Below are positions 1 to 64,000 of a DNA stretch of 64,000 bases, piece after piece. The DNA lies in NCBI GenBank assembly GCA_003209585.1, contig QCQJ01000007.1, forward strand, positions 1 to 64,000. Direction: 5' to 3'. Below the pieces are notes generated by a model. It was not told the origin of the DNA. It made no database searches and saw only the letters and a program-made list of their open reading frames with translations. Every line of letters begins with the position of its first letter. Positions within the stretch are counted from its first letter, which is position 1. Position numbers and translations under genes: made by a program. The stretch comes from Prochlorococcus sp. AG-449-G23. Lineage in GTDB: Bacteria; Cyanobacteriota; Cyanobacteriia; PCC-6307; Cyanobiaceae.

Positions 1-71
1 ACTTGTTGACGATTTTGAAATTTTGAAGAAAACTAAGTTTTGTAGATTTAATTTCAAAAGGTTTTTTCGAT

Positions 72-326
72 ATGCAAAAGTTAAATTATGACGAAAATTC
101 AAAATCAATAAATCAGAAGAAAGATGAAGTAATAAGTTTCAAATGTGAACTTCAGGAAAATCTTCAAAATGCTATGAAAGTATTTGTTGAGGAACATCCC
201 AACTGGGATCAATACAGGATACTACAAGCGGCTATTGCAGGATTTTTGATGCAAAAAGGCTTTCAAAATAGGGATTTAACAAGACTTTATATTGGGAATA
301 TGTTTTCAATGAATTTTAAAGATTAA
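72..326 (+). CDS. DUF2811-like small protein
   Basis: ORF; HPNWDQYR..QAAIAGFL and TRLYIGNMF motifs typical of cyanobacterial DUF2811. Confidence 0.75.
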   Translation: MQKLNYDENSKSINQKKDEVISFKCELQENLQNAMKVFVEEHPNWDQYRILQAAIAGFLMQKGFQNRDLTRLYIGNMFSMNFKD

Positions 327-330
327 GTTT

Positions 331-795
331 TTAAATCTTTTCTATTAGAATTTTTGCTATATCATTTCGAACAGGTACTATAGATAATCTATTTCCTTTT
401 TTTACAACTAATAATTCATCCTCATTAAATAAAATCTTTAATTGCGGTAAGCTTAAAATTTTATTTGACTTCGATAAGTATTTTACTTTTACACAATCCC
501 ATCTAGGATTTTCAGGTTTCGATTTTGGATCGAAATATTTTGACTCTTTATCAAATTGAGTAGGATCAACAATATTTAGATCTATCACCTCCATAAGTCC
601 AACAATACCTGGAGGTTTACAATTTGAATGATAGAAAAAAATCTTATCTCCCTTATTCATTTTCCTCATGAAATTTCGGGCTTGATAATTTCTTATACCG
701 TCCCATAAAGTGACTCCGTCATTTTTTAAAGTATCTATGCTGTAGGCATCAGGCTCACTCTTCATTAGCCAGTAGCTAGGTTCTTTGACTGTCAT
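331..795 (-). CDS. EVE domain-containing protein
   Basis: N-terminal YWLMKSEPDAYSIDTL, WDGIRNYQARNFMR, GDKIFFYHSNCKPPGIVGL are characteristic of EVE domains. Confidence 0.93.
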   Translation of the reverse strand: MTVKEPSYWLMKSEPDAYSIDTLKNDGVTLWDGIRNYQARNFMRKMNKGDKIFFYHSNCKPPGIVGLMEVIDLNIVDPTQFDKESKYFDPKSKPENPRWDCVKVKYLSKSNKILSLPQLKILFNEDELLVVKKGNRLSIVPVRNDIAKILIEKI

Positions 796-1185
796 AGATC
801 TCAGGAAATATGGGTGGTTCGAATAGGGTTCGAATAGGATTAGTGTTCTCTGAACCCTTTTATTAGTTAATTCTCTTTCAATATATCGAATAGTTTTTCG
901 AGAAGAAATATATAGTTACAGATCGCTTGAGAGGTATTTTTATTTATTTATTCTCATTAATCTGTACTTATCAAGAAACTAAGTTATATCAACGTTTCTA
1001 ACGGAATAAATAGGTCATCTATTCGAATTTTTTTAAATCTGATTCGAACCCCCTCTCAGAACTCCTGTAAATACAATAGGGTTCAGCTTGTTAGGGTGCT
1101 AATTGCTTTCCTGAATTAAGAGAAAAAGAGAATTAATGGAATGGTGGCATAACACTTTGATTGACCAAGGATGAATAATTTAACT

Positions 1186-1476
1186 TCAGTCGCAATAGAT
1201 TAAACAATTTTGATTAGTTGGATTGTCTTTACATTCTTTGTCCCAGTAGGTTTGAAACTCTACAGGGCATTGCTCAAGTTCTTTTGGGGTTTCATTCAAA
1301 TTTAAACCTGCATAGTTAAATGCCGTTAGATATTTTGGAAGAATATTAAATTGATTGAATAGTTTCATAAGACCTCCTAGATCTATACCTATATTGTCCT
1401 CTAATTGACCTGAAATTAATAGAGTATTTTTACCCGAGTAGAACTGCTTTGTGGTTGTCACGACTATCTTTTCCAA
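1186..1476 (-). CDS. Small protein with C-terminal YWDKECKDNPTNQNCLIYCD motif
   Basis: ORF; C-terminus shared with ORFs at 1889, 16799 and 17149. Confidence 0.6.
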   Translation of the reverse strand: MEKIVVTTTKQFYSGKNTLLISGQLEDNIGIDLGGLMKLFNQFNILPKYLTAFNYAGLNLNETPKELEQCPVEFQTYWDKECKDNPTNQNCLIYCD

Positions 1477-1888
1477 TTCAAAAGGAGTAGAAATAATTCA
1501 GGAGTCAAAAGCACTCACCGACTTTTTAGATAATGAGTGCATAAGACTCGAAAGGGGCAAACACATGCCCCTTTATTTTGTTTATTAATTGGTATTAGTA
1601 GTGTTACTAATAGATGTTCTTGGTTCTTAAATACATCACTATCTCTTTATTTATATGAGTGTGTTTTATATCTTGAATTCATCTCTAATAATTTATTGTT
1701 GGCTTCAGTTGTATCCCTGGAACTGCCTCATGACAACCATGTATTAATCCTAGGACTTGCAATTTAATAACAGTCTTAAAATTTGGTCCTCTACCCGTAC
1801 TTTATTCTTCCTTAAACCGTACATGGTGATACTCATAAATGATATGTGTTAGTAGTTAGAACAATTGTGTAGTAAGTAGGAGGAAATC

Positions 1889-2029
1889 ATGAATAAAAGA
1901 GTTCCTTATACAATCATTCCTAAATACTTAAAAACTATTAATGATTTAGATAATGGATCTAATATTAAAATTGTATATTGGAAACTGAAGTGTGAAGAAA
2001 ACCCTTCATATCGCGGCTGCGAAATTTAA
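1889..2029 (+). CDS. Cys-peptide microprotein (46 aa)
   Basis: Manual ORF MNKRVPYTIIPKYLKTINDLDNGSNIKIVYWKLKCEENPSYRGCEI; strong RBS aggagg upstream. Confidence 0.6.
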   Translation: MNKRVPYTIIPKYLKTINDLDNGSNIKIVYWKLKCEENPSYRGCEI

Positions 2030-2083
2030 TTGCTGAAACTGTAGATATATAAATATATTCAATCTTAACTTTGCTTAATCTGC

Positions 2084-2251
2084 TTATAAAAAGTTTAAAG
2101 GATAATCGACATTAGCTGGTTCCAAGTGTTTAGCATAACAAGCGGTAGTACAGTCTACCCCCTCACTATTGATACTGCATGAAGTAATGCATTCGAAGAA
2201 ACTTTCCAAAGCATCTGAATTTTTGATGTTTGATAAATTGTCTTTTTTCAT
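2084..2251 (-). CDS. Twin CX3C microprotein
   Basis: MKKDNLSNIKNSDALESFFECITSCSINSEGVDCTTACYAKHLEPANVDYPLNFL; RBS before internal Met at 2251. Confidence 0.65.
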   Translation of the reverse strand: MKKDNLSNIKNSDALESFFECITSCSINSEGVDCTTACYAKHLEPANVDYPLNFL

Positions 2252-2884
2252 AATTAATTCTCCAATCTGCAGAACATCTAGCAACTTTTTCCTAATAAAG
2301 TCAAATTTTAGGTAAAGTACCTAATCTAAAGGTTTTTAAATTTGGCACTTGCTATCTATATTGTTCTTGTTGGAGATGAATCTTAATTACTTTGAAATTA
2401 TTTGCACCCATAGACCAACGCTTTGCTTAGGTTGTAATGGATGCTTTTTAATATTGGCAAAATAGAAATAAATACGAGAAGTTTGTGTTGATGTAAACCC
2501 AATAAAAAAAGAGATTGAATCCTGCCTTTAGAAAACAATCTCTTTCACTTAGTTATGTGTCGGAATAAATTAACAACGCACCTAAATCATTGATCCTTGT
2601 TGTTAATCTTGTTGGCTGCTTAAACCAATCTAATGAACTTCTCTGGTGGACTATCGATCATTTCTAATCCCTCCGTTTGAATAATAGGAAGCTAGTACGG
2701 ATAAATTTTTTTGTATATGCGTAGATATGCTGATTTATGTGAAACTTAGTATTTAAAATAAATTCTTATTTTTAGTTTCGAAGTTAATTAAAATAATTGC
2801 TTGATATTTTTTTAGGTATTCATACGCTTGATTTTTAGATATCAAACGTACTAAATAATACTCAAATCAAAGGAGGTTAATCAA

Positions 2885-3046
2885 ATGACCAACTTAGGAT
2901 TAGAGCTACTCATATTGACTGTCTTACTTATTTATTTTGGAGTTTTCATGACTCAAAGTATTTATAGAAAATATGAAAAAGCCTATCTGCGCAAAACAAT
3001 TTTTTGCAGCAAATCACAAAGCGACCCCTATTGCATTGCTGAATAA
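2885..3046 (+). CDS. Single-TM microprotein with two C-terminal Cys
   Basis: Manual ORF MTNLGLELLILTVLLIYFGVFMTQSIYRKYEKAYLRKTIFCSKSQSDPYCIAE; RBS aaaggaggttaat. Confidence 0.65.
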   Translation: MTNLGLELLILTVLLIYFGVFMTQSIYRKYEKAYLRKTIFCSKSQSDPYCIAE

Positions 3047-3082
3047 TAGGGTTTAAAAATTTTCAAAAAACAAAGGAGGTTA

Positions 3083-3268
3083 ATGATGTCTTGCGGAAAT
3101 CCTTATAAACATAATATTCAAAATACAATACATTTTTTTCTAGATACATTTACAGGTCGGAATTCAAACTCGAGAGCTTTGACTGATGATCAAATGGAAT
3201 GTATGCAATTTGGCATCTGTTCTTTTATTCCAAAAAAATTAGAAGAAATTCCTTATTTTCATTATTAA
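3083..3268 (+). CDS. DDQMECMQFG microprotein
   Basis: ORF with aaaggaggttaat RBS; paralogous remnant at 13734-13902. Confidence 0.65.
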   Translation: MMSCGNPYKHNIQNTIHFFLDTFTGRNSNSRALTDDQMECMQFGICSFIPKKLEEIPYFHY

Positions 3269-3280
3269 TTAGGAGAAAAA

Positions 3281-3454
3281 ATGAAGATTAAAAAACCCCT
3301 CACTCTACCCCAGAAGTACTTTAATGAATTTCAAAACTACTTTCATAATGCTGATGAGAAATTAGTTTCTTATAGTTACATCCCTGAGTATCCTAATAAA
3401 ACTACTTCAAAAAAAAACAAAAACTTTTTTAAAAATCATTTAAATATTGACTGA
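3281..3454 (+). CDS. Hypothetical microprotein (57 aa)
   Basis: Manual ORF MKIKKPLTLPQKYFNEFQNYFHN...; RBS aggag; follows 3083 ORF. Confidence 0.5.
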   Translation: MKIKKPLTLPQKYFNEFQNYFHNADEKLVSYSYIPEYPNKTTSKKNKNFFKNHLNID

Positions 3455-3520
3455 TAATAATCAATTCGTAAAAACAGGATATCAATCAGAAAAAATGATT
3501 AAGGGATTCGGATAATTTTT

Positions 3521-3745
3521 AAAAGTTTAAAAGTTTGGGTAAAGTTTGGGTAAAGAATCGCAAATCCTTGTGATCCCAACTGATATCAGACTGGCTCACT
3601 TTTCATTAGCCAGTAGCTAGGTTCCTGTTGTGGCATGGGATCTCGGCGAAATTATGTAGTTCGAATGAAGTTAGAATAACTCGTTCAGATATAAATTCAT
3701 TATCCATTAAAGTTCCTATTTAGGAAAGTAATGGGTGGCATGGGG
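3521..3745. repeat. Composite dispersed repeat, copy B1 (contains EVE-gene 5'-end fragment)
   Basis: 3593-3624 matches EVE gene 752-783 at 31/32 positions; flanking blocks shared with 6002-6241 and 9373-9560. Confidence 0.8.
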
Positions 3746-3833
3746 TTATCTCCGTGCCGCGCGTATATGTAAAACCCAAGAGAAATTTATAATTTTTTTG
3801 AATTTATAGCAGTGCAAGTTGTAAGCGTTTCAT

Positions 3834-4217
3834 TTATTCCCACGTGGTCATATCAGTAGTGCCTTGAGATCTTTGCATCCAAGAATACTTCCAAGTACCA
3901 TTTACATTTTTAAAAATGCAAGTATAAGTTGAAAGATCTTTATTTTGATTTCCTTTATAACTGAAGATTTCATTTAAAGTAAAAACTGCGTAAGCTATCT
4001 CACCGTAAATTTCAATTTTGTGGGTTTTGATTAGTTCTGATGATTCTGCAACTAAGTCTTTACTATCAAACATTCCCACTAATCCCTTAGCAGATATTGG
4101 ATTTCCACTTGGTCTTACAGCTAAAAAATCCTCAGTTACATTTGGTATTAGAAAAGAAGAATCTTCACTGGTTGCATAACCATTAATTAAATCTTCTATG
4201 GCTTTAGTATTTGACAT
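3834..4217 (-). CDS. DUF3804 / SnoaL-like protein
   Basis: AVRPSGNPISAKGL, FKNVNGTWKYSWMQRSQG; paralog at 20778-21164. Confidence 0.8.
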   Translation of the reverse strand: MSNTKAIEDLINGYATSEDSSFLIPNVTEDFLAVRPSGNPISAKGLVGMFDSKDLVAESSELIKTHKIEIYGEIAYAVFTLNEIFSYKGNQNKDLSTYTCIFKNVNGTWKYSWMQRSQGTTDMTTWE

Positions 4218-4264
4218 TAAAAAAGGAGCTAATTGCCCCTTATTTTATATCGACTATCAATCAA

Positions 4265-4387
4265 TTAGTAATTAATTAATTTTCTTTTTCCATCTCTAGT
4301 TTCTACTTTATTTATTCTTAAACCTACAAAAGCAGCCCAAATAACTGCAAATAAAATTGGTAAAAAAATGATTGCAAGTTTCATCAT
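4265..4387 (-). CDS. Single-TM microprotein
   Basis: Manual ORF MMKLAIIFLPILFAVIWAAFVGLRINKVETRDGKRKLINY. Confidence 0.5.
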   Translation of the reverse strand: MMKLAIIFLPILFAVIWAAFVGLRINKVETRDGKRKLINY

Positions 4388-4615
4388 TGTTTTAATTTTG
4401 TTATTTGCTCAAAAGAATAACCTTTAAATAAATAGGAAAAAATAGGTACTTTATCTAATTAAGCAGCATCATATTCTTTATCATCTTCAAGACCTAAACC
4501 TTTAAAAATTTTCTGCGCAGATACGTAATAAAATACATTTATGTAGCATTAACGTATAGTTTTAATGCAAATATAAGCATAAACGCCCAATTTCTTTACA
4601 TAAATTAATATTAGT

Positions 4616-4633
4616 GTTACATTAGTTTACATA
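4616..4633 (+). promoter_or_regulatory. HLR1-like (RpaB) site upstream of hli
   Basis: GTTACATT-AG-TTTACATA matches direct-repeat consensus (G/T)TTACAWW-N2-(G/T)TTACAWW; extra TTTACATAA half-site at about 4595. Confidence 0.65.
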
Positions 4634-4650
4634 AATTACTTTTTATAAAA

Positions 4651-4758
4651 ATGACCCCTGAAGCAGAAAGATTTAACGGTTGGGCAGCAATGCTCGGTTT
4701 CGTTGCAGCTGTTGGCGCATACGTAACAACTGGTCAAATTATTCCTGGTTGGTTCTAA
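4651..4758 (+). CDS. hli: High light inducible protein (Hli), 35 aa
   Basis: MTPEAERFNGWAAMLGFVAAVGAYVTTGQIIPGWF; stop overlaps next start (TAATG). Confidence 0.95.
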   Translation: MTPEAERFNGWAAMLGFVAAVGAYVTTGQIIPGWF

Positions 4759-4892
4759 TGACAAACACAAAAACAGTTGAGAAGGAAAAGGTTATAGCTG
4801 AGAAGCTTAACGGCAGATTTGCAATGATGGGCTTTATTGCTCTTGTTGGTGCTTATCTAACAACAGGTCAAATTATTCCTGGCTTTGTGTAA
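4758..4892 (+). CDS. hli: High light inducible protein (Hli), 44 aa
   Basis: EKLNGRFAMMGFIALVGAYLTTGQIIPGFV Chl-binding motif. Confidence 0.95.
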   Translation: MTNTKTVEKEKVIAEKLNGRFAMMGFIALVGAYLTTGQIIPGFV

Positions 4893-5074
4893 TGCTTGAG
4901 GCAGGAATTAACACTTGGATTAACACTATACTTTTTCCTTTTATGCCAGTCATAACAGTATTTATTGTTAGTGCATTAATGTTGAGTGATTTGCCATGGA
5001 ATGATGATGATGACGATGATGATGGTGGTGGATTAATCTCCCCGATGTATAACTACGTTCCCCAAGGAGCTTAG
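4892..5074 (+). CDS. TM plus Asp-rich microprotein (DGGxLI family)
   Basis: ORF overlapping previous stop; DDDDDDDGGGLISP tail shared with ORFs at 35811 and 37129. Confidence 0.8.
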   Translation: MLEAGINTWINTILFPFMPVITVFIVSALMLSDLPWNDDDDDDDGGGLISPMYNYVPQGA

Positions 5075-5089
5075 AGGATATACATCAAA

Positions 5090-5203
5090 ATGATTTTCAT
5101 CTCATCTTTATTTAACTCAGTCCCTTCCAGTGCTAAAGACCTTTTAGAGTTTGGTTTCTTTCTTACTGTGGGTATTACAGCAGGAAAAGTAGGACTTTTA
5201 TGA
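5090..5203 (+). CDS. Microprotein in hli cluster (37 aa)
   Basis: MIFISSLFNSVPSSAKDLLEFGFFLTVGITAGKVGLL; ATGA overlap with next ORF. Confidence 0.6.
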   Translation: MIFISSLFNSVPSSAKDLLEFGFFLTVGITAGKVGLL

Positions 5204-5286
5204 AAACATTTCTAATTGCCATATCACTATTTGGCATTGCAATAATAATTACTGCGATATCACCAAGTATTGCTTACGCACAATAA
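5200..5286 (+). CDS. Microprotein in hli cluster (28 aa)
   Basis: MKTFLIAISLFGIAIIITAISPSIAYAQ. Confidence 0.55.
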   Translation: MKTFLIAISLFGIAIIITAISPSIAYAQ

Positions 5287-5322
5287 AAATTTTAATCACT
5301 CTTATTAACGAACAATTAAAAA

Positions 5323-5451
5323 ATGGAAAACTCAAAACCAACTTATTGGCAAAATGCCGAGAGAACCAATGGAAGAATGGCAATGATGGGTTTATTCGCA
5401 TTGGTTGTAAACTACGGTCTTTTTGGCTGGATCATCCCAGGTATTTTTTAA
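5323..5451 (+). CDS. hli: High light inducible protein (Hli), 42 aa
   Basis: MENSKPTYWQNAERTNGRMAMMGLFALVVNYGLFGWIIPGIF. Confidence 0.93.
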   Translation: MENSKPTYWQNAERTNGRMAMMGLFALVVNYGLFGWIIPGIF

Positions 5452-5452
5452 A

Positions 5453-5542
5453 ATGAATATTGACATTTTCTTAATCTCCTTCTTTACATATCTATTAGTG
5501 CCAGTGGTAATGATAGCTAAAGGAAAAAAAGCAACTAATTAA
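5453..5542 (+). CDS. Single-TM microprotein (29 aa)
   Basis: MNIDIFLISFFTYLLVPVVMIAKGKKATN, in tandem with hli. Confidence 0.55.
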   Translation: MNIDIFLISFFTYLLVPVVMIAKGKKATN

Positions 5543-5546
5543 AAAA

Positions 5547-5726
5547 ATGAATTTAGGTATTCTTTTTCTTCTAGTTAATGCAACTGGATCAATAACTTTA
5601 TCCGAATTGGATTGGATTGCAAATCATCAATCAGAATTTTCAAGGTTAGATATGGCACTAGTTTTAAAAATTGGTCGCCTTATGGATGAAGGGATAATAG
5701 AGCTTGATTGTAAATTGCCAGTATAA
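5547..5726 (+). CDS. Small hypothetical protein (59 aa)
   Basis: MNLGILFLLVNATGSITLSELDWIANHQSEFSRLDMALVLKIGRLMDEGIIELDCKLPV. Confidence 0.65.
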   Translation: MNLGILFLLVNATGSITLSELDWIANHQSEFSRLDMALVLKIGRLMDEGIIELDCKLPV

Positions 5727-5749
5727 ATATTTAAAATTAAATCGTCATG

Positions 5750-5787
5750 AGAGCTTGCTTTTATGGATACAAGCGAGCTTTTTTTGT
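5750..5787 (+). terminator. Rho-independent terminator of hli cluster
   Basis: agcttgct ttta tggatac a agcgagct followed by T-run. Confidence 0.85.
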
Positions 5788-5863
5788 TTTCTATCTGTGA
5801 TGAGTGTGTTCATTAAAAAAGTTAGAACGTTAATTATTAGCTATTAATAAATAAAGGATATTA

Positions 5864-6025
5864 ATGAACCTAAAAATCAATATAAATTTTTTAGAAAAAT
5901 ATTTAGCTTATTTAATAAATGATATTGAATATAAGCGGATTACAAAAAATTTAAAAGAATATGATTTAATGGCGGACGTTGACGATCAAAGATTTCATCA
6001 TTTTAGATCGACTGTCAATCGCTAA
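5864..6025 (+). CDS. Small hypothetical protein whose C-terminus is supplied by the repeat
   Basis: MNLKININ...DDQRFHHFRSTVNR; last codons are within tttagatcgactgtcaatcgctaa. Confidence 0.4.
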   Translation: MNLKININFLEKYLAYLINDIEYKRITKNLKEYDLMADVDDQRFHHFRSTVNR

Positions 6026-6241
6026 AAGTTTGAATAAAGTTTGAATAAAAAATTACGATTCCTTGAGATCCCATTAATAGCTAGTCGGATGTACTTTTCA
6101 TTAGCCAAAACTTTTCTGCATTCATATCAAGGGATCTCGGCGATTTTTAAGGCTTGGAGGACGTGTTATCAAAACTTTTTTGGGTATAAATTTATTATCC
6201 ATCAAAGTTCCCATTTAGGAATGAGATGGGTGGTATGGGTT
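6002..6241. repeat. Composite dispersed repeat, copy B2
   Basis: TTTAGATCGACTGTCAATC-GCTAAAAG-GTTTGAATAAAGTTTGAATAAA ... gagatccc ... cttttcattagccaaaac ... gggatctcggcg ... tgggtataaatttattatcc. Confidence 0.8.
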
Positions 6242-6341
6242 AATTAATTCTTTAAATAAAATTGTTTTTATAACTTATTTGCGTATAAAAATTTCTTGAT
6301 AAATCAAAAAAACATGAAATAATTCTGTTTTATTGAGTCTT

Positions 6342-6458
6342 ATGGCACTAATCCCTTTTAAATCAACTGAAAAACAAGGTAAAGCTAATAGTAAAAGTAT
6401 TCTTAGCCTTGCTCTATTGATGTTCTCATTGGTAGCTTGGATGTGCTTATTCAGGTAA
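6342..6458 (+). CDS. Single-TM microprotein (38 aa)
   Basis: MALIPFKSTEKQGKANSKSILSLALLMFSLVAWMCLFR. Confidence 0.6.
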   Translation: MALIPFKSTEKQGKANSKSILSLALLMFSLVAWMCLFR

Positions 6459-6465
6459 AAAAATT

Positions 6466-6600
6466 ATGACTAAAAAAGAAGGAAAAGAATTAGCTACGGT
6501 AAAGGTTTATCTTAATACTGGAATTATTGCAGGATTAATTGGGGTAGGTTTTATCGCTTCAACTTTAGTTTTTGGAGTATTACTTCTGGTTTTAAAATAA
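6466..6600 (+). CDS. Single-TM microprotein (44 aa)
   Basis: MTKKEGKELATVKVYLNTGIIAGLIGVGFIASTLVFGVLLLVLK; about 90 bp 3' overlap with the minus-strand ORF 6507-6932. Confidence 0.6.
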   Translation: MTKKEGKELATVKVYLNTGIIAGLIGVGFIASTLVFGVLLLVLK

Positions 6601-6932
6601 TTGTTTAAAAAAGATTTAAATTCTTTTTCATTAGATTTCGAGAAATCATATGAACAGATTGATTTAACATCAGATTTGAAAATTTCTAAAAATTTATTCT
6701 CGTCTTTTATGTAATTATCAGGAATAGATGAGAAGAAATATTCGTATTTTAAGGTTGATTCTTTATCAAGACCTTTAAAAAGATTTTTTTCTAAAGAATC
6801 ACAATATTTTTCGGCTAAATGATTATTGGCTATTTTTTCCTCAGTATATATTTCTCCAAATATAGGCAGAGCATTTATAAGATTAATTTTTATGGTAAAT
6901 CCAATTAAAAATGAAATTAGAACAAATTTCAC
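6507..6932 (-). CDS. Hypothetical secreted protein
   Basis: ORF with N-terminal signal-like helix. Confidence 0.55.
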   Translation of the reverse strand: MKFVLISFLIGFTIKINLINALPIFGEIYTEEKIANNHLAEKYCDSLEKNLFKGLDKESTLKYEYFFSSIPDNYIKDENKFLEIFKSDVKSICSYDFSKSNEKEFKSFLNNYFKTRSNTPKTKVEAIKPTPINPAIIPVLR

Positions 6933-7625
6933 TGATCTTCTTTTGGATTTAGGAAAGGTCTTATTTTATTTTTTAGTTCACTAAGTGGCTTTTCAATAAA
7001 ATCAGGTTTTTTTAAGACTGCAAGAAAAATCCATCCTGCACTAATAGCAAGAACCATCCCTAGATAGGCAAAACCATAAATCATAAGTTCTTTAGTTAAT
7101 TTGTTTTTTTATGATGCTTGTTTTTTGACTCCTAAAGCTGGTTTAATGTTTTCTTCTTCTTTAACCTTTTCCTTAATGATTAATTTATTTTCGGTTCTTC
7201 CAAAATCATCTTTGCCTGCAATAAAGAAAATAAGTGCACTAATAAAAAAAAGTGCAAAAAGCAAAACTTCCATTTGTTAATACCATTTAATTAAATCCAA
7301 ATTAGTTTAGAGGTCTAATTTTAATCAACATCAAATAATACAACTCACGGTAAATTTAGTTCAATCAAATTAAAAATATATAATTCTTTAATATCAATCT
7401 ATTTAAATATTTAATAACCTAAAAGTGTTATTTATTTTACTATTGGAAACATTTTTAAAGGATTATTTTTGTGATAATTAATTTTGATATGCATCATTTT
7501 AATTACAATCTACTCATTTAATCTTTATATTTAAGGATGCTTTTTTCTTCTTTATTTTATAAATTTTGAACTTGAATTAATCTTTAAAAATATTTATGGT
7601 TATTTAGTAATTAAATTTATAGAAC

Positions 7626-7841
7626 ATGATGGGAACAATCAAAGATCCAACTTTATTTCTACTTTTGAGTAGTGTTGGAATTTTACTATTTGGCTCAATA
7701 GGATATGGGATTTATACAACAGTTGGACCATCTTCATATAAGTTAAGAGACACAATTAAAGAGCATGCAAGGATGCACGAATTGGGTATTGCGCATGGTC
7801 ACAATCATCACAACCATAATGAATCAGAACATATTCAATGA
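7626..7841 (+). CDS. PsbN-like protein with His-rich C-terminal tail
   Basis: TM + GYGIYTTVGPSSYKLRDTIKEH resembles PsbN ending (GPPSxxLRDPFEEH), extended by HGHNHHNHNESEH. Confidence 0.5.
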   Translation: MMGTIKDPTLFLLLSSVGILLFGSIGYGIYTTVGPSSYKLRDTIKEHARMHELGIAHGHNHHNHNESEHIQ

Positions 7842-7850
7842 GAAATATAA

Positions 7851-7988
7851 ATGTATTTATATTTTTTTGATTCAGAATTAACAACTGAATTCTTCTTTAT
7901 TGCAATCCTTTCTGGAGCATTATTATCATTCTTTATTTTTCTAATATTTTGGTTGACTAATCAAAATGCAATTTTTAAAAAGCAATAA
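7851..7988 (+). CDS. Single-TM microprotein (45 aa)
   Basis: MYLYFFDSELTTEFFFIAILSGALLSFFIFLIFWLTNQNAIFKKQ; immediately after PsbN-like ORF. Confidence 0.55.
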   Translation: MYLYFFDSELTTEFFFIAILSGALLSFFIFLIFWLTNQNAIFKKQ

Positions 7989-8147
7989 AGTTACTTTTGA
8001 AAATTAGAAAACGTCGATATGAAGTTTTAAGGAACTAAAAATTGCTACATTTTTACTACATTTCTGTATATGATGAATCATTTTATACAGTTATTACTCG
8101 AAGTCTATTTACATAAAGTAATATTTAAATATTAATTCTTAATCTTG

Positions 8148-8264
8148 ATGGACTCAAATAAAGATATTCTCAACAGAGCCATAGGAAGACCAGCAATGAT
8201 GGCTTTCATGATCTTAGTGGGAACATATTTAACAACCGGTCAACTTATCCCTGGTGTTTATTAA
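8148..8264 (+). CDS. hli: High light inducible protein (Hli), 38 aa
   Basis: MDSNKDILNRAIGRPAMMAFMILVGTYLTTGQLIPGVY; TAATG overlap with next. Confidence 0.92.
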   Translation: MDSNKDILNRAIGRPAMMAFMILVGTYLTTGQLIPGVY

Positions 8265-8407
8265 TGGAAAATAAAAATCAATCAAGAAATATTGATCCTC
8301 AAAAAATAAGAGCTGAGAATTTAAATGGAAAATTTGCTCTTGTTGGTCTAATTGCTCTTGTTGGAGCATACATAACAACTGGTCAAATTGTACCTGGAAT
8401 CATTTAA
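8264..8407 (+). CDS. hli: High light inducible protein (Hli), 47 aa
   Basis: LNGKFALVGLIALVGAYITTGQIVPGII. Confidence 0.95.
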   Translation: MENKNQSRNIDPQKIRAENLNGKFALVGLIALVGAYITTGQIVPGII

Positions 8408-8432
8408 TTTTTTTTTAACGAATGTTTTCTTT

Positions 8433-8468
8433 GAGCCAGCTAGTAGTGATACAGGCTGGCTTTTTTGC
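8433..8468 (+). terminator. Rho-independent terminator of hli pair
   Basis: agccagc tagtagtgataca ggctggct tttttt. Confidence 0.88.
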
Positions 8469-8573
8469 TGAAGAAATTTATGTGGTTTAGTGATAAGTTT
8501 TACATGAAAAGTTCGAATGAGGTTCGACTGGAATTTTTTGTAAAGAATTAATTTTTTACCTCTTTTATAGAGC

Positions 8574-8756
8574 TTATTGTTGCGGTTGATCTTGTATTTT
8601 CTTTAGTTTTTCGTATTCAACGTGCAGAACACCTAGACGCCAAGCATCTTTCAATCCTTTTACACCGCCAATTAATAGCTTTGCATCAGCAGGTGAATGT
8701 GACTTCATGTTCAAGAAATCTTTTTGCCAAGATTTATCATTCCATTTATTAGTCAT
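8574..8756 (-). CDS. Hypothetical protein (60 aa)
   Basis: ORF track; plausible composition. Confidence 0.6.
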   Translation of the reverse strand: MTNKWNDKSWQKDFLNMKSHSPADAKLLIGGVKGLKDAWRLGVLHVEYEKLKKIQDQPQQ

Positions 8757-9137
8757 TCAATTTATTCCTTTAGTAATGCCAAAGTAACCAAAATAATCCA
8801 CAGCCATAAATAATCCCTGTGGTTACTATTACTGGCATTAGTATTTTTTTCATTTAATTAAAAATCTACCCATATCATTCATGAAAAACCAAATTGCGAT
8901 TGAAAGATTTAATAATACTGTGATAGAAATGGATATTATTAAAAACTTTTTACCAACTCCTGATTGATTTGCATCTTTACCGGCAACTGAAATCGACTCA
9001 AGTTTCATATCAAAAAGGTACTAACTGCAGATTATTCTAGATCGACTGTCAATCAATATTAAAGATGTTAAAAAATTAGCTTTTATAATATTTCCTAAGA
9101 TATTTAATACTAAACTTCATTGACTTATTAATTAATT

Positions 9138-9350
9138 TTGAATCACTTTATTTCTTTTATTCCTTTTCTTTTTATTTCAATTCTTTCATTAAGTTGTTCT
9201 AATAAACCTGTTGAAAAAGAAATGAAAATGCCAATGCTATTTGATACGAAGGAACAGGCTGAAAAAGAAGCTTATAAGTTTGGGTGTGAAGGAGCCCATC
9301 AAATGGGAGATAAATGGATGCCTTGCAATATGCATAAACATAATCATTAG
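9138..9350 (+). CDS. DUF3721-like lipoprotein
   Basis: Lipobox LSLSCS; FDTKEQAEKEAYKFGCEGAHQMGDKWMPC. Confidence 0.8.
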   Translation: MNHFISFIPFLFISILSLSCSNKPVEKEMKMPMLFDTKEQAEKEAYKFGCEGAHQMGDKWMPCNMHKHNH

Positions 9351-9372
9351 AAAGGAGTAAATTTCCTCTTAT

Positions 9373-9560
9373 TTTAGATAAATTTCAATCAGCTAAAAGT
9401 TTGAATAAAGTTTGAATAAAAAATCAAGAATCCTTGAGAACCCAGTTATAGATAGTCGCGCTCACTTTTCAATAGTCAGTAATTTATTTCATCCATCTCA
9501 GAGATTTTAAAAGCTTTTAGTAGGTGTTATTCAAACTTTTTGGGTATAAATTCATTATCA
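9373..9560. repeat. Composite dispersed repeat, copy B3
   Basis: aaaagtttgaataaagtttgaataaaaaat ... ctcacttttcaatagtcagta ... ttattcaaactttttgggtataaattcattatc; terminal aaaagtttgaataa/ttattcaaactttt inverted repeat. Confidence 0.8.
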
Positions 9561-9681
9561 GTCAATTCTTCAATTTATTAAAGGATGAAGTTAATATCGT
9601 TTCAGAAAACTATAAATAATAAATTGTTTTTTTTAAGATTAACGTTATTTTAAAAATATTAATTTAAATAAGTATAAATTC

Positions 9682-10974
9682 ATGAATCTTTTTAAAATCT
9701 CATTAGCTACATCGGCTTTTTTAACTCTTTGGATGCCCAAAGCGTTAGTAGCATCTGAAGTAGATTTTAAAGAGATTAAACTTTATTCCCAAGGAGATAC
9801 TGAAAAAAAAGAATTTAATAGTAAAACTTTTTCTAATGAAATTGACTCAATCGAAGAAAGCATTGCAAATAGAGAACCTGAAATTAGAGACTTTGAGGCA
9901 GGAAGTTTTTCTGAGACAACCATTTTGAGTGGAGCAGCTCATTTCCAAATTGGGGCTGTGGAACAAGGAGCCGCTACTGAAGCTGTGACTGCCACCTATT
10001 CTTATGACTTGGATATGAACACAACTTTTACGGGTGAAGATAATTTGTATGTTGGAATTGAAACTGGTAGTGATTCTATAGCTGTCGATTTTGCTACAGA
10101 TAATTCAGGTGGTGGGGATGATGTTTTAAATATCACTTCTATGTATTATCAATTTCCCTTGGGAGATTACGAGGTAGCGATTGGCCCCAAACTTGATAAT
10201 GATGATTTATTGCCAACCACGACCTCTAAGTATTCTGATTCTTTTTTCTTCGGTAGCCAATACGCTTTACCAGTTAATTACTATGTACTAAATTCCACTG
10301 GCGCAGGCATTGCAGTTGCGAGAACTCTTGACAATGGATGGAACTTTTCTGGAAGTTTAATAGGAACAGGTGCAATATCAAATGCTGGCTTTCTGACTAA
10401 TGAAGGTGCAGATGTCCTAACTCTTTCACTTGGATATGATTCAGAGAAAAATTACGGGGGAGGGATAATCTGGACTGACCAAGATTCGGCTTGTGGTGTA
10501 ATAAGTTCTTTCGCAGCAGATATTTGTACTCAAATTACATCTTTAATTGGTGTAGATGAAAGTATGAATACTACTTCAATTGGGGGGTATTGGATCCCTA
10601 ATGGAGGTAAAAATACTATTAGTGCAACTACGAATCTTATTGATATAGAGGCTCCAGGCATTGATATTGATTTTTTAGCAGATTTTCAAATTGCATTAGA
10701 TAGAGAAATGGGCAATGGAGTATTTTCTGCATCTTGGAAAACTTTTCCATTTGTAAGAGTTCCAGACTTAAATGTGGCATCAGTAAAAGGCGATGATTTA
10801 GGAAGTTTTGTAGAGTTTTACTATACATATAATGTAAATGATTCATTTCAAATAAAACCTGGAGTGTCATTCGCTCTTCCAACAAATCATGCAAGTACCA
10901 CTACTACTGACGACCTTGCCTTTTATCTCTTAGATAGAACAGCAGTTGGATTAGAGGCTTCGTTTAAATTCTAA
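9682..10974 (+). CDS. Outer membrane porin
   Basis: Signal peptide; beta-barrel-like composition; C-terminal VGLEASFKF ending in Phe. Confidence 0.75.
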   Translation: MNLFKISLATSAFLTLWMPKALVASEVDFKEIKLYSQGDTEKKEFNSKTFSNEIDSIEESIANREPEIRDFEAGSFSETTILSGAAHFQIGAVEQGAATEAVTATYSYDLDMNTTFTGEDNLYVGIETGSDSIAVDFATDNSGGGDDVLNITSMYYQFPLGDYEVAIGPKLDNDDLLPTTTSKYSDSFFFGSQYALPVNYYVLNSTGAGIAVARTLDNGWNFSGSLIGTGAISNAGFLTNEGADVLTLSLGYDSEKNYGGGIIWTDQDSACGVISSFAADICTQITSLIGVDESMNTTSIGGYWIPNGGKNTISATTNLIDIEAPGIDIDFLADFQIALDREMGNGVFSASWKTFPFVRVPDLNVASVKGDDLGSFVEFYYTYNVNDSFQIKPGVSFALPTNHASTTTTDDLAFYLLDRTAVGLEASFKF

Positions 10975-11004
10975 ATTTTATTTTTTATTTTAATTTAAGA
11001 AGTC

Positions 11005-11295
11005 TTATTCAATTATTACAGCAGAACCAGAACAAACATTCACACTAAACCACTTCATTGTGGACCAAGTAGATTCTTGATATGTACCAGCAGCAATACT
11101 TACAAAACAATCATTCTCATACCAACTTCTGTAACTGATATTTGCTCCCGTTCCTTTTAATCTATTTTCTAAGCCTTTTCCATATTTTTTAATAACAAGA
11201 TTTATAGCTTCATACTCAATTTCTCTTTGCTTTTCATCAGCAAAACCTTCTATGGTTATAAAAAAAAGGATTGATGCAATAATTAAACGTGTCAT
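11005..11295 (-). CDS. Hypothetical secreted protein
   Basis: ORF with signal peptide. Confidence 0.6.
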   Translation of the reverse strand: MTRLIIASILFFITIEGFADEKQREIEYEAINLVIKKYGKGLENRLKGTGANISYRSWYENDCFVSIAAGTYQESTWSTMKWFSVNVCSGSAVIIE

Positions 11296-11310
11296 TTAGT
11301 CTTCTGTTTT

Positions 11311-11601
11311 TTATATGTAGCTAATTTCATATCGAATAATTAAATTTTTAAAATCTTCAACTCTTTTTTGTCCATTATCTAATGGTCTTGAGGAATCAAG
11401 AACGGCTGCACAACATAATTGCCAACAAGATTCTTCATCTAGGTCTAATTTATTACATATATTTTTTGGGGCTTTGATAACTGTATTTATTTCTGCAATA
11501 TGTTGGGTAGTTTCCCATAATTCTCCTTCAAGAAAGTCCAGTTCCATACTTGATAATAATTCTGTAGCTACGTAATCCTTTATTAGCTCAGTTAATTCCA
11601 C
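11311..11601 (-). CDS. Hypothetical protein
   Basis: ORF track. Confidence 0.6.
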   Translation of the reverse strand: MELTELIKDYVATELLSSMELDFLEGELWETTQHIAEINTVIKAPKNICNKLDLDEESCWQLCCAAVLDSSRPLDNGQKRVEDFKNLIIRYEISYI

Positions 11602-11659
11602 AATATTTTTTGATGTAAAAGAAGTTTAATAATCTGTTTTTATTTAGAGAGTAAGATAA

Positions 11660-11699
11660 AAAAGGAGCAATTAGCTCCTTTTTTTAGATCGACTGTTCA
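11660..11699 (-). terminator. Hairpin fused to short repeat (ggagcaattagctcc + TTTAGATCGACTGTTCA)
   Basis: Perfect stem with T-run on both strands, lies just after the stop of the 11710-12135 gene. Confidence 0.8.
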
Positions 11700-11709
11700 T
11701 AAGGTTTAT

Positions 11710-12135
11710 TTATTCTTCAGGATTCAGTGAAGGGACACCTTCTGCTGAAGCCACGGCAACCCACATAACTGCTGAAGAATCACCACTATTAGCCATTGTA
11801 TGTGCAGGAGTATTTGCTGAGAGAACAAATGAATCTCCTTCCTTAAAGGTTTTACTAATTCCTGTTTTTTCAGCAAGAGTTAATTCACCACTTTCAATAT
11901 GACCTAACAAAGGTACAGGATGAGAATGCATTGGTATAGTTGCTCCATTTTCAACTTCTACTCTAATCAAACGCATTTCAGCTTTTCCTTTTGGATACTT
12001 AAAATTATCTCCATCAATATTTTCTGAAGAGGTGAAGATTTCTTGTACATCAACGGGAGATTCTGCAGCTATAGAAATGCTTGGATTGATAAGCATTAAT
12101 GCAAAAGCTAATGCGATTAATAAATTTTTGATCAT
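11710..12135 (-). CDS. Secreted cupin-domain protein
   Basis: IPMHSHPVPLLGHIESGELTL cupin motif; signal peptide. Confidence 0.85.
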   Translation of the reverse strand: MIKNLLIALAFALMLINPSISIAAESPVDVQEIFTSSENIDGDNFKYPKGKAEMRLIRVEVENGATIPMHSHPVPLLGHIESGELTLAEKTGISKTFKEGDSFVLSANTPAHTMANSGDSSAVMWVAVASAEGVPSLNPEE

Positions 12136-12313
12136 AAATTTGAATTTCTAAAAGTTGTTTAGTCTTATAGTATTTATTTTTTAAATATCTGTCAGTACTT
12201 AATAAAAGTTTTTAAGTTATTTTTATCGAACGCCAATTACTAAAAAGTTTGACTATTTAATGTCTATAAATTATTAATGCAGAAACTGATAAAAATATTT
12301 CTCAAGAATTTTG

Positions 12314-13030
12314 TTAATTGAATTCTTTCATCAATAAATTCCAACCAACTAATGATGCATTTTTATCAAAGGATTCTCTTCCCTCACACATAAAGCCATG
12401 ATCAGCACCTGGAACTTCAACATATATAAATCTTTCTTTTAATGGATCTATTATTTTAAATCTTTTTTCTATTTCTAATCTTTCTTTTAAGGGAATTAAA
12501 TCATCTGAAGAACCGCAAATAAAATTTATTTTTCCAGAAACTTTTTCAAGTAAATCTATAGGTGCAAAATTAGTATCTGTTCTTGGCGCCGTAACTCCTG
12601 CCCCATAAAAACAAAATGAACTTTCTATTCCTTGTAATGAAGAAGCGATAAGTGCTGCATGACCCCCAAAACAAAATCCAATAATTGAGATTTTCTTTTC
12701 TGGATATTTTTCTTTAACCCAATTTATAGCTGCAGAAACATCTTTAATAATATTTTTTGAAGTGGTCAAATTTTTATGATGCCTTCCTAATTTCAAGTCT
12801 TCTTCTCTGTATGATAAATCCAATTTTGGAGCTGTTCTTCCAAAAAGAGGTAAGGCTAATACAGGGACATTTTGTTTGGCTAATTTTTCAGAAAAACTTC
12901 TTATCCAATTATTTATCCCAAATACTTCTGGTAAAATTATTGATATATATTCACACTCAATAACTGAATCTACCCACCAACATCTAAGAGGTAAATCATC
13001 ACTATAAACGATTGTCCATTGACCTTTCAT
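12314..13030 (-). CDS. Dienelactone hydrolase family protein
   Basis: IGFCFGGHAA nucleophile elbow; GADHGFMC; alpha/beta hydrolase. Confidence 0.85.
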   Translation of the reverse strand: MKGQWTIVYSDDLPLRCWWVDSVIECEYISIILPEVFGINNWIRSFSEKLAKQNVPVLALPLFGRTAPKLDLSYREEDLKLGRHHKNLTTSKNIIKDVSAAINWVKEKYPEKKISIIGFCFGGHAALIASSLQGIESSFCFYGAGVTAPRTDTNFAPIDLLEKVSGKINFICGSSDDLIPLKERLEIEKRFKIIDPLKERFIYVEVPGADHGFMCEGRESFDKNASLVGWNLLMKEFN

Positions 13031-13342
13031 ACGTTTTTTTATTTTAAAATTTTGTCAGAAAAAATAAGGTTTGTATCCCTCTTAGTTTAGATCGAATGTC
13101 AATATAAATTTTTCTTATTTTTTTTATAAATTAAATCTTAAATTAGGTAGAGAATCTTATATAAGAATTGTTTTTATATAAGTTATATAAATCAAATTAA
13201 GTAGTCGTTATTACTAATAAAATGGACCTGTTTTTAAATGCATATTTTTGTCCTTGGAAACCTCCTAAAACATACTTTTTCTTGAAATAAAGATTGACAA
13301 GACAATTATTAAAAAAACTTCTATAAAACATTAGTTTCTTAT

Positions 13343-13657
13343 ATGAATATGTTTTTAAACAACAATACTCGTTTAAAAATTAAGGATATTGTTAAAAGGA
13401 TTTCACTAGATGAACCTGTTTTATTGGAGGAAAGAATTTATGTAGAAAAGTTTTCAAAACATAATTCAACTATATGGACATGGCTTAAGAAAGCTAACAG
13501 CTTGAGAAGATATGGGAAACAAAATTCAGATGGTATAAATGGACTAATTCAGAATCTTGGACTTGATGGTTTAGAAACTGAAAATCACTTTGATCCCCAA
13601 AATGATGATCTTGCTGATTGGTTTAGTGGGTCCCCTGATTGGGTGAGGAGGAGCTAA
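13343..13657 (+). CDS. Hypothetical protein
   Basis: ORF track; C-terminal DLADWFSGSPDWVRRS. Confidence 0.6.
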   Translation: MNMFLNNNTRLKIKDIVKRISLDEPVLLEERIYVEKFSKHNSTIWTWLKKANSLRRYGKQNSDGINGLIQNLGLDGLETENHFDPQNDDLADWFSGSPDWVRRS

Positions 13658-13733
13658 TTGCCCCTTGGATGAAAGTGATTCCGCTTTATTATTAAAAAAA
13701 ACTGAGAAAATATCTCAATAAAATAAATTTAAA

Positions 13734-13902
13734 TCAATAATGAAAAAAGGAACTTCTTCAACTTTTATTGGCGAATAATTACAAAAGCCGAATTGCATAC
13801 ATTCCATTTGATCATCATTTAGTTTCCTTTTAAATGAAGATATATCAAGCCAATTATCGAATAGATTTTGAATTTTTTTTTAATAGGATTTCGGTAAGTC
13901 AT
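13734..13902 (-). pseudogene. Frameshifted paralog of the 3083-3268 microprotein
   Basis: MTYRNPIKKK / (shift at A9 tract, + strand T9 13873-13881) / KIQNLFDNWLDISSFKRKLNDDQMECMQFGFCNYSPIKVEEVPFFHY. Confidence 0.65.
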
Positions 13903-14168
13903 AATTAACCTTCATGCTTCTAGAATTTTTTTAGTATTACTAATATAAAAAAAATCAAGAGTTTTAATACCTAAACATCAATTATTAATTAATAGGTTTT
14001 AAATATTTCACTATATTCATAATCAGTATTTCTGCTCTAGGAAATTTTAATCATAACCTCTAAGTTAGATCCACTGATTGAGGTTTGACTTCATGAGTAC
14101 ATACAAAACGAAATACTTTAAAAAAAAAATCAACAATACTCATTGGTTAGATAAATTAATTAATCAAC

Positions 14169-14360
14169 TTGAAAAAAAACGAAAGGAATTTGATCATGAA
14201 TACATTTAGAAATAAATTCTTCAAAAATGAATTAGATCCTAAGTATGCTTTTTATGATTGTCTTCGTAGTTGCGAACTCAATAGTGCTTCTGAAAATTCT
14301 TTAGAAGAATGCATTCAATATTGTGATCTTAAACCATCATCAAAGAATCTCGAAGGCTAA
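14169..14360 (+). CDS. Twin CX3C microprotein
   Basis: ORF; CLRSCELN...ECIQYC; likely start at internal MNTFRNK. Confidence 0.6.
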   Translation: MKKNERNLIMNTFRNKFFKNELDPKYAFYDCLRSCELNSASENSLEECIQYCDLKPSSKNLEG

Positions 14361-14656
14361 AAATAAGAATTTAAACTCTATTCAAAAACTATTTTGTTGT
14401 CATAGAGTTTTTGTACAAATTTACGGAGGGAAATCTTATTATTAACCTCAAAATTGAGCTACTTCTTCTAACTTTAGTTTTAATTTAGGAGCAATTCTTA
14501 AAGCTAACATTTTTTCAAAATCAGTAAAATAAATTCAATGTAAGAGATTATTTAGTAGTGAATCTTTAAGCAACCCATATTGTGTTTTTTATAAATTAAA
14601 TCCAAACTAATAACACTAAAACTAGAGTTTTAATTAAAAGTTAAGGTAAACCAAAT

Positions 14657-14764
14657 TTAAAAATAAGGTGTGTATGGAACTTCTGTTTTTAATGAATCGC
14701 CATAGTAACTTTCAGCTGACTTTACTAAGACCCAATAAATGAAATTTAGAAATGATTTTTCCAT
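14657..14764 (-). CDS. Microprotein MEKSFLNFIYWVLVKSAESYYGDSLKTEVPYTPYF
   Basis: Manual ORF; paralog at 19284-19403. Confidence 0.6.
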   Translation of the reverse strand: MEKSFLNFIYWVLVKSAESYYGDSLKTEVPYTPYF

Positions 14765-15341
14765 AGGAACATAGATCAACTTTCCTAATTCAAATCAGAA
14801 TCTCAAATAAAAACATCGTAGAAAATACTTAAAAGAAGAGATTTGGATTTCCTTTTTAGTTTTCGATTAGTAGCTTTGTAAGAAATGCTACTAATGCTTG
14901 TCGGATTAATCGATTTAGTATTATTGCTTATTGATTCCTTTAATTGACGTTAGATATGTTAAATGAACTATATAGATAGTAAAAATTTATGAGTACTCAA
15001 AAAAGTCAGAAACATAAAAAACAAGAGAAAAATAATACAGAATGGTTAGATGAATTAATTAATAAAATTGAAAATATGAAAAACAAAATAACTAATACTT
15101 ATTAATCCATCTTCTTTCTTCTTTAATTAAATTCGGATCATTTGGTTCCCTTTAAATTATCTTGAGAGGAATGTTAAATGGGTTTTATAAGAAATAACTT
15201 TATATCTCATTTTGATTAGTAAGTTGTGTAATTATTTGATGTTGATAATGAATTAGAGCTTAGTAAAAACTTATTTTTTTAAATTTTCTAAATCAGATCT
15301 TTATTAAAGCTGACTTTTTTTATTTCATTAAAAAAGAACTT

Positions 15342-16208
15342 TTAATCTGAGATTTTTGATGATTTGATAATTTCCCATGCTTCTGAGGCAGAATCTGCAT
15401 ATTTAAAAAGATTTAAGTGCTCATCAGCAATTAATCCAAGATCAGCTAGATATTCGAAGTTAATTATCTTATTCCAATATTCTCTACCAAAAAGTATTAT
15501 TGGAATTTTAGTTTTCATTCCTGTTTGACAAAGGGTCAATAGTTCAAATAATTCATCTAGTGTACCAAAACCCCCAGGGAAAAATACAGCAGCTACTGAT
15601 CGCATAACAAAATGGATCTTTCTTAATGCAAAATAACTAAATTTAAAGCAAAGACCTGGAGTTATAAAATCATTTGGGATTTGCTCATTAGGGAGACTGA
15701 TATTTAATCCTATAGACTTACAATCTGCTTCAAATGCACCTCTATTAGCAGCTTCCATAATTCCTGGCCCCCCACCTGTCACAATCACATGAGAATTACA
15801 TTTTTTATTTTGATTATTAATTGAAGCAAGTTTTGAAAACTCCCTTGCGGATTGATAGTAGTGACTCATTAGCTGCAAATTTTTCAATCTATTTAAATTT
15901 CGTTTTAGAAGTATCGATTTAGGATTTTTTTTAATTAAGTCTTCAATATTTTCAATTCTTTTTTTTGTATTTGATTCTTCTGCAATGCTTGCGCCTCCAA
16001 AAATAATTATGGTTGAAAGAATTTTATTTTCTTCAAGGATTAAATCAGGTTTAGTAATTTCGAGAAGCATTCTAACTCCACGCATTTCATTTCGGCTAAG
16101 TAGACCAATGTCTTCGTGAGCTAATTTATAAGTATCAGAATTAATAATTAAATTCAGGTTTTTTAAATTATTTTTAGGGTATATAATATGTTTTTTCATT
16201 TCAAACAA
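15342..16208 (-). CDS. LOG family protein (TIGR00730-like)
   Basis: GGGPGIMEAANRGA and PGGFGTLDELFE motifs. Confidence 0.9.
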   Translation of the reverse strand: MFEMKKHIIYPKNNLKNLNLIINSDTYKLAHEDIGLLSRNEMRGVRMLLEITKPDLILEENKILSTIIIFGGASIAEESNTKKRIENIEDLIKKNPKSILLKRNLNRLKNLQLMSHYYQSAREFSKLASINNQNKKCNSHVIVTGGGPGIMEAANRGAFEADCKSIGLNISLPNEQIPNDFITPGLCFKFSYFALRKIHFVMRSVAAVFFPGGFGTLDELFELLTLCQTGMKTKIPIILFGREYWNKIINFEYLADLGLIADEHLNLFKYADSASEAWEIIKSSKISD

Positions 16209-16719
16209 GAGTTTTAACTTTTCTTTCTAGAGGATTTAAAAAGATTCTTTTGATTTTGTTATTTTCGTAAATCCAATAAACAGGTTGACTTTTTCTGGCC
16301 TTGATTAAATTAATTTTGTCTAATTTTTGAGGGATAAATTCTTTAGCAGGATCAAAAATTTTATCTCTTTTGGGTTGGTTTAAAACAATACTACCTTCTT
16401 TACCTGATATTGATCTGTGATAAGTTCCTATAGGAATTTCTAATGCTCCCATAGATCTATTTAAATAAATCACATGATGAGGTTCATCCCAAGAAGGATT
16501 TATTAAAACAAATTTCCTTTCCCCCGTGATAACTAAATTGTGGTCAATTTGATGATTGTGAACGTAATATTGCTCATCTTTTAAATCATCTGGAGGAGAT
16601 ATAGCTTCCCCAGAATGGATCACAACATCAGAACCATTAGAAGTATCTATGCCTGCATCGAAGAATGTGACTTTTGGAGTCTCTCTAAAAATATTTATTG
16701 GGAAGAATCTTAATTCCAT
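16201..16719 (-). CDS. Hypothetical cupin-like protein
   Basis: ORF overlapping LOG gene; YYVHNHQIDHNLVITGERKFVLIN; GALEIPIGTYHRSISG. Confidence 0.6.
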   Translation of the reverse strand: MELRFFPINIFRETPKVTFFDAGIDTSNGSDVVIHSGEAISPPDDLKDEQYYVHNHQIDHNLVITGERKFVLINPSWDEPHHVIYLNRSMGALEIPIGTYHRSISGKEGSIVLNQPKRDKIFDPAKEFIPQKLDKINLIKARKSQPVYWIYENNKIKRIFLNPLERKVKTLV

Positions 16720-16798
16720 AGTGCTAACTCCCTTTTAGAAAATTTATAAGTACTAATAAAAATTTATTTACTTTTAAAAAACAGCTATTTTTTGATTT

Positions 16799-16945
16799 TT
16801 AATTGCAACAAACCAAGCAATCTTTTTGATTTGGATAATCAATACATTCTTTATTGAAAGTTTCTTCTAAGAAATCTACTTTCTTAACATAATCAAGATC
16901 TTTTAATTCTTTTTTTGGAACCGTGAACTGAGTTTGTAGTTTCAT
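16799..16945 (-). CDS. Cys-peptide microprotein (48 aa)
   Basis: MKLQTQFTVPKKELKDLDYVKKVDFLEETFNKECIDYPNQKDCLVCCN. Confidence 0.65.
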   Translation of the reverse strand: MKLQTQFTVPKKELKDLDYVKKVDFLEETFNKECIDYPNQKDCLVCCN

Positions 16946-17148
16946 TTTCTATTCTCCTAATTAATACTGTTTTTTGAATCCATTCCAAGTTTGAGAAAAC
17001 CTTAATCCCAGATAAGAAATTAAAATTGTCCAAAATAAAATTTCTATACCTAAATTAGTCATTTGCTTGGCCTCCTTTCTATCTGATTATTCTTTAGTAC
17101 GGGTATTATGTAAAAATCAAGCGTAAGAATACCTAAAAGTTAAAGTTT

Positions 17149-17301
17149 TTAATCACAAAAAATCTTGCAATGGTTGTTACTCGGATGTTCTGTACATTCA
17201 TTATTCCAATAAGCTTCAATTTTTTTGAGCTTATTATCAAATGAAAGGTGTTTTTTATCCAAATTACTTTCTTGGATAGTAAATGTGTCATTTAGTGCCA
17301 T
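17149..17301 (-). CDS. Cys-peptide microprotein (50 aa)
   Basis: MALNDTFTIQESNLDKKHLSFDNKLKKIEAYWNNECTEHPSNNHCKIFCD. Confidence 0.65.
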   Translation of the reverse strand: MALNDTFTIQESNLDKKHLSFDNKLKKIEAYWNNECTEHPSNNHCKIFCD

Positions 17302-17668
17302 AAGACTTACCCCTTAACTACAACTATGTTCTAATTCATTTGAATAGTAAATTTCAAGTTTTATGTGTGCGGTTAGAGGAACAAAATTGTACGGATTAAG
17401 GATCAAAAAAAAATCTCAAATTAAGAATAATTGCAAGGAAAATATCTTCAAAAAATTTATTCCAACTTTAAAAAAATTTGCATAAATTTTGCTAGAAATT
17501 TTACTCTCTTAATACCTATTTAGGTCTGCTAGTATCTATCATTCATCTAATCTATCTGCATATTATCTTCAAATCTCAGCCATCTTCTGAGGTGGAATTT
17601 CTTGTTGATATTCTATACAAAAATCAAGAAATTTATCTAAGAAATCTTTATTGAAGAAGATATAAAAA

Positions 17669-17764
17669 TTAGCGTTTCATTTTAAAAGTAAAATATGCAA
17701 ACCCACCAAGCAATAAAAGACTCACAACCCCATAAGTAATCGCTATGCCGTACATGTAAGTCAT
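17669..17764 (-). CDS. Single-TM microprotein
   Basis: MTYMYGIAITYGVVSLLLLGGFAYFTFKMKR; overlaps upstream stop. Confidence 0.6.
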   Translation of the reverse strand: MTYMYGIAITYGVVSLLLLGGFAYFTFKMKR

Positions 17765-17901
17765 TTATTTATAAAGACATAAGCAGAATATAAATAAACT
17801 AAGAAAACTCCAATAGCTATGGAACTTCCATAAATAAGAAAGTTCCAAAATCTATATAATTTAGGTTTTTTAAATTCTTTTTCTTCTTCTTTAGTAATCA
17901 T
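17761..17901 (-). CDS. Single-TM microprotein
   Basis: MITKEEEKEFKKPKLYRFWNFLIYGSSIAIGVFLVYLYSAYVFINK. Confidence 0.6.
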   Translation of the reverse strand: MITKEEEKEFKKPKLYRFWNFLIYGSSIAIGVFLVYLYSAYVFINK

Positions 17902-18014
17902 TTATTTTCTTTTTCTTTTTTGGCTGCATTACCTTTTGCTCTTAATACCAAAGTTATCGTAAGGGCAGAGCTTAATATCAAAGCATCAATTAATAGGTGC
18001 GGGGAAATATTCAT
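17898..18014 (-). CDS. Single-TM microprotein
   Basis: MNISPHLLIDALILSSALTITLVLRAKGNAAKKKKENK; ATGA overlap with next. Confidence 0.6.
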   Translation of the reverse strand: MNISPHLLIDALILSSALTITLVLRAKGNAAKKEKENK

Positions 18015-18074
18015 CAGCTTAAAAGAGAAATAAGAAGAGTCATTATCTTTTCATCAATAAATCTATTAAACATT

Positions 18075-18118
18075 AAAAAAGAGGGGTTTATCCCTCTAAG
18101 TTTAGATCGACTGTCAAT
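18075..18118 (-). repeat. Short repeat + hairpin (gaggggtttatccctc + TTTAGATCGACTGTCAATC)
   Basis: Same 19-mer as at 6003 and 9037, adjacent to hairpin with T-run on minus strand. Confidence 0.8.
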
Positions 18119-18166
18119 CACAGTCTATTTTAGCTTTTTAGCTTCTCTAAAAAAACAGTATTTTAT

Positions 18167-18322
18167 TTAGCCAGAGCAAGAGAAGGCGCCTGCAAGAATA
18201 TTTTTAAAAATTGGTGCTTGACCCAAGGCATACAAAAAGAAAGTTGATGATGCGAGGGTAATAGCTATTTTAGAAGCCCTGTTAACTTTCAAATTTGAGA
18301 CTTTTGCAAATGCAGAGTTCAT
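18167..18322 (-). CDS. Single-TM microprotein (51 aa)
   Basis: MNSAFAKVSNLKVNRASKIAITLASSTFFLYALGQAPIFKNILAGAFSCSG. Confidence 0.6.
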   Translation of the reverse strand: MNSAFAKVSNLKVNRASKIAITLASSTFFLYALGQAPIFKNILAGAFSCSG

Positions 18323-18398
18323 TGGTTTATTTATTTAATAAATATACAATAGCTACAAAAATTAAATATTCAGCATCAATATTTACCAAAGAACAATT

Positions 18399-18614
18399 TT
18401 ATTGCTCCTTTTTCTCAGCTTGCATTTTTACTAGCTCAAATTCATTTTTAGAAACTATTCTGATTTTGTATGCTGGATATCTTGTCTTCCACCATTTATT
18501 GATCGAAATAGCTACTCCTTCTAAATTTTGGGTACAAATATTGACCCATAGAATTTTAGTTTCAACTTCTTTGTAGAATTTCCAACTTGTAGGTGAAGCC
18601 ATTAAAAATCGCAA
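18399..18614 (-). CDS. Hypothetical protein
   Basis: ORF track; probably starts at MASPTSWKFYKEVETKILWVN. Confidence 0.6.
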   Translation of the reverse strand: MRFLMASPTSWKFYKEVETKILWVNICTQNLEGVAISINKWWKTRYPAYKIRIVSKNEFELVKMQAEKKEQ

Positions 18615-18928
18615 ATGAAAAAATTCAATAAATTATGGGGAATGGTCCATAAGCTAAAACTTTTGTTTTTTTAATAAGAGGATTTAGTTGAAGATATAGA
18701 GTTTTCATTAAGTGGTAATAAAAAACTTTAAACAAAAGATTTACATCACTTTCGCCTTCTAGGAAAGTATTACTTTAATTTTATAACGAGTTTCAATTTA
18801 AAAATATCTCCGCAAAGAAGGGGCCAAAAATTGACCCCTCTTGGTGAAACTCTTCCAAAGAAACACAATTAAAATCTTACTCTGAAAGTTGCAATGTTAA
18901 ACAAATTAACAAAATCAAGATTAAGAAT

Positions 18929-19138
18929 TTATGCAGCCTTTTTAAAAGGGTTCATATTACTTAAAAAGTTATTACTTTTGCGGGTACTCATTTTTCTATA
19001 TCTTTGATTTATATCCAGGATATAATTTCTAGCTTTCTTATCACTTTCAATTTTCTTTTTTCGAAGACGTAAAGCCTTTAAATCTTCTATGGACATGAGA
19101 CCATCATCTTTATTTAAATTTAAATGATCAAATTGCAT
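18929..19138 (-). CDS. Hypothetical basic protein (69 aa)
   Basis: ORF track; coding-like composition. Confidence 0.6.
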   Translation of the reverse strand: MQFDHLNLNKDDGLMSIEDLKALRLRKKKIESDKKARNYILDINQRYRKMSTRKSNNFLSNMNPFKKAA

Positions 19139-19283
19139 CAGTTTAATAAATTAAGTTTCTTCTTTAAGTGCAAGATTAACAACCTTATCTTTATTTGCAA
19201 TAGAGATAATTATCCAACTTAACTCAAATTAGTTATTCAATTTTCAGAAAGCTATGAATTTAAGTATTAAAAACTAACTAAAA

Positions 19284-19403
19284 TCAAGAAAAACTTTTGA
19301 TTGAATTAGATGGAACTTCTACAGATAAAAATGATTCTCCATAATGAGATTCGGCTGATCTTATCAGTAACCAGTAAAAGAAATTTACTAAAGCTTTCTC
19401 CAC
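19284..19403 (-). CDS. Microprotein VEKALVNFFYWLLIRSAESHYGESFLSVEVP..., GTG start
   Basis: Manual ORF; paralog of 14657-14764. Confidence 0.55.
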   Translation of the reverse strand: MEKALVNFFYWLLIRSAESHYGESFLSVEVPSNSIKSFS

Positions 19404-19529
19404 GAGGATTTAGTAACTAATTTAAATAAACTCATCATTTTTGTAATAGCAATATACAAAATAAATTTATTACGCAATCAAGATATTTACCTAATAAAGC
19501 ATAGTTGCATATTAATCAAGAAAAATTTG

Positions 19530-19600
19530 CACTCTCAGGCTTTAGGCAGCGGACTAAATCCTCGTGGAGTATTGGACTTTAGCCCGCTCTATTTTTTTAG
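19530..19600 (+). ncRNA. Candidate small RNA with 3' terminator hairpin
   Basis: agcggactaaa ... tttagcccgct stem (one mismatch), T-run tctattttttt; no ORF; locally GC-richer than surroundings. Confidence 0.5.
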
Positions 19601-20114
19601 CAAAAGAAAAATAGCACTGCAAGGTAACTAGATCACCAATTTTTATATTTGACTCTGAATAAGCTAATTGAACAAGATTATCTGAGCATATAATTGTGTT
19701 GTTTATTGTATAACAATGCTACAAAACTTCAGTTATATCAGAGGATCCAGTATATTTGCTCATTGATATATTCATCCTGAAAATAATATTATTATTAATG
19801 CCAATGAAGGTTTAATTTTGAAAAAAATAATTAAATTTTTTAAACTACTTAAGAGAAGAATTGATATTCTCAATGCAGAGGCTGAATTAAAATTTATATT
19901 GGAAAATAAATAATGGGATTCCCACATTGCCCTATTTGTGTCGTTCTAGCATTTGTTTCAGTTTTTATGGGAGTTACTCGTAGTTATATGTTCTATATTC
20001 TTGTTCGGGAGTTTATTAGAGCCGAATCTACTTTTAAATTGAAGTTTAGTTTCTATTAATTGTTGACATCTAAGTATAAATACTTTATAAATAGATTGTA
20101 GTGAATACTACAAA

Positions 20115-20177
20115 ATCGTCCGATCTACCATCTGATAGACCGCAGTAAGACTCAAGCCATAGGACGGGGACTTGAGC
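20115..20177 (+). promoter_or_regulatory. Candidate glutamine riboswitch (downstream-peptide / glnA-type)
   Basis: ATCGTCCGATCT...AGACCGCAGTAAG resembles ATCGTTCATCT...AGACGGAAGTAGG; ctcaag/cttgag pairing; followed by short ORF. Confidence 0.65.
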
Positions 20178-20195
20178 AAGTTCAGGAGCTGCATC

Positions 20196-20297
20196 ATGGT
20201 AAACATGTATTTCAATGGAAAGTCATTCGTATATTGTAGAAAACAAGAAGAAAAGTTTATAAAGCTTACTTATAGAGGATCTATTTACTTGAAATAA
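20196..20297 (+). CDS. DUF4278-like short peptide
   Basis: MVNMYFNGKSFVYCRKQEEKFIKLTYRGSIYLK; TYRGSIY motif. Confidence 0.6.
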   Translation: MVNMYFNGKSFVYCRKQEEKFIKLTYRGSIYLK

Positions 20298-20777
20298 GAT
20301 TTCTAATTTCTTTTTTAAAAAAGTTAGGACATTTATTGACGTTTTTTGATTAAGTATTTATTAATACTTTATAAGAAGAACTTATATAGGATATATTTTT
20401 TGCCTATTTAAAAATTCATATATTCGTATATTTTGTAACGAGAAATTAATTTTAAAATAATTAATTTGTAACTAGATTTTTAAAAGGTTATGCAACCTAT
20501 TTCTGAGGAACTTTACAAAAAAATAGTTGAGAGTTCTAAAAAATGAGTAAGTTACTAATTGCTTTATTGGCTTTAGATATAGGCGTTAGTCTGTCTAAAG
20601 TTTTTATTTTTACCTGAAAATCAAATTACTTAGAATAAAAGAAGCAATTGTTTTCTAAAAAAAGAAATAGTTACTGAGAATTCTTTATTTGATGTATTTA
20701 TTTTATAAAATAAAAAATTAAACCAATAAAAGAGCTACCTACAAGAAGTAGTACCATTAAAAGAGCTATTAACTTTG

Positions 20778-21164
20778 CTAATCCCATAAAGATAAATCCG
20801 AATTTCCTGTAGATCTTTGCATCCAGTGAATTTTCCAAACATTATTTACTTTTTTAAAAATTGACGTAACTGTTGGTAAGTCATCATTAGATGTCCCTTT
20901 ATAAGTAAATTTTGAACCTAGTGTAAAAATGCACATTACTATATTTTCGCCTAAAAATTCGAATCGGTGAATTTTAGTAATTTCTGCCTTTTCTTGAACT
21001 ATATCACCAGTAATCATTTGTTCGAACCCTTTTGCATTTATAGGATTACCACTCGGTCTTATGAATAAAAAATCTGCAGTCGCATTGTCAACAAAAAATG
21101 AGGCCATTTTTTTTGGATTGGCAAACTCATTTAATAATGAAATTATTGTTTCTTTATCATTCAT
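20778..21164 (-). CDS. DUF3804 / SnoaL-like protein
   Basis: FIRPSGNPINAKGFEQMI, FKKVNNVWKIHWMQRSTG; start MNDKETI at 21164. Confidence 0.8.
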   Translation of the reverse strand: MNDKETIISLLNEFANPKKMASFFVDNATADFLFIRPSGNPINAKGFEQMITGDIVQEKAEITKIHRFEFLGENIVMCIFTLGSKFTYKGTSNDDLPTVTSIFKKVNNVWKIHWMQRSTGNSDLSLWD

Positions 21165-21450
21165 AAAAAAGGGACATAACCCTTCTAGTTTAGATATACT
21201 ATTCAAAATGTACAAATCAAAATAAAATAATTCTAAAAAAAATTCGTTAGGATGTTCGAAATAATTAGATTTTCAATGTAAATCATGATCAATTCATTAA
21301 ACAAATTATTGCCAGTTGGCAAAAAGGTCAAAAAATATTTGCCTTTTTTTATTGGATTTAAATTACTTACATTTACTGGCTTTCTTACTTATTTAATGAA
21401 TCGCTAATTGATATTACCTTAACAATAAAGTTTAACTAAATTATAATCTA

Positions 21451-21645
21451 GTGAATAAAGAAGAACGAACTAAAAGATTTAAGTCTATGTCTAGTATGCA
21501 AAGACAAGAACTGATATTAAAGAAAATGAAAGAGAGAGGCATAGAGGTCGGAAGTGGAATTCCAAATAAAAAATACGATAGCAAAGAGGTTTATGAATTA
21601 ATTCATATTGCAAATTGCTTCCCAGAATTAAGAAAGAAAAAATAA
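21451..21645 (+). CDS. Hypothetical protein (64 aa)
   Basis: ORF track. Confidence 0.65.
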   Translation: MNKEERTKRFKSMSSMQRQELILKKMKERGIEVGSGIPNKKYDSKEVYELIHIANCFPELRKKK

Positions 21646-21676
21646 AAAAATATTTAGGTTTCTTTAATTAAGTAAT

Positions 21677-22057
21677 TTATTTTGGTTCCCTTATTGCAGC
21701 AATAATTAATCCACCTATCAATCCGAGATTAATAAATACTGCTCTTTGATGGAAAGGGAATAAATGAAAAATTATTGTTGTTGGAATGAGAAATAGTAAT
21801 AAAAAGATTGAACCGATTTTTTGTTTTTCTCCAAATATAAAGAATCCAGAACCCAAGATAAGACATATAATAGCTCCCACTAGAAGAATAGATGAAATTG
21901 GTTCAGGAATGCCTTTTGAAGAAATATATTCAACTGTTCTTTCAAAATTATTTATTTTGCCTGGTATGGCTGAGATAAATATTGCTGAAATTGATACTCT
22001 TGAAAAAAAATCTAAAAAAGATCTTATACTTTTATTTTTCAAAAAAGAGTTTTTCAT
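21677..22057 (-). CDS. DoxX family protein
   Basis: Four-TM pattern; SAIFISAIPGKINNF. Confidence 0.75.
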   Translation of the reverse strand: MKNSFLKNKSIRSFLDFFSRVSISAIFISAIPGKINNFERTVEYISSKGIPEPISSILLVGAIICLILGSGFFIFGEKQKIGSIFLLLFLIPTTIIFHLFPFHQRAVFINLGLIGGLIIAAIREPK

Positions 22058-22211
22058 AATCTTATTATAAGAAAAAAAATTTTACGCGTTTGATAAATAC
22101 TTAATTAGTCCGAAATACTTTTAAAGTTTTATCAAAGTGGTTTAGCTTAATTAATAGAAATCTTTTTAATTAATGTGAATCTTTTTAAGGTAATTAATAG
22201 TAATTTATGAA

Positions 22212-22733
22212 TTGTTTTTTTATATTTATGAAATGATAAATTTAATTAAAATAAAAATGTTTAAAAAATTTCTTTTAACTTCTACTTTACTTCTAAGTTC
22301 CCTAATAACTATATATCCTTCAAAAAAAGAAAATACTAATTTTTTCGATTATTGTTATTCTCTAGAAAAAATAATTTCTAGAAATACATTAGAAAAAAGT
22401 AAGAATCTATCGAAGAATTTTAAGCCTTTAGCAAAAGATATTACTCTATTTGGGACTAACAAAACTAAAGGTACTTTCGCTAATAAGATAATTGATCAAT
22501 ATAAAAATTCCAAAAAATTATTTATTATAACTTTTGTTCCAAACCAAATTTATTGTTTAGCAGGATATTGGATTGAGCAGTTAAGTCCAGGAAAATTTGA
22601 ATCCATTTTCTATGAGAAAACCAAACAAAAAATAATTGAATATAAGAATACTAAAAAAGAAGTAGATGGATTTATTAAAGAAATTAATTTAGAATATAAA
22701 TCTATAAAAAAAGAAATTAATGATTTTTTCTAG
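22212..22733 (+). CDS. Hypothetical secreted protein
   Basis: ORF with internal Met + signal peptide. Confidence 0.6.
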   Translation: MFFYIYEMINLIKIKMFKKFLLTSTLLLSSLITIYPSKKENTNFFDYCYSLEKIISRNTLEKSKNLSKNFKPLAKDITLFGTNKTKGTFANKIIDQYKNSKKLFIITFVPNQIYCLAGYWIEQLSPGKFESIFYEKTKQKIIEYKNTKKEVDGFIKEINLEYKSIKKEINDFF

Positions 22734-22737
22734 AAAA

Positions 22738-23211
22738 TCAAAATCTTTTTTCTAATAAAATTGATTCATTTGTTATGGTCGATTCATTTTTTTTAGTTTC
22801 TGAAATAAAAAATAGCATTAATCCCAAAATAATTACAAATCCAAAAATTGATAAAGAATAAATTATTTTTTTTGTGATATTAATGTTAAGTTTGTTTTTG
22901 GTGATTTTTCCAAAGAACAGAAATTTTTTATTTGATAAAAAATCATATTTTTCAGAACTGTTTTCAAAATAATAATTATTAAATAGTTCCTCCCTATTTT
23001 CATGCATGTCTATTTGCAAGTTAATTTCAGAGGCACCAACTTTGTAATTCGATTGTTCATAAAAAAAATCATGTATGTTTGAAATACTTTTTATTTTTTT
23101 ATTTTTAAAATCAAGTTTAGTTTTTTTAAAATCATTATCAAACCATTCGTCGTAAACTATAAAGTTTGGTTTAGCAAAATAAGACAAGACTCTATTACAA
23201 AAAAAGTACAT
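22738..23211 (-). CDS. Hypothetical protein with C-terminal TM
   Basis: ORF track. Confidence 0.55.
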   Translation of the reverse strand: MYFFCNRVLSYFAKPNFIVYDEWFDNDFKKTKLDFKNKKIKSISNIHDFFYEQSNYKVGASEINLQIDMHENREELFNNYYFENSSEKYDFLSNKKFLFFGKITKNKLNINITKKIIYSLSIFGFVIILGLMLFFISETKKNESTITNESILLEKRF

Positions 23212-23875
23212 TAAGAAGATAAATCAAATAAAAAAAGAAAGTTATTTTTGTTGGTAAATTTCATAAATCATGTTTATGAATCATCATTAATTGTCAAGTT
23301 CTTATTTAAAGTAATTTTATAGATTTCCAAGCTTCTAATTTTTTATTGTTTTTTGCAAATTATTTTGCAGGAAAATTTATTATTATGACTTTCTTGCGCC
23401 ACCGTAGTAATAATAATTATGTTTGGAAATTATATTCCAAAATTCTTTACAACAAAAAACCAGTCTTTATAAATTATAGATTTAACTCTGTAATGAATTT
23501 TATGTGGCTTATGACATAAATCACATTTTTTCAATCATCTTTAATTTTGCTAATTTAATTTTAGATAAAAATAATTTTGATTTAAAATATTCACTAAAAA
23601 CTTTTTATCGTTTTATTATAAAATGCACTCTACACATACTGAAGCAAAGCAGTGGTTTCGTTGAGTGCGATTATTTTTTTGCCTGATAGAAATTTATAAT
23701 TTTACTTTTTAAAATTTTAAGGTAACTTTATTATTTATATAAAATTTGTTCAAGATTTTATTTTGCTTTAATTAAAAATAAATATATAATTATACATCTT
23801 AATTAGAACTTTAAAAAGAAACTCACGAATCATGTTTAGTTAATTTTAGTATTATTTCATAGATTTTTTAATAGT

Positions 23876-24019
23876 ATGAACATTTACTTATTCTGGATAT
23901 TATTTTTAGCTTTATGGGCAATAGTTCCCTTAATGATTATTAAAGGTAGGGTAGATGAAAAGCCTAAGATACAGACCTCACCAAAAGTTAAAGCAAAGAA
24001 AAAAGGTTGGTTCAATTAA
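23876..24019 (+). CDS. Single-TM microprotein (47 aa)
   Basis: MNIYLFWILFLALWAIVPLMIIKGRVDEKPKIQTSPKVKAKKKGWFN. Confidence 0.6.
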   Translation: MNIYLFWILFLALWAIVPLMIIKGRVDEKPKIQTSPKVKAKKKGWFN

Positions 24020-24107
24020 GTGAATCTTTGAATTAGTAAAAATAATCTGCAAGGTAAATCTTGATAATTTAAATTAAAGTCTAAGTAATTAACTTTATTT
24101 ATAAAAA

Positions 24108-24692
24108 GTGAAAAAAGTAGAAAATATTTTTCTTTATTTGGTAGTGCTTGGGGGAAGAGCAAAAAAAGCTAATATTGAACTACATGATGTTAGATGGGTT
24201 GTTGGATCTAAAATTGAGGATACATACGATACTTTAAGAAAGGATTGGTTTGGATCTCCAAAAGGTTTGCATATTGATAGCTATAAAAAAATTAAATATG
24301 TAGATGGCTATAAGATTAATTTAATATATTTTGAAACGGATAAAATAGATAAAAAGAAATTAGTAAAAAACAATAAGGCCAAAAAACATTTATGGTTTGT
24401 CAATATTGGAGGCTATAATCCAACTTCTATGCAGGAAAAACATGAGTTTGGATTGGTTACAGCTTCAACTAAATTAGAGGCAAAAAATATAGCTAAATCT
24501 AAATGGCTTATTGGCTGCAAAAAGAAGCATAAAGATGATATTGCTTCTCTAGAAATGTTATTAAGTTGTCATGATTGTGAACTAATAAAAAAGATAGGTA
24601 ACTGGGAAATAGAATTAACCCCGGATAATAATTTTATTGAAGAAAAAAATTATCCTGATTGGTATGGTTATAAAAAAATAGATGGGATATAG
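24108..24692 (+). CDS. DUF1543 domain protein
   Basis: LVVLGGRAKKANIELHDVRWVVGSKIEDT; DGYKINL; duplicated domain pattern. Confidence 0.8.
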   Translation: MKKVENIFLYLVVLGGRAKKANIELHDVRWVVGSKIEDTYDTLRKDWFGSPKGLHIDSYKKIKYVDGYKINLIYFETDKIDKKKLVKNNKAKKHLWFVNIGGYNPTSMQEKHEFGLVTASTKLEAKNIAKSKWLIGCKKKHKDDIASLEMLLSCHDCELIKKIGNWEIELTPDNNFIEEKNYPDWYGYKKIDGI

Positions 24693-24763
24693 AGATCTAA
24701 GATTCTTATACTTGAGAAAAAATTCTGCATATTATTTATATACATTTTAATATTCTTAAAGTC

Positions 24764-25969
24764 TTAAAAAGAACTTGATTTTCTTAATAAATAAATTCCA
24801 CCTGCTAGAGAAATTAAGACAGGTAACCATGCAGCCAAAATAGGCGTTAAAATACCTTTCACTCCAAATGAACTAAATATAAATGACATTACATAATAAA
24901 TTAATATAAGAATTACGCTTAATCCAAATCCCTGACTTTTTGAAGATCTTAAATTAGATTTAGATCCCAAACTGCTTCCTATTAAACCAAATACCAAGCA
25001 TGCAAAAGGTAGAGTAAATTTTTCTTGAATGCGGACTTTAATTCTTCTTAATTCCTTTAAGTTCCCAGTTTTTTTATAAACTTTTTCTGCTTTTATAGCC
25101 TGCTTTAAAGTCATTTCATTAGCATCTTTAGGAACTTGTGCTAATTCCAATGGTCCTTCTATAAATGGGTATATGTATCGTTTAAATTGAATATTTCCAG
25201 TTTGTCCATTTTGATCAATAGTTACCATACTTCCATTTATAAAATTCCAAGAAGAATTATTTTTATCAAATGTTGCACTTTCCGCTTTTAAGATTTGTTG
25301 TATATCTTCTCTCGAGAAATCTAAAACAGTAACTCCCTGCATAATATTATTCTCAAACCCTGATGCATAGAATATATGGGTTAGGTAGTTGTTATGTTTT
25401 GTTGGTTTATTAGTCGAAGGATCTATTCGAGAGCCATATCTAGAAAACATAATGTTACTTTTACCTGTTTCACTACTAAATGAACTACCAATTCCTGCTC
25501 TTAAAGTTAACTCTGCCAACTTATTACTTGCAGGGACTAAATTATCATTGAAATAGAAAGTTAAACCCGTCATAAATATTGAAAGAGCAATGGCTGGAGA
25601 AATAATTCTTGAAGTTTTTATCCCTAAAGATTTCAAAGCTAATAATTCTGAATTGCTTGATAATTTTCCATAGGCTAATAATGTAGAAAGCAAAACTGCC
25701 ATTGGGAATGATAAAACTAAAAAGCTAGGCAAACTAAAAAAAAGAACTTTTAAAGCTAAAAATAGAGGTAAACCAAATTCAACAATTTTTCTTATGAGAT
25801 CGAACATTACTCCAACAGATAATGAAATAACAGTAAATGCAGAAATTGCAAATATCATAGGAGGGATGATTTGCCCTAATAACCACCTATCTATCAAAGG
25901 TATTGAATACCAGGGAGTAATTATTTTATTGAAAGTTTTTTTAATTAATAGTTGATTTGAAAGTTTCAA
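24764..25969 (-). CDS. LptF/LptG family permease (YjgP/YjgQ)
   Basis: Length and TM pattern; KIVEFGLPLFLALKVLFFSLPSFLVLSFPMAVLLSTLLAYGKLSSNSELLALKS. Confidence 0.9.
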   Translation of the reverse strand: MKLSNQLLIKKTFNKIITPWYSIPLIDRWLLGQIIPPMIFAISAFTVISLSVGVMFDLIRKIVEFGLPLFLALKVLFFSLPSFLVLSFPMAVLLSTLLAYGKLSSNSELLALKSLGIKTSRIISPAIALSIFMTGLTFYFNDNLVPASNKLAELTLRAGIGSSFSSETGKSNIMFSRYGSRIDPSTNKPTKHNNYLTHIFYASGFENNIMQGVTVLDFSREDIQQILKAESATFDKNNSSWNFINGSMVTIDQNGQTGNIQFKRYIYPFIEGPLELAQVPKDANEMTLKQAIKAEKVYKKTGNLKELRRIKVRIQEKFTLPFACLVFGLIGSSLGSKSNLRSSKSQGFGLSVILILIYYVMSFIFSSFGVKGILTPILAAWLPVLISLAGGIYLLRKSSSF

Positions 25970-26143
25970 AAGAAATTTATTTAATTTGTACTGTCTTTTC
26001 CCGCATTATAAAATATGAATGTTGTATAAACCAAGATAAAATTTGTATGAAAAGAAAATTTTAATTTACCAATCTTCAAAAAAATAGTTTTTTACTTGCA
26101 TTAAAACAAAAAATTTGGTTTCTTAAAAAGAAAAGGGTTAGGA

Positions 26144-26263
26144 ATGAAAAATAAAACTTTCATATACGAATGCAATTGCATACACTGCCAACAAAAACTA
26201 AATCAAATTAATAATGCAAAACTATATTGGAACAAATTAATCTTAAGAAAAAAGTTGGTATAG
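26144..26263 (+). CDS. Cys-rich microprotein (39 aa)
   Basis: MKNKTFIYECNCIHCQQKLNQINNAKLYWNKLILRKKLV. Confidence 0.5.
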   Translation: MKNKTFIYECNCIHCQQKLNQINNAKLYWNKLILRKKLV

Positions 26264-26633
26264 TTTCTCAACTAAATTATCTAAGGTTTTCAAACTTTAT
26301 TGAAGTATTTGTTTTAAAATCTATTATTTTCAGGAAAAAAATGAGTTATATGATCTCTAGATCTTTAGTATTAAGCTTCTTTTAGAATTATTATATTATT
26401 TAACCTTTTGATTTTTTTTGTAAATCATATTTTCTCGATTTAAAAGAAAAAGGATAATCAAAATACAAGATGGTATGAGAATAAAATCTAAAGACATGTA
26501 TTTTTTTTAATTCTATTTTCTATTTAGCAAATAAATAAATTTTTGACATTAGTTACTTATCTTCAAGATTTTATTTAATAGATTAAATTATTATCTGAAT
26601 GCTTAGTATATTTGCTTCCTTTTAAAATTGAAA

Positions 26634-26662
26634 GAGCCTGCAAGTATCCCACCGGCAAGCTC
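26634..26662. other. Hairpin with GGATAC-type loop
   Basis: gagcctgcaagtatcccaccggcaagctc; minus strand loop contains gggatac. Confidence 0.5.
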
Positions 26663-26925
26663 ATGACGACCTAGTTAATTCAGATTTTCTGATTTAACCA
26701 GCTAAGCACTTCCTAAATGCTATAAGTATTCTACTAAGTAAAATTACTTACTGTGAGTATAAATGCTTATTTTTAATGATTGATTGAGAATTTGATAATA
26801 AAAAGTGATTTGATTAAAAAATTTGGCTTATTAATTTTTTAAACAGAAATGTCACATATTGACCCATAAAATAAATACTTGGAAGAAAAAATTCGAGATT
26901 TTGGTTTACATAAGTTAATATTTGT

Positions 26926-26943
26926 GTTACTTTAGTTAACAAT
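26926..26943 (+). promoter_or_regulatory. HLR1-like site upstream of hli
   Basis: GTTACTTT-AG-TTAACAAT, within a block highly similar to 4594-4640. Confidence 0.5.
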
Positions 26944-26956
26944 TATTATCCTTTTA

Positions 26957-27163
26957 ATGACAAAATCAGGTGTTACTACAGAATCAGGTGGAAGACAGAA
27001 TATGTTCCCATCAGAAACAAGGCCTTATATTGATGAAACTGTGTCTTACGATGGATATCCTCAAAATGCAGAAAAAGTAAATGGAAGATGGGCTATGGTT
27101 GGTTTCGTTGCTCTACTAGGTGCCTATGTGACAACAGGACAGATTATCCCGGGAATTTTTTAG
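26957..27163 (+). CDS. hli: High light inducible protein (Hli), 68 aa
   Basis: KVNGRWAMVGFVALLGAYVTTGQIIPGIF. Confidence 0.95.
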   Translation: MTKSGVTTESGGRQNMFPSETRPYIDETVSYDGYPQNAEKVNGRWAMVGFVALLGAYVTTGQIIPGIF

Positions 27164-27773
27164 TGCTTAAATAGTTCTTTTAATGAGCTTTTTGTTTGAG
27201 CTATATTATTTAATTCTTTTAAACAAAAATTTAGATTCTATTTTAAATTTGAAAATAAGAAAAACCATATAAAAGTTATAGCATTTAGGCTAAATATTAT
27301 TCCTAAAAATATATAGGCAAACTTTTTGCCAATAAATGCTGTTTCCGGTTCAAGCTTTACTCTCATTTAATCTTCGGATTATCTAGATAAAAATAGCATC
27401 ATTTAACGAATATATTTATTTTTTAAAGAAGAAGAAAAATCAAATTAATATTTCTTTTTAAAATGTTATTTAATATTACCAATTTCTTTTCTCAGATTGG
27501 TTCTTATTCAGTCAATATAGATTATAAAATTAGCCAAATAGATTTCCCCAAGCCAATGTGCAACATGTTATGTAACTTAAAACTAAAAGAAATTTTTATC
27601 TAATTTTTAGAAATTGGATAGTGTTTTTATACTAATTTTTAGCATATTTTTTTGTTCGAAATAGGATTATTCAAACCTAAATTAATATAGCCCATTTATT
27701 ATCAATAAAAAATTCCATTAAAAAAACCTAATTTAATTATAAATTAGGCTATTTAAAAAATAAAGGATTTATT

Positions 27774-27914
27774 TTAGATAAAACCAGGAATAATTTGACC
27801 TGTAGTTAAATATGCTCCAACAAGAGCAACAAAACCCATCATTGCGAATCTACCGTTAAGCTTTTCAGCAACGATTTTTTCTTTTTCAACTATTTTTGGC
27901 TCGTTATTTTTCAT
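27774..27914 (-). CDS. hli: High light inducible protein (Hli), 46 aa
   Basis: MKNNEPKIVEKEKIVAEKLNGRFAMMGFVALVGAYLTTGQIIPGFI. Confidence 0.95.
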   Translation of the reverse strand: MKNNEPKIVEKEKIVAEKLNGRFAMMGFVALVGAYLTTGQIIPGFI

Positions 27915-28021
27915 TAGAACCAGCCTGGAATGATTTGGCCAGTAGTGACGTATGCACCAACTGCTGCAACGAAACCTAACATTGCTGCCCAACCGTTAAA
28001 ACGTTCTGCTTCTGGAGTCAT
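27914..28021 (-). CDS. hli: High light inducible protein (Hli), 35 aa; product identical to 4651-4758
   Basis: MTPEAERFNGWAAMLGFVAAVGAYVTTGQIIPGWF; TAATG overlap. Confidence 0.95.
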   Translation of the reverse strand: MTPEAERFNGWAAMLGFVAAVGAYVTTGQIIPGWF

Positions 28022-28035
28022 GTTTTTTTGTGTAA

Positions 28036-28053
28036 TTTGTAAACAAATATAAC
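28036..28053 (-). promoter_or_regulatory. HLR1-like site upstream of hli pair
   Basis: Minus strand GTTATATT-TG-TTTACAAA. Confidence 0.5.
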
Positions 28054-28272
28054 ATATTTATTTAATAATGTAAAGAAAATTAGAGATTATTCCTTTTTTT
28101 GTCTGGAAAAATTTGTAAAGTGCTACACATATGTGTCGTAATATACCATATTGGTGTTTTTATTTTTGTTCTGATATTTTTAAATTTCTAAACAAAAAAA
28201 ATTATAAATTAATACCTTTTTCTTTTAAAGGTTAAGCCTCATTTGGAGGTAATTTAAATTAATATATTAATT

Positions 28273-28304
28273 AGAGTCAGCTAGTAGGGATACAGGCTGA
28301 CTCT
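28273..28304. other. Orphan hairpin resembling hli terminators
   Basis: agagtcagc tagtagggatacag gctgactct; loop nearly identical to 8433-8468. Confidence 0.7.
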
Positions 28305-28390
28305 ATATTATTAGAATTTTTAGTTTTTGAATAAAAGTAGTTTTTAGTTTTCAAATAATTGCTATTAATAAAATAGAAATACATGAATTT

Positions 28391-28555
28391 ATGTCATTTG
28401 CAACTTATTACATGCATTTAATTTTTGGAAGAATTCCTTCTTTAATGAGTTCTGAGTTAATCCTTTACATCTTGCCTGCTCTTACAATCTCAATATTATT
28501 CTTTAGCCTTAAAATAATGTTTTTCAAGACTCCTACCTTGAGAAAGGTTAAATAA
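28391..28555 (+). CDS. Membrane microprotein (54 aa)
   Basis: MSFATYYMHLIFGRIPSLMSSELILYILPALTISILFFSLKIMFFKTPTLRKVK. Confidence 0.5.
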   Translation: MSFATYYMHLIFGRIPSLMSSELILYILPALTISILFFSLKIMFFKTPTLRKVK

Positions 28556-28601
28556 TAAATAATTTTAGAATTAATCTTTTTACTGAAGTGCCTAATTCTT
28601 T

Positions 28602-29225
28602 TTGATTTTGGATAATAGACTTTTTTTTTCGGCAACTCAAAGAAATAGAGACTGCATTGGTGATGTCTTATCCAGAATTATAAAAAAAGGTTCAGTATTG
28701 GAGATCGGGAGTGGCAGTGGTGAACATGGAGTGGTATTTCAAAAACGCTTTCCTGAAATAATTTGGCAAACAAGTGACCCAGAGTTAGTGCATAGAAAAA
28801 GCATAAGTTCTTGGATTGAGTATGAAGACTTAACTAGGAAAATGCCCCAGCCTCTTGAGATTGATGTAGAAAAGATTCCTTGGAAAATTCCATTGAGATT
28901 AGCTCATTCTTTGCAAGGAATAGTCTCTATAAATATGATTCATGTAGCACAGTGGTCTTGTACTGTAGCACTCTTTAGAGAGTCAGGAAAATTACTTAAT
29001 AAGGGACAATTTTTGATATTGTATGGGCCATTTAAAATTTGTAATAAGCATACAAGTGAAAGTAATTATTTTTTCGATAATTCATTGAAAATGCAAAATA
29101 ATCTTTGGGGTATTAAAAATCTTGAGCAAGTTTGTGATGAGAGTGAGAAAAATGGTTTTTCTCAAGAAGATATTATTAGGATGCCTGCAAATAATTTTTC
29201 AATAATTTACAGAAAAGTTTCTTGA
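28602..29225 (+). CDS. DUF938 SAM-dependent methyltransferase-like protein
   Basis: VLEIGSGSGEHGVVFQKRFP; SINMIHVAQW. Confidence 0.88.
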   Translation: MILDNRLFFSATQRNRDCIGDVLSRIIKKGSVLEIGSGSGEHGVVFQKRFPEIIWQTSDPELVHRKSISSWIEYEDLTRKMPQPLEIDVEKIPWKIPLRLAHSLQGIVSINMIHVAQWSCTVALFRESGKLLNKGQFLILYGPFKICNKHTSESNYFFDNSLKMQNNLWGIKNLEQVCDESEKNGFSQEDIIRMPANNFSIIYRKVS

Positions 29226-29557
29226 TAAGTCAAATACAAATTTCATTAAGTTATTCAGATTCTTCATATTAAATGATCAACCTGATAGTTTTTTGCTCCA
29301 TTCTTTATGCTTTTGATCTAAATCTGAAATTTTTTCGCCTAAACTCAACTGTCTTTCTAATAATTCAACTTTTGTAAGTGTTATTTTTTCCGAATAAAAT
29401 TTAATAGGCTGCTTACCATACAGATTATCACCACTCATAAGAATCATATAAATTTGAACTACTTTCTAAGATGAAAATTTTGTTATTGATTATTCTTTTA
29501 TATTTTTTTCAGATTTGCGTAAATTAATGTGATAAACAATTGATGCTTATGGTGTTT

Positions 29558-30724
29558 TTAATCCACTATTTTGTATGAAGATTGCCATATATATCTTCCT
29601 TTTTTGAGGTCTGACTTAACAGCAACGCAATTGCAAGCAATATTCCAAAGAGCTTTGTGTATTGGATCAGGATTAAAAAGATATGCTTTTTTAAAGGCGT
29701 TTTTAATTAAGACAGTTGCCTTTTTTGCATGATAATGAGGGATCGTCGGACATACATGATGAACGACATGGCTAGAACCTATATTATGGTGAAGAAAATT
29801 AATGACTCTACCGTAAGGCCTGTCAATAGATAGAAATGCACCTTTCATAAAGGAAAATTCCGTATTTGAAAGATGTGGTACATCCGAATCTGTATGATGA
29901 AGCCATGTATAAACTACTAGCCAACAATTAACCACTAATAAAGGACCAAAATACAGAGCAATTACTGGAAATAATCCATACTTGAAAACTAAATAAACAA
30001 TGCTAAATAATGTCAAACCTATACCAATATCAGATATCCAAACTTTCTTGGCCCATATTGATGGCCATAATGCTTTAGAAAATGGTTTAATTGGCCAAAA
30101 ATGATTTGAAGTTCCATATTTAACACCTCCTGTACTTCCGGTAAGTAAATAAGCAGGCCAGCCAAATATTAGATGTAGAACAAGTTGAAGAATTCCGTAA
30201 TTCTTCCTGCCTAAGGAATTTGAAAAATATAATTCTTTTTCTCCGCCAACCTTTTCAGTAACTCCATTCCCTTTAATGACTAAAGGGACGTGAGTTTCTC
30301 CATTGGTTATGTTATTTGTGAATCGATGATGAACTGCATGAGAACGCTGCCAAGAAAAATAAGGCACTAGAAGTAATGAATGTAGTAAATAACCAGTTAT
30401 AGATTCCAATGTCTTGTTTTTAGAGAATGCTCCATGCCCACATTCATGGGCAATTACCCAGAATCCCATTGCAGTGGTGCCTGATACTAATGCATAAATA
30501 ATCCAAATTGGAATCATTTTTTGGGAAAATGGAATAGATAACCCTATCGCAACTACTAATGATTGGATTAAAGCTGATTGTAAAAGATACCTCAAAGAAG
30601 TTTTGGTATTGCACTTAAAGAAGTGATCCGGGATAACATCCTGAAATTCTTTTATGCTTGGAATATCTTTATCTTCTATTACAAGCGCTTGGCCTTTAAG
30701 ACCTGAGAATTTTATATTACTCAA
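29558..30724 (-). CDS. Fatty acid desaturase (delta-12 type-like)
   Basis: Histidine boxes HECGHG, HAVHHRF, HVVHH. Confidence 0.92.
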   Translation of the reverse strand: MSNIKFSGLKGQALVIEDKDIPSIKEFQDVIPDHFFKCNTKTSLRYLLQSALIQSLVVAIGLSIPFSQKMIPIWIIYALVSGTTAMGFWVIAHECGHGAFSKNKTLESITGYLLHSLLLVPYFSWQRSHAVHHRFTNNITNGETHVPLVIKGNGVTEKVGGEKELYFSNSLGRKNYGILQLVLHLIFGWPAYLLTGSTGGVKYGTSNHFWPIKPFSKALWPSIWAKKVWISDIGIGLTLFSIVYLVFKYGLFPVIALYFGPLLVVNCWLVVYTWLHHTDSDVPHLSNTEFSFMKGAFLSIDRPYGRVINFLHHNIGSSHVVHHVCPTIPHYHAKKATVLIKNAFKKAYLFNPDPIHKALWNIACNCVAVKSDLKKGRYIWQSSYKIVD

Positions 30725-31291
30725 ATTTTTTTGGTTAGGAATTTTGTTAAATAAAAGTGAATTTATATATTCTATTATCCATCACGGCATCTCATAATGA
30801 AAAGAATTTATAATTTTTTTTCGATAAAGTTTTTACGAGTTAAATTTCAGCATCGAATAAATTAATTTGTGCAGAATGTTTTTATTATATTCTTTTATCG
30901 CAATCTTTTTATTTATCTATTTTATTTTTTTTAATGCTGATTTTCTTTGCTATTCAAAGATTAATTAATTTAAAGACCGCGTATATACCTTTTAGTTAAA
31001 CCAGATTGTTTACGTGGCTTTACTAGAATAGGTAAAACAATGACTCCTACTGTAAATAGACAGATTGGAGCAACTACCATCAATATAGATTCTAGAGACA
31101 TGAATAATTTTGAATTTATTAATAAATAGCAGGATTTTTTTTAGAAGTCATGCGTATTTATATCTATTTAATGAGAATAGATTCAAAATTTTTATAAATT
31201 ATTAAGTAAAAAAGAAAAAAAGATTAAAAAATCTCAAATTTTTCATAATTCGTCCTATTAACTTAATCATTATTTGTATTAAAGATTTCTT

Positions 31292-31432
31292 ATGGATGAA
31301 GAAAAAAAGTGGATGCTTATGACTTATTATTGTCCAACTCATGGCGATTCAAGTTTAGTAAAACCGATTCAATTAACAAAAAAAGAAATTAGTAAAACAT
31401 TCTTAAAAAAAGGGGGGAGTTCTAAAAATTAA
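31292..31432 (+). CDS. Microprotein (46 aa)
   Basis: MDEEKKWMLMTYYCPTHGDSSLVKPIQLTKKEISKTFLKKGGSSKN. Confidence 0.5.
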   Translation: MDEEKKWMLMTYYCPTHGDSSLVKPIQLTKKEISKTFLKKGGSSKN

Positions 31433-31690
31433 TTTTTTAAAGTAAAATCTAAGATATTTTGAAAATGTTCTAAATCTTGATTGAAATCTGGTTAATTAAA
31501 AATTTATATCTTACAAAAATCCCATAAGCTGCGTTTTTATCAGCAGCATTAGTAAAAAAATTAAAAAAGGAATTTTTAAATAGTCTGACTTCAGATCATT
31601 AAAAATGGATCTTAATAGAAATATTTTTTTAATACTAATATCAAATTTTTGAGTAATTAATAATTTAAAAAGATCTAGAAATAATTAATT

Positions 31691-31843
31691 TTAAAATTGA
31701 TCTGAATCGCATGTTAATTCACATTGATTAAGATCTTGAGATGATATCTTTTCTAAAATTCTTAACATATCAATTTCCGAGAGCTCTCCATTCGAGTTCC
31801 ATTTTAAAGTTGTTTTCCTTTGAGGTGAATTTTTTTTATTCAT
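31691..31843 (-). CDS. Microprotein with CX3C (50 aa)
   Basis: MNKKNSPQRKTTLKWNSNGELSEIDMLRILEKISSQDLNQCELTCDSDQF; overlaps stop of upstream ORF. Confidence 0.55.
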   Translation of the reverse strand: MNKKNSPQRKTTLKWNSNGELSEIDMLRILEKISSQDLNQCELTCDSDQF

Positions 31844-31994
31844 TTTGATCACCTCCCTTTAAATGAACTTCTAAACAACGAGTAATACATTCTTTATGAC
31901 CATCCACAATACTGCATTCAGTAATACACTCAAAATATGAATTAATAGAATCTATTTCTTGATTCTGGTTTGTAGAAACAAATGAATCATTCAT
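31836..31994 (-). CDS. Twin CX3C microprotein (52 aa)
   Basis: MNDSFVSTNQNQEIDSINSYFECITECSIVDGHKECITRCLEVHLKGGDQNE. Confidence 0.65.
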   Translation of the reverse strand: MNDSFVSTNQNQEIDSINSYFECITECSIVDGHKECITRCLEVHLKGGDQNE

Positions 31995-32283
31995 AATAAT
32001 GTTAGATTTATTTGGAATAGAGATATAGCATGAAATTATGTTTAATAATTTAATTTATTAAGTTAATTAGAAAAAATAAGTATTATTTACTAAATTTATT
32101 TTGCACCTGTTTTATCTTTAAAAAGTTAGTAATACTCTTCTTTTAAAACAGAAAAGGAAACAATAATTTTAATTATTTTATATTAATTTAATAAGTCAAT
32201 CTTCCAAAAAAATCAGCATAAAGACTGATTTACTTTTTAGTGATTTAGTTAGATGATAAAAAAGTACACTTTTAGATTTTCAA

Positions 32284-32436
32284 ATGAAATCAGTAATTAA
32301 TTGGCTTTCGAAAATGTTAGAGAGTATGGCAAATGCTTTTATGCATCCTTTAAAGAATGACTTGCCTCCATCTATTGGTACTCATGCATATAGCAGTATT
32401 CCTCTAAAAAGAAAATTGAGAAGAAGGTTTAATTAG
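32284..32436 (+). CDS. Microprotein (50 aa)
   Basis: MKSVINWLSKMLESMANAFMHPLKNDLPPSIGTHAYSSIPLKRKLRRRFN. Confidence 0.5.
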   Translation: MKSVINWLSKMLESMANAFMHPLKNDLPPSIGTHAYSSIPLKRKLRRRFN

Positions 32437-32439
32437 TTA

Positions 32440-33546
32440 TTAACTTATTGAGATTAACTTTTCATTTTTGTTATCCCAAATAATATATTTGAAGCAGTTT
32501 GAAAAATCGCTTAATTTCAGGAACCTTGATTGTTGAAGCAAATTAATGTTTGCTTTATGGCAAGCCCTTAAGTTGTAATTTGGTATTCTCTCAGAGAGAT
32601 GATGAATGCTGTGGAAGGATATGTCTGCTAAAAACCAATTTAGCCAATTAGGGATATCTAAATTACTACTACCTAAAATAGCTCCATCTATGAGATCCCA
32701 ATTTTTTGTATTTTTAGCATATGTATTCTCATAGTTATGCTGTACGAAAAAAACACATATTAAAATTGCTGCTGATAAGGTTAATACCGTGGAATAAAAT
32801 AATAAGAAATAAACTGACCCCAACCATTTGGACATAAAAATCCACCCAATTATTACTACTATGTTATTAATTATTAATTCACAAAGTTCACTGAAATTAT
32901 CTCCATAATCAGAAAAAGGTGGTTTGATTCTTGAATTAATAGCTAGAAGTTGAGAAATTTCTCTGTTTTTTATTTTGATAAAAGTCTCTTCCAATAAATC
33001 TTTAGTAAAATTAAAAATAATAATAACTAGTCCTAACCTAGGTTTCAAAACTAAGTAAAAAAAACCCCCAGGGAAAAGCATCATCCAGTGTCGACTTAAT
33101 TTATAAAATATTTGCTCTCTTTTTGTAAGGGAATTATAATCTTCAAGACTTAGAACATCTATCGGCCCTTTGTAAATTTCCCAATTCCCATTATTTCTAT
33201 GATGAAATGCATGATCAATTGACCATGACTTCTGAGGAATACCATTAACCAAGCCAAGAAAAAATCCAAAAAATCGGTTTAATTTCCGTTTTGTAAAAAG
33301 AGAATTATGACCACAATCATGCATTAATGAGAATGTTCGAGAAGAGAACAGAGTTAAAAGAACTATAAAAGGTATCAATAGAAATCCTTTTATCAATAAT
33401 GAAAAAGGTTGATTTATTATTTGGTGGACGATTAACCAAATACAAATTATTGGGAGGATGGTAGAAATAATTTGATAGGAAGCTCTAACATTATTTCTTT
33501 TTAGAAATGGCTTTATTAAAAAATCGCTTTTATTAACTTTAAGCAT
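32440..33546 (-). CDS. Fatty acid desaturase
   Basis: Histidine boxes HDCGHN, HAFHHRN, HSIHHL. Confidence 0.9.
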   Translation of the reverse strand: MLKVNKSDFLIKPFLKRNNVRASYQIISTILPIICIWLIVHQIINQPFSLLIKGFLLIPFIVLLTLFSSRTFSLMHDCGHNSLFTKRKLNRFFGFFLGLVNGIPQKSWSIDHAFHHRNNGNWEIYKGPIDVLSLEDYNSLTKREQIFYKLSRHWMMLFPGGFFYLVLKPRLGLVIIIFNFTKDLLEETFIKIKNREISQLLAINSRIKPPFSDYGDNFSELCELIINNIVVIIGWIFMSKWLGSVYFLLFYSTVLTLSAAILICVFFVQHNYENTYAKNTKNWDLIDGAILGSSNLDIPNWLNWFLADISFHSIHHLSERIPNYNLRACHKANINLLQQSRFLKLSDFSNCFKYIIWDNKNEKLISIS

Positions 33547-34296
33547 ATTTCTCTTATTTTATTGATAATAACAATTTTCAAAAAGTATTGATTATTTAAT
33601 AAACAATAAATAATTCAGATATTATACTAAAGGATAAATTCTTTAGACATAGTTCTCAATTGATCTAGATTTAATCTTTCTAAGTAATTTTTAAAGTCAC
33701 TAAGGCTCCTAGTAGAGTCAGAATTTTTACTCTCGTAAAGAAGGCTATTAGAAATTAACTCAATAAGATGATCTTTATCCATAACTCCTTATAGAGCATA
33801 ATTCCTGTTTAAAAAATTAAGGTCTTGAATTCGAGATCATTAACTCATCTCTATAGGAGTAATTTTTTTATAAACTTTTTAAATCTTGTTCTACTTTTTT
33901 TAATCTTTCATTTAATTATTTTTGTTTCTTAGTTAGGACTTTTTTCTTTTTTGCAAGCTCTTTGTTCAAAGGATAATTGAAATATTTTTGGTAAGAGACA
34001 AAAAAAACTGCTATTGCTACTGCTATACCAAGAGCACCAATGATTAAAATTTAAGACGAAGGAAAGTCATAAAATGGAATTGAAAATGTACTTTAATAAA
34101 AACAAACCCTAGCTATCGCATAAGCAAAAAAATGAGTAATAAATACTTATTCTTTAGGAAGTTTTATGGGTGATTATTCTAGTTAGTTTGTAAAAAATAA
34201 ATAATGTTTATCTTTAATTAAATTTTTAAAATAAGTAATTGTACAGCTGTCAAACAATGAATAACTAATAATGATTAAATAAGTAAAAAGTTTTTC

Positions 34297-34623
34297 ATGA
34301 AGAAAATCATAAATAAAAAACATAATAAAAATGAACCATGGTTTAAATGGTTAACGAGAGAACTTAATTCTTATGAAGCTTTTCAGGATTTTGAATCAGG
34401 CAAGAATCCAAGAGATGCTGCAGAGGATTTTATTTCTAGAAATAGTGTTGCTATTTCAGAAGTTTTCGAGGATTTTGATGAAGACGATAAAGATATACTT
34501 GAGCAGTTTCTTAAATTAACGGAATGCGAGATGCATGTGTTTAGAATCCTTGAAAAACAAATAAAGTTAAGAAACAAGATAAGATTTGTAGATTTTAAAA
34601 AAAGAAAAAAAATAAAGAGTTGA
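34297..34623 (+). CDS. Acidic helical protein; similar to 45100-45366
   Basis: PWFKWLTRELNSYEAF...ILEQFLKLTECEMHVFRILEKQIKLRN. Confidence 0.7.
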   Translation: MKKIINKKHNKNEPWFKWLTRELNSYEAFQDFESGKNPRDAAEDFISRNSVAISEVFEDFDEDDKDILEQFLKLTECEMHVFRILEKQIKLRNKIRFVDFKKRKKIKS

Positions 34624-34626
34624 TTT

Positions 34627-34962
34627 CTATATAAGTTTATTTTTCCCATTACCGGTTTTACCAAAGCCTAACCAGATGAACCACAAGATCCAGCCTAAGA
34701 TGGGTATTAAATTAATAAAGATCCATTTCCAATCCTTCCCAAAATCTCTGATCCTTCTTATATCCATAGCTATTTGAGGAATGACACAAATTAGTCCATA
34801 AGCATTGAAGCCAAATGCTTTTGAAAATATTGGGAAAGTCAGAAAAGAAATTATAAGATTCGCTAATTGAACTAACCACCAGTCCGATCTAGATGCGAAT
34901 CCGTTGAATTCTGTAGCTTTAATCCAAAACTCTTTATATGCATTTAAAAATTCATTATGCAT
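34627..34962 (-). CDS. DUF805 membrane protein
   Basis: FWIKATEFNGFASRSDWW...RRIRDFGKDW. Confidence 0.88.
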   Translation of the reverse strand: MHNEFLNAYKEFWIKATEFNGFASRSDWWLVQLANLIISFLTFPIFSKAFGFNAYGLICVIPQIAMDIRRIRDFGKDWKWIFINLIPILGWILWFIWLGFGKTGNGKNKLI

Positions 34963-35030
34963 AAATTAAAAATTCAATGAATTTAAAATTATCAATTTAA
35001 TCTTCAATTTATCAAAATGTTATTTATTTA

Positions 35031-35195
35031 CTAAATAGGATCAAATAAATTAATATCATTTGAATCTTGTTTTGGGATCTCATCTTGATTTGGTAATGAA
35101 CAGAATCCCTCTTTACAAATCATCTTTTCTTTTGCAATACTTTTAGTCTCCGAGAATATATTGTTGTTATTGTTATTTGAAGATTCTTTCAGCAT
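35031..35195 (-). CDS. Microprotein with CKEGFC motif
   Basis: MLKESSNNNNNNIFSETKSIAKEKMICKEGFCSLPNQDEIPKQDSNDINLFDPI. Confidence 0.5.
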   Translation of the reverse strand: MLKESSNNNNNNIFSETKSIAKEKMICKEGFCSLPNQDEIPKQDSNDINLFDPI

Positions 35196-35810
35196 TTATA
35201 TAAAAAAATTAAATATCATTATTAAATTAATAACTCAATTTATTTTGATAAGCAACAAAATTAATATTAATTATTTATTTACTTTTTTTGATTTGGCAAG
35301 TCTCTCCAAAATAAGGCCATTATATAGATGAATAAAGATATAGAACAAATATAAAGTAAAGAATTTAGATGCATGTTTAATTATTAAAGTGACTTCTAAG
35401 AGAAGGCCTTTCTCAAAAAAAAGGGATATCAATAGATTGGTAATTGTTTAACTTAGCAATCGAACAAATTCTAGTATTTATTTAAGTTTTTTATGATTTT
35501 CCCAAACTTTCATAAGGAAAAGTTTGTAAATATTAGTAATATACCTTTTTAGTTAGTAAAACTTTTAAATCTAAGAGTTTAATAAATCTGTTGAAAATTC
35601 TATATTTTTAAATTTTTTTTGTGATATTTACGATCTATTCTTATTTATATCCGTTAGAGCTTTTCTACCTTCTTTAAGGGTTCTTAAGACAAGCCAGGAG
35701 AGAGAAAAAATAATAAGAATCGTAAGTGTTATCAAAGAAATGAGTGTTTCATCAAAATTATTAACCATTTAAAATTTTATTTGAGGTTGAAATTAAAATT
35801 TAAAATATAG

Positions 35811-35993
35811 TTAAACGTTAGATCTAGAGTAAGCAGGTATAAGCATTCCACCATCTTGATCATCATTATTATCATCATCAAATCCACCTCCAAGAATTAA
35901 CTCAATAATTACTAATACAGCTATTGGGTAAAAACACCATAGTATTGCTGCAAAGGGACTTATCGAGGAAGAAGTAGTATATAATTCTGTCAT
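35811..35993 (-). CDS. TM plus Asp-rich microprotein (DGGxLI family)
   Basis: FDDDNNDDQDGGMLIPAYSRSNV tail. Confidence 0.75.
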   Translation of the reverse strand: MTELYTTSSSISPFAAILWCFYPIAVLVIIELILGGGFDDDNNDDQDGGMLIPAYSRSNV

Positions 35994-36225
35994 ATTTAAA
36001 TATTAATCTAAAGAAATAACAATTGTGAGTCATTTGGGTAGTTTTATTCAATATTCCTATAAATATTCTTTAAGAAATTTTTCCTGTCCTACGAATAGAT
36101 TTTTGGTATATATTGATGTTTTTATTTTTTAATATTAATTTGAATAATAATTTTCTTGAACCTTCTGAGAAGCTATTAATGACATAATGAATCGCGCAAT
36201 TGTTATTTTTTATACTTAACAATAA

Positions 36226-36408
36226 TTGTACAATTTTGATTCAAAAACTATTATTTATCTTGATTTTATAAATTTTATGTTTTCTTTTACTTTTGATCCT
36301 TTGGCTGCGATATTTGGTATATCAGGAATTGTAGGCTTCTTTTTCTTCGTTTCTGCTGCTAAGGGGACTTCCAGTATCAATACAAAACCAAAAAAGGAAT
36401 TAGATTAG
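36226..36408 (+). CDS. Single-TM microprotein
   Basis: ORF; FDPLAAIFGISGIVGFFFFVSAAKG. Confidence 0.5.
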   Translation: MYNFDSKTIIYLDFINFMFSFTFDPLAAIFGISGIVGFFFFVSAAKGTSSINTKPKKELD

Positions 36409-36735
36409 AACTTGTTCAGTAATAAAACTAAATTGAGATTTTAAATCTAGTTTTTTTAAGGCTTGTTAATTATTACTCATTCCATTGTTTAGAAATAAAC
36501 TCAAGAAAATCTTTTAAGTCCTCTTCAGGACAATTTGTTTGTTTTTGTAAATCAATGCAAATTTGTTTAATATTTTCAAAGGCCTTTTTTACTATTTCGT
36601 TTTTTTCGATAACCTCAAAATATTCTTGATCAGTAAAAGGCATAGTATTAGTTTCCCTTTTGGAAATTATGTATTAACTATATTTTATCTGCATTGACTT
36701 AAAAATAAAGAAAGAAAAAATCTTTTTTCTTACAT

Positions 36736-37011
36736 TTAGCTGCCCAATCGATAGTGTTTTTTAATACTTTTGGTTACTTCCCATTCGCAGTAAAGTCCAG
36801 CAGGAAACTCAACTAGATCTCCAGATTTAATCTCATAAATGTCACCGTTTTGCGTACTTATTTTCGCTTGGCCTTCAATAATTAAGCAAATTTCCTTTTC
36901 ATCGTAATTCCATTTAAATTTGCTTGGTTCACATTCCCAAATAGGCCAACTTTTTATTCCATACTTAATTATTATGCTTGCACTACATGGGGAAGTGATT
37001 AGGACTTTCAC
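36736..37011 (-). CDS. Cupin domain protein (DUF861-like)
   Basis: WPIWECEPSKFKWNYDEKEICLIIEGQAKI...GDLVEFPAGLYCEWEV. Confidence 0.85.
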   Translation of the reverse strand: MKVLITSPCSASIIIKYGIKSWPIWECEPSKFKWNYDEKEICLIIEGQAKISTQNGDIYEIKSGDLVEFPAGLYCEWEVTKSIKKHYRLGS

Positions 37012-37128
37012 GAAATAGTTCGGATATATTTTTTATTTTACAAATAAAAGAAATTTTTATTTTAGAGATTGTGTATTTTTTTACTGTCTTTTATTTTTTT
37101 TCGTTTATTATTAAAAAAATTTTTATTT

Positions 37129-37263
37129 ATGGAAGAACTTTCTGTATTATCAATTTCTTTATCTATAGCTTCTCTAGGGATATTTTTTTTATTTTTTGCT
37201 TCAAATGATGATGATGATCAAGATGGAGGTAAGTTGATTAAATCTGTCCAAAGAATTAATTAA
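37129..37263 (+). CDS. TM plus Asp-rich microprotein (DGGxLI family)
   Basis: MEELSVLSISLSIASLGIFFLFFASNDDDDQDGGKLIKSVQRIN. Confidence 0.75.
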   Translation: MEELSVLSISLSIASLGIFFLFFASNDDDDQDGGKLIKSVQRIN

Positions 37264-37460
37264 CTTTAAGTAAATAGGGTATTCAATAAAGATTTATAAC
37301 TTATATATCCTGCATATATACAGCTAAGAAAAATCATATAAACTTCAAGAGTTCCAAGTCTTTTTTTCTTTAAAATTTTCATTATTCTTATTATCTAACT
37401 AAGACAATTTTATTTAATGTTATTTCTATTAACATGAGTATTTATTACATTAACTCTTAA

Positions 37461-38333
37461 TTACAGAATTATTAATGTCAAGCCAAAAAATAAAAAACAA
37501 GTAAAAAATATCATTTTTTTGGTAATTTCTCTTTCCTCAGTCTTAGCAAAAAATAAGGAAATTACTGGAGATATGCTTAATAAAGCCCATCCTACTCCTA
37601 TGGGAAGGGTTTTAAACACAACTTGTTGTAGAAATATTCCTACATTTGTTCCAAGAAGTATTGAAATAAAAAATCTTTTTTGTTGTTTTTTGTCTATGTT
37701 TTTTAAGAAAAAATTAATCTTAAATCCTTTTAGACTAATTAAGAAAATTATTGCACCTAATAATCTTATTTCAGTTGTAAGGAAAGGAGATAAATTGCTT
37801 TGAAGGAAAACCATTCTTGATAAAAGACCTCCAAGAACAGCACATAAAACTGATAAAAAAGGAATAGCAAAAATCTTAAAGTTATTTTTTTCTGTGAATG
37901 AGGAGTTTTCCTCTTTAAAATCGTTACCTTTTCTGAGAATTATAAACAGCGAAATCGTTACTATAATTATTCCAACCCATGATTTAGTTGTTAAATTTTC
38001 ATTAATAAAAAATTCCCCTGATAAAGCTGCCATTAATGGAGAAAGAGTTTCTATAGATAAAGTTTTTCTTGTGCCAATTGTTTGTAGTGACTTTAAATAG
38101 AAAGTATCACCTAAACCAATACCTATTATTCCACTAATTAGTAGGATAAATATGTTTTTTAATTCAGTTGTAGAACTTAGATTGATAAAGGCAGGTATAA
38201 AAATTAAAAAAGCTATTATATTTTTTATTAAATTAATATCTATTGTTTTATATTTTTGAGTTTGCGAGCGCCAAATAAAGCACGCATATGTCCAAGATGT
38301 GGCAGCTCCAAAAGCAGAAAGGATTCCAATCAA
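37461..38333 (-). CDS. EamA/DMT family transporter
   Basis: About 10 TM; two EamA-like repeats. Confidence 0.88.
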   Translation of the reverse strand: MIGILSAFGAATSWTYACFIWRSQTQKYKTIDINLIKNIIAFLIFIPAFINLSSTTELKNIFILLISGIIGIGLGDTFYLKSLQTIGTRKTLSIETLSPLMAALSGEFFINENLTTKSWVGIIIVTISLFIILRKGNDFKEENSSFTEKNNFKIFAIPFLSVLCAVLGGLLSRMVFLQSNLSPFLTTEIRLLGAIIFLISLKGFKINFFLKNIDKKQQKRFFISILLGTNVGIFLQQVVFKTLPIGVGWALLSISPVISLFFAKTEEREITKKMIFFTCFLFFGLTLIIL

Positions 38334-38479
38334 AACGAATAATTTTTTAAAATTTTATTTTATAAATTGAGTAAATGCTAAAAAGAATACATAAATAAGA
38401 ATCAAAATCCCCGGTAAGTACTGAATTAGTGATTTGAAATTATTTTTTTTCATATTTACTTAAAAATAATTTATTTATT

Positions 38480-38716
38480 TTAAACAGTTTTTTTATTAGT
38501 AGGGTACAAACTCTCTAACTTCTTTCTTCTTTGAACTTTCGCATTAATTCTTTCTTCTTTTTCTTTTTTCTTGATCTCATCATTTATCTTATTTTGTCTA
38601 TATCCAAACCAAAGTAGAACCCAAATAACAGAAGTTATTAAAAGAAGAGCAGTATATTGACCAGTCATAGGAAAACTGGCCTCAGAATATTTAACGTAAG
38701 AAAATAAAAAACTCAT
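38480..38716 (-). CDS. Small membrane protein
   Basis: ORF track; N-terminal TM then charged helix. Confidence 0.7.
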   Translation of the reverse strand: MSFLFSYVKYSEASFPMTGQYTALLLITSVIWVLLWFGYRQNKINDEIKKKEKEERINAKVQRRKKLESLYPTNKKTV

Positions 38717-38901
38717 TCAATTAACTTAAAGCATAAAAATTACGACTGTGTTGATTTTTCTAGAAATTTAAAAATTAGTAAATCGTAGCTATTTATTATG
38801 TAGTTTTAAAGTTTTATATTTATTTTTTTATGGTTTTTGGACTAATTTTTCTTTATAACTACTTGCTATTATCAGATTGAAGCATATTAAATAATAAGTT
38901 T

Positions 38902-40146
38902 TTGGAACCTTTTGATTTAGCAGTTGTAGGAGGCGGTGCAGCCGGTTTTATGACCGCAATAACTGCTGCTGAAAATGGAGTAAAAAGAATAATAATTCTT
39001 GAAGGAACTTCAAAACTTATGGAGAAAGTAAGGATTAGTGGAGGGGGAAGATGTAACGTCACTAATGCGACATGGATACCGAATGAACTAATTGAGAATT
39101 ACCCCAGAGGTGGAATTCAGCTCTTGGAATCATTTAATCGTTTTGCTGCTGGAGATGTATACGATTGGTTTGAGAAAAAAGGTTTAAAATTAAAAATTGA
39201 GGAAGATCTAAGAGTATTCCCAGTGTCTAATTCTTCTTCAGATGTTATTGATTGTTTGAGAAAAAGTGCTTTATCAAAAAACGTAGAGATACTAACAAAA
39301 TTTTTTGTAAAAGAAATTGCAAAAACTCCAGATAATATATTCAATATTTTTAGTCTTAAAAAAGCAAAGGTAACTGCAAAAAATATTATTCTTTCAACTG
39401 GAGGTAATCCAAGCGGATATAAATTAGCTCAAAATCTTGGACACACCATTGTTAAACCTGTACCATCGCTTTTTACTTTTTCCACAAAAGAACCAAATTT
39501 GGATGAATGTAGTGGGGTATCGATAAGGGGCATAGATATAGAAATTAATTTAAACAATAAGAATTTTCAAAATAGAGGCGATTTACTAATAACGCATTGG
39601 GGGTTTAGTGGGCCAGCAGTATTAAAACTTTCATCAATTGCAGCAAGGGAACTTTATAGCCAAAAATATAAATTTAATTTAATCATTAAATGGTCTTCTT
39701 TAAGTTATGAGGAGTTAAAAGAAAAAATTAATTATTTAAGATTAAATAAAGGCAAGGTGAATCTTATTAATAGTAGACCTGTTCCACTATTAACAAAAAG
39801 ATTATGGATTTTTTTATTAAAGAAAATAGATATTGATAAAGAGAAAAAGTGGGCTGATTTACTGGCGAATGAAAGAGAGAAAATGATAAATACTCTAATG
39901 AGGGATAAATATATAATTTCGGGCAAAGGTCCATTTGGAGAGGAATTTGTTACTTCCGGAGGCGTAAAAATTAATGAGGTTAATTTTAAAAGTATGGAGA
40001 GCTTAATTTGTCCAGGGTTATTTTTTTCTGGAGAAGTTTTGGATGTTGATGGGATCACTGGTGGATTTAATTTTCAACATTGTTGGACAAGTGGATGGAT
40101 CGCTGGGATGGCAGTCTCAAAGTTAAATCAATCAATAATAAATTAA
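38902..40146 (+). CDS. BaiN/HI0933-like FAD-dependent oxidoreductase
   Basis: AVVGGGAAGFMTA; RISGGGRCNVTN; GGFNFQHCWTSGWIAG. Confidence 0.93.
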   Translation: MEPFDLAVVGGGAAGFMTAITAAENGVKRIIILEGTSKLMEKVRISGGGRCNVTNATWIPNELIENYPRGGIQLLESFNRFAAGDVYDWFEKKGLKLKIEEDLRVFPVSNSSSDVIDCLRKSALSKNVEILTKFFVKEIAKTPDNIFNIFSLKKAKVTAKNIILSTGGNPSGYKLAQNLGHTIVKPVPSLFTFSTKEPNLDECSGVSIRGIDIEINLNNKNFQNRGDLLITHWGFSGPAVLKLSSIAARELYSQKYKFNLIIKWSSLSYEELKEKINYLRLNKGKVNLINSRPVPLLTKRLWIFLLKKIDIDKEKKWADLLANEREKMINTLMRDKYIISGKGPFGEEFVTSGGVKINEVNFKSMESLICPGLFFSGEVLDVDGITGGFNFQHCWTSGWIAGMAVSKLNQSIIN

Positions 40147-40265
40147 TAAGTAATAAATCAGTAAGTAACAATTCAATAAGTTTATCTTTTTTTTATTAAG
40201 TATTAGACGGAAAAAGTTTTTTGGAGAAACTTTAATTTTAAAGTTTTAATTATTGGTGAAGATTA

Positions 40266-41015
40266 ATGCAGAATCTTGTATCAAAAAAAGAAGAAGAGGA
40301 AAGAAGATTAAAAGCTTTAGCAGAATATAGGATTTTGGGAACCAAGCCAGAATCATGTTATGACGATATTACAAAAATTGCTGCTACAACCTGTAATGTG
40401 CCTATTTCTTTAATGACATTGGTAGACAAAGATAAACAATGGTTTAAATCCAAAATAGGACTTCAAATATCAGAAACTAGAAGAGATTGGTCTTTTTGTA
40501 CCCATGCAATAAAAGAAAATAGTCCATTAATTATTCATGATGCTTTCCAAGATGAAAGGTTTATAAATAATCCATTGGTAACAGGAGACCCCAAGATTCG
40601 TTTTTATGCAGGTTTTCCCCTTAAAAATAGTGATGGTAATAAACTTGGAACTCTTTGTGTAATAGACAGAAAGCCAGGAAATCTAACTACACAACAATTC
40701 AATATTATGGAATTATTATCCAAGCAAATAGTTTCATTTTTAGAGCTTAGAAAAAAGTCATTGAACTTGCTAGATGCTTTGTCTAACTTGCACAAACAGG
40801 AAGGGATTTTATCTGTCTGTTCATATTGCAGAGAAGTGAAAAATAAGGAGGGCGATTGGATGCATTTAGAAAAATATCTTTCGAAAATTAGTGATATTAG
40901 ATTCAGTCATGGGGTTTGTGATAATTGTATGGAAAAACATTTCCCAGATGTAATCGAAGTATGGAATAAAAAGGATTTCTTTGAAGATGGTCAAAAAAGG
41001 TTTTTAGAGTCCTAG
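40266..41015 (+). CDS. GAF domain protein with C-terminal Cys module
   Basis: GAF motif FCTHAIKE..PLIIHDAFQDERF; C-terminal CSYCREVKN...SHGVCDNCMEKHFPD. Confidence 0.88.
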   Translation: MQNLVSKKEEEERRLKALAEYRILGTKPESCYDDITKIAATTCNVPISLMTLVDKDKQWFKSKIGLQISETRRDWSFCTHAIKENSPLIIHDAFQDERFINNPLVTGDPKIRFYAGFPLKNSDGNKLGTLCVIDRKPGNLTTQQFNIMELLSKQIVSFLELRKKSLNLLDALSNLHKQEGILSVCSYCREVKNKEGDWMHLEKYLSKISDIRFSHGVCDNCMEKHFPDVIEVWNKKDFFEDGQKRFLES

Positions 41016-41103
41016 ATTCAATACCTGACTTTTTATTGTTTAATTTATTTTCTAAACAAATTCTTTATTTGGTGGTTAGTATTGTATAAATTTTGACTAG
41101 AAA

Positions 41104-41589
41104 ATGTTATTAGGAACTTTATTGACAGGTGAAATTGCTAAAAGTGCATTAGTAGCATATGTTCATTATTTAGGAATAATATTGTGTTTCGGTTCTCTTT
41201 TGTTTGAAAGATTGACTCTCAAAGTAGGTCTTAATAGAAATGAGACGATCTCAATGATAATTGCAGATGTGGTTTATGGTTTAGCAGGAGTTGCGATATT
41301 AGTTACTGGAATTTTACGTGTTAAGTATTTTGGTCAAGGAGGTGATTTCTATACAGGTAATCCTGTGTTTTGGATAAAGGTTTCTCTTTATATTCTTGTG
41401 GGATTACTTTCTTTATACCCAACAACAACCTATATCTTATGGGCCATTCCATTAAGTAAGAATAAATTACCTGAAATATCTGAAAATCTAGTCAAGAGGT
41501 TCAGACTTATCATTACTACTGAATTAGTGGGCTTTGCAACAATACCTTTGTTTGCCACTCTTATGGCTAGAGGTGTAGGTTTAGGTTGA
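41104..41589 (+). CDS. DUF2214 membrane protein
   Basis: KSALVAYVHYLGIILCFGSLLFERL. Confidence 0.8.
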   Translation: MLLGTLLTGEIAKSALVAYVHYLGIILCFGSLLFERLTLKVGLNRNETISMIIADVVYGLAGVAILVTGILRVKYFGQGGDFYTGNPVFWIKVSLYILVGLLSLYPTTTYILWAIPLSKNKLPEISENLVKRFRLIITTELVGFATIPLFATLMARGVGLG

Positions 41590-42122
41590 ATAATTTATTT
41601 CTAGAAAGAAATTGTTTAATAAGTGCAAACAAACTATATAGATGGAGTTTAAGTTATAAGATTTCTAAATGTACAAAGGAAATTATTTTTATCGGTTTAA
41701 ATCCCTCATTATCGGATGGAATTTTCTTGGACAACACAACAAAAAAGATAATCAAAATTTCGAAAAACAATAATTACGGCAAAGTAAAATTAATAAATCT
41801 ATTTGCTCTTATTTCAAGCAAACCAGAAAAACTTTTTAAACATAAAAACCCTGTGGGCTATCTAAACAATAATCATATTTATAAAAACTTAAAACACTGG
41901 TCTGAAAGTAAAAATTGTGATTTATGGTTAGGTTGGGGTAACAAAGGTAAATTTCTAAATAGAAATAAAAGAATATCAAAAAAAATAATGCAATATAACT
42001 CAATTAGAAAAAATAATTTTGATAATCCTCTTGGACCGCTTTTAATTAAGAAAACAATCAAAGATAATCCAATACACCCTCTATATTGTTCTGATTATTC
42101 CATCCTCCAATCTTATTTTTAG
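41586..42122 (+). CDS. DUF1643 domain protein
   Basis: IFIGLNPSLSDGIFLDNTTKKI; LWLGWGNKG. Confidence 0.85.
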   Translation: MNNLFLERNCLISANKLYRWSLSYKISKCTKEIIFIGLNPSLSDGIFLDNTTKKIIKISKNNNYGKVKLINLFALISSKPEKLFKHKNPVGYLNNNHIYKNLKHWSESKNCDLWLGWGNKGKFLNRNKRISKKIMQYNSIRKNNFDNPLGPLLIKKTIKDNPIHPLYCSDYSILQSYF

Positions 42123-42207
42123 GTAGTAATAAGGCTCAAATGCAAACCAGTATTTTTAGCTAATCCATTAAATATGTGTTAATTTCTATTTGTTAAGTTA
42201 ACCTAAT

Positions 42208-42336
42208 ATGAAAATTTCAAAGCAATTAAATAAACTAAAAAACTTGAATGTTGAGGCAGAAAAATGTTCTACAAGAGAAGAAGCAAAAAAAATAATTAAT
42301 AAAGCAAATAAAGCACAAAGTAAAATCAACAAATAA
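42208..42336 (+). CDS. Basic helical microprotein (42 aa)
   Basis: MKISKQLNKLKNLNVEAEKCSTREEAKKIINKANKAQSKINK. Confidence 0.55.
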   Translation: MKISKQLNKLKNLNVEAEKCSTREEAKKIINKANKAQSKINK

Positions 42337-42423
42337 ATAAAAAGTAATTTCACTTATTCATAAATTATAATTTTCAAAAATATTTAATTTACACAAATAC
42401 AACATATTTATTTCTTAGTATTT

Positions 42424-43155
42424 ATGTCTTTGAAAATAATTAAAATAAGGAAATCGCACGAAAGATTTAGATCGACTAGAGAATGGCTAAATTCGATGCA
42501 TTCATTTTCTTTCGCAGAGCATAGAGATCCAAAATGGGATAATTTTGGGAAAATTAGAGTTATAAACGAAGATATTATTTCTCCTAATGCAGGATTTAAT
42601 ACACATTCTCATGCAAATATGGAAATAATTACTGTCGTAACAAAAGGAGCAATAACTCATAGAGACTCTTTAAACAATCTTAGAAAAATTCACAAAGATG
42701 AAGTACAAGTTATGTCTGCAGGTACTGGAATCTCTCATAGCGAGAAGAATGAAGAAAATGAGAACTGTAAGTTGTTCCAGATTTGGATATACCCTCAAAA
42801 AGAAAATATCAAACCTCGATATGATCAAATTTCATTAAATGAAAAGTTGCGGGACAATCTTATTTTTAATTACAAAGACGGTAAAAATAATAAGCTTTTT
42901 CTAAATCAATGTATCTCTTTATGGCGTTGCAAATATAAGCCAATTAAAGAAAAAAAATTGCCATTAAAAATCGATAAATATAATTGGATACAAATAATAG
43001 AAGGTAATCTTTTATTAAAAAGTAAAGACTCTAATTCAAATATATTTCTCGAATCTGGAGATGGCTTGGGATTTGAAGTTAATTATTATGATGATGTTTC
43101 TATAGATACTGAAAAAAACTTAGATTTTCTCTTATTTTCGATGCCTTCCTTATAA
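42424..43155 (+). CDS. Pirin family protein
   Basis: GFNTHSHANMEIITVVTKGAITHRDS; VQVMSAGTGISHSEKN. Confidence 0.95.
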   Translation: MSLKIIKIRKSHERFRSTREWLNSMHSFSFAEHRDPKWDNFGKIRVINEDIISPNAGFNTHSHANMEIITVVTKGAITHRDSLNNLRKIHKDEVQVMSAGTGISHSEKNEENENCKLFQIWIYPQKENIKPRYDQISLNEKLRDNLIFNYKDGKNNKLFLNQCISLWRCKYKPIKEKKLPLKIDKYNWIQIIEGNLLLKSKDSNSNIFLESGDGLGFEVNYYDDVSIDTEKNLDFLLFSMPSL

Positions 43156-43168
43156 TTTATTTGTTATT

Positions 43169-43483
43169 TTACCCATCAACTCCTTTATTAAATGCATTGA
43201 AGGCTTGCAAAGCCATATTAAGGTGAACTTCCATAGCACCAAGTGCAATTAAAGAATTTGGTGATTTATCTTTTAGTAAATTCTCTTTTCTTTTTGATAA
43301 CTCATTAACTACCTTCTTAGTTGAAGCTTCCCAATTGGTGATTAACTCTTCAAATTCACTTTTTTCAGGGCTTTCTATTTCTGCTAATTCATCAGAAAAA
43401 TGAGAATCCTTTTGTGCCTTAAGCATCAAGTAACTTAATTTTTTATGACTTATTGCTTGAGGTAAATTGTTAGATTCACTCAT
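43169..43483 (-). CDS. Conserved hypothetical protein
   Basis: ORF track. Confidence 0.7.
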   Translation of the reverse strand: MSESNNLPQAISHKKLSYLMLKAQKDSHFSDELAEIESPEKSEFEELITNWEASTKKVVNELSKRKENLLKDKSPNSLIALGAMEVHLNMALQAFNAFNKGVDG

Positions 43484-43569
43484 TGCTAGTAGTTAATTTA
43501 TAATCAAAATCTAACTAATTAAGTGAATATTTGCTAGAGGGTAAACGGTTGTGATGACCGACCTGAAAA

Positions 43570-45048
43570 TTACGAAATGATACTTGAACAAAAAATGGAT
43601 TTATTAACCTTTAATTTTTCACTTATTAGTTTCTTGAAATAATCTCCACGCTCTTCATAATTTTTAAATTGATCAAAACTAGAGCATGAAGGTGAGAATA
43701 ATAATGTTCCAACCCTATTATTTTGTAAATAATGAAAAACAAAATTTAAAAGCTCTTTTAGTTCTGAAAATTCAAAAATATTTTTTTTAAATCCTTCATT
43801 AATAAGCGCCATTTTTAGGACTTTTGAGCTTTCTCCAAAAAGGAAAACACATTTAACTTTTTTCTTTAAAACTTTTATCCACTCACTATATTCATTGCCT
43901 TTTAATCTACCCCCAGCAATGATTATTATTTGACCTTCAATTGAACTTATTCCCGCAATAGATGAGTCAAAATTTGTAGCTTTACTATCATTAATGATTT
44001 CCAGATCATTATTTTTATAAATTGTTTCCATCCTATGGGGTAATTGTTTGTAATTAGATAAAGAATCTTTAATCTTCTTGCCAGATAATCCAACTTTTCT
44101 TGCTGCTGCAATTACCAATAAAAGATTTTGAAGATTATGCTTTCCTTTTAAAGAAAAATGTTCAAGCTTGAATAATTTCTTCCCTCTCTCAACAATGTAC
44201 GCTTGTTCATCTATCCAATAATCGCAATGAATAAAATTTGATTTATCGAAACTAGTTGTTATCCAAACCCCTCTTGATAGCGAACTGTAGTGATTTCTTA
44301 GGTTTTTATCGTCATAATTATAAATTCTAAAATCAGATTTTTCTAACAAGCTTTTTTTTATGTTGAAATAGTTTTCAAGTGTTTTATGTCTTTCAAGATG
44401 ATCTTCCGTGAAGGTTGTCCATATCCCAATATTAGGTTTTACTTCTGGAGATATTTCTATTTGATAACTGCTTAATTCAGCCACAACCCAATCAATTTTT
44501 TCATGTTTTTTGGAGTGAGCATACTTACATAAAGGTGTACCAATATTTCCAGCAAAAGGAGCATATAATCCAGTATCACAGAGTATATGGCTTAGTAGAT
44601 GAGTAACAGTAGTCTTGCCATTAGTGCCAGTAATACCTATCCAATTTGTGTCTTTTAAAATTTCCCATGCAACATTAATTTCTCCAATTACTTTAATTCC
44701 CTTTTTTTTTAATTCAATAATAGTTACATGGTCATAAGGTATTGATGGACTTACAACAACAGATTCGATCTGTTTCAAAAAAGGTTGAATTTCTTCAAAT
44801 ACAAATTCTTTATTTAGAGAAACTATGATATTAAGCTCTTCTAATGCTGTTTTTCTTTCTAAGAATTCTATCCCATCTTTACTTTCCCAAACAATTACTC
44901 TCTTATTGATGCTTCTCAAATACTTGGCAGCCCAAAATCCAGATTTACCTAATCCAATTACAAGATTAATATTTCTTTTACTTGAATGATTATCTATCAT
45001 TAAATTTATAATTGCATTTATATTAATTGTGTTTAAAGGGTAATTCAA
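43570..45048 (-). CDS. murD: UDP-N-acetylmuramoylalanine--D-glutamate ligase
   Basis: [37 protein letters not shown]. Confidence 0.96.
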
Positions 45049-45099
45049 TCATGAGTTTTTCTTCAGTATTTATAGTATTCGCCCAAGAAAAGTTAAATA

Positions 45100-45366
45100 A
45101 TGGAAGATAATACTGCAAAATATTGGTTCTCTTGGTTTTATGAAAAGTGGGAGAAAAATGCTCCAGGTGAATTAATTGAACAGGGTTTAACTCCGTCTCA
45201 GATTGCTGAGCGCTTTGTTAATGAAAATCATGATAGTTTTATTCAATTGTCAAAAAAAATTGATGAAAAAAATTATGATGCCTTAACAGAATTTATGAAA
45301 CTCTCAGAGAGTGAATTACATATCTTGAAGTATTTTCTAAAGTTAGTAAAAATGAAAAATTTATAA
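45100..45366 (+). CDS. Acidic helical protein; similar to 34297-34623
   Basis: YWFSWFYEKWEKNAPGELIEQGLTPSQIAERFV...EFMKLSESELHILKYFLKLVKMKN. Confidence 0.7.
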   Translation: MEDNTAKYWFSWFYEKWEKNAPGELIEQGLTPSQIAERFVNENHDSFIQLSKKIDEKNYDALTEFMKLSESELHILKYFLKLVKMKNL

Positions 45367-46290
45367 GAAGTTATTAAGTATTTCGAGGCTTTTTTCCCAT
45401 AAATTTTTTCTTTCTTTTTTATTCATGGCGAAAGGAGAAGTAGGGGATAGCTTTGGATGACCTCTGAAATTAAATCTAGGACCATAATGATCACCGCCTC
45501 TTGCGACTGGTGAAGTAGCTGCAAAAAGCTGAGGTAAAGCACCCATCTCAGCAGTTTGAAAAATAGGACTAAATAATTCCAATGAGAATGTTTCTAATGG
45601 ACCAGGGTTAGGTTTTTGAGCAGTAAACAGATTTGTTTTTGCAATTCCTGGGTGAGCAGCTAAAGAAAGTATATTTTTGTGCTTTAAGTTCTCATTCAGT
45701 TCCAAAGCAAACATTACATTTGCCAATTTGCTATTAGAGTAAGATTCCCATTTGTTGTAATAATTCTCGGCTTTTAGATTTTTCCAACCAACTTTGCCAA
45801 AAAATTGTGCTCCGGAAGTCACCGTCACTATTCTAGATTCTTCTTTTTTTTCAATAATTGGAAGTAGCTTTAGAGTCAAAAGCATGTGAGCTAAATGATT
45901 AACTGCAAATTGTATTTCATATCCCTGGGCACTAAGAGTTTTAGGCGGATGCATAATGCCTGCATTATTGATTAGTAAATCCAAATTTTCAAAATTATCA
46001 AAAATTTTGGACTGAACTTCAACAATATTTTTTAAATCTGACAAATCTAATTCTAAAGGTGTAAATAATCCTTCAGGATTAAGACCTTGAAGTTTTTTGA
46101 TAGTTTGATTGGCTTTTTCAAGTGATCTACAAGCTATAACAACATGAGCATTTTTTTCTGCTAAGGCCTTTGCAGTGTAGTATCCAAGACCACTATTCGC
46201 ACCAGTAATTAGCGCTGTTTTGCCCGTAAGGTTTGGAATATTAGATGTTTTCCAGTTAGAGATTTTAGGTCTTGAAATAGTGGAAGTCAT
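45361..46290 (-). CDS. Short-chain dehydrogenase/reductase (POR/retinol dehydrogenase-like)
   Basis: TGANSGLGYYTAKALA; NNAGIM; YSNSKLANVMF. Confidence 0.94.
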   Translation of the reverse strand: MTSTISRPKISNWKTSNIPNLTGKTALITGANSGLGYYTAKALAEKNAHVVIACRSLEKANQTIKKLQGLNPEGLFTPLELDLSDLKNIVEVQSKIFDNFENLDLLINNAGIMHPPKTLSAQGYEIQFAVNHLAHMLLTLKLLPIIEKKEESRIVTVTSGAQFFGKVGWKNLKAENYYNKWESYSNSKLANVMFALELNENLKHKNILSLAAHPGIAKTNLFTAQKPNPGPLETFSLELFSPIFQTAEMGALPQLFAATSPVARGGDHYGPRFNFRGHPKLSPTSPFAMNKKERKNLWEKSLEILNNFL

Positions 46291-46398
46291 TTAGTATTTA
46301 TGCAAATTGCTTTGGAATTTAACCAAAATTTAATTACTTTTTCACTGTAAATACTGGAAGTCAGTATCGTGAGCTCTTATTGAAGGTACTATTTAAAA

Positions 46399-47148
46399 TT
46401 ATTTTTCAATTGCATATTGCCATTCGTTATTTTGAGATAAACTTTTCTCTCTTAGTAACTGTAATTTCCTACTATTTATTTTTATAACTATCCCATTAGT
46501 TGGATATTTCGCAAATATTTTTTTCTCTAACCAATTTTTTTTATATATTTGGATTTCGCTTGTATGATTTGTGAAGTAACTGTCAGGGGTGCTGAAGCCA
46601 CATTTTTTAAGATAGTTAAGGGTTTCATATTGATTAAGTCTTCCATTAAGTATTTGGAAACAGCAAAAGCGGAGACTTTCTCCAATCCCTTTCTTATCAT
46701 TGAGGTATTTTCTTGTAATTCTTTGGGAAATGCCGGCAACTTGGTTTGTAGCGTATAGTTCACCTCTAATTTGAAAATCTCGTTTGATAGGAATATAATC
46801 GGGGACATTTTTAATTTGTTTAATTTTGCTTGAGACATCAAATCCTTTTTTTGTAATAGCTTTATTAAACTTGCCATCTATATATCTAATTGCAATAGCA
46901 CAGCCATCAATTTTTGGTTGAATGCTTAATCTTGTTTTTGTTAATAAACTTTCCAAAAATTCTTTATAGTTTTCTTTGGCTAATTTTGGCAAAAGTTTAT
47001 TATTTTTTTGATTAAAATAGTCTGGCTCTGGATCAACAGGAATAAAGAGCTTTTCAAGTTGCTTAAATGCATCATCCGAAATTATGCCTTTACCTATTCT
47101 GTATTGTTCATCTAGATACTTAACATCTCTCACTAATAAATTATTCAT
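46399..47148 (-). CDS. Stand-alone NAD+-dependent DNA ligase adenylation-domain-like protein
   Basis: QPKIDGCAIAIRY (KxDG), IRGELY, NGIVIKIN nucleotidyltransferase motifs; no OB/Zn/HhH/BRCT. Confidence 0.85.
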   Translation of the reverse strand: MNNLLVRDVKYLDEQYRIGKGIISDDAFKQLEKLFIPVDPEPDYFNQKNNKLLPKLAKENYKEFLESLLTKTRLSIQPKIDGCAIAIRYIDGKFNKAITKKGFDVSSKIKQIKNVPDYIPIKRDFQIRGELYATNQVAGISQRITRKYLNDKKGIGESLRFCCFQILNGRLNQYETLNYLKKCGFSTPDSYFTNHTSEIQIYKKNWLEKKIFAKYPTNGIVIKINSRKLQLLREKSLSQNNEWQYAIEK

Positions 47149-47425
47149 AATAATTTTGATAAATATTTAAAAATCTTTTAGAAAAAATCATTTAAATAAA
47201 GATTTGAAAATTAAAATTAGATTTAAAAAGTAATTGATAATTAATTATCCTCCTACGCAGAGAGCGATTTAAGAGTATAAAATGTACTGATCAGGCGTTT
47301 AAATTAAATACTTCAATCAAACATATTTACTTAAAAGTGAAATAGAAAATTTTAAAGATTAATTTGCAGGCAAATTTTTGAGATTTCTATCAATACAAAA
47401 AAAAATTTTTTAAAGTTATGAGAAA

Positions 47426-48580
47426 ATGTCATTTTTATTAAAAGCGCAAAGTATTTGGGACAATTTTGCGAAATACAAAATTAATGATTATGCAAAATTA
47501 AGAAATTTTGATTTTGGGCCAAATAACGAAAGTTCAGTTTCAAAATTATCGCCTTTTATTACTCATAGAATATTATCTGAATATGATCTGATCCATGATA
47601 TTAAAAGTAAGTACAAAATCAAAAATTCAACTAAATTTGTTGAAGAAATATTTTGGAGAGTTTATTGGAAAGGGTGGATGGAAAATAGACCTAAAGTTTG
47701 GCGAAATTTTATTTCAAAAAACAATCTAGATTTTGATTATGAGCTATATGAAAGTGCAATTAATGGCAATACAGAATTAGATTTTTTTAATTCTTGGGTC
47801 CATGAATTAAAGCAGTGCAACTATTTGCATAACCATACAAGAATGTGGTTTGCGAGTACTTGGATATTTAATTTAGGCCTCCCATGGCAATTGGGAGCAA
47901 AGTTTTTCTTTAAATATCTTTTTGATGGAGATGCTTCATCTAATCTCCTTAGCTGGAGATGGGTCGGAGGATTGCAAACGAAGGGAAAACAATATCTTTT
48001 TTCATCATCAAACCTCAGAAAGTTTTCAAATAATAGATTTAATGTAGAAAAAATAAGTAATCAACAAATTTTTCTTGAAGAATCTAATCAAATACCATTT
48101 GAAGATGAGATTTATAAAAATGATATGGATCCTAAATCAGATAATCTGATTCTGTTTGAAAATGATTTGCACCTTGCAACCCTTAAAAATTTACTTCCAA
48201 GCTATAAAAAAGTATTTATTATCCTTTTAAAAAATGAACAAAGACAAATTAAATTGGCTGAATCTGTTTTGAAATTTAAACAAGATTTGGTCTCTGAAGT
48301 TGTAGAGCAATTTGATAATGTTGAACAGATTGATCCTTATTCACTGGAAAATACTTTTAAAAATACCAACGAAATAGACATTATTTACCCTGGAGTGGGA
48401 GAAAATTATGATTTCATAACTGAGTTTAAAAATTTACACCATAAAAATATTTTTAATCTTGTGAGGGATGAAGATTTATTCGCTTGGAAATTTGCTAAAA
48501 GAGGGTTTTTTAAATTTAAAGAAAATATTCCAAAAATAAATCAGAGAATATTAGAAAATTATTCAAAAAATAATTTTTAA
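47426..48580 (+). CDS. Photolyase/cryptochrome FAD-binding-domain protein
   Basis: FVEEIFWRVYWKGWMENRP...HNHTRMWFASTWIFNLGLPWQLGAKFFFKYLFDGDASSNLLSWRWVGGLQTKGKQYLF. Confidence 0.88.
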   Translation: MSFLLKAQSIWDNFAKYKINDYAKLRNFDFGPNNESSVSKLSPFITHRILSEYDLIHDIKSKYKIKNSTKFVEEIFWRVYWKGWMENRPKVWRNFISKNNLDFDYELYESAINGNTELDFFNSWVHELKQCNYLHNHTRMWFASTWIFNLGLPWQLGAKFFFKYLFDGDASSNLLSWRWVGGLQTKGKQYLFSSSNLRKFSNNRFNVEKISNQQIFLEESNQIPFEDEIYKNDMDPKSDNLILFENDLHLATLKNLLPSYKKVFIILLKNEQRQIKLAESVLKFKQDLVSEVVEQFDNVEQIDPYSLENTFKNTNEIDIIYPGVGENYDFITEFKNLHHKNIFNLVRDEDLFAWKFAKRGFFKFKENIPKINQRILENYSKNNF

Positions 48581-48719
48581 CTTAGCTGCACTCATAATCT
48601 GAAGAAAAAGAATCCTTTAGATAAATAAGTATAAATACTTAATTAGGTGCGACTTTTGCTGTTTAATCCACGATGGATACTGTGACTAGTTATTTTTACT
48701 TAAGGACAATTTTTTTATA

Positions 48720-49271
48720 GTGCTTTCAACAATTCTTACCAAGTCGTTTAGCAAAGATACTGCTTTATTAATTCTTAGAGTTATAACTGGAACCGTTCTT
48801 ATTCACCACGGTTATGAGAAATTAGCAAATATAGAAAATTTTGCTGATGCTTTTGTAAGACCATTGCATCTTCCATTCCCAATATTTTTATCATACATAG
48901 CGGCATTCTCAGAGATAGGTGGTAGTTGGTTATTGATTATAGGTTTAGCTACACGATTCGGAGCTTTGGCAATAGTTGGAACAATTTCTGTCGCTATATA
49001 TCACGCACTTGTTACTTCAGGTTTTAATATTTTTTTACTAGAGCTTTTACTTTTGTATTTCGCTTCAGCAACTTCAATTGCTTTAACAGGGCCTGGTAAT
49101 TTCTCCTTAGACGAAGTTATTATTAGAATCTTGAGATCAGAAGAGGAAGAAGAGATTATATCTTCAACAAAATCAAAATCTTCCAAGGATATCGAAGTTA
49201 AAGAAGAGACAAGTAAAGGAGGTTTATTTCAATTTCTTCAAGCGAACATACTTTCAGATACTTCAAGCTAA
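48720..49271 (+). CDS. DoxX family protein
   Basis: LILRVITGTVLIHHGYEKL; four TM. Confidence 0.9.
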   Translation: MLSTILTKSFSKDTALLILRVITGTVLIHHGYEKLANIENFADAFVRPLHLPFPIFLSYIAAFSEIGGSWLLIIGLATRFGALAIVGTISVAIYHALVTSGFNIFLLELLLLYFASATSIALTGPGNFSLDEVIIRILRSEEEEEIISSTKSKSSKDIEVKEETSKGGLFQFLQANILSDTSS

Positions 49272-49510
49272 TTTTTTAGGATAAAGGCTATTTATTAGTT
49301 CTAATCTTTTTCGAAAACTGTTTCTCTTCTCAAGTTTTATCTTGATTGTTGCTTCAGAAAGACTTATAAACAGGCCTATAGCAGTCACCCAAGATAAAAA
49401 AATAAAAGGGTTCTGTGGAATTTCTGAGAAATTCATATCAATAATACTTCTTTTTTAAAACTGACTGATCACTAAATGTTTTTCAACCTAAATATACAAT
49501 TTAGAAATAT

Positions 49511-50062
49511 TTAAGGATTAATTTCAACTTTTTCCCATTTCTTAATCTTTTCCCAAAGATATCTTTTATGAATAGGTTGTTCTAATTTAAGTAGATCTAC
49601 TGAATTGATTTCAAAATTTAAAACTACAAAATTTTCTGACTTCGGTAGATTGGATAATATTTCATAAGTAGATTGCACTTTTTGGTTTATTTTCTCCCCA
49701 GGAGATCCCCAAAACCAGGAAGATTTCGATTTTTCTGATAATGAATCCCAATAATTGTTGTTATCATTTAATTCACTTATTTTTCCTTTGAATCTATATT
49801 GTGATTTGGTTTTCAAAAAGAACCATAATATTTCTGCATTGGGGTTAGATTTTAAATGCCCAATTTTTTCACTTCTTTTATCTGTAAAAATAATCATTGA
49901 GCTATCTTTATGCCATCCTCTGAAAACAACTGTTCTTAATCTTGGCTCATTTTCTTCGCTAACTGTTGCAAGCTGTATCCATCTATTAGAGGGTGATTTG
50001 CCCTCTTTTTTTCTAGAAGATTTTAAATCTTGTCTCCAACTTGGTAAGTGGTTATCAAGCAT
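49511..50062 (-). CDS. Pyridoxamine 5'-phosphate oxidase-like flavoprotein
   Basis: IQLATVSEENEPRLRTVVFRGW; EKIGHLKSNPNAEILWFF. Confidence 0.88.
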   Translation of the reverse strand: MLDNHLPSWRQDLKSSRKKEGKSPSNRWIQLATVSEENEPRLRTVVFRGWHKDSSMIIFTDKRSEKIGHLKSNPNAEILWFFLKTKSQYRFKGKISELNDNNNYWDSLSEKSKSSWFWGSPGEKINQKVQSTYEILSNLPKSENFVVLNFEINSVDLLKLEQPIHKRYLWEKIKKWEKVEINP

Positions 50063-50672
50063 TTAATTTAGGCAATATAAGACCACTTTTCTTTTTGTAT
50101 TCTTCGAATGAATCATATTTTGAGAGCGATTTATCTTTTTTTATCATTCGTGGCAGAAAAACTATAGTGAAAAATATTGCAAGAATTACTAATGGAATGA
50201 AACTCATTGAAAGGATGGCGAATGATAGATAAATTAGTATTTCTCCTAGATAATTTGTATTCCTTATATTTTTGAAAAATCCTTCTTTAATTAGATCTTT
50301 TTTTAATTGAAGAGAAAAATATTTTTGGGAATCACTAGCAAAGTGTAAAAACACACCAATTATATTTATAGATACAGATGCAGCTATTACGATATTTGGA
50401 ACAGATTTCTGAGATGAGATAAGAATGTAGGGAGCTACCCAGTAACTTCCAAGGAAAATAAAACCAGTAACTGAAGTTAAAAAATTGATTTTTTCTTTAA
50501 AATAAGGATCTGGAAATATCTTTTCTTTTAGAAGCCAAAGTAATCCATAAGTACCATGCAGAGCTAAATAAACGTAGGGAGCGATCGTAAAATTATTAAA
50601 AAATATCATAAGACCTACAACTACAAATGCAGTGAGCCCCTTATGTAAATTAATTATTTGATTAAGTTTCAT
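50055..50672 (-). CDS. DUF1295/isoprenylcysteine methyltransferase-like membrane protein
   Basis: Multi-TM; LIKEGFFKNIRNTNYLGEILIYLSF. Confidence 0.75.
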   Translation of the reverse strand: MKLNQIINLHKGLTAFVVVGLMIFFNNFTIAPYVYLALHGTYGLLWLLKEKIFPDPYFKEKINFLTSVTGFIFLGSYWVAPYILISSQKSVPNIVIAASVSINIIGVFLHFASDSQKYFSLQLKKDLIKEGFFKNIRNTNYLGEILIYLSFAILSMSFIPLVILAIFFTIVFLPRMIKKDKSLSKYDSFEEYKKKSGLILPKLNA

Positions 50673-50739
50673 CTTTTTTAATAATCTAAAAAATGAAATT
50701 ATTTTCTGTGGATATAACCTAGGTCGTCAAAAGTTTTAA

Positions 50740-50811
50740 TGGGCGATACTGGATTCGAACCAGTGGCCACTACCGTGTCGAGGTAGTGCTCTACCACTGA
50801 GCTAATCGCCC
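50740..50811 (-). tRNA. tRNA-Val(GAC)
   Basis: Minus strand GGGCGAT TA GCTC...GAGC ctacctcGACacggtag ... cactggTTCGAATccagt ATCGCCC; complete cloverleaf. Confidence 0.95.
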
Positions 50812-50860
50812 CAATTGAGGAATTTTTAATCCCCCTTATAAGAAAATAGCAGGTTGCGTT

Positions 50861-51652
50861 TCATTTTCTAAGTAATTTAACTTTCCATCGTTCTCTTTTG
50901 GTTATTTCTAAATTTAGAATTTCGATAAATCCTTTATTTTCAAGTTCTAGTTTGTCGCCAATTTTTAGATTAATTGTTGGCTTATTAACTTTGCTTCCGT
51001 TTAATCTGAGCATTCCATTTTCTATCCTTTCAATGATTTTGGTTCGTGATACCCTAAATCCAGCTGAAGCTATAGCATCTAATCTTGTTGAAGCTTCTAC
51101 TGTATTGACAAGTTTTTTTGATCTTCCAGAAGGTATTTGTAATTCATCTATACCTACTACATTAACTTTTACTTTTACATCTCTCAAATAAAAAATCTTT
51201 TCATCTAGATGCTTAATATCTGAATTATCAATTATCCCTTGTGCTCCCCTATCGCCAATAGTCCATATATCTCCAACTTTTATTTGATTAACCCCATTTT
51301 CAATTAAGAGGGATCTAAAGTCGTCTTGTGTAGCATTATCAAATAAAAAATTTCCATTAATTTTTATTCCTTGAGCTGGAAAATTACTTTTTAGCGCATC
51401 CTCTTCAGGAATATTATCTCCTCTAAAGCAAGCTATCCTAGATCTTTGAGAAGAGGAGAATCCTCCATAAATAAAAAATTTGAAATCATTTAAATTTTCA
51501 AAATCTTTTAAAATCTCTTCGCAAACATAAGTTGAATTAAACCCAGTCCAATAAGTTTCCCAGTGTTTGTAAGCTAAGTTAGCAATATTTATTAATTCCT
51601 CAGTTTCTTTTTTGTAGTTTGAATTTATTAAGATTTCTTTTAAGTCAATCAT
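50861..51652 (-). CDS. Photosystem II S4 domain protein (YlmH-like)
   Basis: VGDIWTIGDRGAQGIID; C-terminal S4 VSRTKIIERIENGMLRLNGSKVNKP. Confidence 0.9.
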   Translation of the reverse strand: MIDLKEILINSNYKKETEELINIANLAYKHWETYWTGFNSTYVCEEILKDFENLNDFKFFIYGGFSSSQRSRIACFRGDNIPEEDALKSNFPAQGIKINGNFLFDNATQDDFRSLLIENGVNQIKVGDIWTIGDRGAQGIIDNSDIKHLDEKIFYLRDVKVKVNVVGIDELQIPSGRSKKLVNTVEASTRLDAIASAGFRVSRTKIIERIENGMLRLNGSKVNKPTINLKIGDKLELENKGFIEILNLEITKRERWKVKLLRK

Positions 51653-52219
51653 TTAGCTTTCTAAAAAAATTATATCTTTAGCTTCTGATTGTTTTATCAA
51701 AGCCCATGGTAATTCAGCTCCAATTTGATTTTCGAGTAGAACAAGCCATTTACCCTCTTTATTAAAATTAATGATAGATCTTAATTCTTTATTTCTATTA
51801 ATGTTGATACTTGCAGAAGAAACAATGCTTCCTAAATATCCTGAACCCATTCCTAAAAGACCTCCAATTATTGATTCCCCGATGTTATTTAAACCAAGAA
51901 AGCTGAAGGTAGATAAATTTGTCATATTAGAAAAAGCTATTCCAGCTATAAACCCAAATGGCATTAGCCATCTACTCATATCTTTTTGTCTGATCTTTTT
52001 ATCAAGTTTAGGATTCAATATTCTTATATCTTCAAAATTTTGAGATTTGAATAAGATATTTGCTTTCGCATTTAGCAATTTTGTTTCGTCTGATGATATT
52101 TTCTCACTTATTGGCGGGATCAAAATAGCTTCTGAGAGCATTACTGATTTTTCTTTGAAAACTTCAAATAGCTGGATACATTTATCAATGTCTTCAAATA
52201 TCACAATACTTTTAGTCAA
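51653..52219 (-). CDS. Conserved cyanobacterial hypothetical protein
   Basis: ORF track; glycine-rich TM centre. Confidence 0.7.
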   Translation of the reverse strand: MTKSIVIFEDIDKCIQLFEVFKEKSVMLSEAILIPPISEKISSDETKLLNAKANILFKSQNFEDIRILNPKLDKKIRQKDMSRWLMPFGFIAGIAFSNMTNLSTFSFLGLNNIGESIIGGLLGMGSGYLGSIVSSASININRNKELRSIINFNKEGKWLVLLENQIGAELPWALIKQSEAKDIIFLES

Positions 52220-52318
52220 ATTTCAATCCTCAAATGTTTGTGTGTTATTCAAATTAATAAAATAAGATACATACACTATAGATTAAGTTAAAGTAAAAGA
52301 TTAAAGAACCAATCTTAA

Positions 52319-53905
52319 ATGACAAAAGTTCTCATTACAGATCCAATTGATCAAACAGGAATCGATATTCTTTCACAAGTTGCTCAGGTTGATCAGAAGA
52401 TAGGAATCTCAGACTCTGAGTTAGCTTCCATTATTAAAGATTATGATGCTTTAATGATTCGTTCTGGTACTCAAGTGACTGAAGAGATTATTAACTCTTC
52501 AAGTAAACTGAGAATTATTGGAAGAGCAGGAGTTGGAGTCGATAATGTAGATGTTAAGGCTGCTACACAAAAAGGAGTTCTTGTTGTTAATTCGCCAGGG
52601 GGTAACACAATAGCTGCTGCTGAACATACTATAGCTATGATGTTGGCTTTATCTAGACATATTCCAATTGCTAATAGTAGTACTTTGTCAGGTAAATGGG
52701 AAAGAAAGAAATTTGTTGGTAATGAGCTTTATAAGAAAAAATTAGGTGTAGTAGGTTTAGGGAAAATTGGAGCTCATGTAGCGAAAGTTGCTAATGCATT
52801 AGGAATGGAAGTTTACGGATATGATCCCTTTGTTTCAACTGAAAGAGCTCAACAAATACAAGTTAAACTATCTGAACTAGAGGATTTATTCAAACAATCC
52901 GATTATGTAACTTTGCATTTGCCTCGTACACCAGAGACAGAGAATTTGGTAAATATAGATGTCCTTAAAAGTATGAAAAGTAGCGCAAAATTAATTAATT
53001 GTGCTCGAGGAGGCTTAATTGACGAAGAGGCATTAGCAGAAGCTTTAAATAAATCATTGATTGCAGGTGCTGCAATAGATGTCTTTTCTAAAGAACCTTT
53101 GGAATCTAATTCACCACTTTTGAAGGTTGAAAAGAATCTTATTCTTACCCCTCACTTAGGAGCATCTACTCGGGAAGCACAAGAAAATGTAGCAGTTGAT
53201 GTTGCAGAACAAATAAGAGATGTCTTGCTTGGTTTATCTGCTAGAACTGCAGTAAATATTCCAGGTTTGAGCCCTGATATTATGGATAGTCTAAAACCTC
53301 ATTTGCAGTTGGCTGAAACAATGGGTCTGCTTATAAGCCAGCTTTCAGGTGGACAGATACATAAATTAGAAGTAAAACTTCAAGGTGAATTCGTTCAACA
53401 TCCTTCCCAGCCGTTAATAATAGCTAGTCTTAAAGGCCTTCTAAGTAAAGCTTTGGGCGATAGGATTAATTATGTTAATGCCTCGCTAGAAGCAGATTCA
53501 AGAGGTATTTCAGTAGTCGAGAGTAAAGATGAGGCAAGACCTGAATTTGCTAGTGGATCGCTTCAATTAACCACCTATGGAGATAATGGAGACCATAGCG
53601 TAGCAGGAAGCATTTTCGCTGATGGAGAATTAAGAATTATTAGTATTGATCAATATCCTGTTAATGTATCTCCAAGTAGATATATGTTGGTTACTAGGCA
53701 CAGAGATATGCCTGGGATTATTGGCAAGCTTGGTTCTTTATTGGGCAGCAACAATGTAAATATTGCCTCAATGCAAGTTGGGCGCAAAATTGTTAGAGGA
53801 GAAGCTGTGATGGTTCTAAGTATTGATGATCCAATTCCTAATAAGTTGCTTGACACCATTATTGAAGTTGAGGGAATTACTAACGCTAATCCAGTTACCT
53901 TATAA
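52319..53905 (+). CDS. serA: D-3-phosphoglycerate dehydrogenase
   Basis: [43 protein letters not shown]-terminal ACT domain. Confidence 0.97.
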
Positions 53906-53922
53906 AAAGGCTGGCTTTATTA

Positions 53923-54834
53923 ATGGCAATTAAAGATTGGTATAAACTAAATTTTCAGATAGAAAGTGATTCAGAAGAAATTATTATTTGGAAATTAAAC
54001 GAGCTGGGAATATTTAGTTTTTCGTTTGAATATTTAATTAAAAATCAAAATAAAAAAGAGGTGAATATATGGCTTCCCGTTGATGATTGGGACGAGACTT
54101 CTAGATTGGGTTTTGAAAAAATAATTAACAAACTTCTAAACATTAATGCCACTAAGAATCAATTTTTTGACTGGAGTATAATTAAAGAGGAGGATTGGTT
54201 GACAAGCTGGAAGAAATATTGGGCCCCTGAGTTAGTAGGAAATCATTTTTTAATATTGCCTTGTTGGATAAATCTAAATGAAGAATTTAAAGATAAACAA
54301 ATCATAAAAATTGATCCTGGAGCAGCCTTTGGTACAGGAAGTCATCCTTCAACTTATCTCTGCTTGGAAAAAATGGAGAATATTTTATTTTCTGATAAAA
54401 AGGTATTAGATATTGGCAGTGGCAGTGGGATTTTAAGTGTTGCCGCAAGAATGCTTGGTGCTAGAGAGGTTTGTGCCGTGGATAATGATTATCTAGCTAT
54501 AAATTCAACTAATTCAAATTTTCAACTAAATTTCGGTAATTTAGAAAACTTAAATACATATTTGGGATCATTTAATGAGGTAGTTTTAAAAAATCAACTC
54601 AAACAATTTGATTTCGTTTTATGCAATATTCTCGCTGAAGTAATAAAAGAAATGATTCCAAATATTTATAATTGCTTAAGAAACAATGGGGAAGTAATTT
54701 TCAGTGGAATTCTTGATTCGCAAAAAGATGAAATTATAAGAATATTAATTCAGAAAAACTTGAAATTATTGGATGTATCAACTAGAAAAGGTTGGGTAAG
54801 CATTTCTGCGCAAAAATCCAGAGATCCCACCTAA
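53923..54834 (+). CDS. prmA: Ribosomal protein L11 methyltransferase
   Basis: [35 protein letters not shown]. Confidence 0.95.
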
Positions 54835-54968
54835 GTATAAGTTTTTCTTATAAATACTCATTAATACATTTTATTGTGTCATTTTTTACTTCAAAATCTC
54901 ACATATCGACCCAATCGATGTTAAAAATGTAGTTGATAGGTATTAACTACCAACAATTTTTTATTTAA

Positions 54969-55268
54969 ATGGCTTCTTTCAAAGTTACACTCATCAGCGA
55001 AGGTGAAGGTCTCAATTCAACTATCGAAGTACCTGATGACCAGTACATCCTTGATGCTGCTGAAGAACAAGGTATTGACCTTCCTTATTCCTGCAGAGCT
55101 GGTGCATGTTCAACATGCGCTGGAAAAGTTACTTCAGGTAGTGTTGATCAATCAGATCAAAGTTTCTTGGATGATGACCAACTAGAAGCTGGTTTTGTGC
55201 TTACATGTGTTGCTTATCCAACATCTGACGTAACAATTACAACTCATGCCGAGGAAGAATTGTACTAA
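54969..55268 (+). CDS. petF: 2Fe-2S ferredoxin
   Basis: [17 protein letters not shown]...[14 protein letters not shown]. Confidence 0.97.
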
Positions 55269-55345
55269 TTATAAAAAATTAACTTTTCTAAGTTGATTAT
55301 TCATTATTTCTCTGCCACCCTCTATAAAGGTGGCTTTTTTTTGGA

Positions 55346-55720
55346 ATGAATAAATTTGAATTTTTCAAGACTGGTAGTGTTCAATCAAGTTATGGAGGTC
55401 AGTACAGTTATAAGGTAATCGGACCATGTTGCAGACTATATGATAGAGAGGAGTTACCCTGGCCCTGTTCAAGACTTGCTTGGAGAAGTAAGGAGCCTAG
55501 TTGGAGAAGAATAGGTTCTAGGTTCGTTGCTGATATGGCTTCACGAAAATGCCCATCTTACTCAGTTCAGATTTTGGAGCCTGGCTCAAAACCTGTTGAA
55601 ACAGTTATAACTCTTTTTTCAAAGAAATTTTCTTCTGATATACAAGAATGGTGGTATAGCAAAAAACCAGGCTCAAAAGAGCCTGGTAATATCCTCCCAT
55701 CTGAAGTTAGTTGGCTTTAA
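55346..55720 (+). CDS. Conserved cyanobacterial hypothetical protein
   Basis: ORF; CCRLYDREELPWPCSRLAWRSKEPSWRR. Confidence 0.75.
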   Translation: MNKFEFFKTGSVQSSYGGQYSYKVIGPCCRLYDREELPWPCSRLAWRSKEPSWRRIGSRFVADMASRKCPSYSVQILEPGSKPVETVITLFSKKFSSDIQEWWYSKKPGSKEPGNILPSEVSWL

Positions 55721-55723
55721 ATC

Positions 55724-56287
55724 TTATGCTTTTGGCTTTGGTGGCATATAACCCTTTAAGCCGGTGCATTCAAGACTATCAATTGTATTAACCCCAGTTT
55801 GTGGGTTAGTTCCACTAGCTCTTTCACATAATGATTTTCTCTGAGAAAGATCAAGATTCGCATCTGTAAAGTCTGCTCCATCTATAATTGCTCCATCAAA
55901 AACACTTTTCATTAGCTCACCATTTGTAAGATTCGCATCAGATAAATCAGCATTATCAAAACGTACAGCATATGCAATAAGATCTTTCATGTTGGCGCTT
56001 TTGAAACTAGAATTCTTTGCAGTTGTAACGCTCATATAGGCGCCTTGTAGATTAGCCTCTCCTAAATCTTGATAAGATAAATCATATTTTACAAATTCAT
56101 TATTTTGGAGATCTGCTCCATGAAGATCTTCTTTCAATCCATCTACTGATGAAGGATCACTAGGATAAAGTGCATTAGCAGAAATTGGATTAATAAGTAA
56201 ACCAATAATCAATGGAAGAAAAATAAGAAGTCTTTTGAAAGACTTCTTAAGTGATGAAAAAATAGAGACCATTTCGATCGACATCAA
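55724..56287 (-). CDS. Pentapeptide-repeat lumenal protein
   Basis: ADLQNNEF..DLGEANLQGAYM..ADLSDANLTNGEL; signal sequence. Confidence 0.9.
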   Translation of the reverse strand: MMSIEMVSIFSSLKKSFKRLLIFLPLIIGLLINPISANALYPSDPSSVDGLKEDLHGADLQNNEFVKYDLSYQDLGEANLQGAYMSVTTAKNSSFKSANMKDLIAYAVRFDNADLSDANLTNGELMKSVFDGAIIDGADFTDANLDLSQRKSLCERASGTNPQTGVNTIDSLECTGLKGYMPPKPKA

Positions 56288-56358
56288 ATAGAAAAACCTA
56301 AGACTATTATTTCATGGGTTGGTCATTTACAACGCTCCTGCTAACGAACTGTTGCAGT

Positions 56359-57297
56359 TTATTTAATTTCTGCAGTTAGAAAATCTTTAGCGAGGTGAGT
56401 ATTTGGAAAAACTTTTTGCGCCTCCTTAAGCAAATCGCTTGGTGTAATTGAATTTTTATTAGTGTATCTCGGACTTAAATGAGTAATAATTAATTTTTTT
56501 GTATTAGATAATAATGCAGTTTTCGCAGCCATAATTGTTGTGGAATGTAATTTTTCATAGGCCATGCTCTCATCCTCCTGAGAAAATGTTGATTCATGTA
56601 CAAGTAAATCGGCATTTTTTGATAATGACACTGCTGATTCGCTGAAGACAGTATCTGTGCAATAAACAAAACTTTCACCTTTTCTTTGAGGTCCGCAGAA
56701 TTCTTTCCCGTCAAATGACCTCCCGTCTGCTAATACGACTTTTTTACCTTGTTGCAATTCAGAATAAATTGGTCCAGGTGGTATTTTTAAAGTCTCTGCC
56801 TTTTTGATATCAAATATACCTGGCTTGTCTTTTTCGTTCACTCGATAACCATAAGCTGGTATTTTATGCTTAAGGCAAGCACAGTTTACTTTTATTTTGT
56901 TGTTTTCAAATAGAGTTTTATTCCCTGATGCAAAATTTTCAACTTCAACAAAATACAATGGGAACGACAATTTGCAAAAACTACTTTTAAGTGCAGAATT
57001 GATAAAACTTCGCAACTCAGAAGGACCGTAAATTTCAATGCCCTTACTATTTCCTGATAAACCTAGGGTTGCTAAAAGTCCAGGCAAACCATAAATATGA
57101 TCTCCATGCATATGTGTAATAAATATTTTCTTGATTTGCGAAGATTTAATATTGCTTTTTATTATTTGATGCTGTGTTCCCTCTCCACAGTCAAAAAGCC
57201 AAACTTCTGAAGATTGTGATAATTTAAGTGCTAGGGAAGAAACATTTCTCGTTAAGGATGGGACTCCTGAACTTGTTCCTAAGAAGGTGATATTCAC
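56359..57297 (-). CDS. rnz: Ribonuclease Z
   Basis: FLGTSSGVPSLTRNVSS; FITHMHGDHIYGLPGLL. Confidence 0.95.
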   Translation of the reverse strand: MNITFLGTSSGVPSLTRNVSSLALKLSQSSEVWLFDCGEGTQHQIIKSNIKSSQIKKIFITHMHGDHIYGLPGLLATLGLSGNSKGIEIYGPSELRSFINSALKSSFCKLSFPLYFVEVENFASGNKTLFENNKIKVNCACLKHKIPAYGYRVNEKDKPGIFDIKKAETLKIPPGPIYSELQQGKKVVLADGRSFDGKEFCGPQRKGESFVYCTDTVFSESAVSLSKNADLLVHESTFSQEDESMAYEKLHSTTIMAAKTALLSNTKKLIITHLSPRYTNKNSITPSDLLKEAQKVFPNTHLAKDFLTAEIK

Positions 57298-57385
57298 TTA
57301 TTATGATATTTTTATTTTTATATCTGGATTAAATCTAGACTTTTAGTCAAACTTAGGCAAATTAAGAATTTGTTTTTTAAACAAA

Positions 57386-58561
57386 GTGATATTTAAATTT
57401 AAAAATAATTTTAATAAATTTTGCCTGATTAGTATTTTATTTATTTGTGTTTTTCAGAGTGAAACTGTACTTGCATCTGGAGAGCCAATAATTAGAGTTT
57501 TGATATCAAAAAATAACAATTTAAGGATTAGATCAGATAAATCAATTCCTTTAACTATAAAGGGAAAATTTTTTTCAAGTAAAAAAATAAAAGGTTTAAC
57601 TTTGAAAAATGAGAAAAATAGAAAAATTTTATATTTTGATAAGAATAAACAAAAAAAATATGATTTAAAAAGTAATCAACAATTTCAAGTTAGATCTTCT
57701 GATGGAAGAGGTATATGGGTAGGTCAGAAAAGATATTCTGGTCAACTTAATCTCTTCGTACTTGATTCTGAAATATTGGTAGTGAATGTTTTAGGAATTG
57801 AAAAATACTTAAGTAGTGTGGTTGGTTCAGAGATGCCAACAAAATGGCCTATGGAAGCATTAAAAGCACAAGCAATTGCATCTAGAACTTATGCTTTAAA
57901 GCAAAAAGGAAATAATTTATTTGACATAGATTCCACCCAGAGAAATCAAGTCTATAATGGCCTAGAGTCAAGAACTTATAAAACTATCAGAGCCGTTAAA
58001 AGTACAAGATCTTTGGTTTTAACATATAAAAATAAATTAATTAATGCGTTGTTTCATAGCAGCTCAGGTGGAATGACAGAAAATAGTCAAGATGTATGGA
58101 AGAACAAATATCCATATTTATCAAGTGTGAAAGATTTTGATAAAAAAAATCCGAAATTTCGATGGCAAAAGAAATTTTCGAATAATGAATTAACAAATTT
58201 ATTTCCCAAGATTGGAGGTTTGAAAAATATAGAGATCCTAGATCTTACAAGTACAGGGAGGGTTAAGAATGTAAAACTTATTGGGGCTTATGGTTCTGAT
58301 CAAATGTCTGGGGTAGATTTAAGAAAAAGATTAGGCCTCAACAGTAATTTTGTAAGATTTAAATTTTTTGAGGAAGAATTAAACAATAATTTTCCTGTAA
58401 AAAAAGGTTTGATAGTTTTTGGACAGGGATCAGGTCATGGAGTAGGAATGAGTCAATGGGGTGCTAAATATATGGCGTCTAGAGGACAAAAAGCTGAAAG
58501 AATATTAAAACATTACTATGAGGGTGTTCAGATTAAACCTTTTAGAAAAGATTATCTATAA
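57386..58561 (+). CDS. SpoIID/LytB domain protein
   Basis: VVGSEMPTKWPMEALKAQAIASRTYAL; GQGSGHGVGMSQWGAKYMA. Confidence 0.93.
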   Translation: MIFKFKNNFNKFCLISILFICVFQSETVLASGEPIIRVLISKNNNLRIRSDKSIPLTIKGKFFSSKKIKGLTLKNEKNRKILYFDKNKQKKYDLKSNQQFQVRSSDGRGIWVGQKRYSGQLNLFVLDSEILVVNVLGIEKYLSSVVGSEMPTKWPMEALKAQAIASRTYALKQKGNNLFDIDSTQRNQVYNGLESRTYKTIRAVKSTRSLVLTYKNKLINALFHSSSGGMTENSQDVWKNKYPYLSSVKDFDKKNPKFRWQKKFSNNELTNLFPKIGGLKNIEILDLTSTGRVKNVKLIGAYGSDQMSGVDLRKRLGLNSNFVRFKFFEEELNNNFPVKKGLIVFGQGSGHGVGMSQWGAKYMASRGQKAERILKHYYEGVQIKPFRKDYL

Positions 58562-58564
58562 AAA

Positions 58565-59488
58565 TCATTTTGCATTAAGGACTAATTTTGGATTGATATT
58601 AGATTGATCTTTATTTAAGAAGCCAATCCCAAGTAGTGTTTGTTTTTTATCTATTACTTTTATAGGTTTTTTATAATCAAAAGATTTACTTTCCTTGAAG
58701 TATTTAATATCAACTTTAATTGCTCTTCCTGTTTGCCAAAAATTGATTTGTTCTTCATTACTTAAGACAAATGTTGAAATGTGATTAAGAGCAGAAATTG
58801 TTGGAATAATAATATTTTTCGAGTTCTTTTTTCCTTTTTCTTTTTCGATATCAGATATTTTTATCGAGTTTTGTTCATCAAAGCCACAAGCTGAAATTCT
58901 TTTTAGTTGTAAAAGGCAACCCTCGGAATTAAGAATTTCTCCTAAATCTCTTGCAATTGCTCTTATATATGTGCCAGCTGAACATTTGATTTTTATTTCT
59001 ATAATTCCGTTTATTTGGTCCCATTTCATTAAAGTAAGTTCGTCTATTTTTACTTCTCTTGGAGCTAATTCAAAAATTTCATTTCTGAAAGATTTTTTAT
59101 AAGCTCTCTCACCATTGACGTGCACACTAGATACTTTAGGCGGAATTTGTTTAATTATGCCTCTAAATCTATTTAAGTATTGATCTATTTTTTCATCACT
59201 GATTTTAGGCCAACTTTTTTGATTAATTATTTCTCCGTGAATATCATCAGTGTTAGTTCTTATCCCTAATTTAATTTGTCCTATATAAGTTTTACCCTGA
59301 GGAAGATATTGAATAAATCTTGTTGCACTGCCTATAGCGATTGGTAATGTTCCTATAACTTCTGGGTCAAGAGTTCCTGTGTGCCCGACTTTTTTTGTAT
59401 TTAGTAACTTCCTTATTTGTTTAACACAATCATGAGAGGTACAGCCTTTATCTTTATTAATTACTAAGAATCCATCTTTAGTTTCCAT
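58565..59488 (-). CDS. truB: tRNA pseudouridine(55) synthase
   Basis: [44 protein letters not shown]. Confidence 0.96.
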
Positions 59489-59564
59489 TTTTAATATTAA
59501 GAATACTTTGAGAAAGATTTATGACCATTCTATTATTTTGGTATTGGAAATTTAGAGTAAGAAA

Positions 59565-60305
59565 TTGAAAAACAATAGTTTTATTTTAAAAGAGTTTTTA
59601 GACAATGCTTTTAATTTGAAATCACATTTAATGGAATACTTATCTATTAAAGAATGTGATTTAGATGGATTCCTTGCAAATGCAAAGATGAATTTGGCAA
59701 ATTCACATCCTGGGGATGCTTTGAATGATGTTTCAGATTTTTATACTGAGATTGTAGGAGATAGGCATGTAGCTGATCTGGCTGCTTGGCATATCACAAG
59801 TAGGGAATACATCGCTGATACTTTAAAACTTCAGCAGAGATTTTCTAGAGATTTAGTTTTGGATTTTGGTGGAGGTATTGGTACGCATGCCTTAGCTAAC
59901 GCTATGTCTTCAAAAGTTGAGCATGTTTTTTTTGTAGACATTAATCAAACAAATAGAAATTTTGTTGAATACAGGGCTAAGAAATTAGGAGTCGAAAAAA
60001 AACTTACTTTTTGCAAGACAATAAAAGATACACAAATATTGAAATTTGATACGATAGTTTGTCTTGATGTTTTGGAACATCTTGCAGATCCAGCTTCTCA
60101 AATTAATAATTTTAGTGAGATTATGGATAGTAATTCTATTGCTCTATTCAATTGGTATTTCTACAAAGGAGATAAGAATGAATATCCGTTTCATATAGAC
60201 GATAGTCAAATTGTTGAAAAGTTTTTTGAGACTCTTCAATCAAATTTTTTAGAAGTATTTCATCCTATTCTTATAACTACAAGAGCTTATAAGAAAATTA
60301 AATAA
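59565..60305 (+). CDS. Class I SAM-dependent methyltransferase
   Basis: [30 protein letters not shown]. Confidence 0.9.
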
Positions 60306-60558
60306 CTATATTAACTCTTTTTCTATTTCTTAAATTTCTTTTAATGCTTTCGAAACTTACAGTGCCTTCTTTTAGTGCAAAAAGGGTGTCATCTTTACCT
60401 TTGCCAACATTGTTTCCTGGTAAAAATGATGTACCTCTTTGGCGAATTAAAATTGATCCAGCAGTTACTTTTTCTCCACCATATGCTTTTACACCCAGTC
60501 TTTTGGAATTTGAGTCTCTACCGTTTCTTGTAGAACCTGTTCCTTTTTTATGTGCCAT
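60298..60558 (-). CDS. rpmA: 50S ribosomal protein L27
   Basis: [24 protein letters not shown]. Confidence 0.98.
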
Positions 60559-60567
60559 TGGAAATGT

Positions 60568-61008
60568 TTAATTTGTAGATTTTTCGGACTTTGGTTTAGT
60601 TTCCTTTTTTACAGTTTCTTTTTTTGAAGAAGACTTAGGAGCGCCTTTACCTATTGATATTGATTTTACCATAACTCTTGTGAGTTCTTGTCTATGCCCC
60701 ATTTTTTTTCTTGTCTTTTTTTTCGGACGCATTTTGTATACAAGAATCTTCTTATCTCTTTTATGGGAGATTACTTCTAATTCAATTTTTGCATCCTTAA
60801 CGTAAGGTTTCCCAACAGTGATAGAGTCATTGTCTTTTAAAAGTAAAACTTTTTCTAATGTTATCTTGTCTTTTTCTTTTGCATTTAACCTGTCTATATC
60901 ATAATATCGGTTAACTTCGAACCAAAATTGTTGACCAGAAGTTTCGGCTATTGCGAACAATTCATTACTATTGGAAGAACTTTTTGAAGAGTTTTTAGAA
61001 TTTGTCAT
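60568..61008 (-). CDS. rplU: 50S ribosomal protein L21 with charged extensions
   Basis: FAIAETSGQQFWFEVNRYYDIDRL...KMRPKKKTRKKMGHRQELTRVMV. Confidence 0.96.
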   Translation of the reverse strand: MTNSKNSSKSSSNSNELFAIAETSGQQFWFEVNRYYDIDRLNAKEKDKITLEKVLLLKDNDSITVGKPYVKDAKIELEVISHKRDKKILVYKMRPKKKTRKKMGHRQELTRVMVKSISIGKGAPKSSSKKETVKKETKPKSEKSTN

Positions 61009-61152
61009 ATCTTAAAGACGCTATTAGGCTCAAATTTATAATTTGATTAAGCCAAATAAGCAATCATAATTGTTTGTCTATTTTCTTATTTTGTAGTGTA
61101 ATAAGTCAAGGGTTGTTTTAAATCTTTTATATCAATTTGAGGAACCATAAAT

Positions 61153-61470
61153 ATGGCAGCAAGAAAAACATATATTTTAAAACTCTATGTTGCTGGAAAT
61201 ACTCCTAATTCAATGAGAGCTTTAAATACCTTAAGAGAAATTTTAGAAAATGAATTTAAAGGGGTTTATGCTCTGAAGGTTATTGATGTACTTAAGCAAC
61301 CACAACTTGCTGAGGAAGACAAGATTTTAGCTACCCCAACCTTATCTAAAATTTTACCTCCACCAGTTAGAAGAATAATTGGAGATCTCTCTGATAGAGA
61401 GAAAGTGTTAATTGGTTTAGATTTACTTTTTGATGAATTAACTGAAAATGAATATAGTGGAGATAAATAA
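61153..61470 (+). CDS. kaiB: Circadian clock protein KaiB
   Basis: [35 protein letters not shown]. Confidence 0.98.
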
Positions 61471-61528
61471 CATATAGAAACTCTTATAACTTAAAGATAA
61501 ATTTGATCTTTATTCTTTATAAAATTTT

Positions 61529-63070
61529 TTGAATAAAACTATGAAAGATAAGAAATTTGGTAAATCAAATAAAATGCAAGTACAAAAATTACCTACTGGT
61601 ATAGAAGGCTTTGATGATGTTTGTAGAGGAGGGCTGCCCGTATCTCGAAGTACTCTCGTAAGTGGTACTTCAGGGACTGGAAAAACTGTTTTTTCAATTC
61701 AATACTTATACCATGGGATTTGTAATTTTGATGAGCCTGGGATCTTTGTGACATTTGAGGAATCCCCACTAGATATAATTAGAAATGCCGCAAGTTTTGG
61801 TTGGGATTTACAAGAATTAATTGATCAAAATAAACTATTTATTTTGGACGCATCTCCTGACCCTGATGGTCAGGATGTTGCGGGTAACTTTGATTTGTCT
61901 GGTCTTATTGAGAGAATTAGTTACGCAATTAGGAAATATAAAGCTAAAAGAGTTGCAATAGATTCAATAACTGCAGTCTTTCAACAGTATGATGCCATTT
62001 ACGTTGTTAGAAGAGAAATATTTAGATTGATTGCAAGACTAAAAGAAATAGGAGTGACAACAGTTATGACTACAGAAAGGGTTGATGATTATGGACCAAT
62101 TGCTAGATATGGAGTTGAAGAATTTGTATCTGATAATGTTGTCTTATTAAGAAATGTTCTCGAGTCAGAGAAGAGAAGAAGAACCCTAGAGGTTTTGAAG
62201 TTAAGAGGCACTGTACATATGAAAGGTGAATATCCATTCACTATGGGAATGGATGGTATAAGTGTGTTTGCTCTTGGAGCAATGAGATTAACGCAAAGAT
62301 CATCAAACATTAGGATTAGCTCTGGAGTTAAAGATCTTGATGAAATGTGCGGTGGAGGATATTTTCAAGATTCCATTATCCTTGCCACTGGAGCTACTGG
62401 TACAGGTAAGACAATGCTCGTATCAAAATTTGTTGAAGATGCTTATAACAATAATGAAAGAGCAATACTTTTCGCATATGAGGAATCTAGGGCTCAATTG
62501 CTTAGAAATGCTACTAGTTGGGGAATAGACTTTGAAAAGATGGAAAGTGATGGGTTATTGAAAATTATTTGTGCATATCCTGAATCAACTGGTTTAGAAG
62601 ATCACTTGCAAATTATAAAAACGCAAATTAATCAATTTAAACCAAAAAGAATGGCAATTGATTCTCTTTCAGCATTAGCAAGAGGAGTAAGTTTAAATGC
62701 ATTTAGACAGTTTGTAATTGCTGTTACTGGTTATACAAAACAAGAAGAAATAGCAGGCTTTTTTACTAATACTGCAGAAGAATTCATGGGTAGTCATTCA
62801 ATAACTGACTCTCACATTTCAACAATTACAGATACTATATTATTGCTTCAATATGTAGAGATAAAAGGTGAGATGGCTAGAGCTTTAAATGTTTTTAAAA
62901 TGCGGGGATCTTGGCATGATAAACGCATAAGAGAATTTATTATTACAAATCGGGGACCTGAAATAAAAGATTCTTTTTCTAATTTTGAGCAAATATTTAG
63001 TGGTGCCCCTCACAGAGTTGTTCCTGATCAAAATGTTCAAAATATTTTTAAAGGATTGGATAATAATTAG
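61529..63070 (+). CDS. kaiC: Circadian clock protein KaiC
   Basis: Two Walker A motifs (GTSGTGKT, GATGTGKT); DSHISTITDTILLLQYVEIKGEM phosphosite region. Confidence 0.99.
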   Translation: MNKTMKDKKFGKSNKMQVQKLPTGIEGFDDVCRGGLPVSRSTLVSGTSGTGKTVFSIQYLYHGICNFDEPGIFVTFEESPLDIIRNAASFGWDLQELIDQNKLFILDASPDPDGQDVAGNFDLSGLIERISYAIRKYKAKRVAIDSITAVFQQYDAIYVVRREIFRLIARLKEIGVTTVMTTERVDDYGPIARYGVEEFVSDNVVLLRNVLESEKRRRTLEVLKLRGTVHMKGEYPFTMGMDGISVFALGAMRLTQRSSNIRISSGVKDLDEMCGGGYFQDSIILATGATGTGKTMLVSKFVEDAYNNNERAILFAYEESRAQLLRNATSWGIDFEKMESDGLLKIICAYPESTGLEDHLQIIKTQINQFKPKRMAIDSLSALARGVSLNAFRQFVIAVTGYTKQEEIAGFFTNTAEEFMGSHSITDSHISTITDTILLLQYVEIKGEMARALNVFKMRGSWHDKRIREFIITNRGPEIKDSFSNFEQIFSGAPHRVVPDQNVQNIFKGLDNN

Positions 63071-63984
63071 ATTTTTTCACCAATTTCAGAACCTGAAAAA
63101 GCGTCTGTATTGTTAATTGCTTTTGTTAATAATTCATCTTTATCAGATTGTGCTAAGGCTAAATCAAACCAAAAAGTTGTTCCTACTCCTAATTCACTTG
63201 CCATACGAATTGCACTCCCATGCTTCTCAATGATTCCACGGACTATAGATAAACCTAGACCAGTCCCTTGCTCAGTGTGAACTGCATTCTCTACTCTATA
63301 AAAACGATCGAATATCTTTTCTTGATCAGCTTGAGATATGCCTGAACCTGTATCAGCAATCTCAATTCTTACTTTTGGTAATGGTGAAACTAACTCACAC
63401 TGAGGTGCTTCGTCATTATTTTTACTGGGAGGATAAGCAGGACAGGAATCTGGCCAAGTATAAGCTCTTATAATTAACGTGCTGTTTTTTGGACTAAATT
63501 TCAATCCATTCCCTAGCAAATTATCAAAAACTTGTAAAAGTAAATCAAAATTTCCAAGAATTGGAGGAATAGTTTCTTCTATATCATGAGCTAAGGAAAC
63601 ATTTTTTTCTGTGGCATTAAGTCTATAATTTCTAAGAGTCTGCTCTATCGCTGGCTTAATGTCCATTTGCTCCAGTTGGATTATTTTTCCAGACTCCAAT
63701 CTTGATAAATCTAATACATCATTTACAAGTCTTGTTAACCTATCAGTCTCTGAATTTGCAATGCCTAAAAATTCTATTTGTTCTTCATCAGATAGCTGAT
63801 CTTTTAAATCATGTAAAGTTTCTACATAACTTTTGATATTAAAAAGTGGCGTCCTTAATTCGTGCGAAACATTACTAATAAATCTGTTTTGTGCCGCGTT
63901 AAGTTCTACTTCTCTTGTTAAATCTTGGATTGTTACGGCAATTCCCTTCAATTCAACTTTGTTTGTATCTAAAACTGATTGCAA
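63067..63984 (-). CDS. nblS: Sensor histidine kinase, NblS/DspA-like, truncated by window edge
   Basis: NRFISNVSHELRTPLFNIKSY; N/G boxes; neighbour of kaiC. Confidence 0.8.
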   Translation of the reverse strand: MQSVLDTNKVELKGIAVTIQDLTREVELNAAQNRFISNVSHELRTPLFNIKSYVETLHDLKDQLSDEEQIEFLGIANSETDRLTRLVNDVLDLSRLESGKIIQLEQMDIKPAIEQTLRNYRLNATEKNVSLAHDIEETIPPILGNFDLLLQVFDNLLGNGLKFSPKNSTLIIRAYTWPDSCPAYPPSKNNDEAPQCELVSPLPKVRIEIADTGSGISQADQEKIFDRFYRVENAVHTEQGTGLGLSIVRGIIEKHGSAIRMASELGVGTTFWFDLALAQSDKDELLTKAINNTDAFSGSEIGEKI

Positions 63985-64000
63985 GACAATTCTTAAAGTT

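Follow-up and report, generated by a model that had tools for sequence, protein, structure and literature searches.

A Photolyase-Family Protein of Prochlorococcus with Its FAD-Binding Domain First: Another Copy of Phr7, a Probable NewPHL Photolyase

In the photolyases of class I, an alpha/beta antenna domain precedes the helical domain that binds FAD. An open reading frame in Prochlorococcus sp. AG-449-G23 appears to have these two parts in the opposite order, which raises the question of whether its second domain is a displaced antenna domain and, if so, what kind of protein this is. The window analysed here, which is the whole 64,000-nucleotide stretch of contig QCQJ01000007.1, had been given a preliminary description in which the gene was placed at 47426-48580 and proposed to encode either a circularly permuted photolyase or a novel flavoprotein.

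The reading frame is as that description gave it: on the plus strand, 47426-48580 starts with ATG, is intact and encodes 384 amino acids plus a stop, and all of the peptides quoted from it are present. The gene, phr7, is single-copy in the host genome (1.41 Mb in 41 contigs). Full-length orthologues with 68-97% identity occur in most genomes of the Prochlorococcus genus searched, and orthologues with about 40% identity occur in a second Prochlorococcus genus (g86), which, given the published distribution of the gene, is probably LLI. For the FAD part as well as for the C-terminal part, dN/dS lies at about 0.07-0.18, as is characteristic of purifying selection. Such selection on the two halves, together with an unbroken fusion in most Prochlorococcus genomes, rules out a frameshift, a pseudogene and a fusion artefact. 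Hence, phr7 is a real gene and a standard one in high-light (HL) Prochlorococcus.

The presence of an N-terminal FAD-binding domain, residues 8-205 (47447-48040, plus strand), is borne out by profile searches. Pfam FAD_binding_7 (PF03441) matches residues 71-193 at 7.7e-14, above the curated cut-off, and, when the family profile is used, class I photolyase structures in the PDB match residues 8-193 at up to 7.7e-21. Of the 203 positions in the Pfam model, 1-128 are matched, which leaves the final 75 or so of the canonical FAD model without a counterpart. A full-length AlphaFold2 model, built on HL sequences only, gave the FAD part low confidence and was not used. Residue conservation was read from an alignment with class I enzymes, for which the flavin positions were those of Haney et al. 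2022 (PMC9426592). Nine of these are kept (Y22, S39, L41, S42, R78, N136, D167, D169, and N173), and four, V38, F71, Y133, and S172, are substituted (the changes being T to V, W to F, A to S, and W to Y). With FAD_binding_7 and these flavin-binding residues, Phr7 belongs to the photolyase/cryptochrome family. At the positions well established in class I enzymes as those of the lesion pocket and the electron relay, E74, W77, M140, and W179 occupy the former, and the tryptophans W177 and W154 are present in the latter, where the third, distal tryptophan of class I is not conserved. E74, W77, N136, M140, and W179, all attributed to the lesion pocket, are invariant from Prochlorococcus to the Alphaproteobacteria and the class I enzymes. 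Phr7 thus resembles class I CPD photolyases such as E. coli Phr and Anacystis/Synechococcus PhrA in its FAD and lesion residues and in two of the three relay tryptophans; it differs from them in that their antenna domain is N-terminal.

Indeed, since the FAD match in Phr7 begins near residue 8, there is no room for a preceding antenna domain, and none is encoded upstream, where 277 intergenic bases are followed by a divergent gene. The latter (46399-47148, minus strand) encodes a stand-alone adenylation domain of an NAD-dependent DNA ligase (249 amino acids, PF01653, 2e-18); two other Prochlorococcus genomes also have this gene next to phr7, and a third lacks it at that place. Farther along, a short-chain dehydrogenase gene (45361-46290, minus strand) is the only neighbour common to the HL and the LLI-like genomes; at the three LLI-like loci, it is directly downstream of phr7.

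What follows the FAD domain is a linker, residues 206-236 (48041-48133, plus strand), which is the least conserved stretch among near relatives, and then the C-terminal domain, residues 237-384 (48134-48577, plus strand). This “Z-domain” of some 150 residues has no significant match in Pfam or NCBIfam. AlphaFold2, run on the domain with its own alignment, predicted strands and helices in alternation, five strands in all, and then two helices, at a mean pLDDT of 79.7; to this extent, the alpha/beta domain anticipated in the preliminary description was recovered. A Foldseek search with this model, the comparison that the same description had proposed, gave no match below 0.001. The (6-4) photolyase PhrB was among the weak matches (4.6e-2), and of the 50 matches listed, it has the highest query TM-score (0.52); we assume that the match falls in the alpha/beta domain of PhrB because its FAD domain is all-helical.

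Is this domain then related to the antenna? The direct answer is negative in that profiles of the Prochlorococcus C-domain do not match those of Phr5, an antenna-like protein of other cyanobacteria, or of the antenna itself. A stepwise answer is positive. The Prochlorococcus C-domain matches that of alphaproteobacterial relatives at 1.4e-7, and the score of 48.4 compares with 22.6 for the best of 200 column shuffles; the alphaproteobacterial C-domain matches the Phr5/6 profile at 2.9e-5 (35.6 against 20.9 in shuffles); and between Phr5 and the class I antenna, the match is at 4.7e-7 (48.0 against 23.6). The second of these links is the weakest of the chain: it spans 54 columns, and its strength emerged only once the sets had been enlarged and trimmed. 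The C-domain is thus linked to the antenna through NewPHL-like proteins and Phr5 rather than directly. A C-terminal signature, RxxDxxxWxxAxxGFFxxK at residues 347-365 (48464-48520, plus strand), is conserved in the alignment; its residues R347, D350, W354, G360, and F361 do not vary between Prochlorococcus and the Alphaproteobacteria.

A different explanation would be that an unrelated Rossmann-like or nucleotidyltransferase-like domain was added by fusion, in which case no order would have been swapped. The best Foldseek match (4.1e-3) is to phosphopantetheine adenylyltransferase, as are weak NCBIfam matches, and the lack of a direct profile match to the antenna fits as well. However, every step of the profile chain beats all of its shuffles, and PhrB has the top query TM-score among those 50 matches. 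Moreover, the photolyase antenna domain is usually placed with the adenylyltransferases in one HUP-type fold group, so the adenylyltransferase match does not conflict with antenna kinship. We regard an unrelated domain as unlikely, though as an explanation to be taken seriously. The C-domain is more likely an antenna-like, far-diverged photolyase alpha/beta domain, as judged from the profile intermediates and the predicted fold. The preliminary description had staked its reading on this part not proving unrelated to the photolyase Rossmann domain, and both the intermediates and the non-significant fold match to PhrB agree with that reading; its antenna kinship is likely, through intermediates and not through a direct match.

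It follows from this likely identity of the C-domain that the domain order is swapped with respect to class I photolyases, a conclusion supported by the FAD domain coming first, by the absence of an antenna upstream, and by the conserved second domain at about residues 237-384. The term “circular permutation” proves too strong. The domains have been exchanged, and a permutation within a domain is ruled out because, in the AlphaFold2 model, the C-domain has its strands in the normal order.

Nor is the flavoprotein novel. Haney's group named Phr7 in 2022, with Prochlorococcus MIT 9302 as an example, and described a protein without Fe-S cysteines in which a FAD domain at the N-terminus is followed by a C-terminal Z-domain (PMC9426592). 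They found phr7 in HL and LLI Prochlorococcus, which are clades of the upper water column, reported it to be absent from LLII-LLV, and equated Phr7 with the CPD photolyases for single-strand DNA (NewPHL) of Emmerich et al. 2020 (PMC9426592). According to the summary in PMC13274461, NewPHL repairs CPDs in single-stranded DNA and has an inverted domain topology. The MIT 9302 orthologue and the window protein are 85% identical over 384 amino acids, and the two are the same gene, alike in domain order, in the absence of Fe-S cysteines and in HL distribution, with nothing of substance to separate them. With NewPHL, as known from Dinoroseobacter shibae and Methylobacterium mesophilicum, Phr7 has in common the inverted topology, that is, an N-terminal catalytic domain and a C-terminal second domain in one chain. 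The comparison here was with other alphaproteobacterial proteins, assigned to NewPHL on the basis of domain order, lineage and the literature. At five of these alphaproteobacterial loci, the NewPHL-like gene adjoins a gene for a DUF3429 protein or a UbiB-type kinase. The window gene is another strain's copy of the already-described Phr7, very probably of the NewPHL type, and is largely ordinary.

The Phr4/Phr5 pair and Phr6 of Synechococcus and Cyanobium also have the FAD part before an antenna-like part, and their FAD domains are about 26-34% identical to that of Phr7. They differ in having four Fe-S cysteines, in often being split into two ORFs, in the clearly antenna-like character of Phr5, and in forming a separate clade. 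The sole cysteine of Phr7 is C131, which excludes the four-cysteine Fe-S motif. Phr5 and Phr6, which occur both in genomes of picocyanobacteria and on plasmids of Deinococcus, are the clearer cases of an antenna after the FAD domain. At three loci, the Deinococcus plasmids carry such FAD-then-antenna proteins, both split and fused, of the Phr4/5 and Phr6 types. In one genome (G095), phr4 and the phr5-like ORF downstream of it are about 0.8 kb apart rather than adjoining.

Where, then, did Phr7 come from? A tblastn search of plasmids found full-length relatives in the Alphaproteobacteria that are 28-36% identical over both domains; that of Ruegeria TM1040 is 35.5% identical over residues 21-371 (3e-67), and others are in Niveispirillum, Asticcacaulis, Peteryoungia, and Novosphingobium. 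A search of 194 genomes of the cyanobacterial class with the C-domain profile found Prochlorococcus only, plus three marginal matches. In a FAD-domain tree that took in six alphaproteobacterial sequences, these and Phr7 form one clade with 100/99 support, and the clade persists when two long-branch sequences are removed; the Prochlorococcus sequences have an atypical amino-acid make-up and attract a long-branch warning in this tree. One explanation would be that Phr7 descends, by fusion, from the split Phr4/Phr5 of cyanobacteria (or from Phr6) and shed its Fe-S cluster as the Prochlorococcus genome was streamlined. These proteins do have the reversed order in common, Phr7 is closest to Phr4 and Phr6 in the FAD tree of Haney et al. 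(PMC9426592), and the alphaproteobacterial C-domain has its distant profile similarity to Phr5. Yet Phr7 groups with the alphaproteobacterial proteins, there is no direct match between its C-domain and Phr5, and a tree that forces Phr7 together with cyanobacterial Phr4/6 and without the Alphaproteobacteria is rejected (p-AU 3.6e-84). This test rules out descent from Synechococcus Phr4/5, and descent from the cyanobacterial proteins in general is highly improbable. Rejection of the grouping suggests instead a horizontal transfer into a Prochlorococcus ancestor, which is the simple explanation; differential loss is possible as an account of the distribution of phr7. A phage origin is rejected: no full-length relative was found among phage records, and viral contigs searched with a profile likewise gave no match. 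One IMG/VR contig carries the last 42 residues only, at its end.

The domain order, the flavin and lesion residues, the two relay tryptophans and the C-terminal signature can all be read from the sequence of the predicted protein. Phr7 is very probably a light-driven CPD repair enzyme of the NewPHL type, probably acting on single-stranded DNA, a preference that it would have by analogy with NewPHL. The N-terminal helical domain would bind FAD and take the pyrimidine dimer into its pocket, for which the flavin and lesion residues are present. Blue or UV-A light would then excite the reduced FAD, which, as in class I enzymes, would pass an electron to the dimer, split it and receive the electron back. 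The relay W177-W154 might help to keep the FAD reduced, even with the third class I tryptophan missing. Finally, the C-terminal alpha/beta domain could close the FAD site and so stand in for the N-terminal antenna domain; Emmerich and colleagues are said to have found, in 2020, that the second domain of NewPHL seals the FAD site.

The missing distal tryptophan might also be taken as a sign that Phr7 has lost DNA repair and become a light sensor or another cryptochrome-like flavoprotein. Against this stand the invariance of the five lesion-pocket residues from Prochlorococcus through the Alphaproteobacteria to class I, the repair of CPDs reported for relatives (PMC9426592 and the summary in PMC13274461), and the reported presence of the gene in upper-water-column clades and its absence from LLII-LLV (PMC9426592). 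A sensor is accordingly very unlikely, and Phr7 as a repair enzyme is the reading that we retain.

For Prochlorococcus of the sunlit ocean, this would mean ordinary photolyases together with a reversed-order enzyme whose relatives reportedly repair single-stranded DNA. The main interest may lie in a possible link from Phr7 through NewPHL and Phr5 to the antenna, since a connection that joins the C-domain of NewPHL to Phr5 and to the canonical antenna matters for the question of how the photolyase family originated. A joint reading can be put together, although as a whole it is doubtful: the C-domain would be a true relative of the antenna via Phr5/Phr6; the reversed-order photolyases (Phr4/5, Phr6, and NewPHL) would be one lineage that arose by one switch; the C-domain of Phr7 could hold a second chromophore; and Prochlorococcus would have gained Phr7 from the Alphaproteobacteria in replacement of Phr4/5. 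It has been proposed in the literature that short photolyase-like proteins are close to the ancestor of the photolyase family. If the homology of the C-domain to the antenna is true, it would point to a rearrangement instead of to such a short photolyase-like ancestor.
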